Shown in pieces: positions 1 through 64,000 of a stretch of DNA of 64,000 nt; positions within the stretch are counted from its first letter, which is position 1, and the number at the start of each line of letters is the position of its first letter. Made by a program: the position numbers and the translations under genes. The notes beneath the pieces were generated by a model. That model saw only the letters and a program-made list of their open reading frames with translations. It was not told where the DNA came from and searched no databases. The DNA is from Pseudaestuariivita rosea (lineage in GTDB: Bacteria > Pseudomonadota > Alphaproteobacteria > Rhodobacterales > Rhodobacteraceae), in the NCBI RefSeq assembly GCF_017592335.1, contig NZ_JACNMP010000007.1:62001-126000 (forward strand), in the 5' to 3' direction.

Positions 1-5
1 CTTAA

Positions 6-710
6 CTACTCGGCCGCTTGATCAGGCACGTGTTCTTCGATCGCCTTTTTGGCGTCGTCCCCATTTGGATAGACCAGCCCGGCCGAAATCACCAGTTTCG
101 CCGCGTCTTCGACCCCCATGTCCAGCTCGATAATATCGGACGTCGGGAAAAACAGCAAAAAGCCCGACGTCGGGTTGGGCGTTGTCGGAACAAAGACGCT
201 GGTCATGTCCTCTGCGCCGCCCTTATCCAGGATCTCGCCTTTGGTCTTGGTCGAGATAAAGCCAACCGCCCAGATGCCGCGGCGGGGGTATTCAACCAGA
301 CAGGCACGGTCGAAATTCGTGTCAGATTGTGCAAAAACGGTTTCCGCGATCTGTTTCACGCCGCCGTAAATCGACCGGACCACCGGCGTGCGTTCCACCA
401 GATGTTCGGCCCATCGGATCAGGGACCGGCCAATAAGACCCTTTGCGATCCAGCCCACCATGATAGTGAACAAAAGGAAAATAATGACACCGACGCCGCG
501 CAGATTGATGCCGATATATTGTTCGGGTCGCAACTGATAGGGCACCAGCGGCAGGACAAAGCCGTCGATCCAGCCGACCACTGTCCAGATCAGCCAGGCC
601 GTCAGACCAATGGGGGCAATGACCACTATACCGGTCAGAAAGCTGGCGCGAAGTCCGGCAAAAAGCCCGCGTTTTTGTTTCGGGGGGGCCTTGTCAAATG
701 GGGTCGTCAT
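6..710 (-). CDS. DUF502 family membrane protein
   Basis: A 234-residue inner-membrane protein of the DUF502 family. It has a short basic N-terminus, a first membrane segment at about residues 20-48 (hydrophobic, ending in a Trp-rich WLIWTVVGW stretch) and a second at about residues 72-92. A soluble C-terminal domain carries the family-typical region around RTPVVRSIYGGVKQ and a conserved VFVPTTPNPTSGFL segment. The biochemical function of DUF502 is not settled; in plants the related LCV/COV proteins affect vascular patterning. ATG start at 708-710. It sits downstream of psuG with a 54-base gap, so it may or may not be co-transcribed. The identification rests on motif recognition. Confidence 0.85.
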   Translation of the reverse strand: MTTPFDKAPPKQKRGLFAGLRASFLTGIVVIAPIGLTAWLIWTVVGWIDGFVLPLVPYQLRPEQYIGINLRGVGVIIFLLFTIMVGWIAKGLIGRSLIRWAEHLVERTPVVRSIYGGVKQIAETVFAQSDTNFDRACLVEYPRRGIWAVGFISTKTKGEILDKGGAEDMTSVFVPTTPNPTSGFLLFFPTSDIIELDMGVEDAAKLVISAGLVYPNGDDAKKAIEEHVPDQAAE

Positions 711-764
711 ATCGGGTGTATTCCTGAAATCGTTAGTTTTCGATGTATGCTGTTTTGCGCCATT

Positions 765-1709
765 CTACAACGCCGCAAGGGGTTTGACTGATAAATCCTC
801 GGTAAGTGTGATAAGTTCCCCCGCTATTTCAGCGGCCAGGCGCGCATTGTTCAGAACCAGGGCCGTATTCGCGGTCAGTGATGCACCATTGGTCAACTCA
901 AAAATGCGTTGCAACAGAAAAGGCGTGACCGATTTGCCGGACAGACCCAGGCGCCGGGCCTCGGCCAGGGCTTTGTCGATCAGGGGCATGATCTGGCTGT
1001 GTGGGATCTCATCCTCCGCCGGAATCGGGTTGGCCACCAGCTGGCCGCCCGGCAGATCAAGCGCCTTCCGCATCATGTGGGCCTTGGCGATATCATGGGC
1101 GCTGTCCATTCGGATCGGTGCCGCCAGGCTTGATCTTCGCGACCAGAAGGCAGGCAGACTGTCTTGACCAAAGGCGATCACTGGCACGCCAAGCGTTTCC
1201 AGTACCTCAAGCGTTTTGGATAGATCCAGGATGGCTTTGGCCCCGGCGGCCACGACCGTTACAGAGGTTTGCGCCAGTTCCTGTAAATCGGCCGAGATAT
1301 CAAAGGTTTCTTCAGCCCCCCGGTGCACCCCCCCGATACCGCCAGTGGCAAAAACAGCGATGCCCGCCAGTCGCGCGGCGATCATCGTAGCCGCCACTGT
1401 CGTGGCGCCCGTGCCGCCCTTGGCCAGACAGGTGGCCAGATCGGCACGCGACAGTTTGGCGACATGTTTAGCGGTAGCAAGCCGGTCCAGTTCGGCCGGT
1501 TCCAGGCCGATGTGCAGCGTGCCATCCATTACAGCGATGGTTGCGGGCACAGCGCCATTGTCGCGCACCGTCTTTTCGACCGCCTGCGCGGTTTCGACAT
1601 TTTGCGGGTGCGGCATGCCGTGGGTGATGATCGTGCTTTCCAACGCGACGACGGGTCGGCCGTTTTCGCGTGCCTCGGCGACCTCGGTGGAATAGGCGAT
1701 GGGGATCAT
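765..1709 (-). CDS. psuG: pseudouridine-5'-phosphate glycosidase
   Basis: 314 residues, full length for the PsuG (indigoidine synthase A-like) family. The enzyme cleaves the C-glycosidic bond of pseudouridine 5'-phosphate to uracil and ribose 5-phosphate in the cytosol. Diagnostic segments visible are VALESTIITHGMPHPQN near the N-terminus, the glycine/threonine-rich KGGTGATTVAATM block at about residue 97, FATGGIGGVHRG at about residue 118, and a late SGKSVTPFLL block. The ATG at 1709 is preceded by a strong ribosome-binding site (GGAGGAA). The start overlaps the end of the upstream kinase by 4 bases, the usual psuK-psuG coupling. Confidence is high because both partners are present. Confidence 0.95.
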   Translation of the reverse strand: MIPIAYSTEVAEARENGRPVVALESTIITHGMPHPQNVETAQAVEKTVRDNGAVPATIAVMDGTLHIGLEPAELDRLATAKHVAKLSRADLATCLAKGGTGATTVAATMIAARLAGIAVFATGGIGGVHRGAEETFDISADLQELAQTSVTVVAAGAKAILDLSKTLEVLETLGVPVIAFGQDSLPAFWSRRSSLAAPIRMDSAHDIAKAHMMRKALDLPGGQLVANPIPAEDEIPHSQIMPLIDKALAEARRLGLSGKSVTPFLLQRIFELTNGASLTANTALVLNNARLAAEIAGELITLTEDLSVKPLAAL

Positions 1710-2596
1710 AGGGGTGTTCCTCCGGATACATAGGTGGCTGCGGCCTGAAGCGCGCGGGTCAGGGATTGGTCGGCGGATGTACCTGTGGCCTCAGACGCCA
1801 CATGCGCCGCCATGAATGTGTCGCCGGCACCAGTGACGCGGGTGACCAAAACCTCGGGCGGGCAGGCGGTGATCAGACCGTTCGGCCCGGCCTCGGCCGC
1901 CGTATCGCCGCCGTTTGTAACCAACACGCGAGCCGCGCCGCGGTCGATCAGCGCCTTAGCTGCGGTGGGGGCATCGGGAAAGGGTTGCTGGCACAGCAGC
2001 CCGGCCTCTTCCAGGTTCACATAAAGCGTCGCGCGGTGGTGACGTAGAAAGGGCATCAGGCGTTCGGCCTTGCCGGGGGATGCGGGGGCAACCCGCAGAT
2101 CAGCCGTTGAAAACAAAGGGCTGCGGGCGATTTTTTCGATCAGCTTCAGCGTCAGGTTGCCGTCCAGCGCGACCATGCCGCCATAGGGCTGATCGGCTGA
2201 CCCAAGGCGACCGTCTTCCAGTGCGTGCAGGATCTTGTCGCCCGCGGCTTCCAGCGAATGGGCGTCAGCAATCGCGGCGATCAGGCCATTTGCGCCCTCA
2301 ATCGCCATGTAGCGGTCTGTTGGAAGATCATCCGAGCGATAGATATGGTCTGTCCGCAGCCCCAGACGCTGACAGGCGGCCAGCAGTTCGGTGCCCTCAT
2401 CATCGCGCCCGACAGCGGTCAGCAGAACGGGTTGCATGCCAAAACGCGCCAAGGTCATGGCGATGTTCATCGCAACCCCGCCCGGCACCCGTGTGATCCG
2501 GCCCGGCACGTCTGATCCATGGGCCATATGGCTGGGGCAGCGACCGATCACATCCCACAGGACGGACCCGATGCAGATGACCTCTGTGGCTTGCAT
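1706..2596 (-). CDS. psuK: PfkB-family sugar kinase, probable pseudouridine kinase
   Basis: A 296-residue ribokinase-fold kinase. The N-terminus has the PfkB di-glycine region (RVPGGVAMNIAMTLARFG, about residues 36-53), and the C-terminal signature GAGDTFMAAH at about residue 257 carries the catalytic Asp. Its stop overlaps the psuG start by 4 bases, so the natural substrate is most likely pseudouridine, phosphorylated at the 5' position for PsuG. Start ATG at 2594-2596 is preceded by GGGAAGAAG. The 29-base gap to the upstream DUF4198 gene allows co-transcription, although a functional link is not evident. Other PfkB kinases accept ribose, adenosine or fructose, so the substrate is inferred from context. 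Confidence 0.9.
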   Translation of the reverse strand: MQATEVICIGSVLWDVIGRCPSHMAHGSDVPGRITRVPGGVAMNIAMTLARFGMQPVLLTAVGRDDEGTELLAACQRLGLRTDHIYRSDDLPTDRYMAIEGANGLIAAIADAHSLEAAGDKILHALEDGRLGSADQPYGGMVALDGNLTLKLIEKIARSPLFSTADLRVAPASPGKAERLMPFLRHHRATLYVNLEEAGLLCQQPFPDAPTAAKALIDRGAARVLVTNGGDTAAEAGPNGLITACPPEVLVTRVTGAGDTFMAAHVASEATGTSADQSLTRALQAAATYVSGGTPL

Positions 2597-2625
2597 TCTT
2601 CTTCCCTGGCTACGTCGTCTTACAT

Positions 2626-3426
2626 TTATTGAGGAATTTCAAAGGTAAGGGAAGCCCAGAGTGTTTCCCAAACGGCCCCGGTATCGGCCTGCACCTGATC
2701 CGACGGGACGCGCAGCACGACGGCATCAACCAGATAGTCGTGCCCCGCGCGAACAGGCAGGGTGACACGGCCCTGACCGTTGGTGCGGTGCAGTGTGATC
2801 TGCACGCTGCCGTCGGGGGCGCGTTCGAACAGCTCAACCTGGGCATCCGCACGCGGCGCGCCCTGATAAAGCAACTGCAGCGGCATGCCACCCGCGACAT
2901 CATCGGTATAGGGATTGGCCAGCGCCACGAATTCAGTTTCCATCCCGGTGATCTGATCCTGACCCACAGCACCGCCTACACCAACCAGGGCCTTGACATA
3001 ACGCACGTAGGCTTCCTTAAAACCGGTCTCGGGCAGGCCGCGCGATTCATGGCGCGCCTGAATATCGGCGAAATCCTTATGGGCGGCGAAGGCTGCGAAT
3101 TTGTCCCAGGCCCGATAGGTCAGCTGCGCCATGGTGCTTTCGTGGACAAAGACATGCAGACCCTCGTCCAGGGGGCGTTCTGAAACGGCGGGCCGGTCGC
3201 CCAGTCGGCCCAGAACCGGATAAATCCGACCGTCGTGCCAGCGTTCGAACCGCACAAAGCGGCGGTCATTGTAAACCAGGTCCGATCCCTGAAATTCCTC
3301 GCCATTCTGAAGGGTTAGGCTGATCGGGGTTTCGGCGGGAACGTAAAAATCTGTTGTGTCCAGCCAGACTTCATGGGCAAAAAGGGGCGCAGGCAGCAAC
3401 ACGAGGTACGGGATGATCCATTTCAT
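2626..3426 (-). CDS. DUF4198-type exported protein
   Basis: 266 residues from the ATG at 3424-3426, chosen because it directly precedes a signal peptide (MKWIIPYLVLLPAPLFAHEVWLD, cleavage probably after LFA). The mature protein starts with the HEVWLD-type stretch and contains beta-rich segments such as SLTLQNGEEFQGS and NGQGRVTLPVRAGHDYLVDAV. These are typical of the DUF4198 family, often placed beside metal-uptake genes and thought to act in the periplasm. Its divergent neighbour is a HupE/UreJ-type membrane protein, which supports a role in metal (nickel or cobalt) handling, but this is inference. An upstream in-frame extension to 3516 exists and would overlap the divergent gene; it lacks a signal sequence. 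Confidence 0.75.
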   Translation of the reverse strand: MKWIIPYLVLLPAPLFAHEVWLDTTDFYVPAETPISLTLQNGEEFQGSDLVYNDRRFVRFERWHDGRIYPVLGRLGDRPAVSERPLDEGLHVFVHESTMAQLTYRAWDKFAAFAAHKDFADIQARHESRGLPETGFKEAYVRYVKALVGVGGAVGQDQITGMETEFVALANPYTDDVAGGMPLQLLYQGAPRADAQVELFERAPDGSVQITLHRTNGQGRVTLPVRAGHDYLVDAVVLRVPSDQVQADTGAVWETLWASLTFEIPQ

Positions 3427-3442
3427 AAGCGCTAGGGTGTGG

Positions 3443-4546
3443 ATGTTTGCGCTGGTGTCAAGTCTGGTTGTGCCATGGGTCGTGACCGCGCATGAGGTCG
3501 ACCCGGCGGTTGTCAATGTTGCCGTCGGCGCGGATCAGATTGAAATGCGCATCAGCATGACGCTTGAGGCGGTCCTGGCGGGAATTGATCTGGAAGCCGT
3601 TGAAAATACGGATGATACCGCCCAGTCGGCCGACTATGACGCCCTGCGCGCGCTGGAACCCGCAGCGCTGCAGGACGCCTTTCACGCCTATTGGCCACAA
3701 ATGCAAAACCGGTTGCAGATTGTCAGCGGCGGGCAACCCTTGCAGCCACAGCTGCAATCCGTCATCGTGCCCGAGGTCGGGAATATCGAACTGCCCCGCA
3801 CGTCCGAGATGACTCTGACGGTCGATCGCCCCGCAGGACAACCCGTTCAGATCGGGTGGGATCGCAGCTTTGGCGCGATGATCCTGCGTCAGATCAGTGA
3901 TCAGCCCGACGCCTTTACCGGATATCTCGCGCCCGGTCAGCTAAGCCCGCCGCTGTCGGATACCGCGGTTAGCGCCGAGACAGGCTGGCAGACCTTTGTC
4001 AGATATGTCCCCGTCGGGTTTGATCACATCATTCCCAAGGGGCTGGATCATATTCTGTTTGTTCTGGGCCTGTTTTTTCTGGCTGCACGACTTGGGCCGC
4101 TGATCTGGCAGATATCGGCCTTTACGCTGGCCCATACGGTGACGCTGGCCCTTGGCGCTTTGGGTCTGGTCAATATCGCGCCCGAGATTGTCGAGCCGCT
4201 GATCGCTGCATCGATCGTGTATGTCGCAGTGGAAAATATCTTTGCGCAGAAACTGACACCCTGGCGGCCTGCGGTAATCTTTGCCTTTGGTCTGCTGCAC
4301 GGGCTGGGCTTTGCTAGCGTTCTGGGTGAATTCGGCCTGCCGACGGCGCAGTTCATTCCCGCCCTGATCGGGTTTAACGTGGGGGTTGAAGTGGGGCAAC
4401 TGACCGTCATCGCGATTGCCTTCCTTGCCGTGGGCCTATGGTTTCGCAACAAAAGCTGGTACCGTCCGGCGATCGCGATCCCTGCGTCCTGCATCATCGC
4501 GGCGGTCGGGGCATTCTGGTTCGTCGAACGGGTCTTTCTGGCCTGA
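3443..4546 (+). CDS. HupE/UreJ-type membrane protein with periplasmic N-terminal domain
   Basis: 367 residues from the ATG at 3443. A signal peptide (MFALVSSLVVPWVVTAHEVDP) leads into a soluble domain of about 190 residues, followed by a C-terminal six- or seven-helix membrane domain starting at a FDHIIPKGLDHILFVLGLFF segment. That segment is diagnostic of the HupE/UreJ_2 family, related to secondary nickel/cobalt permeases; the conserved HTVTLALGALG, HGLGFASVLGEFGLP and FNVGVEVGQL motifs are present. In-frame starts at 3413 and 3356 would overlap the divergent DUF4198 gene. With the 3443 start only 16 bases separate the two divergent start codons. Substrate unknown; metal transport is inferred from the family. 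Confidence 0.8.
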   Translation: MFALVSSLVVPWVVTAHEVDPAVVNVAVGADQIEMRISMTLEAVLAGIDLEAVENTDDTAQSADYDALRALEPAALQDAFHAYWPQMQNRLQIVSGGQPLQPQLQSVIVPEVGNIELPRTSEMTLTVDRPAGQPVQIGWDRSFGAMILRQISDQPDAFTGYLAPGQLSPPLSDTAVSAETGWQTFVRYVPVGFDHIIPKGLDHILFVLGLFFLAARLGPLIWQISAFTLAHTVTLALGALGLVNIAPEIVEPLIAASIVYVAVENIFAQKLTPWRPAVIFAFGLLHGLGFASVLGEFGLPTAQFIPALIGFNVGVEVGQLTVIAIAFLAVGLWFRNKSWYRPAIAIPASCIIAAVGAFWFVERVFLA

Positions 4547-4662
4547 GGTCCTATAAATGCCTGAATTTTGTGCGTTTGATCGACCCTGCGCCTCTGTTGG
4601 CTTGACCGGGGGCCACGCTAACTGCCTTAACAAACGCTGATGCACGCAAAACAGGCGCTGGA

Positions 4663-6420
4663 ATGAAAGACCTTACGACCTCATTCAGTCAGAAACTGGC
4701 CGATCTGCTGGCGCAGATTTATCCTGATCTGCAGCATGATATTCTGGCCAGTCAGGTGCTGGAGGCGTTTTTTCCCTATGGCAGTGCGCGCCGCAAACGC
4801 ACCCGCGCGCCGGGCAACAATATGTGGTCGGAACATGATGCGCTTTTGATCACATATGGCAATTCCATTGTCGATGGCAGTCACAAGCCCCTGGATTTGC
4901 TGCGGGATTTCCTGCTGCGCTATATGAAAGACACCGTAAATGGTGTGCATATTCTGCCGTTCTTTCCCTATACGTCAGACGATGGGTTTTCGGTGACGGA
5001 TTACCGCGCGGTGAATCCGACATTGGGCGACTGGGCCGATATCAACCGCATTGCGGACGACTTCATGCTGATGTCCGATCTGGTTCTGAACCATGTGTCC
5101 AGTCAGGGCACCTGGTTCAATGCTTACCTGCAAGGGCATGATCCTTATGATAAATTTTTCTTTGAGGCGTCGCCCGATGATGATCTAAGCGATGTGGTCC
5201 GCCCCCGCACCCATCCGCTGCTGCGCGAGGTTGAGACAAGCCGCGGCACGCGCCACGTCTGGTGCACATTCAGCCATGATCAGGTCGATCTGGATTTTCG
5301 CAACCCCGAGGTATTGCTGGAATTCCTGCGGATCATGCGGTTGCATATCGATAACGGTGTGCGGATCATCCGGTTGGATGCGGTGGCCTTTATCTGGAAG
5401 GAAATCGGCACGCGGTCGATCCACATGCCGCAGACCCACGCGATTGTGCGGCTGATGCGGCTTTTGTGCGATTTTGCGGCGGAACCGATTATTCTGCTGA
5501 CCGAAACGAATGTGCCCAAGACCGAAAACCTTAGCTATTTCGGCAACCGGAATGAGGCGCACGCGATCTATAACTTTCCGCTGCCGCCCCTGTTGTTGCA
5601 CGCCATGATGACCGGGGCCGCGCGTGAGCTGAACCGCTGGCAGATTTCCATGCCGCCGGCGCAGCTTGGGTGCGCTTATCTGAATTTTTCGGCCAGTCAC
5701 GACGGGATCGGCATGCGCCCGGTCGAAGATATCCTGTCTGAGGACGAAAAGTTCCACATGATCCAGAAGGTCAGAGAATTTGGCGGTCAGGTGTCGATGC
5801 GCGCCCTGCCCGGCGGGGGCGAGGCCCCCTATGAGCTGAACATCACCTTCTTTGACGCGATGAAGGGGACGCTGAAGGGCGAAGACGATTGGCAGGTCGA
5901 ACGTTTTCTGGCCAGTCAGACCATTGTCATGGCACTTGAGGGGATACCGGCCTTTTATATTCATGCCATGCTGGCCACGCCCAACGATCAGGCCGCGATG
6001 GAAAAGACGGGCCGGGCGCGGTCGCTGAACCGGCACCGATGGGATTATCCGACGCTGCGGAAGCTGCTGGACGACCCATCCAGCCCGCAGTTCCGAGTCA
6101 TGAATGCACTGAAGGCCCGGATTGCCATTCGTGGCGCGCAGCCCGGATTTCACCCCAACGCCACGCAATTCACCCTGCAACTGGATGATCGGATTTTTGG
6201 GTTGTGGCGGCAGAGTCTGGATCGGGATCAATCGATTTTCGCGCTGCACAATGTCAGTGATGAAACCGTTGTGATGCCGCTAAGCACGATCAATCTGATC
6301 GAGGGGGACAGTTGGGTCGATGTTCTGTCAGGCCAGCCAATTATTGCCGCGGGCGAAGATCTGGTCTTTGAACCCTATCAGTGCCGTTGGATTACCAACA
6401 GATCCTATCGTCATGGATAG
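4663..6420 (+). CDS. GH13 subfamily 18 sugar phosphorylase (sucrose/glucosylglycerate phosphorylase type)
   Basis: A 585-residue cytosolic glycoside hydrolase-fold enzyme that would phosphorolyse an alpha-glucoside to alpha-glucose 1-phosphate. The (beta/alpha)8 signatures are clear: region I SDLVLNHVSSQGTWF, region II with nucleophile Asp239 (IIRLDAVAF), acid/base Glu281 (LLTETNVP), and the third carboxylate Asp347 in SASHDGIG. The length and the N-terminal PFFPYTSDDGFSVTDY block match the sucrose/glucosylglycerate phosphorylase group rather than amylases. Without an alignment I cannot choose between sucrose, glucosylglycerol and glucosylglycerate as substrate. The gene is a single-gene unit between HupE and a convergent sigma factor, with no transporter or regulator beside it. 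Confidence 0.85.
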   Translation: MKDLTTSFSQKLADLLAQIYPDLQHDILASQVLEAFFPYGSARRKRTRAPGNNMWSEHDALLITYGNSIVDGSHKPLDLLRDFLLRYMKDTVNGVHILPFFPYTSDDGFSVTDYRAVNPTLGDWADINRIADDFMLMSDLVLNHVSSQGTWFNAYLQGHDPYDKFFFEASPDDDLSDVVRPRTHPLLREVETSRGTRHVWCTFSHDQVDLDFRNPEVLLEFLRIMRLHIDNGVRIIRLDAVAFIWKEIGTRSIHMPQTHAIVRLMRLLCDFAAEPIILLTETNVPKTENLSYFGNRNEAHAIYNFPLPPLLLHAMMTGAARELNRWQISMPPAQLGCAYLNFSASHDGIGMRPVEDILSEDEKFHMIQKVREFGGQVSMRALPGGGEAPYELNITFFDAMKGTLKGEDDWQVERFLASQTIVMALEGIPAFYIHAMLATPNDQAAMEKTGRARSLNRHRWDYPTLRKLLDDPSSPQFRVMNALKARIAIRGAQPGFHPNATQFTLQLDDRIFGLWRQSLDRDQSIFALHNVSDETVVMPLSTINLIEGDSWVDVLSGQPIIAAGEDLVFEPYQCRWITNRSYRHG

Positions 6421-6446
6421 TCGGGGCTGACGATCACGCGCCCCGA
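6421..6446. terminator. stem-loop between convergent genes
   Basis: A 7-bp stem TCGGGGC/GCCCCGA (6421-6427 and 6440-6446) with a 12-base loop, followed by a T-rich stretch on the plus strand. It lies between the stop of the GH13 gene and the stop of the convergent sigma factor gene, so it probably ends transcription from the plus-strand gene and perhaps from both. Confidence 0.55.
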
Positions 6447-6456
6447 CCGGTTGGTT

Positions 6457-6966
6457 TTAGTTGGGCTGGGTGTCGTCCAGCAACGCATCGACGGATTTGC
6501 TGCGCGGCAGATCCAGTGCCTTTCTGATCTCGGCACGGGCGCGCGACAGGCGTGACATGATGGTGCCGATGGGCAGGTTCAGCTTTTCAGCCAATTCACC
6601 ATAATGCGCTCCGGACTGGATCAGTTCCTGCAGCAGGCTGGCCCGTTCTGCGGGAAGCTTGTCGATCACCGCCAGAACATCACGCAGGGCCATGTGGGCC
6701 TCGGTTTCGCTGCAGCTGTCGGGCAGGATGTCTTCGACCAGATTTTCGGTCACGGGCAGGGTTCTGCGGCAGCGGTGCCTTAGGGCTGCCATCGCATAGG
6801 CCCGCAATTGTTCTATGTCTGCGCCATCCTGGATGCGGGCCCAGACCGCCAGTAACGCGTCTTGTGCGCAGTCTTCAGCGATCTCTTTCGTCGGTGTCAG
6901 TTTATAGGCCAGCCTAAGTATTTCTGGCTGAAGTCGTGCCAGATCGTCTGTTGAGGTATTCATCAA
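6457..6966 (-). CDS. ECF-type RNA polymerase sigma factor
   Basis: 169 residues. Region 2 covers about residues 10-75 (LARLQPEILRLAYKLTPTKE, then CAQDALLAVWARI). Region 4 covers about residues 100-155 with a helix-turn-helix (HYGELAEKLNLPIGTIMSRLSRAR). The sigma-70 region 4 motif of the form IGTIMSRLSRAR is clear. No anti-sigma gene is adjacent on either side, which is unusual for this class. The divergently oriented gene downstream of its promoter region encodes a small secreted EF-hand protein, a possible target. The start ATG at 6964-6966 has a possible second ATG at the next codon. Confidence 0.88.
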   Translation of the reverse strand: MMNTSTDDLARLQPEILRLAYKLTPTKEIAEDCAQDALLAVWARIQDGADIEQLRAYAMAALRHRCRRTLPVTENLVEDILPDSCSETEAHMALRDVLAVIDKLPAERASLLQELIQSGAHYGELAEKLNLPIGTIMSRLSRARAEIRKALDLPRSKSVDALLDDTQPN

Positions 6967-7228
6967 GATACACTCCGTTGTTGGTGCCTAGACATTGGTG
7001 ATCCGTTTGAATTGATACAAGGCCGAGAATTTTCGCCATTGCCACAATTTCGCCATTTTTCGGCAAAGCTTCGCGCATTTGGGGTATTCACTGCGCGATC
7101 TCTCGCGCGAATGGGCCTTATTTTGCTGCTGATTGGCAACGTTGGGAATAAAACGGCTTTTGTATGCTCTTCTATTGTGAAGGCATAAGAAAGGCCTTCG
7201 CTCAGTAACCTCTTAAGGAGCGATTAAA

Positions 7229-7471
7229 ATGAAAACTCTGACACTTACCGTTGCAGCCGCTGCCCTGATGTCTTTGTCCGCATTCGCGCAGGACGTCACA
7301 ATCGATGCGGATGGCGACGGTGTATACAACATGACAGAGCTTCAGACGGCTTTCCCAGAACTGACCGAAGAGCTGTTCACAGCGATTGATGTGAACGCAG
7401 ACGGCGCAGTTGACATGGAAGAAATGCAGGCCGCACAAGACGCAGCTCTGCTGCCTGCAACGGACGGCTAA
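7229..7471 (+). CDS. small exported EF-hand protein
   Basis: 80 residues with a clean signal peptide (MKTLTLTVAAAALMSLSAFAQ, cleavage after AFA), leaving about 60 mature residues. Two calcium-binding EF-hand loops are visible: DADGDGVYNMTE at about residues 25-36 and DVNADGAVDMEE at about 54-65, both with acidic residues at positions 1, 3, 5 and 12. A strong AAGGAG ribosome-binding site at 7215-7220 fixes the ATG start. A terminator follows. It is likely a periplasmic or secreted calcium-binding protein or sensor; the partner is unknown. The neighbouring ECF sigma factor gene is divergent with a 262-base shared upstream region. Confidence 0.85.
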   Translation: MKTLTLTVAAAALMSLSAFAQDVTIDADGDGVYNMTELQTAFPELTEELFTAIDVNADGAVDMEEMQAAQDAALLPATDG

Positions 7472-7540
7472 TCTAGTCCCGAGCAGGGCGCGGGTGGTTT
7501 TAGGTGTCCGAGCTGCCCAAAGCATGACCCCGCGCCCAAT

Positions 7541-7605
7541 GGCCCACACCCCAAGTGGGCCAGCCCCTGCGTCCTATGCCATTCCGGGATGTCAGGGGCT
7601 TTTCT
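7541..7605 (+). terminator. tandem stem-loops after the EF-hand gene
   Basis: Two adjacent hairpins: GGCCCAC/GTGGGCC at 7541-7561, then AGCCCCTG/CAGGGGCT with arms at 7562-7569 and 7593-7600 followed by TTTTC. The second has the form of an intrinsic terminator for the plus-strand EF-hand gene. Confidence 0.65.
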
Positions 7606-7630
7606 ATTAATCTGCTATTAAAAGGAATGC

Positions 7631-7714
7631 GCTGCGCGCATGTTTCTTCTGGCACTTCGTGCGATTGGGGCGCTGCCCCAAGCGCCCTGGGGGCGCTTGC
7701 CCCGGAGTATTTTA
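7631..7714. repeat. GC-rich palindromic intergenic element
   Basis: A short intergenic stretch built from nested palindromes: GCGCTGCGCGC near 7630, GGGGCGCTGCCCC (7667-7679), AAGCGCC/GGCGCTT (7680-7698), then CCCCGGAGTATTT. The last string resembles a short palindromic repeat that recurs between genes in Rhodobacteraceae chromosomes (from memory, not searched). On the minus strand it lies downstream of the sbtB-like gene and could also act in termination or RNA stability. Confidence 0.4.
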
Positions 7715-7735
7715 TGGAACAATAATGGTGCAGTT

Positions 7736-8047
7736 TCAGAAGCGTTCGGCGCGTAGGACCTGGCAGTCGGTGATGCAGACGACGCCCATGTGACGGTCGA
7801 CGACAGAGAAAGCGGCGTCGAGCAAGGCGTCCAGGCGTTCGGGGCGGATGATGCAAATGACCTGAACCATGCCCCCGGCGCGGCCAACCTGGCCTTCGCG
7901 GCTCCAGACGCCAGACCGGCCTGATCCGCCGACGACTGGTGTGATGGTATAGCCTTGAACGCCAGCATTTTGCAGGGCGTCCGTCAGGCGTCGTTCCATC
8001 GGGGCTTCGATGGTGATTTCGACGCGTTTGGCCTGGTGGGTTTCCAT
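7736..8047 (-). CDS. sbtB: PII-like regulator of SbtB type
   Basis: 103 residues with the PII/SbtB-like alpha-beta ferredoxin fold. An N-terminal strand (RVEITIEAPMERRLTDALQNAG) is followed by a Gly-rich T-loop region (VVGGSGRSGVWSREGQVGRAGG, about residues 38-59), then VQVICIIRPERLDALLDAAF and a final strand VVCITDCQVLRAERF. It follows the SbtA-type transporter with a 3-base gap, the standard sbtA-sbtB arrangement. SbtB proteins bind adenine nucleotides (cAMP, AMP, ADP, ATP) and gate SbtA bicarbonate uptake. The C-terminal CGPxGC redox loop of some cyanobacterial SbtB proteins is absent. Classical GlnB is unlikely: the Tyr uridylylation site context is missing. Confidence 0.82.
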   Translation of the reverse strand: METHQAKRVEITIEAPMERRLTDALQNAGVQGYTITPVVGGSGRSGVWSREGQVGRAGGMVQVICIIRPERLDALLDAAFSVVDRHMGVVCITDCQVLRAERF

Positions 8048-8050
8048 GGG

Positions 8051-9031
8051 TCAGGATGCTCCGATGACGGCGGTGGCGATGGCCAGATAGATGGGGATGC
8101 CGATGGTCAGATTGAAGGGGAAGGTCACGCCAAGCGACAGGGTCAGATAGATCGCCGGGTCGGCCTCGGGGAGAGCGACGCGCATGGCGGCGGGCACCGC
8201 GATGTAGGACGCCGAGGCGGACAGCACCATCAGCAGGACGACACCGCCAAGCGAAAGACCAATGGCCAGACCGGCGCCCAGACCGACCATCGCACCGCAG
8301 AGCGGCATGATGATCCCAAAGGCCAGCGCGCCCAGTTTCAGCACGCTGCGGCTGCGGCGCAATCCGCGCCCGGCGACCAGCCCCATGTCCAGCAGGAACA
8401 GGCACAGAACGCCCTGGAAGGGGGCCACGATGAAACTTTCGATCCTTGCCAGGCCTTCGGCCCCTGTGATTAGGCCAATAAAGAATGCCCCGACCAGCAA
8501 TACGATCGATCCATTCAGAAGGATTTCTCGCAAGAGCGCACTGTCCATATCGGTGTTTTTGGCACCGCGGGACACCAGCCAGAGGGCCGACAGGATCGCG
8601 GGGGCCTCCATCACGGCGGCGACGGCGACCATATAGCCTTCGGATGAAATGCCGGCGTTTTGCAGGACGGATGTGCCCGCAACGAATGTCACGATTGAGA
8701 TCGAACCATAGTGCCCGGCGACGGCGGCGGCATTTGTTGTGTCAAGTTTGGTCAGTATTTTAAGCAAAAAGAACGCCAGAAGCGGCAGAGCGCCCGAAAG
8801 GATCAACCCGGCGATCAATGACAGGGCCAGCGTCCCGTCGATGCCGTGATCCGCCACGCTGACGCCGCCCTTGAACCCGATGGCAAACAGCAGATAGATC
8901 GACAGCGCTTTGGCCGCCGCTTCGGGAACGGTCAGGTCGGATCGTGCGAGGGCTGCAAAGACGCCCAGGGCAAATGACAGAATAATGGGCGAGATCAGGT
9001 TATCTGCTGCCAGTGCCAGAATGCCGTCCAT
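8051..9031 (-). CDS. sbtA: SbtA-type sodium-dependent bicarbonate transporter
   Basis: A 326-residue, highly hydrophobic inner-membrane protein with about ten transmembrane helices, of the SbtA family (former DUF897). Visible family segments are NLISPIILSFALGVFAAL at the N-terminus, YLLFAIGFKGGVSV at about residue 46, GHYGSISIVTFVAGTSVL at about 107 and LSASASYIAVPAAMRVALPEA at about 268. It probably takes up HCO3- with Na+. It lies between a beta-carbonic anhydrase gene upstream (51-base gap) and an sbtB-like gene downstream (3-base gap), so the three form one inorganic-carbon operon. ATG start at 9029-9031. Confidence 0.9.
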   Translation of the reverse strand: MDGILALAADNLISPIILSFALGVFAALARSDLTVPEAAAKALSIYLLFAIGFKGGVSVADHGIDGTLALSLIAGLILSGALPLLAFFLLKILTKLDTTNAAAVAGHYGSISIVTFVAGTSVLQNAGISSEGYMVAVAAVMEAPAILSALWLVSRGAKNTDMDSALLREILLNGSIVLLVGAFFIGLITGAEGLARIESFIVAPFQGVLCLFLLDMGLVAGRGLRRSRSVLKLGALAFGIIMPLCGAMVGLGAGLAIGLSLGGVVLLMVLSASASYIAVPAAMRVALPEADPAIYLTLSLGVTFPFNLTIGIPIYLAIATAVIGAS

Positions 9032-9082
9032 TGTGCCTGTCCCTTGGTTTGTTGCGGGGGCTTAGCGGAAGTCGACATGCAA

Positions 9083-9730
9083 TTACAAGGGGACAAATCC
9101 ACCGTGGCCGTCGTTCATGTAAAGCTCTCCTTCGGCGATATCGGTCCAAAGACCATGTAGGGAAAGCTGGCCGCGATCGACGGCTTCGGCCACAAAGGGG
9201 AAGTCGTAAAGATTTTGCAGCGAAATGATAACCGATTGTTTTTCCAACGCTTCTATGCGTTCTTCGGGGTTGGCAACATGCTTGATCAGCTCATATCCCG
9301 GGCGCAGGACATTCATCCGCCGACCGATGAAACTGTTGGTGTCTTCCAGTTCAGGGGCGTTACCGACACACATATCATGACATGCTCTGACGCCGCCGCA
9401 ATTGGAATGTCCCAGCACAATCAGATGTGCGACTTTCAGTACACGAACGGCGTATTCAACCGCAGCCGAGGTGCTATAGGCCTCGCATTCAGGGTCATAA
9501 GGTGGCACCAGATTGGCAACGTTGCGATGGATGAAGAATTCACCGGGATCAGCGCCAAAAATTGATGTAACATGAACCCGGCTATCGCAACATGAAATGA
9601 CCATGGCGCGCGGGTGCTGGCCTTGGTCCGCCAGGCGTCGGAACCATGCCTGGTTATTGTCGTATGTTGTGTCCTTCCAAGCCTGATATCGTTGTACCAG
9701 ATAGGCGGGCAGTGGCTTTGCCTGTTTCAT
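9083..9730 (-). CDS. beta-class carbonic anhydrase
   Basis: 215 residues from the ATG at 9728-9730. Reversibly hydrates CO2 to bicarbonate. The zinc ligands are visible: Cys47 and Asp49 with Arg51 in CCDSRV, then His108 and Cys111 in GHSNCGG. IFGADPGEFFIHRNVANLVPP is the classical beta-CA segment. A longer in-frame reading to 9832 adds a lysine-rich stretch without family similarity, so I prefer the shorter form. First gene of the CA-sbtA-sbtB operon. The pairing suggests that the operon keeps the cytosolic bicarbonate pool supplied for carboxylases (biotin carboxylases, PEP carboxylase) rather than for Calvin-cycle fixation, since no RuBisCO gene is nearby. Confidence 0.93.
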   Translation of the reverse strand: MKQAKPLPAYLVQRYQAWKDTTYDNNQAWFRRLADQGQHPRAMVISCCDSRVHVTSIFGADPGEFFIHRNVANLVPPYDPECEAYSTSAAVEYAVRVLKVAHLIVLGHSNCGGVRACHDMCVGNAPELEDTNSFIGRRMNVLRPGYELIKHVANPEERIEALEKQSVIISLQNLYDFPFVAEAVDRGQLSLHGLWTDIAEGELYMNDGHGGFVPL

Positions 9731-9872
9731 GGGAATAATGGTCCTGTCCCGGTTTTTAAGAATAATTAAAACGTATTTTTCTGAAATTCGACATTTTTTT
9801 GCCTTGGTCTTCAACCTTTTAGGAACTGTCATTGGTCATGTTGCGCAAAGCCGTGGGGGCTGAAGACCAGGG

Positions 9873-10262
9873 GTGAGTGGAATGACGATGATAACAGTAT
9901 TGGTGCATGATGAAGTGGTGCGAACAGATCAGGACCGCATTGCGTCGCTGTGTGCCCAGCTTGGAAATGGTGCGGCCGAAGATGTGATTTGCCGCGCTAT
10001 GGAAGAACTGGCGGTGCGTCTGCGAAAGACGGAAGTGGCCTTTCAAAGGGATGATCACGCCTTGATGCGCAAATGCGCGCGCAGCATGATTGCGATTGCC
10101 GATCAGGTGGGCCTTAGCACGCTGGCGCGGGTGGCGGCAGATGTGGCCAATTGTGTGGATGCGATGGATGACGTGGCCTTGCAAAGCACCTATTCGCGTC
10201 TGATCCGGGTGGGCGATCAATCGTTGACCGCGGTCTGGGATGCGCAGGATTTATCGCTATAG
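9873..10262 (+). CDS. unknown small helical protein
   Basis: 129 residues (GTG at 9873; ATG codons at 9882 and 9888 are alternatives). I do not recognise it. It is predicted to be soluble and mostly helical; a central segment (CARSMIAIADQVGLSTLARVAADVANCVD) looks like one half of a four-helix bundle of HPt size, but no phospho-His motif is evident. It is separated by 69 bases from the downstream M17 aminopeptidase gene in the same orientation and has its own upstream space, divergent from the carbonic anhydrase operon. Coding character is good: codon use matches its neighbours. Confidence 0.65.
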   Translation: MSGMTMITVLVHDEVVRTDQDRIASLCAQLGNGAAEDVICRAMEELAVRLRKTEVAFQRDDHALMRKCARSMIAIADQVGLSTLARVAADVANCVDAMDDVALQSTYSRLIRVGDQSLTAVWDAQDLSL

Positions 10263-10331
10263 GCCTGATGGGGCTTGCAGGTGATGGCAAGGCGGCTACT
10301 GTGCGCGGGCACGTAACCAGATGGGGATCCC

Positions 10332-11717
10332 ATGCCACTTGCCTTTGCCGCGTCCGATGTTGACTCAGTTCCGCTTTACGTTTTGACCCAGGGCGACATG
10401 CATGCCTGGTTGGATCATCAGGATGATGTCACGCGCGCCTGGGTTGGCCGGAACGGCTTCAAGGCCGGTCTTGGGCAGCAACTGGCAATTCCGGATAAGG
10501 ATGGTGCGATCAAATCGGTGATCCTGGGCTATGGCACCGATGATGCACGGCGGCGGGTTCGGTTCGGGTTGGCTGATGCGGCAAAACAACTTCCCAAGGG
10601 TGTTTATCACCTGGAAACCGATCTGCCGGACGATGAAAAGGCGGAATTTGCCTTGGGGTGGCTGCTGGCGCAGTACCGCTTTGCCTATTACGCGAAACAG
10701 GATGAACCGGCAGCCCAGCTGAAACCGCCCGCCGGGATTGATGCGAACCGGCTTGAGATCATTGCCGCGGGCGAAGTCCTGACGCGTGATCTGATCAACA
10801 CGCCAGCCTCGGACATGGGGCCCGACGCGCTTGAGGTCGCCTTCCTTGATCTGGCCGGTCAGCATGGCGCAGATACCAGGGTGATCACGGGCGAGGATCT
10901 GCTTTTGCAGAATTTCCCGATCGTGCATGCGGTCGGTCGCGCCTCGGCCAAGGCACCGCGGTTGTTGGACATGCGGTGGGGCGATCAGGGGCCAAAGGTG
11001 ACGCTGGTGGGCAAGGGCGTTTGTTTTGACACGGGCGGGTTGAACATCAAGCCTGCGTCATCGATGGCGTTAATGAAAAAGGATATGGGCGGTGCGGCGA
11101 CGGTCATGGGCTTGGCCCACATGATCATGGCGCTTGATTTGCCGTTGCAACTGCGTGTGCTGATCCCGGCGGTTGAAAATGCCATCGACGGATCGGCCTT
11201 TCGCCCGCAGGATATCCTGACATCGCGCAAGGGGCTGACGGTTGAGATCAACAATACCGATGCCGAGGGGCGTCTGGTGCTGGCCGATGCCCTGGCCTAT
11301 GCCGACGAAGAACCCAGTGATTGCATCATCTCGATGGCCACGTTGACCGGTGCTGCGCGGGTGGCTGTTGGCCCCGATCTGGCGCCGTTTTATACGGATC
11401 AACCCGATATCGCGGCGGCATTGGCGCAGGCCGCTGCGACCGTGCGCGACCCGGTCTGGCAATTGCCGTTCTGGGACGCTTACGAAAAAATGATCGAACC
11501 CGGTATCGCCGATCTGGACAATGCGCCATCGGGCGGCTTTGCCGGATCAATCACCGCGGCGCTGTTTTTGCGGCGGTTTGTGACGGAAAACCCGAACTAC
11601 CTGCATTTCGACATCTATGGCTGGCAACCGTCTTCGGCGCCCGCGCGGCCCAAAGGAGGTGTGGGGCAGGGTGCGCGTGCGGTGCTTGAGGCGCTGCCGC
11701 AGATGGTCAACCTGTGA
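10332..11717 (+). CDS. M17 family leucyl aminopeptidase
   Basis: 461 residues, a cytosolic di-metal aminopeptidase that removes N-terminal residues from peptides. The catalytic domain shows GVCFDTGGLNIKPASSMALMKKDMGGAA (metal and catalytic Lys region, about residues 234-262) and the family signature NNTDAEGRLVLADAL (about residues 308-322). Ribosome-binding site TGGGGA at 10322-10327. It is shorter than E. coli PepA (503 residues), mainly in the N-terminal domain, as in the alphaproteobacterial PepA/PepB-like branch, so I give no gene symbol. Its stop codon overlaps the ATG of the following NlpC/P60 gene (TGATG), indicating translational coupling. Confidence 0.92.
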   Translation: MPLAFAASDVDSVPLYVLTQGDMHAWLDHQDDVTRAWVGRNGFKAGLGQQLAIPDKDGAIKSVILGYGTDDARRRVRFGLADAAKQLPKGVYHLETDLPDDEKAEFALGWLLAQYRFAYYAKQDEPAAQLKPPAGIDANRLEIIAAGEVLTRDLINTPASDMGPDALEVAFLDLAGQHGADTRVITGEDLLLQNFPIVHAVGRASAKAPRLLDMRWGDQGPKVTLVGKGVCFDTGGLNIKPASSMALMKKDMGGAATVMGLAHMIMALDLPLQLRVLIPAVENAIDGSAFRPQDILTSRKGLTVEINNTDAEGRLVLADALAYADEEPSDCIISMATLTGAARVAVGPDLAPFYTDQPDIAAALAQAAATVRDPVWQLPFWDAYEKMIEPGIADLDNAPSGGFAGSITAALFLRRFVTENPNYLHFDIYGWQPSSAPARPKGGVGQGARAVLEALPQMVNL

Positions 11718-12544
11718 TGGACCCGCGCCTGACACCAGCCAACGATCGCGTCGCCGCCAGCTTTCTGCAGGGGCAGGTGCAGGCCGAGCGTTTTGTCGAG
11801 GGTGAACGCCGTCAGGTGACGCAGTCGTTCGCCGACTTGCTGCGCCGTCCCGATGGTGCGCGGGATCGGCAGGTTTTATTTGGCGAGGACGTGCAAGTCT
11901 TTGAACAGACTGGCAATTATAGCTTCGTGCAAGCGGCGAAGGATGGCTATTGCGGCTATGTCCTCAGCACGGCGTTGGGCGAAGTGCCTGATGCCACACA
12001 CATCATCTCGGCCCGCAGCACGCATCTTTATCAGGCCCCGGATTTCAAGTCACCCGATCACATCGCCCTGTCCTTTGGCGCGCGGGTGGCTGTTGCCCAT
12101 GAAGAGAAAAAATTCTTTGAACTGACCAATGGTCTTTGGGTGCCGAAACCGCATTTGCGCCCTGTAGATCATCCGTTCCAGGACCCCGTGACGATTGCGC
12201 AACTGCATTTCGGCAGCCCATATCTGTGGGGGGGCAACACGGTCTGGGGGCTGGATTGTTCAGCCCTGGTGCAAGCGGCCTTGGTGGCCTGTGGCGTGGA
12301 ATGCCCCGGCGACAGTGACCTGCAGGAACAGGCCCTTGGGCGCGACATTCCAGCTGATGCGCCACTGCAACGGGGCGATCTGCTGTTCTGGGATGGGCAT
12401 GTGGGGTTTATGGTGGATGCCGATACCCTGATCCATGCCAACGTACATCATATGGCGGTCGCGTATGAACCGGTGCAGCCCGCCATTGTTCGCATTGAAG
12501 CGCAGGGCGATGGTCCTGTGACCGCCCGCAAAAGGCTGGGCTAA
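11717..12544 (+). CDS. SH3-NlpC/P60 family peptidoglycan hydrolase
   Basis: 275 residues from the ATG at 11717, which overlaps the aminopeptidase stop. Two bacterial SH3-like domains occupy about residues 50-145. A C-terminal NlpC/P60 papain-like domain has catalytic Cys181 in WGLDCSALVQ, His228 in WDGHVGFM and a third polar residue His240. No signal peptide is obvious. Such proteins usually cleave D-Glu-(meso-DAP) bonds and, with an aminopeptidase of the same operon, fit murein-peptide recycling (a gamma-D-glutamyl-L-diamino acid endopeptidase role). That function is inferred from fold and context. Confidence 0.85.
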   Translation: MDPRLTPANDRVAASFLQGQVQAERFVEGERRQVTQSFADLLRRPDGARDRQVLFGEDVQVFEQTGNYSFVQAAKDGYCGYVLSTALGEVPDATHIISARSTHLYQAPDFKSPDHIALSFGARVAVAHEEKKFFELTNGLWVPKPHLRPVDHPFQDPVTIAQLHFGSPYLWGGNTVWGLDCSALVQAALVACGVECPGDSDLQEQALGRDIPADAPLQRGDLLFWDGHVGFMVDADTLIHANVHHMAVAYEPVQPAIVRIEAQGDGPVTARKRLG

Positions 12545-12618
12545 AGATAGGCTTTGACAGATATTGAAAGAAAATTGCGAAAAAACGCCGCTATGCGACA
12601 TTTTATCTATAAAAGCGG

Positions 12619-12646
12619 TTGACCTTTCTGCAGGCCTGAATATTGT
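12619..12646 (+). promoter_or_regulatory. probable sigma-70 promoter of the ilv leader
   Basis: A -35 element TTGACC (12619-12624), a 16-base spacer and a -10 element TATTGT (12641-12646) precede the leader peptide. The expected transcript start is near 12653, just ahead of an AGGGAG ribosome-binding site (12657-12662) for the leader ORF. Confidence 0.6.
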
Positions 12647-12674
12647 GCACCCAACTAGGGAGAAGTTTTCAGGC

Positions 12675-12722
12675 ATGATTAGTCTTGTCGTACTTGTGGG
12701 AAAATGGCACATGGGCCGGTAG
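12675..12722 (+). CDS. ilvL: ilv operon leader peptide (attenuator)
   Basis: A 15-codon ORF reading MISLVVLVGKWHMGR and a TAG stop, preceded by AGGGAG at 12657-12662. Six of its first eight codons specify isoleucine, leucine or valine (I, L, V, V, L, V), as expected for a leader that senses branched-chain aminoacyl-tRNA supply. The 3' part of the ORF forms one arm of a 9-bp antiterminator helix, and an intrinsic terminator follows immediately before the acetolactate synthase gene. It is too short to be judged by coding statistics; the context makes the case. Confidence 0.85.
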   Translation: MISLVVLVGKWHMGR

Positions 12723-12777
12723 CGGAAACCCTGATCCTGACCCATGTGCCCTCGAAACCGCTCGGGGGCTTTTTTTT
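12707..12777 (+). promoter_or_regulatory. transcription attenuator: alternative antiterminator and terminator hairpins
   Basis: GCACATGGG (12707-12715) can pair perfectly with CCCATGTGC (12741-12749). That helix overlaps the left arm of an intrinsic terminator formed by GCCCTCGA (12748-12755) and TCGGGGGC (12762-12769), followed by eight T residues (12770-12777). The two structures are mutually exclusive. A ribosome stalled on the Ile/Leu/Val codons would leave 12707-12715 free and favour antitermination; a ribosome that reaches the TAG at 12720 would cover it and favour termination. Confidence 0.8.
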
Positions 12778-12826
12778 GTCTGAAAGCAATATGTTACAGT
12801 AACGCGTCATGAAACGGAGCAAAGCG

Positions 12827-14578
12827 ATGACACGTCAGATGACCGGAGCCAAAATAGTCGTTCAAGCCCTGAAGGACCAGGGTGTGGACACCGTGTTCGG
12901 ATATCCCGGCGGCGCCGTCCTTCCGATTTATGATGAGATTTTTCAACAGAACGACATTCGCCACATCCTGGTGCGCCACGAACAGGGCGCGACCCATGCC
13001 GCCGAAGGATATGCGCGGGCGACGGGCAAGCCGGGTGTCGTTCTGGTGACCTCTGGCCCCGGTGCGACGAACGCGGTGACGGGCCTGACCGACGCGCTGA
13101 TGGATTCGATCCCGATTGTCGTTCTGACGGGGCAGGTGCCCACGTTCATGATCGGCTCAGATGCCTTTCAAGAGGCAGATACCGTAGGCATTACAAGGCC
13201 TTGCACCAAACACAACTGGCTGGTCAAGGACACCGATGAGCTGTCGGGCGTCATTCATGAGGCGTTCCATGTCGCGATCTCGGGGCGTCCTGGGCCGGTT
13301 CTGATCGACATTCCAAAAGACGTTCAATTCGCCAACGGCAGTTATTCTGACCCGAAACCCGCCGCCAGCCACTATCACCCGCAGGTCAAGGGCGATATGG
13401 CTGAAATCGAAAAGCTGGCCGATGCCATCGCTTCGGCGAAACGTCCGGTTTTCTATACGGGCGGTGGTGTCATCAATTCGGGCCCCGCGGCCAGTCAGTT
13501 GCTGCGTGAACTTGTCGATGCAACGGATTTTCCGATTACCTCGACCCTGATGGGTTTGGGATGCTATCCGGCATCGGGCAAAAATTGGTTGGGTATGCTG
13601 GGTATGCACGGTCTGTACGAGGCGAACATGGCCATGCATGACTGCGACCTGATGATCAACATCGGCGCGCGGTTTGATGACCGGATCACCGGTCGCATCG
13701 ATGCCTTTTCGCCTAAGTCATTGAAAGCGCATATTGATATCGATCCGTCGTCGATCAATAAAGTGATCCGCGTTGATATTCCGATCCTGGGAGACGTGGC
13801 CCATGTGCTGGAAGATTTGCTGAAGGTCTGGAAGGCCAAGGGGCGCAAGACCAACAAGGAAGCCGTGCAGAAATGGTGGGGCCAGATCAAGGACTGGCGT
13901 GCGGTTGATTGCCTGGCTTTCACGCAGAAGGGCAAGACGATCAAACCGCAATATGCACTGGCCCGGCTGGAAGAACTGACCAAGGACATGGACCGCTATA
14001 TCTGCACCGAGGTCGGCCAGCATCAGATGTGGGCCGCGCAGTATCTGGGGTTTGAGGACCCGAACCGCTGGATGACCTCGGGTGGGCTAGGCACAATGGG
14101 CTATGGCACCCCGGCGTCGATCGGCGTTCAGGTCGCTCACCCCGACGCGCTGGTGATCAACGTCGCGGGCGAGGCCAGCTGGCTGATGAACATGCAGGAA
14201 ATGGGCACCGCCGTTCAATATCGCCTGCCGGTCAAGCAATTTATCATGAATAATGAACGGCTTGGTATGGTCCGCCAATGGCAGGAGCTGCTGCACGGCG
14301 AACGCTATTCGCACAGCTGGTCCGAGGCCTTGCCCGATTTCGTAAAACTGGCCGAGGCGTTTGGGGCCAAGGGCATCATGTGTGACAATGCCGATGATCT
14401 GGACGAGGCGATCAAGGAAATGCTGGCCTACGACGGCCCGGTGATCTTTGACTGCCTGGTAGAAAAGCACGAAAACTGCTTTCCCATGATCCCGTCGGGC
14501 AAAGCGCATAACGAGATGTTATTGGGCGAGGCCGACACCCAAGGCGTGATCGACGCTAAGGGATCTGTGTTGGTGTGA
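12827..14578 (+). CDS. ilvI: acetolactate synthase large subunit
   Basis: 583 residues from the ATG at 12827, chosen because GGAG at 12816-12819 is well spaced from it; an ATG six codons upstream (12809) lies ahead of that site. ThDP-dependent enzyme that makes 2-acetolactate or 2-aceto-2-hydroxybutyrate in valine, leucine and isoleucine synthesis. Visible: the N-terminal DTVFGYPGGAVLPIYD block, catalytic Glu in RHEQGATHAAEGYARA, SGPGATNAVTG, and the C-terminal ThDP/Mg region near GEASWLMNMQEMGTAVQY. Note GEAS where most AHAS proteins have GDGS, with the following N-x-x-E pattern retained. Expression is controlled by the upstream attenuator. Confidence 0.95.
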   Translation: MTRQMTGAKIVVQALKDQGVDTVFGYPGGAVLPIYDEIFQQNDIRHILVRHEQGATHAAEGYARATGKPGVVLVTSGPGATNAVTGLTDALMDSIPIVVLTGQVPTFMIGSDAFQEADTVGITRPCTKHNWLVKDTDELSGVIHEAFHVAISGRPGPVLIDIPKDVQFANGSYSDPKPAASHYHPQVKGDMAEIEKLADAIASAKRPVFYTGGGVINSGPAASQLLRELVDATDFPITSTLMGLGCYPASGKNWLGMLGMHGLYEANMAMHDCDLMINIGARFDDRITGRIDAFSPKSLKAHIDIDPSSINKVIRVDIPILGDVAHVLEDLLKVWKAKGRKTNKEAVQKWWGQIKDWRAVDCLAFTQKGKTIKPQYALARLEELTKDMDRYICTEVGQHQMWAAQYLGFEDPNRWMTSGGLGTMGYGTPASIGVQVAHPDALVINVAGEASWLMNMQEMGTAVQYRLPVKQFIMNNERLGMVRQWQELLHGERYSHSWSEALPDFVKLAEAFGAKGIMCDNADDLDEAIKEMLAYDGPVIFDCLVEKHENCFPMIPSGKAHNEMLLGEADTQGVIDAKGSVLV

Positions 14579-14596
14579 CGTGTTCAGGTCGCTAGA

Positions 14597-14619
14597 GGTC
14601 CCGGATCAAGTCCGGGACC
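14597..14619. repeat. perfect 9-bp hairpin, REP-like, between convergent genes
   Basis: GGTCCCGGA and TCCGGGACC with a 5-base TCAAG loop, between the stop of ilvI and the stop of the convergent yceI-like gene. There is no T-run, so it is a poor classical terminator. The same string (CCCGGATCAAGTCCGGG) is, from memory, a frequent small intergenic palindrome in alphaproteobacteria. Confidence 0.5.
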
Positions 14620-14627
14620 GCTGCGGG

Positions 14628-15245
14628 TTAGGATGTTTGCTGCAGGAATTCGACCTCGATCAGCAGTTCGACATCGGAGCCGATGGCGGGGGTGCCAGTG
14701 GCAAAGCCGAACTCGGTGCGGTCAATCATGCCTGTGGCGGAAAACCCAACGGCCGCTACGCCTTCGCGCATTGGATGTTCTGGCAGTTGCGCGTTCATCG
14801 TCACGTCCAGCGTCACGGGCCGTGTTTCACCCATCAGGGTCAGATCGCCGGTCATCGTTCCAGTTCCGTCGTCATTCATCGTCAGTTCGGTCGAAGTAAA
14901 GGTGATTTCGGGATGCTCGCCCGTGTTAAACCATTCCGGCGCGGTGCTGAGTTTGGCGTCGAAATCGACCTGTTCGGGGTTCGGGAAGCCCGTGGAAATG
15001 GACGTCGGATCGATCATGACAGACACGGAACTGGCCGTCGGGTTTTCGGCGTCCAGCTGCAGCGTGCCAGAGATACGGTTGAAGCGGCCGGTGTAGTTCG
15101 ACAGGCCGAAATGGCTGACCTTCCAGTGCACGCTGGCGTGCGTCGAGTCCAGATCATAGGTGCCCGATGGGATCACCAGTTCGGTTGCGAAACTTGTTGT
15201 CGAAAGCGCCAGACTGGTCAATCCGGCCATCATCAGTGTGCGCAT
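14628..15245 (-). CDS. YceI family exported protein
   Basis: 205 residues from the ATG at 15243-15245, with a well placed AAAGGAT ribosome-binding site and a signal peptide (MRTLMMAGLTSLALSTTSFATE, cleavage after SFA). The mature part is a lipocalin-like YceI barrel: GTYDLDSTHASVHWKVSHFGLSNYTGRF is the family opening, with later DPTSISTGFP, FTSTELTMND, GDLTLMGETRPVTLDV and MIDRTEFGF segments. YceI proteins bind isoprenoid-like lipids (polyprenyl quinone types) in the periplasm; the ligand here is unknown. It lies antisense between ilvI and ilvH, genes that are usually contiguous. Confidence 0.92.
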   Translation of the reverse strand: MRTLMMAGLTSLALSTTSFATELVIPSGTYDLDSTHASVHWKVSHFGLSNYTGRFNRISGTLQLDAENPTASSVSVMIDPTSISTGFPNPEQVDFDAKLSTAPEWFNTGEHPEITFTSTELTMNDDGTGTMTGDLTLMGETRPVTLDVTMNAQLPEHPMREGVAAVGFSATGMIDRTEFGFATGTPAIGSDVELLIEVEFLQQTS

Positions 15246-15455
15246 CTTAAATCCTTTGTCCATGTTATGACCGGGCAAATCATGGCCCGTCAACTACGGG
15301 GTCAGATAGCGGGACTTTCCCCAACAGCAAGTTCACAATCCTGTTTGTGCATGACTTCGCTGACGGGCATAAATATCTGCGCCCAAACTTCTGAAAATAC
15401 TGGCAATTTTCGGCAAACGCGTTACAAGAAATGGCCAGTACAGATGGGAATTGCC

Positions 15456-16019
15456 ATGTCACCGCTCAAGATCAAAAAGGGCTCAAGCAGCCATTCCGCC
15501 TATAACCTGCGTCCGACGTTCAGCGATGTTCAGGAACGCCATACGCTGGCTGTAATGGTTGATAACGAAGCCGGCGTGCTGGCGCGGGTGATCGGGCTGT
15601 TTTCCGGGCGGGGTTACAATATTGAAAGCCTGACCGTGGCCGAGGTTGACCATGAAGGCCACCTGTCACGCATCACGATCGTGACGACCGGGACACCGCA
15701 GGTGATTGAGCAGATCAAGGCGCAGTTGGGCCGGATTGTTCCGGTACACGAAGTGCATGATCTGACGGTCGAAGGCCCGTCAGTGGAACGGGAACTGGCC
15801 CTGTTCAAAGTGGCCGGCGATGGTGACAAGCGGATCGAGGCCCTGCGCCTGGCCGAGATATTCAGGGCAAATGTGGTCGATAGTACGTTGAATTCATTTG
15901 TTTTTGAGATCACAGGCGCACCGGATAAGATTGATGCGTTTGCCGACCTGATGCGGCCGCTTGGGCTGCAGGAAGTTGCCAGGACGGGTGTGGCGGCGCT
16001 GGCCCGCGGCGCGGAATAG
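15456..16019 (+). CDS. ilvH: acetolactate synthase small (regulatory) subunit
   Basis: 187 residues from the ATG at 15456; an in-frame ATG at 15444 is possible. The N-terminal ACT domain (HTLAVMVDNEAGVLARVIGLFSGRGYNIESLTV, about residues 28-60) binds valine for feedback inhibition. A second ALS_ss C-terminal domain follows (ELALFKVAGDGDKRIEALRLAEIFRA to the end). It activates and regulates the large subunit. The open reading frame extends far upstream to 14580 through the antisense yceI region, but nothing there resembles this family. The long gap from ilvI means it probably has its own promoter in 15246-15455. Confidence 0.95.
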   Translation: MSPLKIKKGSSSHSAYNLRPTFSDVQERHTLAVMVDNEAGVLARVIGLFSGRGYNIESLTVAEVDHEGHLSRITIVTTGTPQVIEQIKAQLGRIVPVHEVHDLTVEGPSVERELALFKVAGDGDKRIEALRLAEIFRANVVDSTLNSFVFEITGAPDKIDAFADLMRPLGLQEVARTGVAALARGAE

Positions 16020-16030
16020 CAAACATGAAA

Positions 16031-16059
16031 AAAGCCCCGCACGGATGTGTCAGGGCTTT
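16031..16059 (-). terminator. intrinsic terminator, strongest on the minus strand
   Basis: Arms AAAGCCC (16031-16037) and GGGCTTT (16053-16059). On the minus strand the hairpin is followed by a run of Ts (complement of 16027-16033), so it ends the transcript of the 76-residue ORF. On the plus strand it may also stop ilvH transcription. Confidence 0.7.
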
Positions 16060-16077
16060 ATCGGATTTCGCGGAACT

Positions 16078-16308
16078 TTACTTGGATGCGTTGCGCAACG
16101 CTTCCTGTGGTGGTGTAACCTCACGCTCGGACAGAGACTGTTTCAGGTCTGATCCGAACAGGTCCAGAACCTCGGCACGATTGTCGGTGATTTCAGATGA
16201 AATAGCTTCGGTCACAGTTTTATCGCGTAAACCAAAACTTGGAATAGCAACTCGTAAAACCGGACGACGACGCGATGATGGCACTCTACTCTGACGCGGT
16301 ATTAACAT
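16078..16308 (-). CDS. small hypothetical protein
   Basis: 76 residues, not recognised. Basic N-terminal part (MLIPRQSRVPSSRRRPVLRV), then an amphipathic helical C-terminal half (ISSEITDNRAEVLDLFGSDLKQSL). No signal peptide or membrane segment. Support for it being real: a minus-strand intrinsic terminator sits 20 bases past the stop, and an AT-rich 189-base region upstream could hold a promoter. A plus-strand reading at 16025-16294 is also open, so the strand choice is not certain. Confidence 0.45.
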   Translation of the reverse strand: MLIPRQSRVPSSRRRPVLRVAIPSFGLRDKTVTEAISSEITDNRAEVLDLFGSDLKQSLSEREVTPPQEALRNASK

Positions 16309-16497
16309 TTACTTGCCCCCTGTGACAAACTGGAACTATTGGGCCTTAACAACTGTTTTATAGCATTTATTACTATCAAAAATAAATCAACAATTAACCG
16401 CAATTTAGTGAATTGGGCGAAGGTTACGTAAGGTTCTGTCGCTTTTCTGCCTCAATTCAGACCAGCGACAGACACAGATGCTAAGCGTAACCCTGGG

Positions 16498-17523
16498 TCA
16501 TGACGCCTTTTTTAAGATGCGATTCCCCAAGGTTTCGGCGATCTGGACGGCATTCAGTGCCGCCCCCTTGCGCAGGTTGTCCGAGACACACCACAGGTTC
16601 AGCCCGTTTTCGATGGTGCTGTCCTGACGGATGCGGCTGATGAAGGTTGCAAAATCACCGACACATTCCACGGGCGTCACGTATCCGCCGTCTTCGCGTT
16701 TGTCGATCACCATGATGCCGGGGGCCTGACGCAGAATATCGCGGGCCTCATCTTCGTCCAGGAAATCCTCGAACTCGATATTGATCGCCTCGGAATGACC
16801 GACAAACACTGGAACACGGACGCAGGTCGCCGTGACCTTGATTGAGGGGTCGATGATTTTTTTCGTCTCGGCGATCATCTTCCATTCTTCCTTGGTCGAG
16901 CCGTCTTCCATAAAGACATCGATATGTGGGATGACGTTGAAGGCGATCTGCTTGGTGAATTTCGACGGGGGCACGTCTGACGTGGGATTGTAGACCGCTT
17001 TGGTCTGGTCCCACAGTTCATCCATACCCTCTTTGCCCGCACCGCTGGCGGACTGGTAGGTCGACACAACCACCCGCTTGATCCGTGCGCGGTCGTGCAG
17101 TGGTTTCAGGGCAACGACCATCTGTGCGGTCGAACAATTCGGGTTGGCGATGATGTTTTTCTTGGCATAACCGTCAATCGCGTCCGGGTTCACCTCGGGC
17201 ACGATCAGAGGCACGTCAGGGTCATAGCGGTAAAGCGATGAGTTATCGATGACGATGCAGCCGACCTTGGCGGCCTTGGGGGCGTATTTCTTGGTGGCCT
17301 CGGACCCTATGGCAAACAGTGCAATGTCCCAGCCCGTGAAATCAAAGGTGTCCAGATCCTTGGTGGTCAGTGTCGTTTCGCCAAAGCTGACCTCGGTGCC
17401 CAGGGATTTGCGGCTGGCCAAAGCCTCAATCCGGTCCACAGGAAACTGGCGTTCAGCCAGAATGTTCAGCATTTCGCGGCCCACATTCCCTGTGGCACCC
17501 ACGACAACGACGTTATAGCCCAT
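16498..17523 (-). CDS. asd: aspartate-semialdehyde dehydrogenase
   Basis: 341 residues from the ATG at 17521-17523, preceded by AAGGAGA. NADPH-dependent conversion of aspartyl phosphate to aspartate semialdehyde, the branch point to lysine/DAP, threonine, methionine and isoleucine. NADP-binding GATGNVGREM sits near the N-terminus (about residues 9-18), catalytic Cys130 in NPNCSTAQM, and the SASGAGKEGMDEL substrate region follows. Isoleucine needs threonine made through this enzyme, so the placement beside ilvIH is sensible, though it is separately transcribed. The extension to 17556 adds only a basic stretch with no family similarity. Confidence 0.96.
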   Translation of the reverse strand: MGYNVVVVGATGNVGREMLNILAERQFPVDRIEALASRKSLGTEVSFGETTLTTKDLDTFDFTGWDIALFAIGSEATKKYAPKAAKVGCIVIDNSSLYRYDPDVPLIVPEVNPDAIDGYAKKNIIANPNCSTAQMVVALKPLHDRARIKRVVVSTYQSASGAGKEGMDELWDQTKAVYNPTSDVPPSKFTKQIAFNVIPHIDVFMEDGSTKEEWKMIAETKKIIDPSIKVTATCVRVPVFVGHSEAINIEFEDFLDEDEARDILRQAPGIMVIDKREDGGYVTPVECVGDFATFISRIRQDSTIENGLNLWCVSDNLRKGAALNAVQIAETLGNRILKKAS

Positions 17524-17599
17524 CTGGGGTCTCCTTGGTTTCGCAGTCCGCGTCATACGGGGATTTGCTATGGGGGGAAAGAGAAATGTGCTGTGTTCA

Positions 17600-17948
17600 A
17601 GCTGAAAGCCAACAGCTTAGCCGGGCGATCTTGATGAAAATGCAGGCTTCTGTTGCCAGGTGCCTGCGAACCCCGCCTAGCGCTGCAAAGCACTAGGGCT
17701 TAGATTTCAGTATTACGCACAGCTTAAGCTGCGAGTGCTACTGGAGCTTTGTTGTCATTTGCAACTAGCTTATGTGTACCGATAACGGTGGTAACTCACC
17801 GGGACAAAGCCAACCCCTTTAGACGTTCGTCGATCCTATTTCGGCCCCATGATCCCCAAATGAAGGATGTTGGTGGAGCCGCCGGGTACCGCCCCCGGGT
17901 CCGATCCGCTTATTACGAGCGCGTTTATGTCCATAGTCCCGAAGGACA
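17600..17948 (-). ncRNA. ssrA: permuted two-piece tmRNA
   Basis: Reading the minus strand, the acceptor piece comes first. It begins near a UUCG hairpin (17936-17947) and ends in CGGCTCCACCA at 17871, with an encoded CCA end and the GGGGGCGGTACCCGG T-arm. A spacer of about 22 bases (17849-17870) follows, then the coding piece starts GGGGCCGAAATAGGATCGACG at 17848. Its first seven bases pair with CGGCTCC of the acceptor piece. The tag reading frame lies at 17724-17762. This permuted order is the known alphaproteobacterial arrangement. The 3' end of the coding piece (about 17600-17640) is approximate. The molecule rescues stalled ribosomes with SmpB. Confidence 0.93.
17724..17762 (-). other. 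tmRNA proteolysis tag reading frame
   Basis: Twelve sense codons and TAA on the minus strand read ANDNKAPVALAA, ending in the hydrophobic LAA required for recognition by ClpXP and related proteases. The frame has no start codon because translation resumes on it after trans-transfer from a stalled ribosome. Confidence 0.92.
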
Positions 17949-17953
17949 ATGAT

Positions 17954-18823
17954 TTATATAGCAACAGTTTGCGCCGGTTTAAAGGGGTTTGGTTGCCAGG
18001 GCGTGCGTGAAAGGGCGTCGCGAAAGACAAGTGTGACCAGAAGGAAACTGACATAAAGCAACAGATACCAGGACCCCATCTTGGCCAGTCGCACCACATC
18101 CAGCTGCGATTGGCCCGCGTAAAGCCATGTGCCGGTCATCGTGCCGATATTTTCTGCGACCCACATGAAGAATGCAGTCAGAAAGGCTGCCAGGGGCAGG
18201 GGCATCCAGCGTGGGGTGCAGCCTATATGAAACCAGATGCGGGTGCGCCAGAACAGGATCAGCGTGGCGGCGAAAAGCGCATATCGGATGTCGATGGTAA
18301 AGTGATGCAGGAAGAAATTGGCGTAAATGGCGATGGCCAGCAGAACGGTCATCCAAAACGGTGGATAGGGCGCAAAGCGCATGTCAAACAGACGGATCAC
18401 CCGCGCCATATAGCTGCCCACCGCAGCATACATAAAGCCGGAAAACAGCGGCACACCCATCAGTTTGATATACCCCGGTTCGGGATAGGCCCAAGACCCG
18501 GCGTGGATTTTGAAGATTTCCATGACGGTGCCGACCACGTGAAACAGCAAGATCACCTTGGCCTCGCGCCAGCTTTCCAGTTTGAAGATCAGAAAGCAGA
18601 TTTGCAGTGCGATCGCGCAGGCAAACAGGAAATCATAACGATAGATGGGCCAGTTGTCTTGCCAGAGTAGCGACGTGGTGATGATCAGGATCAGTAATAT
18701 TCCACCGAACAGGCAGGCCCAGGCCTGTTTCAGGATGAACATGATCAATTCGCTGGCTAACGGGTACAAACGGGCGCGCATCCAGTCGCCAAGGCGGCGT
18801 TCAATAGTTAGATTTTGTTTCAC
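17954..18823 (-). CDS. DUF817 family integral membrane protein
   Basis: 289 residues with GTG as first codon at 18823 (an in-frame ATG at 18781 is an alternative). Seven or eight predicted membrane helices. Family segments include FKLESWREAKVILLFHVVGTVMEIFKIHAGSW, YPEPGYIKLMGVPLFSGFMYAAVGSYMAR, HHFTIDIRYALF and MWVAENIGTMTGTWLYAGQ. Charged and His residues buried in these segments suggest a binding or transport role, but the function of DUF817 is unknown. Its final codons overlap the promoter of the tmRNA gene. Confidence 0.85.
   Translation of the reverse strand: MKQNLTIERRLGDWMRARLYPLASELIMFILKQAWACLFGGILLILIITTSLLWQDNWPIYRYDFLFACAIALQICFLIFKLESWREAKVILLFHVVGTVMEIFKIHAGSWAYPEPGYIKLMGVPLFSGFMYAAVGSYMARVIRLFDMRFAPYPPFWMTVLLAIAIYANFFLHHFTIDIRYALFAATLILFWRTRIWFHIGCTPRWMPLPLAAFLTAFFMWVAENIGTMTGTWLYAGQSQLDVVRLAKMGSWYLLLYVSFLLVTLVFRDALSRTPWQPNPFKPAQTVAI
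17955..17982 (-). promoter_or_regulatory. probable ssrA promoter inside the DUF817 gene end
   Basis: On the minus strand TTAAAC (17982-17977), a 16-base spacer and TATATA (17960-17955) form a reasonable sigma-70 promoter. Transcription would begin near 17948, exactly where the acceptor piece of the tmRNA starts. The -10 element overlaps the TAA stop codon of the upstream DUF817 gene. Confidence 0.55.
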
Positions 18824-18845
18824 TGGGTCCCGTAGTATGTTGATA

Positions 18846-19454
18846 TTATTTCATATTTTCTATTGAGCAACAGCCCGCTCCGAACACATCACTAATGGCA
18901 TGCAGCGCGTAGATATGTTCTGACATGCCATCTGAACAGCGCCCTGGCAGCACACGGATCGTATGTGTGCCATTGTCACCTGTTACGTCGATCATCATGC
19001 CATGGAAATCCTGCAGATATTGTGCAGGAGATGTGCTGTTTATCTGAAATATTTCGATAACTTCGTCTAGCTGCCGCGCCAAAACCAATGTGCCGGGCCT
19101 GGGCGTAAGCGTCCAGAAGGGCTCGGTCCCAAAGCACCGCAGACCCATGGGCAGACCATTGTCGTCCAGTGCAATCGGCTGTTGTTTCAGATAGGCCATC
19201 GACATCCAGCCGGTTTGGCCGGCCACATTGACCTGCGCCCAATTTCCTTTTGCGCTGAAACCCACGACCTCAAGCCCCTCGGTCAGGGTATCATAGCTTC
19301 CCAGTATTTCTGATGAGGTATCGGGCGCCGTCCGCACATTCAAGCGATCATCGGATGAGACGCCGTGGACCTTGAATAAGGCGGGCAAGGGGATTTGTGG
19401 CTGATCTGCTAGAACAGGCAGGGTCAACAAAAGCCATAGTATCGTGATACGCAT
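18846..19454 (-). CDS. exported SH3-domain protein
   Basis: 202 residues from the ATG at 19452-19454 (AAGGAT upstream), with a signal peptide MRITILWLLLTLPVLA. A bacterial SH3 domain covers about residues 27-90 (KVHGVSSDDRLNVRTAPDTSS, then NWAQVNVAGQTGWMSMAYL). The C-terminal half (GLRCFGTEPFWTLTPRPGTLV) resembles the conserved part of COG3650/YbaY-like heat-shock (HslJ-type) lipoproteins, followed by a cysteine-containing tail (LPGRCSDGMSEHIYALH). Probably periplasmic; no enzyme motif is visible. Located 22 bases upstream of the DUF817 gene, possibly in the same transcript. Confidence 0.75.
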   Translation of the reverse strand: MRITILWLLLTLPVLADQPQIPLPALFKVHGVSSDDRLNVRTAPDTSSEILGSYDTLTEGLEVVGFSAKGNWAQVNVAGQTGWMSMAYLKQQPIALDDNGLPMGLRCFGTEPFWTLTPRPGTLVLARQLDEVIEIFQINSTSPAQYLQDFHGMMIDVTGDNGTHTIRVLPGRCSDGMSEHIYALHAISDVFGAGCCSIENMK

Positions 19455-19511
19455 CACAAATCCTTCACTGCAATGCGCCATGTTTAGTGTGATCCGGGCC
19501 GTCTGGCAATT

Positions 19512-19862
19512 CTACCAGATGTTTATGCCGATCAGTATCACCCCCACGGCTATTTCACACCCAAAGAATATCCATTTCTTGCGGGTCGCGCCGTCAAGTA
19601 TGATTGAGGTCATGCGCCCCACCGATGCGAACCCCCAGGCAAAGCCGACCATGGCATAGGCCGCGGGTGTTGCGAGAAACAGCGCGCCAACGCCAAGGCC
19701 CACGAACAATGCGCCCGAGGCCGCACGGATTTCGGAAAAGCCCATCGTCGTTTCACCGGGCTGCAGATCCACGGCTTTCATTGTGTATCGGGGGGCCAGC
19801 CAGCCAAACAGGCCCAGGGCGATGCTGAACAGCGCCAATACTATATTGATTATGTCGATCAT
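19512..19862 (-). CDS. DUF4345-like small membrane protein
   Basis: 116 residues with four predicted membrane helices. The pattern (ALFSIALGLFGWLAPRYTMKAVDL, GFSEIRAASGALFVGLG, AYAMVGFAWGFASVGRMTSIILDG, IFFGCEIAVGVILI) matches DUF4345-type proteins, where an E-I-R-A motif follows the first helix. No function is known. Single gene, ATG at 19860-19862. Confidence 0.75.
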   Translation of the reverse strand: MIDIINIVLALFSIALGLFGWLAPRYTMKAVDLQPGETTMGFSEIRAASGALFVGLGVGALFLATPAAYAMVGFAWGFASVGRMTSIILDGATRKKWIFFGCEIAVGVILIGINIW

Positions 19863-19939
19863 TGTCCCTCACTCTCGTACAGATATACGCCTGAGGGTTG
19901 AAATTGGTTCAATAACGCTTGATGTGGGGAAAGTCGGGT

Positions 19940-19970
19940 GCCCCGGCCGTCCTCCCAAACGGGCCGGGGC
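19940..19970 (-). terminator. GC-rich hairpin after the binding-protein gene
   Basis: GCCCCGGCC (19940-19948) pairs with GGCCGGGGC (19962-19970) over 9 bp. It lies just past the stop codon of the minus-strand binding-protein gene; only a short T stretch follows, so terminator strength is uncertain. Confidence 0.6.
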
Positions 19971-19980
19971 GCAGCGGGTC

Positions 19981-21009
19981 TTAAAACCCCGCTTTGATCC
20001 GTTCAAAGGTTTCAGCCTGCTTGTTGCGCAGCTCTTCCGTTGTGGGAAGCTGTGCCAGAACCGGGCCATCTATGGGGCCAAGGCCAACGGCGGTGCGATC
20101 TGCGTCACTGAAATTCGCCATGCCGCGTTCATTGGCCTGACCATAGCCGAAATCCAGAAGCGCCTGCGCAGACACCGGGTCAAGCAGGGCGTTGATGTAA
20201 TCATAGGCCTTGTCTTCGGTGCCTTCGCCATCCTTCAGATTGACGTAGCCACACATCCAGAGCGATGACCCTTCGGCCGGTTCGCGTTCAAACCCGATGG
20301 GAAAGCCCTGATCCTGCATTGTGGGCAGGGTTTCGTTCCAGGCCCAGGCCAGCACCACTTCACCCGTGGCCAGCAATTGTGCCAGTTCGGCCGGGTCAGT
20401 CCAATAGGTGCGCAGGTTGCCGTGGACCTCACGCAGCCAGGCGCTTGCGGCTTCGAATTCGTCGTCTGTGGCCTTTGTCCAGTCGGTCACGCCAGTGGCC
20501 AGATAGGCCAGCGCATAGCTGTCAGCGGCGACATCGGGCAGGGTAATCCGACCTGCATAGGCGGGGTCCTTAAAGATCTCAAGCGTCGTAACGGCTTCAA
20601 TTTGTTCGGTATTGTACGCCACCGCGGTTGAGCCATAATCGACCGGAATGAAGTAAACCTCGCCCCCAGTCAGGTCCTGCCCGGCCAGATTTTTGTTCAG
20701 ATTTTCATATTCAGGAATGCGGCTGATATCCCAGGGTTCCAACAGATCGCCAGCGGTCCATTTTGTGACTGAGTCACCGCAGATATGGGCGACATCCGCG
20801 CGAAAGCCTGAGCGGATTTTCTGAAAGGCTTCGTCTTCGTCACCAAAGAATGTGAACTGCGGGCTGGACCCGTGCTTTTCGATAAAGGGCTGGTGAAACG
20901 CAGTATTTTCGAAACCGGAATAGTCGAAAACCAGCAGGTCTGCGTCCTGCGCAAAGGCAGATGTTGCCGTCAACAGTGTCAGTGACCCCAGAAAGGCAGC
21001 CGTTCTCAT
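19981..21009 (-). CDS. polyamine-type ABC substrate-binding protein (orphan)
   Basis: 342 residues with a signal peptide (MRTAAFLGSLTLLTATSAFAQD). The mature protein has the PotD/PotF fold: NLLVFDYSG-like first strand (ADLLVFDYSGFEN), a GFRADVAHICGDSVTKW region, FIPVDYGSTAVAYNTEQ, GEVVLAWAWNETLPTM and a C-terminal AYDYINALLDPVSAQALL. Such proteins bind spermidine, putrescine or related cationic compounds in the periplasm. There are no permease or ATPase genes beside it: the next genes are a TRAP transporter upstream and a DUF4345 protein downstream. It must work with components encoded elsewhere or serve as a sensor. Confidence 0.88.
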   Translation of the reverse strand: MRTAAFLGSLTLLTATSAFAQDADLLVFDYSGFENTAFHQPFIEKHGSSPQFTFFGDEDEAFQKIRSGFRADVAHICGDSVTKWTAGDLLEPWDISRIPEYENLNKNLAGQDLTGGEVYFIPVDYGSTAVAYNTEQIEAVTTLEIFKDPAYAGRITLPDVAADSYALAYLATGVTDWTKATDDEFEAASAWLREVHGNLRTYWTDPAELAQLLATGEVVLAWAWNETLPTMQDQGFPIGFEREPAEGSSLWMCGYVNLKDGEGTEDKAYDYINALLDPVSAQALLDFGYGQANERGMANFSDADRTAVGLGPIDGPVLAQLPTTEELRNKQAETFERIKAGF

Positions 21010-21111
21010 TATGCGTCCTCCAATGAGACATCCATGCGTGACACGCCCCTATGTCGGTCCCGCTTGGGGCGGGACGTTACGATGGCGCGCAAGAATTGGA
21101 AAGAGGCGATT

Positions 21112-22560
21112 TTAACCAACCTGACTGGGCAGCCACAAAACGATCATCGGAAACGCCACAAGCAATCCGATGGTGATGGCGTCAGCGATAAAGAAGGGGG
21201 TGACGCCCTTGAACACGTCCTGCACGCTAAGGTCATCACGCACACCGGCCACGACAAAGCAGTTCAGGCCGATGGGCGGTGTGATCAGACAGAACTCGGC
21301 CATTTTCACGACCAGTATGCCGAACCAGATCGCGCACATCGGGCCGGACATACCGAATGTGCTGTCTTCGGCACTGACAAACGGCCCACCGTTCAGCGCC
21401 ATAACTGCGGGGTAGACCACGGGCAGGGTTAGCAGCAGCATCCCGATGGCGTCCATGAACATGCCCAGAATGGCATAGGCCAGCAGGATGCAGATCAGGA
21501 TCAGCATGGGCGAAAATGTCAGCGACGTGATCCAGTCGGAAAAGGCGTTTGGCAGGTCAGCAAAGCCCAGAAAACGCACATAGATCAGCACGCCCCAGAT
21601 GATCGTAAAGATCATGACGCTAAGCTTTGCGGTTTCCAGCAGGGCCGATTTCAGCTCGGGCCAGCGCATGCCGCGGTAAAGCGCCATCAGAAACACGACA
21701 AAGGCCCCAAGCGCGCCGCCCTCGGTCGGTGTGCCCCAGGCGTCGCCGCCGATCAGGGTTGGGATCGTTGCCCCAAGTACTGTAACTGTTTCGGGTATTG
21801 GATTGTAGACAAAGAACAAAATGATGATGACAACGAAGAAGATGGGCAGCGCGGGCAGTAATGCCGAAAACCGTTCGCCCCAGGTGAAGCCCCCGACAGG
21901 CGGTCCGAATTTTGGTAAAGCCAATGCCAGCCCCACGATCAGCACGCCGTAGACAAGGGCGGAAAACATGCCTGGGATGAAGCCCGCCAGCAGCAACCGC
22001 CCGACGTCCTGTTCGACGATGATGGCATAGATGACAAGGATTGCCGATGGCGGGATCAGGGATGCCAGCGTGCCGCCCGCGGCGACCACACCGGCGGCAA
22101 AGCGTTTGTCGTAGCCGATCTTCAGCATCTCGGGGATGGCAATGCGGGCGAAGACGGCGGATGTGGCGACCGAGGCCCCTGATACGGCCGCGAACCCGGC
22201 TGTGGCGAACACGGTGGAAACCGCCAGGCCACCGGGCACCCAGGCCACCCATCGTTTGGCGGCCTCAAACAAGGCTTTGGTCAGGCCAGCGTAATAGGCC
22301 AGATAACCGATCAGGATAAAGGTTGGGATCAGGCTAAGCGCTTGGCTGGCGACCTTGGAATGGGGCACTTGGCCTGCGGTTTTCGTGGCGATGGTGATCG
22401 CGCGTCCTAGACGGTCGGGGTCATAATCAAACCGCGCCCAGTTGATCCACAAAAGGCCCACCAGACCGGCCAACGCCGCGGCAAAAGCCACACGCATGCC
22501 CAGAACGACCATAACCAGCAGGCCGATGGAAACGATTATGCCGATTTGTGTGGCGTCCAT
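21112..22560 (-). CDS. dctM: TRAP transporter large permease (DctM type)
   Basis: 482 residues with about 12-13 membrane helices. Family motifs are VLGMRVAFAAALAGLVG near the start, FATAGFAAVSGASVATSAVFARIAIPEM (about residues 110-140), GGTLASLIPPSAILVIYAI and TEGGALGAFVVFLMALYRG. It is the ion-coupled translocation subunit. Gene order dctP-dctQ-dctM on the minus strand, with a 3-base gap from dctQ. The substrate is set by the binding protein. Confidence 0.93.
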   Translation of the reverse strand: MDATQIGIIVSIGLLVMVVLGMRVAFAAALAGLVGLLWINWARFDYDPDRLGRAITIATKTAGQVPHSKVASQALSLIPTFILIGYLAYYAGLTKALFEAAKRWVAWVPGGLAVSTVFATAGFAAVSGASVATSAVFARIAIPEMLKIGYDKRFAAGVVAAGGTLASLIPPSAILVIYAIIVEQDVGRLLLAGFIPGMFSALVYGVLIVGLALALPKFGPPVGGFTWGERFSALLPALPIFFVVIIILFFVYNPIPETVTVLGATIPTLIGGDAWGTPTEGGALGAFVVFLMALYRGMRWPELKSALLETAKLSVMIFTIIWGVLIYVRFLGFADLPNAFSDWITSLTFSPMLILICILLAYAILGMFMDAIGMLLLTLPVVYPAVMALNGGPFVSAEDSTFGMSGPMCAIWFGILVVKMAEFCLITPPIGLNCFVVAGVRDDLSVQDVFKGVTPFFIADAITIGLLVAFPMIVLWLPSQVG

Positions 22561-22563
22561 GGA

Positions 22564-23196
22564 TTAATCCTTTTCAGCCAACAGGCTATCGGCTTCGTGC
22601 GCCGCTTGGGTTGCCGCGTCTTCAATCATCGGAACGGCGACCGGGCGGTCCAGCCCAAAGACAAAGGCGCGGGTATAGCCCCAAAGTTGCAGCACCAGCC
22701 GCACGCACAGGACTGAAAACGCCACAGGGGCCAGCAGCTTCGCGGGCCAGATCGGCAGGGCGATATCCATCGAACTATCGCGGCTCCACAATGGGGCGTT
22801 GAAATCGAAGCTACGCTGGAAATGCGACCAGGTACCCCAGACCAGCAGCAGCATCAGGATCAGGATCAAAAGCACGCTGATGATCTCGGCCAGCCACAGC
22901 AGCCGCCCTTTAAGCTGGCCGATCAGGATATCCATCCGGATATGCCCGCCATTGCGTTGGGTGTAGGCGATGCCCATGAACGCAATCAGCGGCATGGCCT
23001 GTTCGATCCAGTCAACATAGCCGGGCAGGGGGCTGTTAAAGAAGTTCCGTCCCCCGACGGACGCCACAGCCAGCATCATCAGACCGAAAACGGCCAACCC
23101 GCTGATCAGCGCCAGAAGAGTTTCCAGTTTGTGAAGGGAACGGTCCAATATGCTTAAGACCGAGTCGTCCTCAAGAACCGAGGTGCTGCCCGCCAT
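22564..23196 (-). CDS. dctQ: TRAP transporter small permease (DctQ type)
   Basis: 210 residues, four membrane helices (about residues 30-50, 64-84, 107-130, 150-172), with the family loop FMGIAYTQRNGGHIRMDIL between helices 2 and 3. The C-terminal tail is cytoplasmic. Partner of the DctM-type permease, joined to it by a 3-base gap. The somewhat long acidic C-terminus (AAHEADSLLAEKD) is unremarkable. Confidence 0.9.
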   Translation of the reverse strand: MAGSTSVLEDDSVLSILDRSLHKLETLLALISGLAVFGLMMLAVASVGGRNFFNSPLPGYVDWIEQAMPLIAFMGIAYTQRNGGHIRMDILIGQLKGRLLWLAEIISVLLILILMLLLVWGTWSHFQRSFDFNAPLWSRDSSMDIALPIWPAKLLAPVAFSVLCVRLVLQLWGYTRAFVFGLDRPVAVPMIEDAATQAAHEADSLLAEKD

Positions 23197-23241
23197 GTGT
23201 CACCTATAGATAAGCCGCCCCGGATATGGGGCGGCGGTTGA

Positions 23242-24246
23242 TTATTCGGCGATCATACCGGTGACGAAGTCATATAGTTCTTGCGCCGGCAATCCCCGGG
23301 CCGCATTGTCGGTGATCCAGGCCTGAGCGGCAGGTTCGGCCGCCGCAGTCCGGAAAGCGTCCAGTTCATTATCGCTGAATGTCACTTGGGTGATGCCTTT
23401 TTCCTGCAACAGTGGCCCCCAGGCTTGCATGGTGTTGTTTTCATAGTAATCGATGTAGTGATCCAACGCTTCGTCGATTGAACTCATCAGCGCGTCACGG
23501 TGTTCATCGCTCAGATCATTCAGCGCGTCGGTGTTCACGACCACAGGGCAGTTCACCGTGCCGGGGTTCAGGTTTGTGGTCCACCAATTGGCCGATTCCA
23601 CCGTGCCGAATGACATATGCGCATGCGGGGCGAAGGACACCGCCTTGACCACGCCACTGTCCAGCGCCTGGCGCACCTCAGTCGCGGACATCGACGTCGG
23701 CACAGCGCCCACGGTTTCCATAGCGGCCCCAATGCCACCCGTTGCGCGCACGCTTAGCCCTTCGAAATCGGCCAGTGTTTCGGGCGCATCGCCGACACCC
23801 ACAATATTATACTGTGGCAGCGGCGACGGCATCAGCAGTGTCGCATTCCACCGCGCCAGATCAGCGACAACGGCGGGGTGTTCATAAAGCGCCTGACTGA
23901 TCTTGCGTTCTTGCTCAAGCGTTTCGACCCCCAGGAAAGGCAGCTCAAGCACCGTGATCGACGGGTTCTTATCACGGTGATAGCCCGCGCAGAACTGCGC
24001 CATCTCAAACGCGCCGATGGAAATCCCATCAAGGTTTTCGCGGTTATTCGACAAGCCACCGTATGAGATATTCATGGTAAACTCGCCACCGGTCTTTTCC
24101 GACACCAACTCGGCCAGTTTTTCCACATGCTCGGTAAAGGCCCGGCGTTTGCCCCATAGCGACACGTTCCATTCAGTCGCCAAAGCCTCGCCCGCGAAGG
24201 CCATGGTCAATGCGGCAACGGTCGTACCTTTTAGAAATCTGTTCAT
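23242..24246 (-). CDS. dctP: TRAP transporter solute-binding protein (DctP type)
   Basis: 334 residues from the ATG at 24244-24246, preceded by GAGGAAT, with a signal peptide (MNRFLKGTTVAALTMAFAGEALATEW). Family segments: EHVEKLAELVSEKTGGEFTMNISYGG, the ligand-binding GLSVRATGGIGAAM with the conserved Arg that normally binds a carboxylate (about residue 165), then SFAPHAHMSFG and WWTTNLN. Divergent from preT, from which it is separated by about 250 bases. The neighbouring uracil-reductase genes might hint at the substrate, but an acidic ligand is all the sequence supports. Confidence 0.92.
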   Translation of the reverse strand: MNRFLKGTTVAALTMAFAGEALATEWNVSLWGKRRAFTEHVEKLAELVSEKTGGEFTMNISYGGLSNNRENLDGISIGAFEMAQFCAGYHRDKNPSITVLELPFLGVETLEQERKISQALYEHPAVVADLARWNATLLMPSPLPQYNIVGVGDAPETLADFEGLSVRATGGIGAAMETVGAVPTSMSATEVRQALDSGVVKAVSFAPHAHMSFGTVESANWWTTNLNPGTVNCPVVVNTDALNDLSDEHRDALMSSIDEALDHYIDYYENNTMQAWGPLLQEKGITQVTFSDNELDAFRTAAAEPAAQAWITDNAARGLPAQELYDFVTGMIAE

Positions 24247-24493
24247 TTTATTCCTCCCCTGTTGATCCATCTCTGGACAGCTTGCAATTCACCAATAGTG
24301 CGGGCCCTTGGCAAGCGTATTTTCCAAATTGTGATGCGTCTCTATTGCGCAACTGATTGAATTTTGAGCATATTGGTCGAAAGGATAGCGATGCAACACG
24401 TCAGTCCCGCGCCCTGAGATTTACCGGTTGCCAATTCTGAAAGCTGTGGCACGTTACCCTTTCAAGCAAGCAAAGTTGCAGAAAGGACCCTGC

Positions 24494-25828
24494 ATGGCAA
24501 GCACACCCTGGACCCCCGGCATTACCGCTGGCCGATTGTCCCAAGAAGAAATAAAACAGAATTTCAGTGATATAGACCCGCTTTTTGAACCGCATGAGGC
24601 CGCCGTCGCTGCAGATCGGTGTTATTTCTGCTATGATGCGCCTTGTATTACGGCGTGTCCGACGGCCATCGATATTCCGCTGTTTATCCGCCAGATTCAG
24701 ACCGGCACACCCGAGGCGGCCGCCAAGACGATCCTGGATCAGAACATATTGGGCGGCATGTGTGCCCGCGTTTGCCCGACCGAGACATTGTGCGAAGAAG
24801 CCTGTGTGCGCGAGGCGGCCGAGGGCAAGCCTGTTGAGATCGGGCGCCTGCAACGCTATGCCACAGATACGTTGATGGCTGCCAGTGTGCATCCGTTCGA
24901 ACGCGGCCCCGAGACCGGCAAGACGATTGCCGTCGTAGGTGCCGGTCCCGCCGGTCTGGCCTGCGCCCACCGTCTGGCGATGAGGGGGCACAGTGTCACT
25001 TTGTTTGAGGCGAAGGAAAAGCTGGGTGGGCTGAACGAATACGGAATCGCCGCCTATAAAACCGCTGGTGGCTTTGCTGAGCGTGAGGTAGACTGGTTGC
25101 TGCAGATCGGCGGGATCACTGTTGAATACGGTAGGAAACTGGGCAGTGGTCTTGAGTTGGGCACGCTGACGTCCGAATACGATGCTGTTTTTCTGGGCGT
25201 CGGTCTGGGCGCGGTGAATGCGCTGCGGGCCGAGGGCGAAGATAAGGACGGGGTTCAGGACGCCGTCGCTTTTATCGCCGACCTGCGCCAAAGCGACGAT
25301 CTGACCAAGCTGCCCATCGGGCGTAATGTCATCGTCATCGGTGGCGGGATGACCGCTGTGGATGCTGCTGTGCAATCGAAATTGCTTGGGGCCGAGAATG
25401 TGACCATCGCCTACCGTCGCGGGCGTGACCGGATGGGCGCCTCGGGCCATGAACAGGATCACGCGACCTCGGCCGGGGTGCGTCTTCTGACGCATGTGGT
25501 CTTGCGCCAGGTCATCGGCAACGGTGCTGTGCGCGAGGCTGAATTTGAATATGTCACAGAAACCGACGGTGGTCTGGCAGGCACAGGCGAAACATTCCGC
25601 CTGCCCGCCGATCAGATTTTCAAAGCCATCGGCCAGACTCTGGAAGCCGGCCCTGAGGGTCTGACCCTGCAAGGCAACAAGATCGCAGTCGATGAAAACG
25701 GCCGCACCTCAATCGATGGTGTCTGGGCTGGCGGCGACTGCGCTGCCGGTGGCGACGACCTGACCGTCACCGCCGTCGCCGAAGGCCGCGATGCGGCTGA
25801 GGATATTCACCGCGCGCTGAGCCAATAA
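24494..25828 (+). CDS. preT: NAD-dependent dihydropyrimidine dehydrogenase subunit PreT
   Basis: 444 residues from the ATG at 24494 (GAAAGGA at 24481-24487). FAD/NAD(P) electron-transfer subunit of the bacterial dihydropyrimidine dehydrogenase, which reduces uracil and thymine. An N-terminal Fe-S domain has CYFCYDAPCITACPTAID and GGMCARVCPTETLCEEACV Cys clusters (about residues 45-115). A Rossmann FAD domain GAGPAGLACAHRLAMRGH starts at about residue 146, and an NAD(P)-binding region VIVIGGGMTAVDAA at about 279. The closing WAGGDCAAGGDDLTVTAVAEGR motif is typical. Related to the small glutamate synthase subunit, but the adjacent preA settles the call. Confidence 0.93.
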   Translation: MASTPWTPGITAGRLSQEEIKQNFSDIDPLFEPHEAAVAADRCYFCYDAPCITACPTAIDIPLFIRQIQTGTPEAAAKTILDQNILGGMCARVCPTETLCEEACVREAAEGKPVEIGRLQRYATDTLMAASVHPFERGPETGKTIAVVGAGPAGLACAHRLAMRGHSVTLFEAKEKLGGLNEYGIAAYKTAGGFAEREVDWLLQIGGITVEYGRKLGSGLELGTLTSEYDAVFLGVGLGAVNALRAEGEDKDGVQDAVAFIADLRQSDDLTKLPIGRNVIVIGGGMTAVDAAVQSKLLGAENVTIAYRRGRDRMGASGHEQDHATSAGVRLLTHVVLRQVIGNGAVREAEFEYVTETDGGLAGTGETFRLPADQIFKAIGQTLEAGPEGLTLQGNKIAVDENGRTSIDGVWAGGDCAAGGDDLTVTAVAEGRDAAEDIHRALSQ

Positions 25829-25845
25829 CTGAAAAGGACGACACA

Positions 25846-27150
25846 ATGGCCGACCTGACAACAGACTTTCTGGGTATCAAATCGCCAAACCCGTTCTGGC
25901 TGGCCTCGGCGCCGCCAACGGATAAGGAGTACAACGTCCGCCGCGCTTTTGAGGCGGGGTGGGGCGGTGTCGTGTGGAAGACGCTTGGGTCCGAAGGCCC
26001 GCCCGTCGTCAACGTCAACGGCCCGCGGTATGGCGCGATTTACGGGGCGGACCGGCGGCTTTTGGGGTTGAACAACATCGAACTGATCACCGACCGCCCG
26101 CTTGAGGTCAACCTGCGCGAAATCAAGACGGTCAAGCGCGATTACCCGGATCGGGCGATGATCGTGTCGCTGATGGTCCCGTGTGAGGAAGAGGCATGGA
26201 AAGCCATTCTGCCGCGGGTCGAGGACACAGGCGCCGACGGGATTGAGCTGAACTTCGGCTGCCCCCACGGGATGAGCGAACGTGGCATGGGCAGCGCCGT
26301 CGGACAGGTGCCTGAGTATATCGAGATGGTGACGCGCTGGTGTAAACAGCACAGCCGTATGCCGGTGATCGTGAAACTGACGCCGAATATCACCGATGTC
26401 CGCTATCCCGCCCGCGCGGCCAAAGCGGGTGGCGCGGATGCCGTCAGCCTGATCAACACGATCAGCTCGATCACATCGGTTAATCTGGACGATTTCAGCC
26501 CCGAACCCTCGATCGATGGCAAGGGCAGCCATGGGGGCTATTGCGGCCCTGCCGTGAAGCCCATCGCAATGAATATGGTGGCCGAGATTGCGCGTGACCC
26601 CGAAACGCATGGCCTGCCGATCAGTGGGATCGGCGGTATCACCACATGGCGCGACGCGGCCGAGTTCATCAGCCTTGGGTGCGGCACGGTTCAGGTCTGC
26701 ACTGCCGCGATGACCTATGGTTTTAAGGTGGTCGAAGAAATGAAATCCGGCCTAAGCCAATGGATGGACGAAAAGGGCTATGCCCGTATCGATGATTTCA
26801 TGGGCCGCGCCGTTCCGAACGTGACGGATTGGCAATATCTGAACCTGAATTACGTCACCAAGGCCCGGATTGATCAGGACAGCTGCATCAAGTGCGGCCG
26901 CTGTTACGTGGCTTGCGAAGATACCAGCCATCAGGCCATCAGCATGTCACCCGACCGTGTGTTTGAAGTGATCGATGAGGAATGCGTGGCCTGTAACCTG
27001 TGTGTCAACGTTTGCCCGGTCGAGGATTGCATTACGATGGAAAAAATGCAGGTGGGGCAGGTTGATCCGCGCACGGGCAAAACGGTTGAGCCTGACTATG
27101 CCAACTGGACAATGCATCCCAACAACCCGTCCTCTCAGGCGGCCGAGTGA
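25846..27150 (+). CDS. preA: NAD-dependent dihydropyrimidine dehydrogenase subunit PreA
   Basis: 434 residues, 17 bases after preT. Contains an FMN-binding dihydroorotate dehydrogenase-like barrel: NPFWLASAPPT, WGGVVWKTLG, ELNFGCPHGMSERGMGSAVGQ with its active-site Cys, KLTPNITD, GIGGITTWRDAAEFI. A C-terminal ferredoxin domain carries two 4Fe-4S clusters (CIKCGRCYVACEDTSHQ and CVACNLCVNVCPVEDC, about residues 347-397). Catalyses uracil to 5,6-dihydrouracil with PreT. The downstream enzymes dihydropyrimidinase and beta-ureidopropionase are not in this window. Confidence 0.95.
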   Translation: MADLTTDFLGIKSPNPFWLASAPPTDKEYNVRRAFEAGWGGVVWKTLGSEGPPVVNVNGPRYGAIYGADRRLLGLNNIELITDRPLEVNLREIKTVKRDYPDRAMIVSLMVPCEEEAWKAILPRVEDTGADGIELNFGCPHGMSERGMGSAVGQVPEYIEMVTRWCKQHSRMPVIVKLTPNITDVRYPARAAKAGGADAVSLINTISSITSVNLDDFSPEPSIDGKGSHGGYCGPAVKPIAMNMVAEIARDPETHGLPISGIGGITTWRDAAEFISLGCGTVQVCTAAMTYGFKVVEEMKSGLSQWMDEKGYARIDDFMGRAVPNVTDWQYLNLNYVTKARIDQDSCIKCGRCYVACEDTSHQAISMSPDRVFEVIDEECVACNLCVNVCPVEDCITMEKMQVGQVDPRTGKTVEPDYANWTMHPNNPSSQAAE

Positions 27151-27381
27151 AACTGAAGCGTTACGGCCAAAAATAGGACAAAGTTTATTTAACGGGGTGC
27201 AAAGGTTATCGCGTTAGATGTAAAAAACTTTGTAACATTCTGAAGTATAATAATTATTTTTTCTCTTGGGGTGGATAAAGTTTTAATGCGCAGTTCGCCC
27301 AGTTCATAAATCAGACGATAAAATAAACCAATTCGTAATTCCCTTGCGCGATCTTCGGTCAAAGAAAAGCCGGAGACAGAT

Positions 27382-28530
27382 ATGAAATCGATTAAAAATA
27401 CATTCTTTGCAGCCGCCATCAGTGGTTTGGCCGCATCCATAACAGCCACTGGCGCCCACGCCGAAAAAACTGTGAATTTTGCTCAGGTTGCTGCTTTTGA
27501 AGGGCCTGCAGCTGCACTTGGCACAGGAATGAAGCAGGGCATTCTGGCCGCTTTTGAGGAAGCGAACCGAAATGGCGGCGTGAATGGCTATAAACTGACG
27601 CTTGAGACGATGGATGACGGATATGAACCCGATCGGTCTGTATCTCAGGTCAAAAAGGTCATTGCTGACGAAAAATACCTTGCGCTGATCGGGCCTGTTG
27701 GCACGCCAACCACCAAGGCGACGCAACCGCTGGCCACCAAAGCTGGCATGCCGTTCATCGGCCCCTTTACCGGTGCGGGTTTCCTGCGTGATGCCTCTTA
27801 CGGCAACGTTTTCAACGTCCGCGCGACATACGCGGCCGAAACCGAAGCCTGGATCAAGCATCTGGTCGATGATCAAGGCATGAAAAATATCGCAATTCTG
27901 TATCAGGACGATGGCTTCGGTCGTGTTGGTTTGGCCGGGGTGCAAGAGGCGCTTGATCGTCGCGGCATGACGCTGGTGGCCGAAGGCACCTATACGCGCA
28001 ACACGACAGCCGTCAAAACAGCTTTGCTGGAATTGCGGACCGCAAAACCTGATGCAGTCGTGATGGTTGGCGCCTATAAGCCCATCGCTGAATTCATCAA
28101 ACTGTCCAAGCGGCTGAAATTTGAGCCGCAATTCGTCAATATCTCGTTCGTTGGATCCAAGGCGCTGGCCGCAGAACTGGGCCCCGATGGTGACGGCGTC
28201 ATCATTTCCCAAGTCGTACCGTTCCCTTGGGATGCCTCGCAGCCGATCGTGGCGGAATATCAGGCGGCGCTCAAGGCGGTTGATGCCAGTGCTGAACCAG
28301 GTTTCGTGTCGCTTGAGGGGTATATGGTCGGTCGCCTGGCGATCGAAGCGCTGAAAAAAGCAGGACCCGAGATGACACGCGCCGATTATGTAAAAGCGTT
28401 CTCCGAAATCGAAACGCTTGATTTTGGCGGCGCCACTCTGAGTTTTGGTGCAGGCGATAATCAGGGCATGGATAGCGTTTTCATGACCAAAATCACCGCT
28501 GACGGCAGTTTCGCACCCATCGACGGTTAA
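27382..28530 (+). CDS. LivK-type periplasmic binding protein
   Basis: 382 residues with a signal peptide (cleavage after GAHA, about residue 27). It is a type I periplasmic-binding protein of the branched-chain amino acid/amide family: [35 protein letters not shown], then [39 protein letters not shown] and VEALKKAG-type C-terminal segments. No permease or ATPase genes follow. Instead a chemoreceptor gene follows after a strong hairpin, so the protein may be dedicated to chemosensing. The ligand is unknown. Located in an AT-richer block than the flanking core genes. Confidence 0.9.
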
Positions 28531-28540
28531 CACACTTATC

Positions 28541-28566
28541 GTCGGCCCCCCCCCTGCGGGGCCGAC
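28541..28566 (+). terminator. 9-bp hairpin between binding-protein and chemoreceptor genes
   Basis: GTCGGCCCC (28541-28549) and GGGGCCGAC (28558-28566) with an 8-base loop and no T-run. It could attenuate read-through or protect the 3' end of the binding-protein transcript, allowing more binding protein than receptor. Confidence 0.5.
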
Positions 28567-28594
28567 ATTGAAATCTCAGCTGCGAGTTGTAAAA

Positions 28595-31471
28595 ATGTTC
28601 AAGAAATTCAAAGATATCTTTGGCAGTATTGCTGTAAAGTTTACTTTGATCCTGCTGATGCTGGCTGCAACGACGGCCATTGCTGTTGTACTGAGTTATC
28701 TTGTTTTTGGAAATACATCGCAGCAGTTGTCGGGTCTAAGCCGGGATCGTTTGCCCGAGTTGCGTAGAAGCACGGCCCTGGTGGTGGCGGCCAGTGATTT
28801 GCAGGATGGTCTGGCTGCTACACTGGCAGCGACAGAACTGGCGGATCTGGCTGAACAAAGACAAAATGCACAACAGCACATTGACCGCCTTCAAGGTATT
28901 ATAGATCAGCTTGGGGATCAGCATAGTGTCGCAATTCAACCCGCACTTGAAGACGTTGCGCAAAATCTTCCGCAGCTGATCGAGGCGAGGGTCGTGGATT
29001 TTGAGACAGAAGAAGCGATCTCAAAATCGATCAATGATTGGCGTGACCAAAGTGCACGTATCACAGAACGGGTCATTGAACTGTCTGATAACGCATTTTT
29101 CGATTTGACCATCGGTGGTGAGGAAACGGTCGGCAGGGTCGACGCGACCTTGAGAAGCATCGTCGAAAACGATGTTGCGGCATTGCAATTGGCTTTGCAG
29201 GCAAAGTCGGAAATCAGCTTGTTGTCCGGCGTTGCCATTGCCGCTGCGCAAGTGCGTGACCCCTCGGTGAAATCCATTTTGCGTGATTTGAACGAATCTT
29301 CACTTAATCGTCTTGAGAATTTGATGGCCGCAATTGCGGAAAACCCTCGGCTAGAGCTTGATCTTGAACAGTTGAATCAGACCGCTGAAGTGTTCCGTCG
29401 TGCCAGCGCGGAAAATGCAATCATGACCCAAGCGCTTCGCGAACGCATTTTGTCTGAGCGTCAGAAAAGCGATGCAGCCATTTCGACCGCTGTGGACAAT
29501 GCGATCTTTGAGTTGACGATTAATTCTGAACTGGCTAGTTCAGAAAATACCGATGCGATTCAATCGTTACTATCGGTTCAGGTTAAGAATTTGCGTGATC
29601 TGGCCGAGCTGAATATCGCAAAAGAAACGTATTTTGCCACGATCCTTGAGGTCGCTGTTGCCCAAAATGCGGCTGACCTTAACGTGACCTCGCAAACGCT
29701 GGATACGTCCTATGCGGCACTGACAGGCTTGCTTGCAAGTGCAGATGCCGAGCTGCAAGAAATGTTTCAACCGCTTCTGAGTGCCCATGATGAAGGGACG
29801 GGCATAAAGGCTCTGCGTGGCAAAACGATTTCAGCACAACAGCAAACGCGTGAGCTGTCAGAGTCAGCACTGCAAAGTGTAAGCGAGATTGCTAATCAAG
29901 CTGCTGATATCGGCCAACAATCGGTTGTTTTGATCGAACAGACAGCAACAGACATCACATCAGATGTGGTGGATGCGAAACAACAAATGGTTGCTGTGGC
30001 TATTGCGTGTATCGGTCTTTTGGTTGTGACGCAGATTATGACGTACTTCGTTGTCATACGACCGATCAAACGCCTTACCAGCACAACAGAACGTCTGGCT
30101 GCCCAAGATCTGGAACCTGTTGTCGGATTTGACGAAATGTCCGGCGAAATCGGTCGTATGGGCCGGGCTTTGAAGGTATTCCGTGACGGTATGGTTGAAA
30201 CGAACCAGCTTCGGCTTGAGGAAGAACAGCGCAAAGCAGACGAAATAGAAAAGCAGCGTTTGATCGAACAAGAGAAGCGTGATCGTGAGGAAGCAGAACG
30301 CGAAGCGGCTCTGAACGCAGAAAAGGCCGAGCGGGAACGGCTTGCAGCAGAAGAAGCCGAGCGGGATCGACTGCGCAAAATGGCCGATGCCGAGCGTCAG
30401 GCGCATGCCGATGAACAGTCTGCCGTCGTAACAGCTTTGGCTGACGGGCTGAAAAAACTGGCCGCCGGAAACCTTGATGCCCAAATCAACGAAGAATTCG
30501 CAGGCAGCTACGAAGATCTTCGCAAGGACTATAATGTCGCGGTCGGGCAACTTGCTACAGTGATTGGAAACATCACTTCCAGCGGCCATACGATTGCTGA
30601 TACGTCAACGGAAATATCATCGGCGGCCAGCGATCTGTCAAAAAGAACCGAAAATACAGCAGCAACACTGGAAGAGGCTGCAGCTGCGCTTGAGCAACTG
30701 ACAGCATCTGTCAAACAGGCCAGTGAAGGTGCAGTTCGTGTTGACACTGTTGTAAAACATGCCAAGGACAATGCTGAGAAAAGCAGCAAAGTTGTTGAAA
30801 ACACGATTGTAGCGATGGGCCAAATTGAAACATCGTCGGGTAAAATTGCCAAGATCGTGGATTTGATCGATGACATCGCCTTCCAGACCAATCTGTTGGC
30901 GTTGAACGCCGGTGTAGAGGCCGCGCGGGCTGGCGATGCTGGCCGTGGTTTTGCAGTTGTCGCGTCAGAAGTGCGCAACCTTGCCCAAAGGTCATCCGAC
31001 GCTGCCCGCGAGATTGGTCAACTGATCTCTGAAAGTGGAAGCCAAGTCAGTCGTGGTGTGGAACTGGTCGGTGAAACAGGGCAGGCCCTGGATGCCATTG
31101 TGGTGTCAGTCTCGGAAATTGCATCGCAGATTGCTGAAATCGTCACCGCCGCGCAGGAACAGTCCCATGGTATCACTGAAATCAATCAAACTGTCAGCGC
31201 GATCGAACAATCGACACAGCAAAACGCAGCAATGGTTGAGGAAACGACGGCCGCGAGTGTGTCGATGAAACAGCAGGCCGATATACTGGCACAGGCGATT
31301 TCAAGCTTTAAAATACCGCCGCAATTTGCGAAGGGTGAAAAACCGGCGATGGATGACAGTCAGCCAGAACCAAGCCGACGAAAGCAAAAGCTTTCGGTTG
31401 TCTCAACCTCTGGAAATCTGGCTGAGGTCGCCGAGATTGATGATCTTGACGACGACTGGCAAGATTTTTGA
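28595..31471 (+). CDS. methyl-accepting chemotaxis protein with large sensor region
   Basis: 958 residues from the ATG at 28595 (a TTG at 28568 is an upstream option). Order: TM1 at about 12-38; a helical sensor region of about 420 residues outside the membrane; TM2 at about 464-490; HAMP; a charged coiled coil rich in Glu/Arg/Ala (about 545-615); a second HAMP-like segment; and the methyl-accepting signalling domain with the hairpin tip [18 protein letters not shown] near residue 765. The C-terminus is acidic ([10 protein letters not shown]) with no CheR-docking pentapeptide. Preceded by a LivK-type binding-protein gene, its probable ligand-delivery partner. The sensor region is far longer than a 4HB domain and probably holds repeated helical modules. 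Confidence 0.92.
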
Positions 31472-31481
31472 CATTGAACGA

Positions 31482-31527
31482 TCAGGATAAGAGTTGCCAT
31501 AATGACTTGCGGCGACTCTTATCCTGA
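31482..31527. terminator. long stem-loop between convergent genes
   Basis: A 17-bp stem with one G-U pair: TCAGGATAAGAGTTGCC (31482-31498) and GGCGACTCTTATCCTGA (31511-31527), loop of 12 bases. It lies between the stops of the chemoreceptor gene (+) and the FAD oxidoreductase gene (-). It lacks a T-run but could end both transcripts. Confidence 0.6.
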
Positions 31528-31583
31528 CCACATGATCATATGACACTTACTATTCTGAATTTGCCGGGAGGCACGATTAAGCT

Positions 31584-32750
31584 TTATACAATTGCATCTT
31601 CCCTGAAGGGCTTTTTGCTGAGTATGCGATTGACGTTCAGACAACTCAGATCGATTGATCTGTATTCACCAAAGACAAGCATTTCAGCCAACCCGCGGCC
31701 GACCGCTGGCGCTTGTTGAAGGCCATGGCCGCTAAATCCATTTGCAAGAAAAAGGCCTTTTAACTTTGGATGTGGTCCGACGATTGCATTCTGATCCAAG
31801 ACATTAAATGCGTAGTGACCGACCCAATATCGCAGAACCTTAACAGCATCAAAAAGGGAAGAGCGCCTGTAAAGTTTCGGCCAGATTGAGTCCTCAAACT
31901 GATTGTAGTCGGCGGTAAAATCATCCAAGGCAACGGCCCTATCGTTTGATGGCACCGTTGCACAGATCCATTGGTTGCCCTCGGGGCGAATATAGTAGCC
32001 TGCAGGATCGATAATTAACGGTGCATCCGGAAAACGGGCATGAGGCGCGTCGATGAAGAATACAGTGCGTTTGCGCGGTTCGACGGGCAGATCCAAGCCG
32101 ACCATTTTCAATATGTTCGCCGCATTGGTCCCGGCGGCATTCACGACGGCACCAACACTGATTACACCCTTTTTTGACAGAACTGCACGCGAAATCATCT
32201 TGTTTTTAGTCTGGATGGCCTGAACGTCGTCCTGAATGAAATCGCATCCTTGCTGCTTGGCGGTTTTTTGAAAGGCATGCAGAAGGCTCATGTTGTCAAA
32301 CCAGCCTTCATTGGACGATCCGAATGAACCTGATGTGATATCGTCAAACTGCATCCAGGGAAATCTTGAGACCAGCTCATTCGGGGACAAAAAAATAGTT
32401 TCCGCACCAAGTTTATTTTGAAGTGAGGCGGCCTTTGAAAGATGCCGCGCGGCATCTTCGGTTGATGATAGAAAAAGATAACCGTTTTCGTGAAATGGTA
32501 TTGGATCGCAGTCAAGATACTCTGGGGCCGATTTTAGAAATTCCGCGCCAAACTGCGAAATCTTGATGTTAACTGCGGTTGTAAATTGCTGCCGAATGGA
32601 CGCGACCGACAACGCTGTTGACGCATATCGGTACTGCATATCGCGTTCTACCACCAGAACCCGAAGGCCTGGTGACAGACGGGTTAGCCAATATGCAACC
32701 GCACTGCCAGTGATCGCGCCGCCAATAATCAGAACATCGTATTGCATCAA
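31584..32750 (-). CDS. FAD-dependent oxidoreductase (DAO family)
   Basis: 388 residues, a D-amino-acid oxidase/sarcosine oxidase-like flavoenzyme. Rossmann motif DVLIIGGAITGSAVAYWL at residues 5-22, then the acidic VVERD (about 34) that binds the FAD ribose. A mid segment has SVASIRQQFTTAVNIKIS, typical of the monomeric sarcosine oxidase/glycine oxidase group, and the C-terminal NGFSGHGLQQAPAVGRGLAEML is the usual FAD-binding finish. Probably oxidises an N-methyl or amino compound; the substrate is unclear. Divergent from aroQ by 98 bases. Codon use is more AT-rich than in the core genes. Confidence 0.88.
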   Translation of the reverse strand: MMQYDVLIIGGAITGSAVAYWLTRLSPGLRVLVVERDMQYRYASTALSVASIRQQFTTAVNIKISQFGAEFLKSAPEYLDCDPIPFHENGYLFLSSTEDAARHLSKAASLQNKLGAETIFLSPNELVSRFPWMQFDDITSGSFGSSNEGWFDNMSLLHAFQKTAKQQGCDFIQDDVQAIQTKNKMISRAVLSKKGVISVGAVVNAAGTNAANILKMVGLDLPVEPRKRTVFFIDAPHARFPDAPLIIDPAGYYIRPEGNQWICATVPSNDRAVALDDFTADYNQFEDSIWPKLYRRSSLFDAVKVLRYWVGHYAFNVLDQNAIVGPHPKLKGLFLANGFSGHGLQQAPAVGRGLAEMLVFGEYRSIDLSCLNVNRILSKKPFREDAIV

Positions 32751-32848
32751 TTATCCTCAGTACAATGTGTTATTTCAGCAAATCCACCCAGAGGCGATAG
32801 ACTTCACCCGCTGCCTATTCTAAACCAACGAAAAAATATGGAACAAGA

Positions 32849-33292
32849 ATGCAGTCGATCCTGATTTTAAATGGTCCGAATCTGAACCTTCTGGGGACCC
32901 GCCAGCCTGATGTCTATGGCAGCGTAACGCTTGATCAGATCGAGGCGCAGTGCCGGTCAAAGGCGCAGGACGCAGGCATTTCTGTTGCGTTTACCCAAAG
33001 CAACCACGAGGGCACCTTGGTTGATGCAGTTCAAGAGGCATCGTCGCAATATGACGGGATCGTACTGAACGCCGGGGCTTACACCCATAGCTCGATCGCC
33101 TTGATGGATGCTATTTCGTCCGTCGGTTTACCTGTCGTAGAAGTCCATCTGTCCAACATTCATGCCCGCGAAGCATTTCGTCACACATCCTTTATCGCAC
33201 CCGTTGCAATTGGCCAGATTTGCGGGTTCGGGGCGCATGGATATATTTTGGCACTTGACGCGCTGATATCGTATCTGGAGGCTGAGACATGA
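32849..33292 (+). CDS. aroQ: type II 3-dehydroquinate dehydratase
   Basis: 147 residues, full length for the dodecameric type II enzyme of the shikimate pathway. Catalytic Tyr23 lies in [37 protein letters not shown] and the [17 protein letters not shown] block with the active-site His are all present. Its last four bases overlap the start of a luxR-type gene, an unusual partner for a biosynthetic gene. In the same AT-richer block as the chemoreceptor. Whether this is the only dehydratase of the genome cannot be told from the window. Confidence 0.94.
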
Positions 33293-34044
33293 TTGATCGT
33301 GCGTATCTTGAGTCGATCCTAAAATCCCATTCGATCGAAGAGATTTGGACGTTGCACACCGCCAAAATGTCCGAATATGGCTTCGATCGGCTAATGTATG
33401 GATACACGCGGTTTCTGACGGCCAGTTCATTGGGCGACCCCGAAGATCTGTTGGTTCTGACCAATCATCCGACAGACTATACCGATCAGTTCCTGAATGA
33501 ACGGCACTATTATCATGCGCCATTGACGCGATGGGCGCGGGAAAACAATGGCGCCGTCAGTTGGAATATTATCACCGAGATGGAAAAGAAAAACATGCTG
33601 ACCCCAAGTGAGCGGCGTGTGATCGATTTTAACCATTCAAAAGGAGTGGTTGCAGGCTATTCGATCAGTTTCCATTCGGTTTCGGTGCGTTCCAAAGGGG
33701 CAATATCGCTGACGGCCAGAAATGGTATGGCGCAGTCCGAAGTTGATAAGCTTTGGAAAGAACATGGGCGTGATATTGTTGTTATGAACAACGTCGCGCA
33801 TTTGAAAATTATCACGCTTCCTTATTTTGGTGCACGCCGCAGCCTGACAAAACGCCAGCGCGAGGCGCTAGAATGGGTAGGTGACGGGAAAACCACCCAG
33901 GATATTGCTAAAATTATGGGTTTGACGCCCGCAACGATTGAAAAACATCTTCGTCTGGCGCGTGAGGCGTTAGACGTCGAAACAACTGCCCAAGCCGTTT
34001 TGAAAGCAAGTGTTCAGAATCAGATCTTCATTCTTGAAGTTTGA
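33289..34044 (+). CDS. LuxR family regulator with divergent autoinducer-binding domain
   Basis: 251 residues. The N-terminal domain (about 15-165) has the LuxR autoinducer-binding fold. The C-terminal LuxR/FixJ helix-turn-helix is clear ([20 protein letters not shown] and [20 protein letters not shown], about residues 185-228). Mapped to the TraR/LuxR ligand positions, Trp57 becomes Tyr64, Tyr61 becomes Phe68, the near-invariant Asp70 becomes Ala77, while Pro71 (Pro78) and Trp85 (Trp92) are kept. No luxI-type synthase is in the window. It may bind a non-AHL signal or no ligand. The 4-base overlap with aroQ means co-translation. Confidence 0.88.
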
Positions 34045-34132
34045 CACAACCGAAAACAACTTTTCGAAGAACTATACACTCGTAAGGCGATAATTGTTTC
34101 CGATTCAGCCGTATTAAAGAGGCTGACTGCAG

Positions 34133-34181
34133 AAAAATGACGAAGTAAAAGGGGAAAAACCGCTAATTATTCGTCATTTTT
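34133..34181 (+). terminator. perfect 12-bp inverted repeat after luxR
   Basis: AAAAATGACGAA (34133-34144) and TTCGTCATTTTT (34170-34181) with a 25-base loop. On the plus strand it ends in a T-run and is followed by TTCG, so it probably terminates the aroQ-luxR transcript; the region before it (34105-34126) has a second small hairpin TCAGCC/GGCTGA. Confidence 0.6.
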
Positions 34182-34229
34182 TCGAAAAGGTAAGGAATCC
34201 CGCACTTCCTTAACGCCAGGTAAATTTGC

Positions 34230-34450
34230 ATTCTACACATGTTCCGTGAGTGGAGGCTAAGCCTTTGGAACAGGGCCGTATCCCCTGAGATTACAGGGCA
34301 ATGCGGCCCGCCCGGTACTATTCCGGGAGCCGGTGACAGGCCTGGTTTTAAACCTGCTTATCGGCAACCCGATGCGTCCTGCCTCATCCCCAAGTGGGGC
34401 GCAAAGGTTAGCGGTGTCGTCAACGCCCGGCGGCACCGCTTCAAAACCAA
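34230..34450 (+). ncRNA. candidate structured non-coding RNA
   Basis: A 475-base gap between luxR and tsf holds no convincing gene. On the plus strand 34262-34450 folds into a chain of strong local stems. They are: CTTTGG (34262-34267) closing with CCAAAG (34447-34452); GGGCCGTAT with a nested CCCTG/CAGGG and GCGGCCC (34273-34309); CCCGG/CCGGG (34311-34327); GCCGG...TCGGC enclosing CAGG/CCTG; and GCGGTG/CACCGC (34411-34439). Two terminator-like hairpins follow. Both overlapping ORFs in the region look non-coding. I could not match it to 6S, SRP, RNase P or a known riboswitch class. Confidence 0.4.
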
Positions 34451-34513
34451 AGACTTTTAAAGCAGTCTTTTCAGCACGAAAACGCCCCGGAATTTTCCGG
34501 GGCATTTCTTTTT
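34449..34513. terminator. two intrinsic terminator hairpins before tsf
   Basis: Hairpin A AAAGACT/AGTCTTT (arms 34449-34455, 34464-34470). Hairpin B GCCCCGGA/TCCGGGGC (arms 34484-34491, 34496-34503) is followed by ATTTCTTTTT on the plus strand. On the minus strand they end the rpsB-tsf transcript; on the plus strand they would end a transcript through 34230-34450. Confidence 0.75.
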
Positions 34514-34519
34514 CATGCT

Positions 34520-35395
34520 TTAGCCTTGGGCCGCCTTGGCAACTTCGGCGGCAAAGTCTTCTTCAACTTTTTCGATGCCTTCACCGACTTCCAGGCGCTT
34601 GAAACCTGTGATTTCAACATCTGCTTCCTTAGCGGCGGCTTCGACGGTCAGATCGGGGTTCAGCGCGAACTGTTGACCCAACAGTGTGACCTCGGACATA
34701 AATTTCTTCATCCGACCTTCGATCATCTTTTCGATGACTTGCTCGGGCTTGCCGCTTTCACGGGCCTGTTCGGTCAAAATCTGTTTTTCGCGTTCAACCA
34801 CTGCAGGATCAAGGTCATCGGCCCCAAGCGAGGCTGGGTTTATCGCGGCAATGTGCATCGCCACCTGGCGCGCAAATGTGTCGTCGCCACCGTTGAAAGC
34901 AACCAGAACGCCGATCTTACCCATGCCTGCAACAGCAGGGTTGTGCACATAGGACACAACGTTTTCACCGGTCAGAGACGCCATGCGACGCAGCGACATG
35001 TTTTCACCGATTGTCGCGATTTTGTCGGTGATCATGTCTTCGATCTTTTTACCGTCAACGTCGGCCGCCTTCAGGGCGTCGACATCATCAGCGGTCAAAG
35101 CCGCGCTTGCAATCTTACCGACCATGTCCTGGAATTCGGCATTTTTCGCAACGAAGTCAGTTTCCGAGTTGACTTCAACCGCCACACCTTTTGCGCCATC
35201 AACCTGTACGGCCACCAGGCCCTCGGCTGCGGTGCGGCCGGATTTCTTGGCCGCCTTCGCCAGGCCCTTTGTACGCAGCCAGTCGATAGCGGCTTCCATG
35301 TCGCCATTGTTTTCAGTCAGCGCTTTTTTCGCGTCCATCATGCCCGCGCCTGTTTTGTCGCGCAGCTCTTTCACCAATGCAGCCGTGATCGCCAT
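34520..35395 (-). CDS. tsf: translation elongation factor Ts
   Basis: 291 residues. Guanine-nucleotide exchange factor for EF-Tu. The N-terminal UBA-like domain ([39 protein letters not shown]) is followed by [17 protein letters not shown], which with the TDFVxxN core contacts EF-Tu, and two dimerisation subdomains. Follows rpsB with a 72-base gap containing a small hairpin. ATG start at 35393-35395 with a GGAGACC-type site upstream. Confidence 0.97.
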
Positions 35396-35428
35396 CTTGG
35401 GTCTCCTTGATTATCTGATAGCTTCGCC

Positions 35429-35443
35429 GCGGGCCTAGCCCGC
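35429..35443 (-). terminator. small hairpin in the rpsB-tsf gap
   Basis: GCGGGC/GCCCGC with a CTA loop between rpsB and tsf. It may attenuate tsf expression relative to rpsB, as intergenic hairpins do in many rpsB-tsf operons. Confidence 0.45.
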
Positions 35444-35467
35444 AGCCGATGTCAGTTTTGTGACGGT

Positions 35468-36274
35468 TCAGCCTTCTGCGGTTTCCTTCGCAGGGGCCTC
35501 TTCTGGCGCCTCAGTCGGCGCGGCTTCGGCAACGGCTTCTTCAACAGGGGCCTCTTCCATCTCGCCCAGGTCGATACCTGCAGCACCCAATTGCGCGCTC
35601 ATACCTTCCAGCGCGGCGCGTGCGGCCAGATCACAATAAAGGCTGATGGCGCGCGCGGCGTCGTCATTGCCTGGGATGATATAATCAACACCATCTGGCG
35701 AACAGTTCGTGTCGACCACGGCGACAACAGGAATGCCTAATTTCTTGGCCTCGGCAATTGCCAGATCTTCCTTGTTCACATCAATGACAAACAACAGATC
35801 AGGCACGCCGCCCATTTCGCGGATACCGCCAAGGGATGCCTGCAGTTTGGCTTGTTCGCGTTCCATGCCCAAGCGTTCTTTCTTGGTCAGACCTTCGGCG
35901 CCGGTTTCCATCTTTTCATCGATTTCGCGCAGACGGTTGATCGATTGCGACACTGTTTTCCAGTTTGTCAGCGTACCACCCAACCAGCGGTGGTTCATGT
36001 AATACTGCGCGCATTTTTCAGCCGCTTCAGCAATCGGGCGCTGTGCCTGACGCTTGGTGCCGACAAACAGAATGCGACCACCCTTGGCGACAGTTTCCTG
36101 AATGACCTGCAGGGCGGCGTCCAGCATCGGGACGGTCTGCGTCAGGTCAAGAATGTGAATACCATTGCGAGAGCCATAGATGAACTCTTGCATACGGGGA
36201 TTCCAGCGTTGTGTCTGGTGTCCAAAGTGCACGCCCGCTTCAAGAAGCTGACGCATGGTAAAATCGACGGCCAT
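35468..36274 (-). CDS. rpsB: 30S ribosomal protein S2
   Basis: 268 residues. Classical S2 features: [22 protein letters not shown] at the N-terminus, [71 protein letters not shown] and [11 protein letters not shown]. The last 30-40 residues are an acidic, Ala/Glu/Pro-rich extension common in alphaproteobacterial S2. Preceded by a promoter and a leader of about 110 bases. Confidence 0.97.
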
Positions 36275-36390
36275 GTCCGTATCCTTTCCGGTTTGAGCCT
36301 CGGCGGGGTATCAGGATTCTCATCCAACCGGCGGATCTGAAAGGGATTTTTCCCCTAACGGACCCAACCCCGCCTGTGAAGTGAAGCCGC

Positions 36391-36419
36391 CATATAGCGA
36401 AGGTTTTTCAAGGATACAA
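36391..36419 (-). promoter_or_regulatory. rpsB promoter
   Basis: On the minus strand TTGTAT (36419-36414), a 17-base spacer and TATATG (36396-36391). The transcript would begin near 36384 and carry a leader of about 110 bases before the rpsB ATG, room for S2 autoregulation, though I did not identify the binding structure. Confidence 0.6.
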
Positions 36420-36427
36420 GGGCTATT

Positions 36428-38836
36428 CTAAAATGGAACATCATCGGCGTTGTCGGCCGTTACAACAAACCGTGCGACGACCTTTTTGCTGCCGGCTTTG
36501 TCGAATTCGATATCCAGCTTGTCCCCTTCGATTTCCATCACGGTGCCGTAGCCGAATTTCTGGTGAAAAATCCGATCCCCGGCGGTAAAGGCTGACACCG
36601 CATCAAGATCGATGATCATATTGCTGGTTTCTTTCGGCTGGCTCATCCCGCGGGTCTGGCTGCGGGCTTGCAGGCGACGCCAACCGGGCGAGTTATAGAC
36701 ATTGGCCTCGGCCGCGGCGTCCTCAAGCCCGCCGCCCGCCGCCGCGCCATATCCGCCGCCGTAAAGCCCGGGCGGGGTCAGAACGTCGACGTGTTCGGCA
36801 GGCAATTCGTCAATAAAGCGCGAGGGCAGGGCGGATTGCCATTGCCCATACACCCGCCTGTTGGCGGCAAAACTGATGGTGCAGATTTCCTCGGCCCGCG
36901 TGATGCCGACATAGGCCAGACGGCGTTCTTCCTCTAGCCCCTTCAGGCCGCTTTCGTCCATCGAGCGCTGGCTGGGAAACAGCCCGTCTTCCCACCCAGG
37001 CAGGAACACGGCGGGAAATTCCAGCCCCTTGGCCGCGTGCAGCGTCATGATCGACACTTTTTCGCCGTCGCCATCGGTTTCATTGTCCATAATCAGGCTG
37101 ACGTGTTCCAGAAACCCTTGCAGATTTTCAAAGTTTTCCAGGGCCTTGACCAGTTCTTTCAGGTTTTCCAGACGGCCCGGCGCCTCGGGCGTTTTGTCGT
37201 TCTGCCACATCTCGGTATAGCCGCTTTCGTCCAGAATGACCTCGGCCAGTTCGATGTGGCTTGTCTTGCCCTGTCGGACGCTGCTGACCCATCGATCCAG
37301 CCCGTCCAGCAGTTTTGCCAGTTCATTCGCGCCCTTGCCGCCGATCCCCTTGGTCGCCAGAATCAGCCGCGCCCCTTCGACGAGTGACACACCATTCGTG
37401 CGCGCCGCCATCTGGATTTTCTGCTGCGCTTTGTCACCCAGGCCGCGTTTGGGGGTATTCACGATCCGTTCAAACGCCAGATCATCGTCAGGCGACACGG
37501 CCAACCGGAAATAGGCCATGGCATCGCGGATTTCCATCCGTTCATAGAAGCGCGGGCCGCCGATCACGCGATAGGGCAGGCCGATGGTCAGAAAGCGGTC
37601 TTCAAACGCGCGCATCTGGTGGGATGCACGGACCAGAATAGCCATTTGGTCCAGCCGAAAAGGGTTCAACCCGCGGGTGCCGGTTTGCATCGCCTCAATC
37701 TCATCCCCGATCCAGCGCGCCTCTTCCTCGCCATCCCAATGGCCGATCAGACGGACCTTTTCGCCATCATTGCGATCGGTCCACAGCGTCTTGCCCAGAC
37801 GCCCCTGATTGGATGCGATCACGCCAGAGGCCGCACCAAGGATGTGATGGGTCGACCGATAGTTTTGTTCCAGCCGCACCACATGCGCGCCTGGAAAATC
37901 CTTTTCAAATCGCAGGATATTGCCCACCTCGGCCCCCCGCCAGCCGTAGATCGACTGATCATCGTCGCCGACACAGCAGATGTTCTTGTGCCCACCTGCC
38001 AGAAGTCGCAGCCACAGATACTGCGCGACGTTGGTGTCCTGATATTCGTCGACCAGAATATAGCGGAACCAGCGCTGATATTGTTCCAGAACGTCCTGAT
38101 GTGATTGAAAAATTGTAAGCATGTGAAGCAAAATATCGCCAAAATCGACTACGTTCAGTTCGCGAAGTCGTGGTTGATACAGCTTATAGAAGTCAATGCT
38201 TGAGAAGATGCTATTTTGTCGTGGTGCACCCTCCATTGATCGATATTCTGTTCCAGTTTCCAAATCGATCCAACGTTCTTCGCTTGATGGAACATTTTGA
38301 GGAGTCCATGCGCTATTTTTATATCTATCAATAATGCCCGCAAGCCAGCGATCTGTCGAAGCTCTAATCTCGACATCTGCCGCCGCAGCAATTTGTTTAA
38401 TCAAACGCCGTTGATCGTCGGTATCTAGAATCGTAAAATTAGATTTCAATCCAACCAGTTCTGCATGACGACGTAGTAGTTTTACGCAAACTGCATGAAA
38501 AGTCCCAAGCCACGGCACACCTTCGACGGCATGACCCAACAGGGTTTCGACACGCTTCTTCATCTCGCGCGCGGCTTTGTTGGTAAAGGTCACGGCCAGA
38601 ATTTCATTCGGTCGTGCGGTGCCGGTATTCAGCAGATGCGCAATACGTGTGGTCAGCGCTTTGGTCTTGCCCGTACCGGCGCCAGCTAACATCAGAACGG
38701 GGCCTTGCAGCGTTTCGACCGCCTCGCGTTGTGCAGGGTTCAGATCATCCAGATAGGACACGGGTCGCGCGGCCATCGCCCGTTGTGATAGCGGAACGGC
38801 CGCATCAAAGGCATCATCTTCAGAAAACTCATTCAT
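36428..38836 (-). CDS. uvrD: UvrD/PcrA-type DNA helicase
   Basis: 802 residues from the ATG at 38834-38836. SF1A 3'-5' helicase for nucleotide-excision and mismatch repair. Walker A GAGTGKT is at about residue 53, the ILVDEYQDTN Walker B region at about 245, DDDQSIYGWRGAE follows, VRLEQNYRST is motif IV, and MTLHAAKGLEFPAVFLPGWEDGLFPSQRS covers motifs V-VI. The C-terminal tail has the RNA polymerase/DNA-binding Tudor-like end (VSAFTAGDRIFHQKFGYGTVMEIEGD). A LexA-type box lies 42 bases upstream, and a 9-bp hairpin touches the start codon. The segment encoded at about 38100-38480 has markedly more AT-rich codons than the rest of the gene. Confidence 0.95.
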   Translation of the reverse strand: MNEFSEDDAFDAAVPLSQRAMAARPVSYLDDLNPAQREAVETLQGPVLMLAGAGTGKTKALTTRIAHLLNTGTARPNEILAVTFTNKAAREMKKRVETLLGHAVEGVPWLGTFHAVCVKLLRRHAELVGLKSNFTILDTDDQRRLIKQIAAAADVEIRASTDRWLAGIIDRYKNSAWTPQNVPSSEERWIDLETGTEYRSMEGAPRQNSIFSSIDFYKLYQPRLRELNVVDFGDILLHMLTIFQSHQDVLEQYQRWFRYILVDEYQDTNVAQYLWLRLLAGGHKNICCVGDDDQSIYGWRGAEVGNILRFEKDFPGAHVVRLEQNYRSTHHILGAASGVIASNQGRLGKTLWTDRNDGEKVRLIGHWDGEEEARWIGDEIEAMQTGTRGLNPFRLDQMAILVRASHQMRAFEDRFLTIGLPYRVIGGPRFYERMEIRDAMAYFRLAVSPDDDLAFERIVNTPKRGLGDKAQQKIQMAARTNGVSLVEGARLILATKGIGGKGANELAKLLDGLDRWVSSVRQGKTSHIELAEVILDESGYTEMWQNDKTPEAPGRLENLKELVKALENFENLQGFLEHVSLIMDNETDGDGEKVSIMTLHAAKGLEFPAVFLPGWEDGLFPSQRSMDESGLKGLEEERRLAYVGITRAEEICTISFAANRRVYGQWQSALPSRFIDELPAEHVDVLTPPGLYGGGYGAAAGGGLEDAAAEANVYNSPGWRRLQARSQTRGMSQPKETSNMIIDLDAVSAFTAGDRIFHQKFGYGTVMEIEGDKLDIEFDKAGSKKVVARFVVTADNADDVPF

Positions 38837-38838
38837 GG

Positions 38839-38862
38839 GGCGCAACCTAGCTTGGTTGCGCC
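38839..38862 (-). promoter_or_regulatory. hairpin directly upstream of the uvrD start codon
   Basis: GGCGCAACC (38839-38847) and GGTTGCGCC (38854-38862), a perfect 9-bp inverted repeat with a 6-base loop, two bases before the uvrD ATG. The only visible Shine-Dalgarno-like GAGG is on the far side of the stem, so folding may bring it close to or hide it from the start. Confidence 0.45.
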
Positions 38863-38877
38863 TCAAAGAAAAGAGGT

Positions 38878-38892
38878 GTTCACAGAATGTTC
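38878..38892. promoter_or_regulatory. LexA (SOS) box upstream of uvrD
   Basis: GTTC (38878-38881), seven bases, GTTC (38889-38892): an exact match to the alphaproteobacterial direct-repeat SOS operator GTTC-N7-GTTC. It lies 42 bases upstream of the uvrD start and just past the stop region of the anti-sigma gene, consistent with DNA-damage control of the helicase. Confidence 0.75.
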
Positions 38893-38929
38893 GCCCATAC
38901 AGCCAGTTATTTCAAGCCTTCCACAAAGG

Positions 38930-39706
38930 CTATTGCAGGGCGCGCAGGGCTTCGGCCTCGTCTTCGGGCGACAGGGGCAGATCAGCGCCGGTCGAGGCCA
39001 GATATGTATCCAGCGTTTCCATCGATGACGCAGGCGCATAGCCACTTTCGTTACCGGCCGGCGCGGCAACGGCAAACTGGACTGTCCAGCTATTGTCGCG
39101 GTGACAGGCGACCGACACGATCGTTCTGCCCGTTGCCTGATCATATTCGAATTCCCGGCACAGAGTGCCTGCAGCATCGCGGAAGGTCGCAACGGCAGCA
39201 AAACGGTGCCCGCCCTGCAGTATTAATGTTTCACCAGATGGCGCGGCTGTCAGCGCCTGAACGATAGCGGGGTCCGCCAATTCAGTGATTTGCAGACTTG
39301 CGGGATTGGTTGATGGCTTTTCGGTCAGCATAAAGCCCGCGCCAAGGCCCACAACCAGGGCCACGCAGGCGGCGACGGCTGTCTGCCACATAGGCGTGCG
39401 GTTGGTGTTTGCTGGGGCAGGCGCGGTGGATGGGGCGCCGGTGAGCTGAGTGACCGCATCGGGTTTGCGGCGCGTTTTATCATCCAACTCGTGTACCCTT
39501 GCGATCAATACATCCGGCACAGGCTGATCCAGATCGGGGGCATAGGCATCGGATATCGCGCCACGACTGCCGGTGAACATCGCCAACCGATCAGCCAGTG
39601 CTGCATCCGCCGCAAGTGCCAAATCGATCTGTGACGCACGCGCTTCGTCCAGTTCACCATCGGCGTAGGCCATCAGTTCTTCGTCTGTAAAACCGCGATC
39701 GGCCAT
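38930..39706 (-). CDS. membrane anti-sigma factor
   Basis: 258 residues from the ATG at 39704-39706, preceded by AGGAG. The N-terminal 50 residues (GFTDEELMAYADGELDEARASQ) have the anti-sigma/zinc-finger-like helical pattern but lack an HxxxCxxC motif. A single membrane segment at about residues 105-127 (MWQTAVAACVALVVGLGAGFML) divides a cytoplasmic sigma-binding half from a periplasmic half of about 130 residues. It follows the ECF sigma gene with a 14-base gap, or an overlap if the upstream codon at 39724 is used. Probably regulates that sigma factor; the signal is unknown. Confidence 0.85.
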   Translation of the reverse strand: MADRGFTDEELMAYADGELDEARASQIDLALAADAALADRLAMFTGSRGAISDAYAPDLDQPVPDVLIARVHELDDKTRRKPDAVTQLTGAPSTAPAPANTNRTPMWQTAVAACVALVVGLGAGFMLTEKPSTNPASLQITELADPAIVQALTAAPSGETLILQGGHRFAAVATFRDAAGTLCREFEYDQATGRTIVSVACHRDNSWTVQFAVAAPAGNESGYAPASSMETLDTYLASTGADLPLSPEDEAEALRALQ

Positions 39707-39720
39707 GACAAAACTCCTGT

Positions 39721-40239
39721 TCATTCCCCTGAAGAACGGGCGGGGTCCGAATTTATTCCCAATTTTTTTGCAACGGCGATTCTGGCGCGGGACAGTCGGC
39801 TCATGACAGTGCCGACGGGGACGCCCAATACCGCTGATGCTTCTTTATAAGATAGTTCTTCGACGCAGATAAGCATCATGACGTCACGCTGGTCATCGGG
39901 CAGGCTTTGCATCGCAGCCCGTGCGGATTTCAACATGAGCGATGTTTCGACCGTTTGAACCCCGTCGATCACACGTGCGTCGGGGGCGTCATCAATGTCG
40001 ATCTCGGTGCCCTGGGTGGTCTGACGTCGCACCATATCGATCCAGGCATTGCGCAAAATGCGAAACAGCCATGCGTCCAGACGGGTTGTCGGATCAAACT
40101 GATCACGGGCGCGAAAGGCGCGTTCGACAGTGACCTGAACCAGATCGTCTGCCGTATTCGCATTCCGGCAAAGCGACAGCGCAAATCGCCGCAAATTTGG
40201 TAAAAAAGCAATAATATCATCAGCAAAATGATCAGACAT
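39721..40239 (-). CDS. ECF-type RNA polymerase sigma factor
   Basis: 172 residues. Region 2 (LPNLRRFALSLCRNANTADDLVQVTVERAFRA, about residues 12-43) and region 4 (SYKEASAVLGVPVGTVMSRLSRARIAVAKKLG, about residues 130-161) are intact. Operon with the downstream anti-sigma gene. Divergent, 123 bases away, from the poly-aspartate subtilase, which is a plausible target. ATG at 40237-40239. Confidence 0.92.
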   Translation of the reverse strand: MSDHFADDIIAFLPNLRRFALSLCRNANTADDLVQVTVERAFRARDQFDPTTRLDAWLFRILRNAWIDMVRRQTTQGTEIDIDDAPDARVIDGVQTVETSLMLKSARAAMQSLPDDQRDVMMLICVEELSYKEASAVLGVPVGTVMSRLSRARIAVAKKLGINSDPARSSGE

Positions 40240-40362
40240 GCGGTGATCTATCCAGAAAACCGATCTGTTGAAACCCCGAAAAACCAGGCGCGTTGTGGAC
40301 AGGGCGGGTTTATGCCTTAATGATTACGTGAGAGGTCTTCTATTCCGGTAAGAGGCGACGTC

Positions 40363-41892
40363 ATGTCAAAACTGCTACATCGGTTGACCGTTATTTTGGC
40401 GGTTTTCATCATTTTAGGGGCGATCTTGCCAGCAATGCGGCCCGACTGGGGTGTTGTCTCGTTCGCATATGCGGATGATGACGATGACGATGACGACGAT
40501 GATGATGACGATGACGATGACGACGACGATGATGATGATGATGATGACGATGACGACGACGATGATGACGATGATGAGGAGGAGGAGGACGACGACGACG
40601 ATTATGACGACGATGATGATCTAGAAGAATTGGACGACGATGATGACCGCTCTGGTCGGAACAGTGATGATCGGGAAAGATCGTCGCGTCAGTCGCGCCA
40701 AAATCAGTCCAGCGATCCCATTCGCCGTCAGGCCCGATCCGACAATGAAATCGTGGCCCTTGGTCTGAACCGTGATCAGATCAATGCGCTGCGCCAACAA
40801 GGATATGAGGTTCTGTCGTCTCGTACCGTCAATGCCGTTCAGGGGCAGACGGTGCGTCTTCGGGTGCCACGGGGCACGACATTGGACGCCGCACGGTCAC
40901 AGATACAATCGATAAATGATGATGCGGTCGCAGATTATAACCATTTCTACAGGACCGAACAGTGGCAGTGCAGTGGTCTTCATTGCACCCAATTCAACCT
41001 GATTGCCCTGAACACCCCCGCTGAGACGCGCGGTCAGTGCGGGCAGAATGCGCGGATCGGAATCATCGATACTGCGGTGAATGCTGATCATGAAACATTT
41101 TTGGATCAAAACCTGAAGGTCATTTCGGAAACGCCCGACGCGCTGACCCCGTCCAGTGCGCAACATGGCACTGCCGTCACCGCGTTGCTGATCGGCAACC
41201 CTGATAGCCGATCGCCCGGCGTACTGCCGCAGGCAAATGTGGTTGCCATCGATGCCTTTTATCGTGCGGGTCAGGACGAACGCAGCGATGTTTTCATGCT
41301 GATCGACGCGATGGAACGTCTGGCTGAACAGAATGTCGACGTCATCAACATGAGCCTGTCCGGTCCACCCAATGCTCTGCTGGAAGAGACGGTCGAACGG
41401 CTGACTGAACAGGGTATCGTTATCGTCTCGGCTGCAGGTAATGGTGGCCCCAATGCGCAACCGGCTTATCCCGGCGCCTATGATGACGTAATCGCCGTCA
41501 CGGCAACCGATCGCTTTAACAGTATCTATCGTCGGGCAGGGCGGGGGTCCCATATCGACATTGCCGCCCCCGGGGTTGAGGTCTGGACGGCGGCCTCAAT
41601 CCGTGGCGCGCGGCCCAAGACTGGCACGTCTTTCGCGGTGCCCTTTGTCAGTGCGGCGGCTGCCATTATCAAGGCGCAGCACCCCGATCTTGGTCCTGAT
41701 CAGGTTGCCGACATCCTGCAATCTCATGCGATCGACCTTGGCGCAGATGGTCAGGACGATATCTTTGGCGCAGGCCTGGTCCAACTAGACGTTCTATGCG
41801 ATCGGCGGTGGCTGCAGCCCTATCTGTTGTCAGCGGGTACATTGGCCGCTGAAACCGGTGAAAAATCGGACGATGCCACGCAAAACCAGTAA
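40363..41892 (+). CDS. exported subtilisin-like (S8) serine protease with poly-aspartate tract
   Basis: 509 residues. Signal sequence at about residues 1-36. The mature N-terminus carries 34 consecutive Asp codons (40474-40575), then EEEE and further Asp clusters up to about residue 96, and a Ser/Arg/Gln-rich linker. The S8 peptidase domain has the full triad: Asp236 in GIIDTAV, His268 in HGTAVTAL and Ser423 in GTSFAVPF, with the oxyanion Asn in AAGNGGPNAQPAYP. The C-terminus ends at about residue 509 with no added domain. Divergent from the ECF sigma/anti-sigma pair. The acidic tract could bind calcium or keep the enzyme attached to a surface; this is inference. Confidence 0.9.
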   Translation: MSKLLHRLTVILAVFIILGAILPAMRPDWGVVSFAYADDDDDDDDDDDDDDDDDDDDDDDDDDDDDDDDDDEEEEDDDDDYDDDDDLEELDDDDDRSGRNSDDRERSSRQSRQNQSSDPIRRQARSDNEIVALGLNRDQINALRQQGYEVLSSRTVNAVQGQTVRLRVPRGTTLDAARSQIQSINDDAVADYNHFYRTEQWQCSGLHCTQFNLIALNTPAETRGQCGQNARIGIIDTAVNADHETFLDQNLKVISETPDALTPSSAQHGTAVTALLIGNPDSRSPGVLPQANVVAIDAFYRAGQDERSDVFMLIDAMERLAEQNVDVINMSLSGPPNALLEETVERLTEQGIVIVSAAGNGGPNAQPAYPGAYDDVIAVTATDRFNSIYRRAGRGSHIDIAAPGVEVWTAASIRGARPKTGTSFAVPFVSAAAAIIKAQHPDLGPDQVADILQSHAIDLGADGQDDIFGAGLVQLDVLCDRRWLQPYLLSAGTLAAETGEKSDDATQNQ

Positions 41893-41895
41893 GTC

Positions 41896-42210
41896 CTAAG
41901 GGTTGCGGCTTTGCTTTTCCGCCAGACCGGACTGATGTTGTCTGGCGTCCAGTTCGGCCAGAACGTCTGCCAAAGTCACATCGCGCGATTGCAGCATAAC
42001 CAGCAGATGATACAGCACATCCGCCGCTTCGTTTGTCAGCGCCGTTTTATCGCCTTTAACAGCTTCGATCACCGCCTCGACCGCTTCTTCCCCAAATTTT
42101 TCGGCGCATTTTGCAGGGCCTTTTGCCAGCAGCTTTGCTGTCCATGAACTGTTGGGATTGGCCGTGGCGCGGTCGGCAATTGTCTGGGCCAGTTGATCAA
42201 GGGTATGCAT
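41896..42210 (-). CDS. hisE: phosphoribosyl-ATP diphosphatase
   Basis: 104 residues, a MazG-like pyrophosphohydrolase for the second step of histidine synthesis. The KFGEEAVEAVIEA motif and NEAADVLYHLLVML, with its Glu/Asp metal ligands, are intact. It starts at the base before the hisF stop, so the two are coupled. The other his genes are not in the window. Confidence 0.96.
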   Translation of the reverse strand: MHTLDQLAQTIADRATANPNSSWTAKLLAKGPAKCAEKFGEEAVEAVIEAVKGDKTALTNEAADVLYHLLVMLQSRDVTLADVLAELDARQHQSGLAEKQSRNP

Positions 42211-42969
42211 TCAAAGCCTCATCGGTATGCCGGCGGCCGCCATATGTTCCTTGGCTTGCCGGATCGTGAAATCGCCGAAATGAAAGATCGAGGCGGCCAA
42301 AACAGCGCTGGCACCGCCTTCGGTCACGCCTTCGACCAGATGATCTAGCGTACCGACCCCGCCCGAGGCAATCACAGGGATATTCACCGCGTCTGAAATC
42401 GCGCGTGTCAGCGGAATGTTAAAGCCAGCGCGCGTGCCGTCGCGGTCCATTGAGGTCAGCAAAATCTCACCAGCGCCTTTGGCCGTCACGGTTTTGGCAA
42501 ATTCGACCGCGTCGATGCCGGTGGGCTTGCGGCCACCATGGGTAAAGATTTCCCATTTGCCGAGCGCGACCGTCTTGGCGTCGATGGCCACCACGATGCA
42601 CTGCGATCCAAATCGATCGGCCGCGCGGGCCACGACATCGGGGTCAGCGACGGCTGCAGAATTGAAGCTGACCTTATCAGCACCGGCCAGTAGCAGATCG
42701 CGCACATCGTCAGGCGCGCGCACGCCGCCGCCGATGGTCAGCGGCATAAAGCATTGCTCGGCCGTGCGGGTGGCCAGATCATACATCGTGCCGCGATTTT
42801 CATGGGTGGCGTGGATATCTAGAAAGCACAGCTCATCCGCGCCCGCCGCATCATAGGCGCGCGCGGACTCAACGGGATCGCCCGCATCGATCAGATCGAC
42901 GAAGTTCACACCCTTGACCACGCGGCCATCGGCGACATCAAGGCAGGGGATGATACGGGTCTTCAGCAT
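42211..42969 (-). CDS. hisF: imidazole glycerol phosphate synthase cyclase subunit
   Basis: 252 residues from the ATG at 42967-42969. A (beta/alpha)8 barrel that uses ammonia from HisH to make IGP and AICAR. N-terminal [19 protein letters not shown] with catalytic Asp11, the [11 protein letters not shown] segment, [24 protein letters not shown] with the second catalytic Asp, and [17 protein letters not shown] are all present. Contiguous with hisE. An upstream in-frame extension to 43041 has no family similarity. Confidence 0.96.
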
Positions 42970-43055
42970 TGCCCGACCCTGATAACCGCGAATGCCCTGC
43001 GGGATCAATGGGCATTCCCCTTGCGCAACTCTGCGCATCAAGGCATGAACAGACC

Positions 43056-43730
43056 ATGAACGAATATGCGTTTTCCCTTGCCGGTGCTGATCTGATCGCC
43101 CGCCCGTCCGGCGTTTTGTGGTGGCCTGATAGACGCGTGCTTTGCGTTTCGGACCTGCATCTGGGCAAATCCGACCGTGTGGCGCGCCGGTCGGGCGTCA
43201 TGTTGCCGCCCTATGAAACCTGTGACACGCTGAACCGGCTTGAGACCGAAGTAACGGCTTTGAAACCCGCGGTTGTGATTTGCCTTGGCGATAGTTTTGA
43301 CGATCTAAAGGCGGCAGACAGCCTGAGTGAGGACGAGGTGCTGTGGCTTGCGCGCCTGCAGGCCGGACGCGAATGGATATGGATCGAAGGAAACCACGAC
43401 CCCGGACCGGTCGAATTCGGCGGCACACATCTGGCAGAAATGATTGTGGGTCCGTTAACTTTTCGCCATATCGCGGATCCGTCGCAACAGGCCGAGGTTT
43501 CGGGCCACTACCACCCCAAGGCGCGACTGAATGCCCGCGGCCGCGTGGTGACTCGGGCCTGTTTTCTGTACGACGACGACCGCCTGATCATGCCCGCGTT
43601 TGGCACGTACACGGGCGGTCTTTACAGCCATTCGGCAGAACTATCACAGCTTATGGCACCCGCGGCCCGTGCGGTGCTGACGGGTCAAACCGCCCAAAGC
43701 ATCCCGATGCCGCGTGCTGCCGCGGTGTGA
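43056..43730 (+). CDS. pdeM: PdeM-type metallophosphoesterase (ligase-associated endonuclease)
   Basis: 224 residues from the ATG at 43056 (upstream codons to 42969 are open but overlap hisF). Calcineurin-like fold with all metal motifs: [23 protein letters not shown] and GHYHPKA. The family belongs to the ligase-associated DNA-repair set (PdeM with an exonuclease, an Lhr-type helicase and an ATP-dependent ligase). None of the partners is adjacent here; the next gene is recQ, also a DNA-repair gene. Functional assignment is by family only. Confidence 0.82.
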
Positions 43731-43831
43731 CGGTACTAAAAATCAACATTTAGACATTGTTAAGACTTGTTCACCTATTCTTAGTGTGGGATGCTACATG
43801 AAAAGAGCAGTGAGAATAATCGACAGGTCCC

Positions 43832-45868
43832 ATGCCGCACCCGAACGAGCTTTTGCGCGATATTTTTGGTTTTGATGTCTTTCGCCCCGGCCAGGAACAG
43901 ATCGTCGAGGCTGTTCGCACGGGCCAGAATACCTTGGCCATCATGCCGACGGGCGGCGGAAAATCCTTATGTTATCAATTGCCTGCGCTTTGCCGGCCAG
44001 GCGTGACGCTGGTCATCAGCCCGCTGATCGCCCTGATGCGGGATCAAGTGCGCGCACTGCAAGAGGCAGGCGTGTGCGCAGGGGCCCTGACTTCGGCCAA
44101 TACCGAGGATGAAACCGATGCGGTTTGGTCGGCCATCGAAAAGGGTGACCTGAAACTGCTTTACATGGCGCCCGAACGTCTGGCGACTACGGCGGCGCGC
44201 GATATGTTGCGCCGCGCCCATGTCAGCCTGATCGCGGTGGATGAGGCGCATTGCGTCAGTCAGTGGGGTCATGATTTTCGACCCGATTATCTACGCATTG
44301 GTGAACTGCGGCGACTACTGGATGTGCCACTGGCGGCCTTTACCGCGACGGCCGATAAAGAAACGCGCGCTGAAATTGTTGAAAAACTGTTTGACGGGAT
44401 TGCCCCGCAGTCTTTTCTGCATGGCTTTGATCGACCCAATATCCATCTGGCTTTTGCCGTCAAAAACGGCCCTCGCCGCCAGATTTTGGATTTTGCCGAT
44501 GCGCGTAAGGGACAATCGGGTATCGTTTACACAGCCACTCGCGCCAAGACCGAAACCCTGGCGCAGGCGCTGCGTGAGGCGGGGCATAGCGCCTGTTATT
44601 ATCATGGCGGTATGAATCCTGACGACCGCCGTCAGGTTGAGACGCGGTTTCAACGTGAAGACGGTCTGATCGTCGTCGCCACGGTGGCCTTTGGGATGGG
44701 GATCGATAAGCCGGATATCCGGTGGGTGGCCCATGCCGATCTGCCCAAGTCGATCGAGGCCTACTATCAGGAAATCGGTCGCGCGGGGCGCGATGGGGCG
44801 CCGGCAGAAACGCTGACGCTTTATGGTCCCGATGATATCCGTTTGCGCCGGTCACAAATCGACGAAGGCTTTGCCCCCCCTGAACGTCGCGGGGCAGACC
44901 ATGGCCGGCTGAATGCTCTGTTGGGTTTGGCCGAGGCCTTGGACTGTCGTCGTGCCAGCCTTCTGCAGTACTTCGGTGAAACGGGCGTCACATGCGGCAA
45001 ATGTGATCTGTGCGATGCCCCGGCCGATGTATTTGATGGCACAACTGCGGTCCGCAAAGCCCTGTCAGCCATCTTGCGGACGGGCGAATATTTCGGGGCC
45101 GGGCATCTGATCGACATCCTGCTTGGGACTGAGACGGATAAGATCAAGGCGCGTGGGCATGATGCCCTGCCGACATTTGGTATTGGTAAGGAATATGATC
45201 GCCGCCAATGGCAAGCGATTTTTCGGCAGATGATGGGGCATGATCTGGTTCGTCCTGATCCCGAACGGCACGGTGCGTTGCGGATGACAGACCGTGCCCG
45301 TCCGATCCTGCGCGATGAGGACAAGATCACGCTGCGCCGCGATACGATCAAACAGGCGCTGACCCGCCCCGCCGTTAAAACACTGGTGTCCGAAGAAGAT
45401 GCGCCGCTTTTGTCAGCCTTGAAGGCAAAGCGGCGTTCATTGGCCGAGGCTGCTAAAGTGCCCGCCTATATTATATTTAACGATCGTACTCTGATCGAAA
45501 TGGCCGAAACCCGCCCTGCGACTCTGGACGATATGGCGAGCATCAGTGGGGTGGGTGCCAAGAAGCTGGAACGCTATGGCGCTGATTTTCTGACCGTGAT
45601 CGCGGGCGAAGTCGAGTCGCTGCATCCATCCCGCCGTAAGCTGGCCGGTCGGGCCGAGGGCACGGTCTATGATCGTTTGCTTCAGGTTCAGGCGGAACTG
45701 GCCCGTGGTCCTGACGGCTGCGATAAACCGATGAGTTGTTCCGCGTCGCTTTTGGCCAAGGTGGCACAGTTGAAAACCCATGATGACGGCGCCTTGACCC
45801 GAATATTGGGTGACAGGCGCGCCGAACGGTTCGGTGCGGCCTTTCTGAATGTCCTGCGAGAGGCTTGA
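43832..45868 (+). CDS. recQ: ATP-dependent DNA helicase RecQ
   Basis: 678 residues with the standard RecQ architecture. The helicase core has FGFDVFRPGQEQIV (motif 0), PTGGGKSLCYQLPAL (Walker A) and VDEAHCVSQWGHDFRP; a RecQ zinc-binding region has CGKCDLCDAP (about residues 387-396); then a winged-helix RQC domain; and a C-terminal HRDC domain (NDRTLIEMAETRPATLDDM, about residues 550-625). Preceded by about 100 bases with an AT-rich promoter-like region. Unwinds DNA in RecF-type recombinational repair. Confidence 0.96.
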   Translation: MPHPNELLRDIFGFDVFRPGQEQIVEAVRTGQNTLAIMPTGGGKSLCYQLPALCRPGVTLVISPLIALMRDQVRALQEAGVCAGALTSANTEDETDAVWSAIEKGDLKLLYMAPERLATTAARDMLRRAHVSLIAVDEAHCVSQWGHDFRPDYLRIGELRRLLDVPLAAFTATADKETRAEIVEKLFDGIAPQSFLHGFDRPNIHLAFAVKNGPRRQILDFADARKGQSGIVYTATRAKTETLAQALREAGHSACYYHGGMNPDDRRQVETRFQREDGLIVVATVAFGMGIDKPDIRWVAHADLPKSIEAYYQEIGRAGRDGAPAETLTLYGPDDIRLRRSQIDEGFAPPERRGADHGRLNALLGLAEALDCRRASLLQYFGETGVTCGKCDLCDAPADVFDGTTAVRKALSAILRTGEYFGAGHLIDILLGTETDKIKARGHDALPTFGIGKEYDRRQWQAIFRQMMGHDLVRPDPERHGALRMTDRARPILRDEDKITLRRDTIKQALTRPAVKTLVSEEDAPLLSALKAKRRSLAEAAKVPAYIIFNDRTLIEMAETRPATLDDMASISGVGAKKLERYGADFLTVIAGEVESLHPSRRKLAGRAEGTVYDRLLQVQAELARGPDGCDKPMSCSASLLAKVAQLKTHDDGALTRILGDRRAERFGAAFLNVLREA

Positions 45869-45919
45869 GGCATCACGATACGCCCCTAGATAACATCGAA
45901 ATTCAAAGATTGAGGTCCC

Positions 45920-46693
45920 ATGCTGGTCGTTGTTTCCCCTGCAAAAAAACTTGATATGAGTCCGGCCGAAGGTCTTCAGCCGACGCAGCCGCAATTTCAG
46001 GATCAAGCCAATGTGCTGGCCAAGGTCGCGCGGGGCCTGTCGGTCGGGGATCTGCAAAAACTGATGGGTATCAGTGAAAATCTGGCGCGGCTGAATGCGG
46101 ATCGATTTGCCGATTTTACGCCCGCTTCTACAGTTGAAAATGCCAAACCCGCCGTTCTGGCCTTTGCTGGTGATACCTATGTCGGGCTAGATGCCGGTAC
46201 CATGGATGATCAGGATCTTGTCTGGGCGCAGGGTCATTTGCGCATTTTGTCAGGTCTTTATGGCATTTTACGCCCGCTGGATTTGATGCAGCCTTATCGG
46301 TTGGAAATGGGCAGCCGCCTGAAAACGGAACGTGGCGCATCGCTTTATGATTTCTGGGGTGGGCAAATTGCACAGGCCTTGAATGAACAGGCCGCGCAAG
46401 TGGGGACTGGCATTCTGATCAATTGTGCCAGTCAAGAGTATTTCGGTGTTGTCGATCTGGGTGTGTTGAAGCCAAGGGTTGTTACGCCCGTCTTTATGGA
46501 AAACAAGTCAGGTCAGCCCAAGATCGTCAGTTTCTATGCCAAGAAAGCCCGAGGCGCGATGGCACGTTTTGTCATTGACAACCGCCTGACGGATGTCGAG
46601 GCCGTGAAAGAGTTCGATACTGGCGGATATAAGTTCCACCCGGAACTGTCCGAAGGGGATAAGTGGGTCTTTACACGCCAGTACCCTCAATAA
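45920..46693 (+). CDS. yaaA: peroxide stress protein YaaA
   Basis: 257 residues, full length for the YaaA/DUF328 family. Typical segments are LVVVSPAKKLDM at the N-terminus, LMGISENLARLNADRF, AFAGDTYVGLDA, LYGILRPLDLMQPYRLEMG and a C-terminal GYKFHPELSEGDKWVF. E. coli YaaA lowers intracellular free iron under peroxide stress and has a DNA-binding helix-hairpin-helix-like core. It ends six bases before the convergent histidine-kinase gene, with no space for a separate terminator. Confidence 0.94.
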   Translation: MLVVVSPAKKLDMSPAEGLQPTQPQFQDQANVLAKVARGLSVGDLQKLMGISENLARLNADRFADFTPASTVENAKPAVLAFAGDTYVGLDAGTMDDQDLVWAQGHLRILSGLYGILRPLDLMQPYRLEMGSRLKTERGASLYDFWGGQIAQALNEQAAQVGTGILINCASQEYFGVVDLGVLKPRVVTPVFMENKSGQPKIVSFYAKKARGAMARFVIDNRLTDVEAVKEFDTGGYKFHPELSEGDKWVFTRQYPQ

Positions 46694-46699
46694 ATTTTC

Positions 46700-48889
46700 T
46701 TACGCCGCGGTCGTATCTTCGTTCATCTGCAAAACACAGCGTGCCTCCGTGGGCAGCGTTGATCTGATAATCTGCAATATATCGGTTTTTCGCAAAGGTT
46801 TGGTCAGGAAAAAGTCAGCCCCGGTTTCCAGGATTTGGCGGGCGTCTTCCTCCATCGCGTGGGCGGTCACGGCGCAGATCGGGACGTGTCTTTCACTGCC
46901 TTGTTCAGACGCGCGGATCTGACGTGTGGCCTCGATCCCGTCCATGACGGGCATCGAGATATCCATAAAGATAAGATCCGGGTCAAAGTCTTGACAGGCG
47001 CGCACAGCTTCCGCGCCATTTTCGACCAGTTTCAAATCCATCACAAGATCGTCCAGCATCTTGCTTAGGACAAGACGGTTGGTTTTGTTGTCTTCGGCCG
47101 CAAGAACTCGCATCTTACGACCGGTTGACCGAGCGATTATGCGATCAGCGACCGAGTTTTCGCGATTATGTTCAATTTTTTCAATGGCCTCCAGTACCGC
47201 GCGGCGTGGTACGGGCTTCAGCAGTATACCACTGATGGACTGCAGTGTTTCCTGATTGGTGATTTGTTCGCCATAAGTGCCCAAAAGAAAGATATGGCCA
47301 TTTCGTCTTTCATTTGCAGCAACCTTTGTGATTTCGTCCGCGTAGATCATAGGGGCACGATCTGCGGTCATGATCATATCGAAATTACGCTCTTGTAGCA
47401 GTGCAACAGCGGCGGCTGAGGTTTCGCAAGACGTCACATCGATGCCAAGGCGCTGTAATTGACGGGTCAGTATTGATCGCGCCACGGCTTTTTGTTCAAC
47501 GATCAGCGCGTTTGAGATATTGGCGGGGCATCTGGGCAGGTCGCGTTCTTCGTCCAGATCTTGGTCCAGACGGATGCGGAAGCCAAAGCACGATCCCTTG
47601 CCAAGTTCGCTTTCTACCCAGATTTGACCGTCCATCATTTCGATCAACTCTTTCGAAATCGCAAGTCCCAGTCCGGTGCCACCTGAATTGCGTGTTGATG
47701 AGCTGTTGATCTGATTGAATTTTCCAAAAATATGGTCGATCTGATCTTCGGCGATCCCAATTCCGGTATCCTCAACCGTAATATGAAGCTCCATCCGGTT
47801 GTCGGGCAGGCTGACGCCCGTGACCCGCATCAGGATATGCCCGGCTGCAGTAAATTTGATGGCATTGCCGAGAAGGTTGGTGACAATCTGACGAATGCGC
47901 ACAGGATCACCTATGAAACGGGCGGGCATGAACAGATCATAATCGATCAGCATTTCAACATTGTTGGCCCTTGCTGCGGGGTTCAAAAGTGTCAGAACAT
48001 CATACAAAAGTTTTTCAAAATCAAAGCATTCAGTGTTCAACGTCAACTTTCCAGCTTCGATTTTTGAATAATCCAGCACCTCATTTATGATCACCAGCAA
48101 TGCCTCGGCCGAACTTTTGATTGTGTCGACATAAAGCCGCTGATCCTGCGTCAGGTCGGTATCCCGCAGTAACTCGGACATGCCGACGACCCCATTCATC
48201 GGGGTGCGGATTTCATGGCTCATATTGGCAAGAAACATGGATTTCGCCTGATTGGCCTCTTCGGCTTTCTGACGTGCTGTCTCAAGCTCGTTTTGTTGTT
48301 CCATAAGATGGTTGATTTTCCATCCCAGACAAACGATGTCGCCCGTCGATGTGCGACGATCAATTAGCTTTATGTAATCGCCGTTCCACATCTTCAGCGT
48401 ATGCTGTGGAATTTTGTCCGCAATCCAACGGTCCAGCATCATTTTTTGCCAGGCGTCCGGTGACAGAGGCGCTGTATCAACAATGCCTTCTTCGCAGGCC
48501 AGTTGCAGAATGCGTTCGTAGGTGACGCCGGGACGGATTTCATCAAGTCCTTCAAAAATATAGAAATAGGCGTCATTGGCCGTGATCAGGCAGCCGGATT
48601 TATCGAAAATTGCAAATCCGTTGGTGGCAGCCTGAAGCGAATTCCATAGCCTGCGTTCGGCGGCCCCGGCCTGGCTTTGGGCTGATTGCAGGTCAGCCAG
48701 AATGCGGCGATTTTCGTCTTCGACGTATCTGGTTTTAGAGGTCAGCTTGGTGATTTCGGCGGCATGCAGGTTTTCCTGCGCAGAAAGCTGCGACTTTATC
48801 TGTGCAAGATCGCATTGCGCCTGTTCCAGCAGCTTTTCCGCCGCCAGACGCGCCCGGCGTTCTTCGGCCAGCAACATCGCCATGTCCAT
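46700..48889 (-). CDS. cytoplasmic hybrid sensor histidine kinase
   Basis: 729 residues from the ATG at 48887-48889, with GGAGGG five bases upstream; an upstream GTG-like codon at 48919 gives ten more residues. Order: N-terminal coiled coil (about 1-80), a PAS-like domain (about 85-195), HisKA with phospho-His225 in [12 protein letters not shown], HATPase ([25 protein letters not shown]), one degenerate receiver ([19 protein letters not shown]) and a functional C-terminal receiver ([13 protein letters not shown] with the phospho-Asp). No membrane segment. No response regulator or HPt protein is adjacent, so the output pathway is unknown. Confidence 0.92.
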
Positions 48890-49037
48890 AAGCACCCTCC
48901 GCAACCATGCCCGTGGCACCCTAGAGGACGGAGTGTGAAGATTTCTTTAACACATTCTGCACAACCCGCCCCTTGATGACGCGCTGTTGAAATGTTCAAC
49001 TGAGATTGACCCAACGTTATTCAATAGGGGCTGACCC

Positions 49038-52000
49038 ATGCGTATTCTGGCAATTATCTTTTGTTTTCTAGCGATTACATCGGCCTGGGCCGAGAATCTG
49101 GTTCCTGAAAAATATGTCTCGGTGACGCCCGATACGGATTTCGCCGGGAATGATATCCGACAGATCTTTGATACGACCTTCGATGCCTGCCGTCAGGCGT
49201 GTCTTGCAGACAACAGTTGTGTGGCCTTTACCTTTAATTCTGTATCGAATTCCTGCTTTCCCAAAAGCCAGGTTACTGCATCAGAACCCTATCAGGGTGC
49301 TATTTCTGCGCAGGTGCGGCAGGTCGAGCCTGGGATTCTGGCCAATGTCGAAGCCCGCGTGAACGAATTGGGTTTTCTGAGCCGCGGTGATTTCACACGT
49401 GCCCGTGCGTTGGCCAATGATATGGCGTCAAGTTATCCGGTGGGGGATCGGTCGTTGACCGAACTGATGGCGCAACAGAACCTGTATCGTCTGCGGGGCG
49501 AAAAGCTGGGCGCGGCGCGGGCAGTGGGGGCGGCTATTACTCTGACCGATCGCAGTGATCTTTGGGCGGAATATGCGCGTGTGATTGTGGACCTGCGCGT
49601 CAATAATCGCACATATATCGGAACTGCGCGCAGCGCCGGCATCAATGCCTATATGCGCGCGGAAGATGACGCGCGCCGGTCAGATGCGCTGATCATTCTG
49701 GCTGAGGCGCTGATCAAATCCGACCGTGGCCGTACCGCGATCGAGGCGCTGAAACTGGCACAGGATATTCGGCCCAACGACGACACCGAGCGCAGGCTGC
49801 AGGATGCTGTCGAACGCTATGGCTTCCGGATCGTTGAACATCAGGTTGAATCCGATCTGGCCAATCCCAAGGTTTGCGCACGGTTTTCAGAACCGCTGGA
49901 AACCATTGGCGTCGATTACGAACCCTTCGTCAATCTGGATGGCGCCGATCTGGCGGTTGAGGCGCAGCGGGATCGTCTGTGTCTGGAAGGTCTGCGGCAT
50001 GGTGATACACAAACGGTTGTTTTCCGTCGCGGGCTGCCTGCGAAAAGCGGGTTGATCCTGGAACGCGATATCTCGCTTGAGTTTTATGTGGGCGACCGGT
50101 CGCCTGTCGTGCGCTTCCCGGGGCGGGCCTATGTGCTGCCTAAGACGGCTGACGTCACGCTGCCGGTTGAGACGGTCAATATCGAACAGATCGACCTGCG
50201 CCTGCATCAAGTCAGCGACCGCAACCTGATCCGCGCCTTTCAGCAGCGCTATTTCGAAGGCCAGATGTACGGTTGGTCTTTGGATCAGTTCACCAGCGAA
50301 ATCGGCCCTGTGGTCTGGCAAGGCACAGGTGATGTTCCGCTGGAAATGAACCAGGATATGACGACGCAGCTGCCCATGGCCGAGGCGCTGCAGGGGCAGG
50401 TGCCGGGCGTCTATGTGCTGCAGGCCCGTGTGCCGGGGGAAAGCGTCTATGAAAATGGCGCGGCGATGCAGTGGTTCGTCGTTACTGATCTGGGTGTCAG
50501 CACGATGTCAGGCACCGACGGGCTGCATGTCTTTGTCCGCGGTCTGGGCGATGCGCAGGCGAAAGAGGATACCAAGATCACCCTGATTTCCCGTGCGAAT
50601 GCTGTTTTGGGCGAAGTGACGACCGATGCCGATGGATACGCCGTTTTTGATGCGGCCCTGGCGCGGGGCACAGGCGGTGCTGCACCCGCGATGGTCACGG
50701 CTGAACTGGGCGACGACATGACATTCCTGTCGCTGATCGACCCGGCCTTTGATCTGTCTGATCGCGGGGTCGAGGGGCGCCAGCCCGCGCCACCTATCGA
50801 CGTTTTTCTGACAACCGACCGTGGCATCTATCGCGCGGGCGATACGGTGCATGCCACTGTTCTGGCCCGTGATCCACAAATTCGCGGGCTGCAGGATGTG
50901 CCGATGACCGCGATCCTGACCCGCGCCGATGGGGTCGAATACACCCGCCAGACCAGCGCAAACGGCGTTGCGGGCGGCCATGTCTTTTCCTTTGACATCG
51001 GTGCTGCTGTCCCGCGCGGATCGTGGCGGTTGGATATCAAGGCCGACCCCAAGGGCTACACCCTGGCCAGCACCGCCGTTCTGGTCGAGGATTTCATTCC
51101 CGACCGTATCGAATTCGACCTGACGATCGAGGAAGAAAAGCTGGCGCCCGGCGACAAGATGAACCTGACCGTCGAAGCCGATTACCTGTTTGGTGCGCCC
51201 GCCGGTGATCTGCCCGTGCGCGGCGAATTGCGTCTGATCCCGCGTACAACTTTGGCTGAATTTCCGGGATTTAGCTTTGGCCGCTATGACCAGCGGGTGT
51301 CGACGCAAACCAATGCCCTGCCAAGTGAGCAACGGACAAGCGCAGACGGCACCACAACGATCGAGGCCACCATTCCAGCCGCTGAAATCACCAACCGGCC
51401 TTACCGGTTGCAGGCTAATGTGCGCGTTCTGGAAGGTTCGGGCCGGCCCGTCGAACGCAGCCTGACACACGATCTGTCGCCCGCCGGATCACTGATCGGG
51501 ATCAAACCACTGTTTGAATATGGCGAGATCGGCGAAAACTCTACCGCCGGATTTGAGATCATATCGATCAACAGCGATCTGCAACCCGAACCGATGGACC
51601 TGCAATGGACCGTCAATCGCGTCACGACCCGCTATCAGTGGTACCGCCAGAACGGCCGCTGGAATTGGGAACCGATCACCGAACGCCGATCCGTGGCTGC
51701 GGGCAAGATCCAGACGGGCGCTGATCCGGTTCAGATCGAAGCCCCCGTCACGTGGGGCCGGTATGAGATCGTGGTTGAACGCCCCGATGGCACCTATCTG
51801 TCCTCATCCAGCAGTTTCTATGCCGGGTGGTATGTGCCCGCCGACACCAGCACAACGCCCGATATGCTGGAATTGTCGCTGGATCGCCCGGACTATGCCA
51901 TCGGCGATACGGCCACGCTGCGCATGGTGCCGCGCATGGCGGGGACGGCGCTGGTGACTGTGATGTCGAACCGCCTGATCACCATGGAAACGGTGCAGGT

Positions 52001-54458
52001 GGCCGAGGGCGAAAATCTGATCCAGCTTCCTGTGACCGAAGAATGGGGGGCAGGGGCCTATGTCACGGCAACGGTCGTGCGTCCGATGGATGTCGCTGCC
52101 AAGCGTAACCCGACCCGCGCCTTGGGTTTGTCTTATGCCAAGGTTGATCCGGGCGACAAGGCTTTGCAGGTCGCGCTGGATATGCCTGAAAAGATTGAAC
52201 CGCGTGGTCCCCTGACGATTAGCCTGCAGGTTGACGGTGTTCGGGCCGGTGACACAGCCTATGCCACGATTGCCGCCGTCGATGTGGGTATTTTAAATGT
52301 CACCCGGTTTGAAAGCCCCGATCCGTCGGATCATTACTTCGGTCAGCGCCGACTGGGCATGGAAATCCGCGATATCTACGGTCGTCTGATCGACGGGCTG
52401 AACGGCGCGCAGGGGCAGATCCGGTCGGGCGGCGATGGTGGATCTGCCGATCAGCGCACCTCACCCCCGCCGAATGAGGAGCTTGTGACATTCTTCAGTG
52501 GTCCCGTGACCATTGGGCCAGACGGCACCGCACAGGTGACATTCGATGTGCCTGATTTCAACGGCACCCTGCGCGCCATGGCCGTCGTCTGGAGCGAGAC
52601 CGGAGTAGGACAGGCCGATGCTGAGATTCTGGTGCGCGATCCGGTTGTGGTGACCGCTAGCCTGCCGCGGTTCCTTAGCCCCGGCGATACTAGCCGCCTG
52701 TTGCTGGAAATTGTCCATACTGAAGGACGTGCGGGCGATATGCCGCTGCGCGTGACGTCGAACGGCCTGGCGCTGGATATGTCGGACGTGCCGCAGGCTG
52801 TGACAGTTGCCGAACAGGAAAAGGTCAAACTGAACGTGCCTATCCGCGCAGATGAGGTGGGCGTTTATCAGGTGGATATCGCCCTGACCCTGCCCGATGG
52901 GCGCGAGCTGACCAAGGCGCTGACGCTTGGCGTTCAGATCAACGATCCGCCTGTGGGCCGCACCAGCCGCTTCACCCTTGCTGCCGGCGATACGTTCACC
53001 TTTGACGACAATGTCTTTGCGGGTTTGCATCCAGGCACCGGGTCGTCCAGCATCGCTATTGGGCCGATCGCCCAGTTCGACACGCCCGGTCTGTTGCAGA
53101 TGTTGGATCAGTACCCCTATGGCTGCACTGAACAGACCACATCGCGCGCCATGCCGCTGCTGTACCTTAGCGAAGTGGCCGAAGCGATGGGGCTGGCCCA
53201 CAGGTCACAGGTCAACGAACGTGTGGATCAGGCGATTGAACGCGTGTTGTCGCGCCAGTCGTCCTCGGGCAGTTTTGGCCTTTGGCGCGTGGGCAGCGGC
53301 GATCTGTGGCTGGATGCCTATGTCACTGATTTTCTGAGCCGGGCAAATGCGCAGGGGTTCGACGTGCCCGAACGCGGCTTCAGAATGGCCGTTAACAACC
53401 TGAAAAACCGCGTGAATTACGAAGGTCAGTTTGATACAGGCGGTGAATCCTTTGCCTATGCCATGATGGTTTTGGCGCGTGAGGGCGAGGCTGCCATGGC
53501 CGATCTGCGCTATTACGCGGATATCAAGGGACGCGATTTCAGCACACCGCTGGCGGCCGCCCAGATCGGCGCAGCGTTGGCGATGTACGGGGATCAGCAA
53601 CGTGCCGACCGGATGTTCAGCATTGCGACCGAAAAGATGCAATATGTTTGGCGGCAGGCGCCGAACAATACATGGCGCCTGGATTACGGCACGCGCCTGC
53701 GCGATGCGGCGGGTCTGTTGGCCCTGGCGACCGAGTCGGGCAGTACGGCCATCAATCGCGATGCTCTGGTTGACCGTGTCTCGGCCAGTTCGGGGCGTAT
53801 GTCCACGCAAGAGGCCACGTGGTCCCTGCTGGCCGCCCGGTCACTGGTCCGCGATGGCGGGGCGCCTGACTTTCTGATCGACGGGGCACCGGTCGATGGC
53901 CCGATGGTGCGTCTGCTGCAGGACACCCCTGATGCCGCGCCGATCCGTCTTCAGAATAATTCAAATCGGGATGAGGTCATCACGATGACGACCTATGGCG
54001 TACCGAGTGAGCCTGAGCCCGCCGGTGGCAACGGCTATCAGATCGCGCGCAGCTATTATGATATGGAGGGCGTGCGGCTTTCACCTTCGGAGGTGAGTGT
54101 GGGCGATCGTATGGTCGTTGTGATTGAGGTCGATCCCTTTGGATCATCCGATGCACGTCTGATGATCGATGATCCACTGCCCGCAGGGTTCGAAATCGAC
54201 AACCCACGCCTGCTGCAGGGCGGTCAGATCCGCGGCTTCGATTGGCTGAAACCCGTCTATGCGCGACATTCTGAATTCCGCAGTGACCGCTTTCTGGCCG
54301 CTGTGGACTGGCGCAAAAGCGACAGCTTCCGTCTGGCTTACATCGTTCGCGCAGTGTCACCTGGCACCTTCCATCACCCCGCAGCCATTGTCGAGGACAT
54401 GTACCGCCCGCAGTTGCGCGCCCGCACCGATACCGGTCAGGTCGTGATCACGGAATGA
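49038..54458 (+). CDS. bacterial alpha-2-macroglobulin with N-terminal PAN/apple domain
   Basis: 1806 residues. Signal peptide at about residues 1-19. A PAN/apple-like domain with four cysteines follows (FDACRQACLADNSCVAFTFNSVSNSC region, about 30-90), then MG repeats (macroglobulin domains, LTTDRGIYRAGDTVH at about 590). The thioester motif Cys1363-Thr-Glu-Gln1366 in YPYGCTEQTT lies within the thioester domain, followed by the alpha-helical TED and a receptor-binding-like end. It traps attacking proteases in the periplasm. The ATGA overlap with pbpC reproduces the usual yfhM-pbpC pairing. The intact thioester marks the YfhM type, and the protein has no lipobox Cys. Confidence 0.92.
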   Translation: MRILAIIFCFLAITSAWAENLVPEKYVSVTPDTDFAGNDIRQIFDTTFDACRQACLADNSCVAFTFNSVSNSCFPKSQVTASEPYQGAISAQVRQVEPGILANVEARVNELGFLSRGDFTRARALANDMASSYPVGDRSLTELMAQQNLYRLRGEKLGAARAVGAAITLTDRSDLWAEYARVIVDLRVNNRTYIGTARSAGINAYMRAEDDARRSDALIILAEALIKSDRGRTAIEALKLAQDIRPNDDTERRLQDAVERYGFRIVEHQVESDLANPKVCARFSEPLETIGVDYEPFVNLDGADLAVEAQRDRLCLEGLRHGDTQTVVFRRGLPAKSGLILERDISLEFYVGDRSPVVRFPGRAYVLPKTADVTLPVETVNIEQIDLRLHQVSDRNLIRAFQQRYFEGQMYGWSLDQFTSEIGPVVWQGTGDVPLEMNQDMTTQLPMAEALQGQVPGVYVLQARVPGESVYENGAAMQWFVVTDLGVSTMSGTDGLHVFVRGLGDAQAKEDTKITLISRANAVLGEVTTDADGYAVFDAALARGTGGAAPAMVTAELGDDMTFLSLIDPAFDLSDRGVEGRQPAPPIDVFLTTDRGIYRAGDTVHATVLARDPQIRGLQDVPMTAILTRADGVEYTRQTSANGVAGGHVFSFDIGAAVPRGSWRLDIKADPKGYTLASTAVLVEDFIPDRIEFDLTIEEEKLAPGDKMNLTVEADYLFGAPAGDLPVRGELRLIPRTTLAEFPGFSFGRYDQRVSTQTNALPSEQRTSADGTTTIEATIPAAEITNRPYRLQANVRVLEGSGRPVERSLTHDLSPAGSLIGIKPLFEYGEIGENSTAGFEIISINSDLQPEPMDLQWTVNRVTTRYQWYRQNGRWNWEPITERRSVAAGKIQTGADPVQIEAPVTWGRYEIVVERPDGTYLSSSSSFYAGWYVPADTSTTPDMLELSLDRPDYAIGDTATLRMVPRMAGTALVTVMSNRLITMETVQVAEGENLIQLPVTEEWGAGAYVTATVVRPMDVAAKRNPTRALGLSYAKVDPGDKALQVALDMPEKIEPRGPLTISLQVDGVRAGDTAYATIAAVDVGILNVTRFESPDPSDHYFGQRRLGMEIRDIYGRLIDGLNGAQGQIRSGGDGGSADQRTSPPPNEELVTFFSGPVTIGPDGTAQVTFDVPDFNGTLRAMAVVWSETGVGQADAEILVRDPVVVTASLPRFLSPGDTSRLLLEIVHTEGRAGDMPLRVTSNGLALDMSDVPQAVTVAEQEKVKLNVPIRADEVGVYQVDIALTLPDGRELTKALTLGVQINDPPVGRTSRFTLAAGDTFTFDDNVFAGLHPGTGSSSIAIGPIAQFDTPGLLQMLDQYPYGCTEQTTSRAMPLLYLSEVAEAMGLAHRSQVNERVDQAIERVLSRQSSSGSFGLWRVGSGDLWLDAYVTDFLSRANAQGFDVPERGFRMAVNNLKNRVNYEGQFDTGGESFAYAMMVLAREGEAAMADLRYYADIKGRDFSTPLAAAQIGAALAMYGDQQRADRMFSIATEKMQYVWRQAPNNTWRLDYGTRLRDAAGLLALATESGSTAINRDALVDRVSASSGRMSTQEATWSLLAARSLVRDGGAPDFLIDGAPVDGPMVRLLQDTPDAAPIRLQNNSNRDEVITMTTYGVPSEPEPAGGNGYQIARSYYDMEGVRLSPSEVSVGDRMVVVIEVDPFGSSDARLMIDDPLPAGFEIDNPRLLQGGQIRGFDWLKPVYARHSEFRSDRFLAAVDWRKSDSFRLAYIVRAVSPGTFHHPAAIVEDMYRPQLRARTDTGQVVITE

Positions 54459-56479
54459 GACGCCATGCGCCTTTCCTGCTGGCAGCGCTGCTTTTTGCGG
54501 GCGCGGCGCTGCGGGATGCGGGGGACCGGTGGGTCGACCGCACGGTTCTGCCGCCGCTGACGCCCGATACCTCGGTCGAGGTGCGGGATCGTGATGGCGA
54601 CCTGCTGCGCGCCTATACGGTGGCAGATGGGCTGTGGCGGCTTGGTGTGACCACCGATCAGGTTGATCCTGACTACATCGCAATGCTGGTCGCCTATGAG
54701 GACAAGCGGTTCTATCGCCATAGTGGTGTCGATCCGGTGGCGATGGCGCGGGCGGCATGGCAGGCGGTTTGGGCGGGCGAGGTTGTGTCGGGCGCCTCGA
54801 CCCTGACGATGCAGGTCGCAAGGTTGCTTGAGGATGGGCCGACCGGCGAATGGCAGGGCAAGCTGCGCCAGATCCGGTTGGCCCTTGCGCTGGAACGACG
54901 TCTGGATAAATCCGAAATCCTGCAGCTTTATCTGACCCTTGCGCCCTATGGCGGGAATATCGAAGGGGTGCGTGCGGCCTCCTATAGCTATTTCGGCAAG
55001 GAACCGCGCCGCCTGACACCGGCACAGGCCGCGTTGCTGATCGCTCTGCCGCAATCGCCCGAGGCGCGCAGACCTGATCGCAACCCCGGTCTGGCATTGA
55101 CTGCCCGCAACCGCGTTCTGACCCGCATTGTCGATGATCCGACCGTGATCGAAGCGGCCTTGACCGAACGCATCCCCGACCGCCGCCGTCCGTTCCCTGC
55201 ATTGGCGCCACATCTGGCCGATCGTGCGTTGGCGTCCCATCCTACAAAGCTACGCCACTCCCTGACGGTTGATGCGGATCTGCAGCGCCGCCTTCAGGTA
55301 CTGGCGGCCAAAGCTGTACGCCCCCACGGTGACCGCGTCTCGATTGCGATGATGGTGTTGGACCACCAGACGGGGCAAGTGATGGCCAGTGTCGGGTCTG
55401 CCGCCTATCGCCCCGACAAACGCCAGGGGCATGTGGATATGACACGCGCACTGCGGTCGCCCGGATCGACGCTGAAACCATTGGTCTATGCCATGGCCTT
55501 TGATCAGGGCCTGGCGCATCCCGAAACGATTATCGCCGATATTCCACGGGATTTCGATGGCTATGCCCCGCAGAACTTTGACGGTGAATACAGGGGCGAG
55601 TTGCGCGTCCGCTCGGCCCTGCAACAATCGCTGAACACAACGACCGTTGTCCTGACCGAGGCAATAGGCCCCAATCGCCTGATCGGCCAGTTGCGCCGTA
55701 CCGGGGCCAGCCCCGTTATTCCGGGTGGTAAGCCGGGTTTGGCCGTGTCGTTGGGTGGCATCGGCCTGACGATGGAGGATTTGGTCCAGCTTTATGCAGC
55801 CCTTGCCAATGGCGGTCAGTCGGTGCCGCTGATCTGGCAGATGGATCAGCCTGTGCCCGATACGGCCCGTGTGATGTCGCCCGAGGCCGCCTGGCATATC
55901 GGCGATATTCTGTCGGGTATCACGCCACCGCCCAATGCGCCGCGTGATAAGGTCGCGTTCAAGACGGGCACGTCCTATGGTCACCGCGATGCCTGGGCTG
56001 TGGGCTATGACGGGCAGCATGTGGTCGCGATCTGGATGGGACGGCCCGATGGCACGCCGGTCCCGGGGGCATTCGGCGGTGATCTTGCTGCACCCTTGCT
56101 GTTCGAAGTCTTCGCCCGCATCAAACCCATTTATGACCCGCTGCCACCGCCACCGCCCGCGACTTTGATGGTCAGCACGGGGGAATTGCCCCAACCGCTG
56201 CAACGCTTCCGGGGCAGGGGCGATGCTGTTGCACGTGATCAGGGGGGGCCGGACATCGCATTTCCGCCCGACGGGTCAGTTGTGGAAACCGATGGCACGC
56301 TGTTTGCCAAGGTAGATGACGGTGCAGCCCCCTTTACCTGGATCGTGAACGGAGCACCGATGATCACCAGCGCGCGGGACCGCACCGTTGCGCTGAACGG
56401 TCTATCGCACGGGTTTCACACACTGGCTGTCATTGACGCGCAGGGCCGGTCCAGCCGCACGCAGATTGAGCTAAGATAG
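54455..56479 (+). CDS. pbpC: penicillin-binding protein 1C
   Basis: 674 residues. N-terminal membrane anchor (about residues 5-20). Glycosyltransferase GT51 domain with catalytic Glu in AYEDKRFYRHSGVD and GASTLTMQVARLL (about residues 88-120). Transpeptidase domain with Ser in SPGSTLKPLVYA (about residue 336), SLNT, and KTGTSYG (about residue 509). A C-terminal beta-rich BiPBP_C domain follows. Starts 4 bases inside the macroglobulin gene, and is thought to repair cell wall after breaches that expose the macroglobulin. Confidence 0.95.
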   Translation: MRRHAPFLLAALLFAGAALRDAGDRWVDRTVLPPLTPDTSVEVRDRDGDLLRAYTVADGLWRLGVTTDQVDPDYIAMLVAYEDKRFYRHSGVDPVAMARAAWQAVWAGEVVSGASTLTMQVARLLEDGPTGEWQGKLRQIRLALALERRLDKSEILQLYLTLAPYGGNIEGVRAASYSYFGKEPRRLTPAQAALLIALPQSPEARRPDRNPGLALTARNRVLTRIVDDPTVIEAALTERIPDRRRPFPALAPHLADRALASHPTKLRHSLTVDADLQRRLQVLAAKAVRPHGDRVSIAMMVLDHQTGQVMASVGSAAYRPDKRQGHVDMTRALRSPGSTLKPLVYAMAFDQGLAHPETIIADIPRDFDGYAPQNFDGEYRGELRVRSALQQSLNTTTVVLTEAIGPNRLIGQLRRTGASPVIPGGKPGLAVSLGGIGLTMEDLVQLYAALANGGQSVPLIWQMDQPVPDTARVMSPEAAWHIGDILSGITPPPNAPRDKVAFKTGTSYGHRDAWAVGYDGQHVVAIWMGRPDGTPVPGAFGGDLAAPLLFEVFARIKPIYDPLPPPPPATLMVSTGELPQPLQRFRGRGDAVARDQGGPDIAFPPDGSVVETDGTLFAKVDDGAAPFTWIVNGAPMITSARDRTVALNGLSHGFHTLAVIDAQGRSSRTQIELR

Positions 56480-56518
56480 ACATCTGCTCCTTAAGATATT
56501 TGTTGAACTAATGACCTC

Positions 56519-56592
56519 GCCCGGTGTGAAACACCGGGCCGCGCCGACCCGCCCCCCAGGGCGGCGCGTTTGCGCCACCCTCGGGTCGGCGC
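56519..56592. repeat. nested GC-rich palindromes between convergent genes
   Basis: GCCCGGTGT/ACACCGGGC (56519-56539), then GCGCCGACCCG (56541-56551) pairing with CGGGTCGGCGC (56582-56592) around an inner GGCGCGTTTGCGCC. The gap between pbpC and the exonuclease gene is otherwise empty. No T-run. It could serve as bidirectional terminator or a repeated palindromic element of this group of genomes. Confidence 0.55.
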
Positions 56593-56642
56593 TGCCCTTC
56601 GTTCTCGATTGCTTGGTTCTGGATGAATGATCAGCAAAACGA

Positions 56643-58064
56643 TCAGGCGTTCATATCCTCGACCAGGTTCTGGTGTTTGCGCATTTCGCCCAGAACGTCC
56701 CCGAATGTGTTGAACCCCTTTGCCTCAAGCATCGGGATCATCTTCTCAAAGACCTGGGCCGTGGCGACGGCATCGCCCATCGCCGTGTGGCGCAACTGGG
56801 CGGGAATGCGGATGCCCAACCGATCAGACAGCGCATCCAGAGTATGGGGGGACGATCCGCCAAACAGCGCGGCCGATAATAAAACGGTGTCAAAAACCGG
56901 ATGGTCGAACGTTTTGCCAATCCGCGCCTTGTGCCGATGCAGGAACGCCATGTCAAAAGGCGCGTTGTGGGCGACCAGGACGGCATCGCGGGCAAAGTGG
57001 TGAAATGACTTGCCTGCCTCATCGATCACCGGGGCGGTGGCCACCATGTCATCTGTTATACCATGCACCTTGCTGGAACTGGCGGGGATCGCCCGCCCCG
57101 GATTGACCAGTGTTTCAAATTTTTCGCCCGGTACGATCCGCCCTTTTACCATCCGCACGGCACCGATCTGCACGATTTCGTCCTTATGCGGCAAAAGCCC
57201 TGTGGTTTCGGTATCAAAGACCACATAGCAAAGATCGCGCAGGGCTTTGTCGTGAATATCGCAGCGCTTTTCACGCTCTATCAGGCTGAAATCATAGACC
57301 AGCGGGCGTTCGGCGCCTGGGCTGAGCGCCTCGGTCATATCCTCCATCGGTTCCAGCGTCAGCATATAGCTGCCATCCCGACCCATTGGGCGTATCACGG
57401 CATCATAATCGCGGCTGGATCGGCTATGCGCGGTAAAGGTGATGCGGGGCAGATCATCGGCTTTCAAGGCTTTCAGGGCCGTCTTGATCTCGGCCGCTTG
57501 CAGATAGTCGAAAAGATAGGCGTTCAAGCGCGCAGGCCCTTCGAAGGCCAGCAGGTCAGCCGCCTGACCATCGTAAAGTACGATCTGATGATTGGGATTC
57601 ACCAGAATGACGGCGATCGGGATATCGGACAGAATGGCTGTCAGGCGTTCTTTTTCGGCTTGCAGACTGGCGGTGCGTTCCGCAATCGTCTGAGCATTGT
57701 CCAGCGTCGCCGCGCTAAGCTGTTGTGTCATGGCCTGGGCTGCAGGGGCCAGATCGCCCAGATACTTCGCGGCATCCCTGTCGATTTCCTTATTGATCCC
57801 GGCATGGGCGCGGGCGCGCATTTCGGCAGCGATCCGTTCAATCGGCTTGGCAATGTTTTCGTCAAACAACAACCAAACGCCCGCAGTCAGCATCAGCGAC
57901 AGTAAACCGGCAAAAAGCGCGGTGAACAGAAACGCGGACGAGGCACCGGGGTCGCCATACTGCTGATAGCCAAGCCAGGCTGCGACGCCGGAAAAGACGA
58001 CCATGCCAGCAGCCAATGCGCAGAAAAACAGAAAAATGCGAAGGCGTAGACTTAGGTTCAACAT
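56643..58064 (-). CDS. membrane-anchored PAS-like DEDDh exonuclease
   Basis: 473 residues. Two N-terminal membrane helices (about residues 8-28 and 42-66) and a HAMP-like amphipathic region are followed by a PAS-like domain (AILSDIPIAVILVNPNHQIVLYDGQ, about 140-230). A C-terminal DnaQ-type 3'-5' exonuclease domain has Asp/Glu in VFDTETTGLLPHKDEIVQIGAV (about residue 285), Asp in HNAPFDMAFLHRH, and His/Asp in HTAMGDAVATA. All DEDDh residues are seen. Last gene of the symporter cluster, four bases after the 175-residue protein. An exonuclease fused to a sensor-like membrane unit is odd; the substrate might be nucleic acid or a nucleotide signal. Confidence 0.88.
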   Translation of the reverse strand: MLNLSLRLRIFLFFCALAAGMVVFSGVAAWLGYQQYGDPGASSAFLFTALFAGLLSLMLTAGVWLLFDENIAKPIERIAAEMRARAHAGINKEIDRDAAKYLGDLAPAAQAMTQQLSAATLDNAQTIAERTASLQAEKERLTAILSDIPIAVILVNPNHQIVLYDGQAADLLAFEGPARLNAYLFDYLQAAEIKTALKALKADDLPRITFTAHSRSSRDYDAVIRPMGRDGSYMLTLEPMEDMTEALSPGAERPLVYDFSLIEREKRCDIHDKALRDLCYVVFDTETTGLLPHKDEIVQIGAVRMVKGRIVPGEKFETLVNPGRAIPASSSKVHGITDDMVATAPVIDEAGKSFHHFARDAVLVAHNAPFDMAFLHRHKARIGKTFDHPVFDTVLLSAALFGGSSPHTLDALSDRLGIRIPAQLRHTAMGDAVATAQVFEKMIPMLEAKGFNTFGDVLGEMRKHQNLVEDMNA

Positions 58065-58068
58065 CGGC

Positions 58069-58596
58069 TCACACCTCGGCGCAGGCGGTCATCAGGACCG
58101 GATTGTCGGGCGGTATCGTCACCCAATTGGCATTGCGCAGGGCACCACTGTCGCTGAATTCAACACCCTGTACGATATCGGCCCGCCGCCCGTTGGCGCA
58201 GTCAAAGACAACAGGAACCTGTCGCACGGGTGCCCAACGTCCAAAGAGAAGCAGCGTGACCATCTTTTGGTCCGGGAAATCGGTGTTGGTGCGCGCGGTG
58301 CCCTGATCGACGGCGATAAAACGTGTCGTTTGCGGGAATACATATGTCCAGGGGCGATAAACGGCTGTTTCTTCAACGGTCTGGGCGACCACGATACCCT
58401 CAGGCAGCGCCTGTTCGGTACGGCTGTACCAGTTGTATTCAAGACTGATGGTCGTGCCCAGCATCGCAACCCCGGCCGAAATCGGAATCAACGATCGGGG
58501 TAGGCGGCCGCCCAGCATTTTGTTCAATAACATAACCATGCCTGCCGCAGCGAACCCGGCCGCAAAGGTTCCAATCAGTTCCAAAAACATAACCAT
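58069..58596 (-). CDS. unknown membrane-associated protein of the symporter cluster
   Basis: 175 residues, not recognised. Two N-terminal hydrophobic segments (about residues 5-25 and 36-52), the second ahead of a beta-rich, probably periplasmic domain of about 120 residues with two cysteines (VVFDCANGRRADIV and LMTACAEV). No catalytic motif. Located between the DUF294 protein (31-base gap) and the exonuclease (4-base gap), so probably part of the same signalling unit. Confidence 0.75.
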   Translation of the reverse strand: MVMFLELIGTFAAGFAAAGMVMLLNKMLGGRLPRSLIPISAGVAMLGTTISLEYNWYSRTEQALPEGIVVAQTVEETAVYRPWTYVFPQTTRFIAVDQGTARTNTDFPDQKMVTLLLFGRWAPVRQVPVVFDCANGRRADIVQGVEFSDSGALRNANWVTIPPDNPVLMTACAEV

Positions 58597-58627
58597 TTCC
58601 TCCCACCGGTCTGTTTGCAGACCGTCT

Positions 58628-60451
58628 TTATGTCAGTATGCCACGCCCCTGTGACAGCGCCGACTGCATTGTTCTTACCACAACAAAAGCGTTTCGTAGA
58701 TGACTTCGCTCAAAGTCCGATAACGTGCCCGGCGATAGAAAATTGTTCGGCGTCTTTCCCTTTTTGATCAGGGTGGCCTGATTTTCCAGCCGCGTCTGTG
58801 CGATCAGATCATAGGCATCCAGCAGATCACGCGCACCGCTTTTGCTGATGGCGCCTGCATCGCGGGCCGCGGTCAGACGGGCACGTGTGTTCACCGGCGT
58901 CAGCTGATGTTGTAGCGCATACATCCGGCCCAGATCGACGATGGGCACGACCCCGTTGTGTTTCATATCCAAGCGATGCTTGTGTTCGCCCGACCGCACC
59001 GTCGCAAAACCACGCAGCAGACCAAGGGGCGGCGTGTGTTTCAACGAATTCGACGCCATATGCGCGGTAAAGATCGAATTGCCAGCGGCCTGCTTCAGTG
59101 TTTCTTCCTGTAGATTGTCGAACAGACTGACGTCCCCGCCGATGGGGCGCAAATCGAACATGACCGAGGCCAGCATCTGCGCCTCGGGGTTTGGGGTGGC
59201 GATCCAACCGGCAAAGTATTCGCGCCAGACCTTTAAGGGCTGTCGCCAGCGCGGGTTCGTGGCCATCATATCGCCGGGGCAATAGACATAGCCGCATTGG
59301 TTCAACCCGTCGGACACGATCTTGGCCAGGGCGTCGAAATATTCAAAATCCGCCTCGGTTGCGTCATCGTGCAGAAACAGGCAATTGTCCTGATCTGACA
59401 CGCCCGTTTGTTCCTGTCGCCCCTGACTGCCGCAGGCCAGCCAAAGATAGGGCACAGGCGGGGGCCCAAGCTGGGCCTCGGCCATCTTCAGCAGGCGCCG
59501 TGTGACGGCATCAGCGATGTCGGTGATCAGGCGCGTGATCACATCATGCCTGTTGCCTGCCGCGACCAGTTGAACCAGCAGCCGTGGGATCTGGGCGGTG
59601 ACCTTGGCCATCGCCTCAACCGACGCCGCACCGGAAATGCCTTCGACAAACTGAACCGAACTCAGCGCCTGAAACCGCGTCAGATCGGTCTGCGTGATCA
59701 TCCCCACCAATTCGCCCGATTGCATGATGGGCAGGTGGCCCAGATTATGTTCCACCATCTTGTGCAAGACATCCGTGCCAAGCGCGTTCGAGGGCAGGGT
59801 GATCGGGTTTCGCGTCATAACCTGCGACACCGGTGTATCCAGGGGCAGCGCATCTGCAATGGCGCGATTGGTCAGATCGCGGATCGTTAAGATGCCCTCC
59901 AGCCCGTTTTCGCCCGGAATACAAAGGCAGGATATCCGCATATCGCGCATGATCTGCGCGGCCTGATGAATGGTCGTGCCGGGCGGACAGGTGATGGGGT
60001 TTTTCGCCATGATCTGATCCACCGTGATCGTTGTCAGATCGCTGGTCTTGGCATCGGTGGCTCGTGTGCGTGTAAAAAAGCGCTTGAACGCGGGTTGCGA
60101 CTTCATCAACTGATGAAAGCTGTCCGGGGCCAGGCGCAGCAATGTGCTGTCTTCGGTCGCATGGGCCGTGGTGACGGCCATACCGTCACGCATCAGACCG
60201 CGTTCCCCGAAAGAATTGCGCGGGCCCAGAACGCTGATCTGCACATCATTCTGATCGCGCACAGTGACCTGACCGCGCGTGATGACATAAAGCCCCGGCA
60301 TGGGTTCACCGGCATGATAGATCGCATCGCCCTGCGCAATGTCCAGCCGCTGCATCTGATCTGCAATCTGGGTCAGGGCATCGGTTGGCAGCCTGTCGTA
60401 GGGCTGCATGTTGCCAAGAAAGTCCGCTATTGCTTCGGTGCTTTGTGTCAT
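58628..60451 (-). CDS. cyclic-nucleotide-binding/CBS/DUF294 putative nucleotidyltransferase
   Basis: 607 residues. An N-terminal CAP_ED cyclic-nucleotide-binding domain (about 18-130, with GLYVITRGQVTV and FGERGLMRDGMAVTTAHA), a CBS-domain pair (about 148-265), a DUF294 nucleotidyltransferase-like domain with the signature ACGSQGRQEQTGVSDQDNCLF (about 342-362, polymerase-beta-like GS and DxD), and a helical DUF294 C-terminal domain. Cytosolic. Such genes accompany VC_2705-type symporters in many proteobacteria and probably link nucleotide level to transport control. Enzymatic activity has not been assigned as far as I know. Confidence 0.9.
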   Translation of the reverse strand: MTQSTEAIADFLGNMQPYDRLPTDALTQIADQMQRLDIAQGDAIYHAGEPMPGLYVITRGQVTVRDQNDVQISVLGPRNSFGERGLMRDGMAVTTAHATEDSTLLRLAPDSFHQLMKSQPAFKRFFTRTRATDAKTSDLTTITVDQIMAKNPITCPPGTTIHQAAQIMRDMRISCLCIPGENGLEGILTIRDLTNRAIADALPLDTPVSQVMTRNPITLPSNALGTDVLHKMVEHNLGHLPIMQSGELVGMITQTDLTRFQALSSVQFVEGISGAASVEAMAKVTAQIPRLLVQLVAAGNRHDVITRLITDIADAVTRRLLKMAEAQLGPPPVPYLWLACGSQGRQEQTGVSDQDNCLFLHDDATEADFEYFDALAKIVSDGLNQCGYVYCPGDMMATNPRWRQPLKVWREYFAGWIATPNPEAQMLASVMFDLRPIGGDVSLFDNLQEETLKQAAGNSIFTAHMASNSLKHTPPLGLLRGFATVRSGEHKHRLDMKHNGVVPIVDLGRMYALQHQLTPVNTRARLTAARDAGAISKSGARDLLDAYDLIAQTRLENQATLIKKGKTPNNFLSPGTLSDFERSHLRNAFVVVRTMQSALSQGRGILT

Positions 60452-60551
60452 CGCTTATCACCCGCCATCAATGGCCCCACTATGCGGATCAATCCCAGCA
60501 ATGAAAAGCCATTCCGCGCGACCCCGGTTCGTTGCCGGCGGGGCAGGCTGA

Positions 60552-61061
60552 TTATGACGCATCCCGATCCCAAGCACGCGCCTGATCCTTTGCATGAAGG
60601 TACGCCGCAAGCCAATCATTAATCTGGTGGCTGACCGTAAAAGCCGTTTGATATTGGAACATGTAAGAGGTCAGCGGTACGTTTGGCTCAGTACTGTCAG
60701 ATGTCAGCATAATACGGGCGGTTGAGCCCCGTTCCGCCCAGGGTGGTTCCAGAACGGCGCGGGTATCAGGTGTCAGCATGATCTGCTGCTTCGTGCTGGA
60801 CAACAGCCGACGCTGATCAATGATCACATGGTCGTCTGCGGCAACAAAGTGAATGACCGCACGTTCACCGGCCATTACCATGGTGCCGATCATGACAAGA
60901 CTTCCGACCGAGCCGATCACTGTTACAACAGTGTTGTTCGCATAAATGCCCGCAAACAGGCAAACACCAAAGAAGGCAACCGTGATCCCCAAAACCAATA
61001 GAACAATCCACGACAGATGCCAAAGCACCAGCTGTTCCGGGGTATTCTTGGCGATATTCAT
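60552..61061 (-). CDS. unknown two-helix membrane protein of the symporter cluster
   Basis: 169 residues from the ATG at 61059-61061 (AAGG seven bases upstream; a TTG at 61082 is an alternative). Two transmembrane helices (about residues 15-40 and 44-62), then a soluble domain with strands (HVIIDQRRLLSSTKQQIMLT) that looks like a PH-like or DUF2244-type pattern, and a C-terminal amphipathic helix. I do not recognise it. It lies between the symporter and the DUF294 gene and is separated from the symporter by strong hairpins. Confidence 0.75.
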   Translation of the reverse strand: MNIAKNTPEQLVLWHLSWIVLLVLGITVAFFGVCLFAGIYANNTVVTVIGSVGSLVMIGTMVMAGERAVIHFVAADDHVIIDQRRLLSSTKQQIMLTPDTRAVLEPPWAERGSTARIMLTSDSTEPNVPLTSYMFQYQTAFTVSHQINDWLAAYLHAKDQARAWDRDAS

Positions 61062-61084
61062 AAAGTGGCCTTCTGAAACCAAAA

Positions 61085-61143
61085 CATCCTGCCTGAAAAA
61101 CAGGCAGGATGCCGTGAGTGGTCGGGCCCGATGGCAGGCCCGA
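61085..61143 (-). terminator. tandem hairpins after the symporter gene
   Basis: An 11-bp stem CATCCTGCCTG/CAGGCAGGATG (61085-61111, loop of 5) is followed on the minus strand by TTTTGGTTTC. A second stem TCGGGCC/GGCCCGA lies at 61122-61143. The first is a good intrinsic terminator and partly separates the symporter from the genes downstream. Confidence 0.7.
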
Positions 61144-61151
61144 TCAGTATC

Positions 61152-62942
61152 TTAGTGATCGGCGGCCGCAGCACTTGCACCGCGTGGGATGCGGACGCTT
61201 TCGACCAGATCCTGAACCTCTTGTGGGGGTTCCTCAGTCATCGAAGACACGATGAAGGCTGTGGCAAAGTTCAGAACCGCACCGATTGGGCCAAAGGCTA
61301 GGGGCGAGATGCCGAACAGGTGGTTGACCGCAGTGTTTTCCAGCAGGTTTGTGCCCGGAATGAACAGGATCCCCAGATAGGTGAACAGATAGGCCAGTGT
61401 GACCAGAAGGCCGACCAGCATACCTGCGATTGCACCGGCCGAGTTCACCCGCTTTGAGAAGATACCCATCATCAGGACCGGGAACAGCGTTGCTGCCGCC
61501 AGACCAAAGGCCAGCGCCACAACCTGGGCCGCAAAGCCCGGTGGATTCAGCCCCAGATAGGTCGCCAGAACAATCGCACCCGCCATCGACACCCGCGCCC
61601 AGAGAAGTTCGCTTTTCTCGGAAATCTCGGGGTTGAAGGTGCCTTTGATCAGGTCGTGGCTGATTGCCGAAGATATGGCCAGCAGCAGACCCGCCGCCGT
61701 TGATAGCGCGGCTGCCAGACCACCGGCCGCGATCAGGGCGATGACCCAGGGCGGCAGGTTGGCGATTTCAGGGTTGGCCAGCACAAGGATGTCGCGGTTA
61801 AACGTCACCAGTTCGTTGCCTTCCCAGCCACGCTGCGCCGCAAGGGCCTGCATTTCGGCATTCCCATCATTGTAGTACTGGATCATGCCGTCGCCGTTCT
61901 TGTCTTCGAACCGCAACAGACCTGTCTGAACCCAGTTTTCCATCCACTGATAGGTTTCTTCGGTTTCGATCTGCTGAACCGTGACCGCGTCACCATTGAC
62001 ACCGCCATTGGGCCACATCTGTTCGGTGATGTTCAAGCGGGCCATCGCACCAACGGCAGGGGCCGTCAGGTACAAAAGCGCGATGAAGACCAGCGCCCAA
62101 CCGGCCGACCAGCGTGCGTCAGCAACCTTTGGCACAGTGAAAAAGCGGATGATCACGTGTGGCAGACCGGCAGTACCGATCATCAGCGACAGCGTGAACA
62201 GCGCCATATTCAGGGGCGAGGTCGCGGCGGTATACTGATTAAAGCCAAGTTCGGTCACGACCTGATCCAGCTTTGTCAGCAGTGGCAAGCCGGATTCGGT
62301 GTGGGTCGAAAACAGCCCCAGACCCGGGATCGGATTGCCTGTCAGCTGCAGCGAAATGAAGACCGCCGGAATGGTATAGGCGACGATCAGAACACAGTAC
62401 TGTGCGACCTGGGTGTAGGTGATGCCTTTCATCCCGCCCAGAACGGCGTACATGAAGACAACGCCGGACGCGATGAACAGACCCTGCCAGCTTTCGACTT
62501 CCAGAAAGCGGGAAAAAGCCACGCCGGCGCCGGTCATCTGACCGATCACATATGTGATCGAAATCACCAGCAGACAGATCACACCGACCACACGCGCGCT
62601 TGTGCTGTAGAAGCGGTCGCCGATAAATTCAGGCACGGTGAATTTGCCGAACTTCCGCAGATACGGGGCCAGCAGCAGCGCCATCAGCACATAGCCACCA
62701 GTCCAGCCCATCAGGAAGGACGAGTTATTATAGCCCACAAAGGCGATCAGACCGGCCATTGAAATGAACGACGCCGCAGACATCCAGTCTGCCGCCGTTG
62801 CCATCCCGTTCATGACCGGGTTCACACCACGCCCTGCGGCGTAGAATTCAGACGTTGATCCGGCGCGTGCCCAGATCGCGATGCCGATGTAAAGCGCAAA
62901 TGATGCGCCCACCACCAGCAGGTTTAGCATATACTGGTCCAT
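61152..62942 (-). CDS. sodium:solute symporter (VC_2705/ActP-like)
   Basis: 596 residues with about 13 membrane helices of the SSS family. N-terminal FYAAGRGVNPVMNGMATAADWMSAASFISMAG, then GKFTVPEFIGDRFYS and GGMKGITYTQVAQYCVL fit the acetate/monocarboxylate (ActP, VC_2705) branch. A hydrophilic insertion of about 80 residues (MWPNGGVNGDAVTVQQIET to MQALAAQRGWEGNELV) contains an EF-hand-like loop DKNGDGMIQYYN. Preceded by the small DUF4212 subunit (6-base gap), the known partner of this branch. It probably imports acetate, propionate or pyruvate with Na+; the substrate is inferred from the family. Confidence 0.92.
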   Translation of the reverse strand: MDQYMLNLLVVGASFALYIGIAIWARAGSTSEFYAAGRGVNPVMNGMATAADWMSAASFISMAGLIAFVGYNNSSFLMGWTGGYVLMALLLAPYLRKFGKFTVPEFIGDRFYSTSARVVGVICLLVISITYVIGQMTGAGVAFSRFLEVESWQGLFIASGVVFMYAVLGGMKGITYTQVAQYCVLIVAYTIPAVFISLQLTGNPIPGLGLFSTHTESGLPLLTKLDQVVTELGFNQYTAATSPLNMALFTLSLMIGTAGLPHVIIRFFTVPKVADARWSAGWALVFIALLYLTAPAVGAMARLNITEQMWPNGGVNGDAVTVQQIETEETYQWMENWVQTGLLRFEDKNGDGMIQYYNDGNAEMQALAAQRGWEGNELVTFNRDILVLANPEIANLPPWVIALIAAGGLAAALSTAAGLLLAISSAISHDLIKGTFNPEISEKSELLWARVSMAGAIVLATYLGLNPPGFAAQVVALAFGLAAATLFPVLMMGIFSKRVNSAGAIAGMLVGLLVTLAYLFTYLGILFIPGTNLLENTAVNHLFGISPLAFGPIGAVLNFATAFIVSSMTEEPPQEVQDLVESVRIPRGASAAAADH

Positions 62943-62948
62943 TACTCT

Positions 62949-63233
62949 TTACTCCTCATCCACGCCATATTGCTGGTCGATCTTGTTCATCCGCCAGGCG
63001 TAGAAAAAGATCAGTCCCAGGAAGACAAGGATTGACCCTTGTTGTGCAAACCAGAAGCCCAGATCGGTGCCCCCGATTGCGATGCCCGACAACATTGGGC
63101 GCAGCAGTATGCCAAATCCGAATGACACCAAGGCCCAAATGATCAGACAGATCACGATAAGCCTTAGATTTGCCGACCAGTACGAACTTGCGTCCTGTGC
63201 TGCCCCGGTTCGGTTTGAGGTTTGATCCGCCAT
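62949..63233 (-). CDS. DUF4212 small membrane subunit of the symporter
   Basis: 94 residues from the ATG at 63231-63233, preceded by GGGAGGA. Two transmembrane helices (about residues 27-46 and 61-83). Family motifs YWSANLRLIVICLIIWALVSFG and FWFAQQGSILVFLGLIFFYAWRMNKID are exact for DUF4212. Almost always encoded next to VC_2705-type symporters, presumably as an accessory subunit. The upstream gene is adk. Confidence 0.92.
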   Translation of the reverse strand: MADQTSNRTGAAQDASSYWSANLRLIVICLIIWALVSFGFGILLRPMLSGIAIGGTDLGFWFAQQGSILVFLGLIFFYAWRMNKIDQQYGVDEE

Positions 63234-63277
63234 GTGGCGCTCCTCCCTTTTCTCTCTGTTGGTTTTCCCCACATTCC

Positions 63278-63302
63278 GGATGACCGCCTCCTTCGGTCAT
63301 CC
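63278..63302 (-). terminator. hairpin after adk
   Basis: GGATGACCG/CGGTCATCC, a perfect 9-bp stem with a 7-base loop, 11 bases past the adk stop on the minus strand. No T-run follows, so it may be a weak terminator or stabilise the 3' end of the adk transcript. Confidence 0.5.
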
Positions 63303-63312
63303 AGCCAGTTCT

Positions 63313-63996
63313 TCAGGCCGACACGTCTTTGACGATCGAACCCATGTCAGATGCAATCTTGTCGATTGTCCCCATTGCGTCAATACGCCTTAACGCGCCC
63401 TTTCTGTCGTAGTAATCGATCAGGGGTGCGGTTTGCGCATGATACGCGGCCAGTCGGGCGCCGACGGTTTCAGCGTTATCATCGGCGCGGCGCTTCATTT
63501 CGGTGCCGCCGCAATTGTCGCAAACCCCCTCAACAGCGGGTTTTTTGAAACTGTCGTGATAGCCTTCGCCGCAGGTCGCACAGGTATAACGGCCCGAGAT
63601 ACGCGTGACCATCGCGTCATCGTCAACTTCCAATGAAATGGCGGCATTGATGCTTTGGCCGGTTTGATCCAGCAGATCATCCAAGGCCTCGGCCTGAGCC
63701 GTTGTGCGCGGGAAGCCATCCAGAATGACGCCCTTGGCGGTGTCAGGTTCGGCCAGACGATCTTTCAGAATGGCGATGACGATATCATCGCTGACCAGAT
63801 CGCCGGCTTCCATCACCGCCTTGGCTTTCTTTCCGGCTTCGGTCCCCGCCGCGACTGCCGCGCGTAACAGATCGCCGGTGCTAAGCTGCACCAGACCGAA
63901 TTTATCCTGCAGCATCCGCGCCTGAGTGCCTTTGCCCGCGCCGGGCGGGCCAAGCAGGATCAGAACAGAGGGTTTCGTGAGTGTTTGCACATCCAT
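63313..63996 (-). CDS. adk: adenylate kinase, zinc-finger type
   Basis: 227 residues from the ATG at 63994-63996; the frame stays open toward the window edge, so a longer start cannot be excluded. Catalyses AMP + ATP to 2 ADP. P-loop GPPGAGKGTQ, QLSTGDLLRAAVA, GFPRTTAQAEALD and RISGRYTCATCGEGYHD are present, with a four-cysteine zinc site (CATC and CDNC). The C-terminus is complete in this window. Confidence 0.95.
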   Translation of the reverse strand: MDVQTLTKPSVLILLGPPGAGKGTQARMLQDKFGLVQLSTGDLLRAAVAAGTEAGKKAKAVMEAGDLVSDDIVIAILKDRLAEPDTAKGVILDGFPRTTAQAEALDDLLDQTGQSINAAISLEVDDDAMVTRISGRYTCATCGEGYHDSFKKPAVEGVCDNCGGTEMKRRADDNAETVGARLAAYHAQTAPLIDYYDRKGALRRIDAMGTIDKIASDMGSIVKDVSA

Positions 63997-64000
63997 CACG

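Follow-up and report, generated by a model that had tools for sequence, protein, structure and literature searches.

The window, the 64,000-nucleotide stretch of DNA analyzed here, comes from a bacterium described as marine-type. From position 56643 to 63999, all of the genes that we took as real lie on the minus strand. The corresponding operon of Rhodobacteraceae reads, in order, adk, DUF4212, VC_2705-family symporter, cNMP/CBS/DUF294 nucleotidyltransferase, a 175-aa membrane protein and, as its last gene, an exonuclease. The features of this region in the window, in the direction of transcription, are as follows.

63313..63999, minus strand: adenylate kinase, identified by its sequence
62949..63233, minus strand: DUF4212, small subunit of the symporter (Pfam, TIGR03647)
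61152..62942, minus strand: VC_2705-family sodium:solute symporter, large subunit (NCBIfam TIGR03648, 811 bits)
60552..61061, minus strand: 169-aa membrane ORF, read from a chosen ATG, with no significant family
58628..60451, minus strand: 607-aa protein with cNMP-binding, two CBS and DUF294 nucleotidyltransferase domains (Pfam)
58069..58596, minus strand: 175-aa membrane protein of no family, directly upstream of the exonuclease gene
56643..58064, minus strand: the whole exonuclease fusion gene, 473 aa (ORF, RNase_T match of E=1.3e-36, 576 relatives)

The VC_2705 symporter operon set (DUF4212, the TIGR03648 symporter and DUF294) is complete in the window, and the operon order was kept in nearly all of 80 genome-collection loci as far as the contigs reached. 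An adenylate kinase stood at the corresponding place in most Rhodobacteraceae loci, and the 175-aa membrane protein, for which no Pfam, NCBIfam or PADLOC match was obtained, lay directly upstream of the exonuclease in nearly all of them. The 169-aa ORF falls outside the conserved operon in most relatives; its site, the gap between the symporter and DUF294 genes, spans only ~100 nt in most of them and ~1 kb in locus L034. On the plus strand, converging on the operon, positions 49038-56479 encode a 1806-aa alpha-2-macroglobulin-like protein and then a 674-aa penicillin-binding-protein-1C-like transglycosylase, both recognized from sequence only.

The last gene of the operon begins with an ATG 4 nt past the stop codon of the gene before it. 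The original prediction placed membrane helices, HAMP-like and PAS-like regions and a full set of DEDDh residues in this single polypeptide, and it raised the question of an annotation artefact. Relatives of the protein were confirmed in 576 candidate genome stretches and carry the same chain, which rules out an artefact or a chance fusion; the fusion is genuine and conserved. All of the predicted parts were confirmed in one chain, the HAMP-like region by its topology. An AlphaFold2 model of the full chain (39 aligned sequences, mean pLDDT of 79.5) showed helices at residues 6-34 and 41-88, a long helix reaching to about residue 147, a PAS-type a/b fold at about 149-240 and an exonuclease at 279-448, and modelling only the N-terminal half reproduced this arrangement. 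The regions of the protein, all encoded on the minus strand, are listed below.

57963..58049, minus strand: membrane helix 1, residues 6-34 (hydropathy, AlphaFold2)
57861..57944, minus strand: membrane helix 2, residues 41-68 (hydropathy, AlphaFold2)
57714..57860, minus strand: HAMP-like linker, residues 69-117, a helix, short loop and helix (AlphaFold2 topology, conservation)
57624..57713, minus strand: long connecting helix, residues 118-147 (AlphaFold2)
57345..57623, minus strand: PAS fold, residues 148-240 (AlphaFold2, Foldseek, weak Pfam PAS)
57341..57342, minus strand: site, following residue 241, of the extra ~200 aa of degenerate histidine-kinase core present in long relatives (alignment, profile match of the insert)
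57279..57296, minus strand: YDF-x-L linker motif, residues 257-262, with Y, D and F identical in 143/143 relatives
56721..57230, minus strand: DEDDh 3'-5' exonuclease domain, residues 279-448 (Pfam, alignment, AlphaFold2, Foldseek)

The only strong domain match in the protein was RNase_T/DEDDh (Pfam, E=1.3e-36, residues 281-439). The catalytic set D284, E286, D371, H426 and D431 is complete and was identical in 143/143 distinct relatives, a conservation that for D284, E286 and D371 is partly guaranteed by the search pattern and for H426 and D431 is not. By its RNase_T domain and these residues, the window protein is a predicted DEDDh (DnaQ-like) exonuclease. Among solved structures, its closest sequence relatives are the PolC and DNA polymerase III epsilon exonuclease domains, which a Foldseek search of the PDB with the whole AlphaFold2 model also returned. 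Thus the catalytic domain resembles PolC and DnaQ-epsilon in sequence, fold and all five residues, but it differs from them in having a membrane anchor and a PAS fold and in being encoded outside any polymerase gene. An oligoribonuclease-like or cyclic-dinucleotide role was unsupported, PolC and epsilon being the closest structures.

This kinship, together with matches to PADLOC DEDDh models, might suggest a membrane-bound nuclease for DNA repair, proofreading or anti-phage defence. We regard this as highly improbable, since the PADLOC matches were confined to the generic nuclease domain, the gene shares a conserved operon with genes for transport, and the genome has a second DnaQ-like gene (L002, a 234-aa frame). 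An anti-phage defence system as such was rejected: PADLOC gave generic DEDDh and cNMP matches only, and no full system.

In the N-terminal half, hydropathy analysis identified two membrane segments, at about residues 10-30 and 41-68, separated by a loop of ~10 residues. The linker that follows gave no HAMP family match, and its assignment relies on topology and on the invariant positions P74, E76 and LGD102-104; the connecting helix after it probably forms a coiled coil, judging from the model. The Pfam PAS match in the window protein was under the cut-off (E=0.11), and the corresponding match in relative L270 exceeded it. When the N-terminal half was compared with the PDB as a sequence profile, no match was significant, and a Foldseek search with this half found PAS proteins and a model of the WalK sensor kinase. 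Positions W64, D68, P74, E76, R83, LGD102-104, Y164 and D165 are invariant in the window lineage.

The window protein thus has the input parts of a sensor histidine kinase, i.e., two helices, a HAMP-like linker (by topology) and a PAS fold, and it has neither a DHp domain with a phosphoacceptor His nor an ATP-binding CA domain. This input layout is that of two-helix HAMP and PAS kinases, such as those of the WalK/VicK type and the intramembrane-sensing kinases with a short loop. The kinase core, missing here, could be traced in relatives. Across Pseudomonadota, long relatives have, on average, ~200 aa more between the PAS fold and the nuclease; in Rhodobacteraceae, the long protein is ~690 aa and occurs in several tens of genomes. 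Among 143 aligned distinct relatives, 44 were long and 99 short. A profile of the insert matched PDB sequences over DHp and CA, with 4u7n at 1.3e-10, CovS/VicK-like kinases at 9e-8 and DivL at 3e-7. Pfam kinase domains were mostly undetected in the insert (HATPase_c at 0.016 in one member, HisKA at 0.024 in L270). The aligned insert has lost the phosphoacceptor His, the N-box Asn and the glycine boxes, and for this reason we call it a pseudo-kinase. Thus the long relatives share a DHp and CA core with WalK/VicK-type kinases by profile, and the family differs from those kinases in that the core is degenerate in long forms and absent from the window protein, and in its exonuclease output.

In a phylum-wide sample, a relative was found in 52/398 genomes, 14 of the 52 being from the window's own family, and outside the window's order most relatives were of the long form. 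In a tree of the exonuclease domain, the window protein shared a single branch with every other short form sampled from Rhodobacteraceae (support of 84, and of 97 in a second sample). The tree is unrooted, and we take the direction of change from two other observations, namely that the insert is homologous to kinases and that the long form is widespread; the simplest interpretation is that the short form arose from a long form by loss of the kinase core. Our analysis describes the window protein as a predicted sensor-kinase chassis with an exonuclease output.

In 197 genomes of the order, exonuclease and symporter both exceeded the cut-off in 110, the exonuclease alone in 2, the symporter alone in 1 and neither in 84 (Fisher p of ~2e-52, a value that ignores shared ancestry). 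Outside Rhodobacterales, the exonuclease gene commonly has as neighbours DUF294, a CheY-like receiver of a single domain, and a CrbS/MxtR/CbrA-type symporter-histidine kinase that is intact. These SLC5/STAC kinases, the genomic partners of the long forms there, likewise couple a carboxylate-type symporter with signalling; in contrast, the window symporter is a separate gene and the output is a nuclease. No symporter-kinase fusion was found in the window's own genome, where matches were limited to kinase domains.

The literature offered one functional lead. In P. putida, pp_0353 codes for an RNase_T protein and shares an operon under MxtR/ErdR control with the gene of a CBS protein; deleting pp_0353 delayed growth on pyruvate without affecting growth on acetate, and the authors of that study speculated on mRNA decay (PMC9927547). 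It resembles the window protein in its RNase_T domain, its operon with a CBS-domain protein and its link to carboxylate use, and may be considered an analogue by domain and context. However, it was reported to have no secretion signal and an RNase_T match only (PMC9927547), and it is apparently soluble, whereas the window protein is membrane-anchored. Because the Pseudomonas protein is regarded as soluble, given the reported absence of such a signal, membrane control does not seem to be universal. Likewise, the CrbS/R regulon of P. fluorescens includes a protein that combines cAMP-binding, CBS and nucleotidyltransferase domains (PMC5715377). No description of a membrane-sensor exonuclease fusion was found in the open-access literature searched, and the membrane form of the family is apparently undescribed.

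From these findings, we propose that the window protein, as a DEDDh 3'-5' exonuclease tethered to the membrane, acts as an effector of a carboxylate-uptake signalling module, a reading to which we give an even chance. The tethering itself is well supported. Nutrient-linked control of the nuclease by a signal is plausible, because the sensor-attached nuclease shares an operon with a presumed carboxylate-type transporter. The original prediction had likened the protein to receptor-linked enzymes; that analogy of design was strengthened by the long relatives, in which a dead kinase core still precedes the nuclease, while control of the nuclease by a signal is something that we only infer. The chain would act as a dimer, like its kinase relatives, and its helices and PAS fold could sense the state of membrane or symporter, or a cytosolic ligand. 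A signal would pass through the HAMP-like linker, coiled coil and PAS fold and alter nuclease activity or access; by trimming RNA (or DNA) at the membrane, the nuclease might then adjust the use of acetate- or pyruvate-type carbon. We counted in favor of the carboxylate-module reading the architecture and fold, the conserved catalytic residues, the operon and symporter co-occurrence, the kinase-core insert, the symporter-kinase and receiver neighbours, three joint losses described below, and the pyruvate phenotype of pp_0353. Against it we counted four relatives without PAS or kinase core (L262, L264, L263 and L265), the exceptions to the receiver pattern, and the apparently soluble Pseudomonas protein.

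The DUF294 gene suggests a different function for the pair. GlnD combines a nucleotidyltransferase with a removing domain, and by a similar logic the DUF294 protein could add nucleotides to RNA or protein and the exonuclease remove them. The DUF294 protein is the exonuclease's most constant neighbour across Pseudomonadota, the window copy keeps the GS...DxD nucleotidyltransferase motif, and in one relative from another alphaproteobacterial family (L219:6471-8579, minus strand) RNase_T, two CBS domains, DUF294 and DUF294_C are joined in a single ORF. However, we know of no DEDDh enzyme that removes nucleotides from protein. In addition, deletion of the CBS gene in P. putida, unlike that of the exonuclease gene, left pyruvate growth unaffected (PMC9927547), and since only the latter has an effect, the two genes are not simply interdependent. 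We therefore consider such a writer and eraser pair quite unlikely.

Other relatives differ in how the exonuclease is attached. In other alphaproteobacterial families it sits on two bare helices (L262, L264) with no PAS or kinase core. Two genomes of one genus, likewise from outside the window's family and without PAS and kinase core, carry EamA transporter-exonuclease fusions (L263:9170-10675, plus strand, and L265:3995-5500, minus strand; EamA at E=5e-33 and 1e-29). Since these bare-helix and EamA relatives do without both, regulation via the PAS fold or kinase core is dispensable. Predicted membrane segments were present in essentially all relatives examined, and membrane attachment and the DUF294 link are more constant than the sensory domains. 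Because these two traits outlast the sensory domains, a tether without sensing and a DUF294 eraser are serious rivals to the carboxylate-module reading. In the first of these, helices, HAMP-like linker and PAS fold would be kinase remnants that do no more than hold an unregulated exonuclease to the membrane, close to the symporter or to other membrane partners. The repeated loss or decay of the kinase core agrees with this, as do the relatives anchored by helices only or by an EamA transporter, and the fact that sensory modules were dropped while the anchor was kept suggests that tethering may outweigh sensing. The strongly conserved PAS and linker positions of the window lineage nevertheless suggest a working sensor rather than a spacer, and on balance we judge a constitutive tether unlikely.

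The receivers beside the long forms also bear on the carboxylate-module reading. Long forms usually adjoin a lone CheY-like receiver; at the long-form loci of Rhodobacteraceae the symporter-kinase is usually missing and the receiver, mostly with its phosphorylation residues, lies directly upstream. No receiver was found upstream of the short forms (110/110), in a nine-member clade with a shortened hairpin, or in two more distant genomes (G356 and G257) with the hairpin deleted. The remaining parsed long forms had a receiver, except that of G340 (L241); five loci (L177, L188, L206, L210 and L243) could not be parsed by the pattern and hence are outside this count. Altogether, kinase hairpin and receiver were lost jointly in three lineages, a pattern that suggests docking of the receiver on the hairpin, and with only three co-loss events significance is out of reach. 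An absolute rule was rejected, as a later sample contained G635 (L270), which has the hairpin although no receiver lies close to it, as well as G728/G574 (L260, L261), in which the hairpin is absent and the receiver is kept beside a symporter-kinase.

The degenerate DHp hairpin of long forms may be the docking site of a phosphorylated receiver, and the window lineage would have lost both and kept the PAS route alone. Tentatively, and as a proposal we think more doubtful than probable, dead histidine kinases carrying an exonuclease could constitute a receptor class in which this docking switches membrane RNA (or DNA) decay upon carboxylate transport, the window short form being a receiver-free, PAS-only derivative. 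The outputs of two-component systems are mostly transcription factors, second-messenger enzymes and motility switches. If true, the proposal would give two-component signalling a direct nuclease output and tie nutrient sensing to nucleic-acid decay at the membrane, in a family that is widespread in Pseudomonadota and whose membrane form seems unstudied. The DUF294 nucleotidyltransferases of acetate/pyruvate regulons are poorly understood, and the family also provides them with a partner and with a lead to a phenotype.

The long form of G340 (L241:5154-7313, plus strand) was unusual in that the sequence at its DHp hairpin looks unrelated, as though the frame had shifted and then shifted back. 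No lone receiver adjoins it, the only receiver match lying inside a longer frame, and this locus may represent a decaying module.
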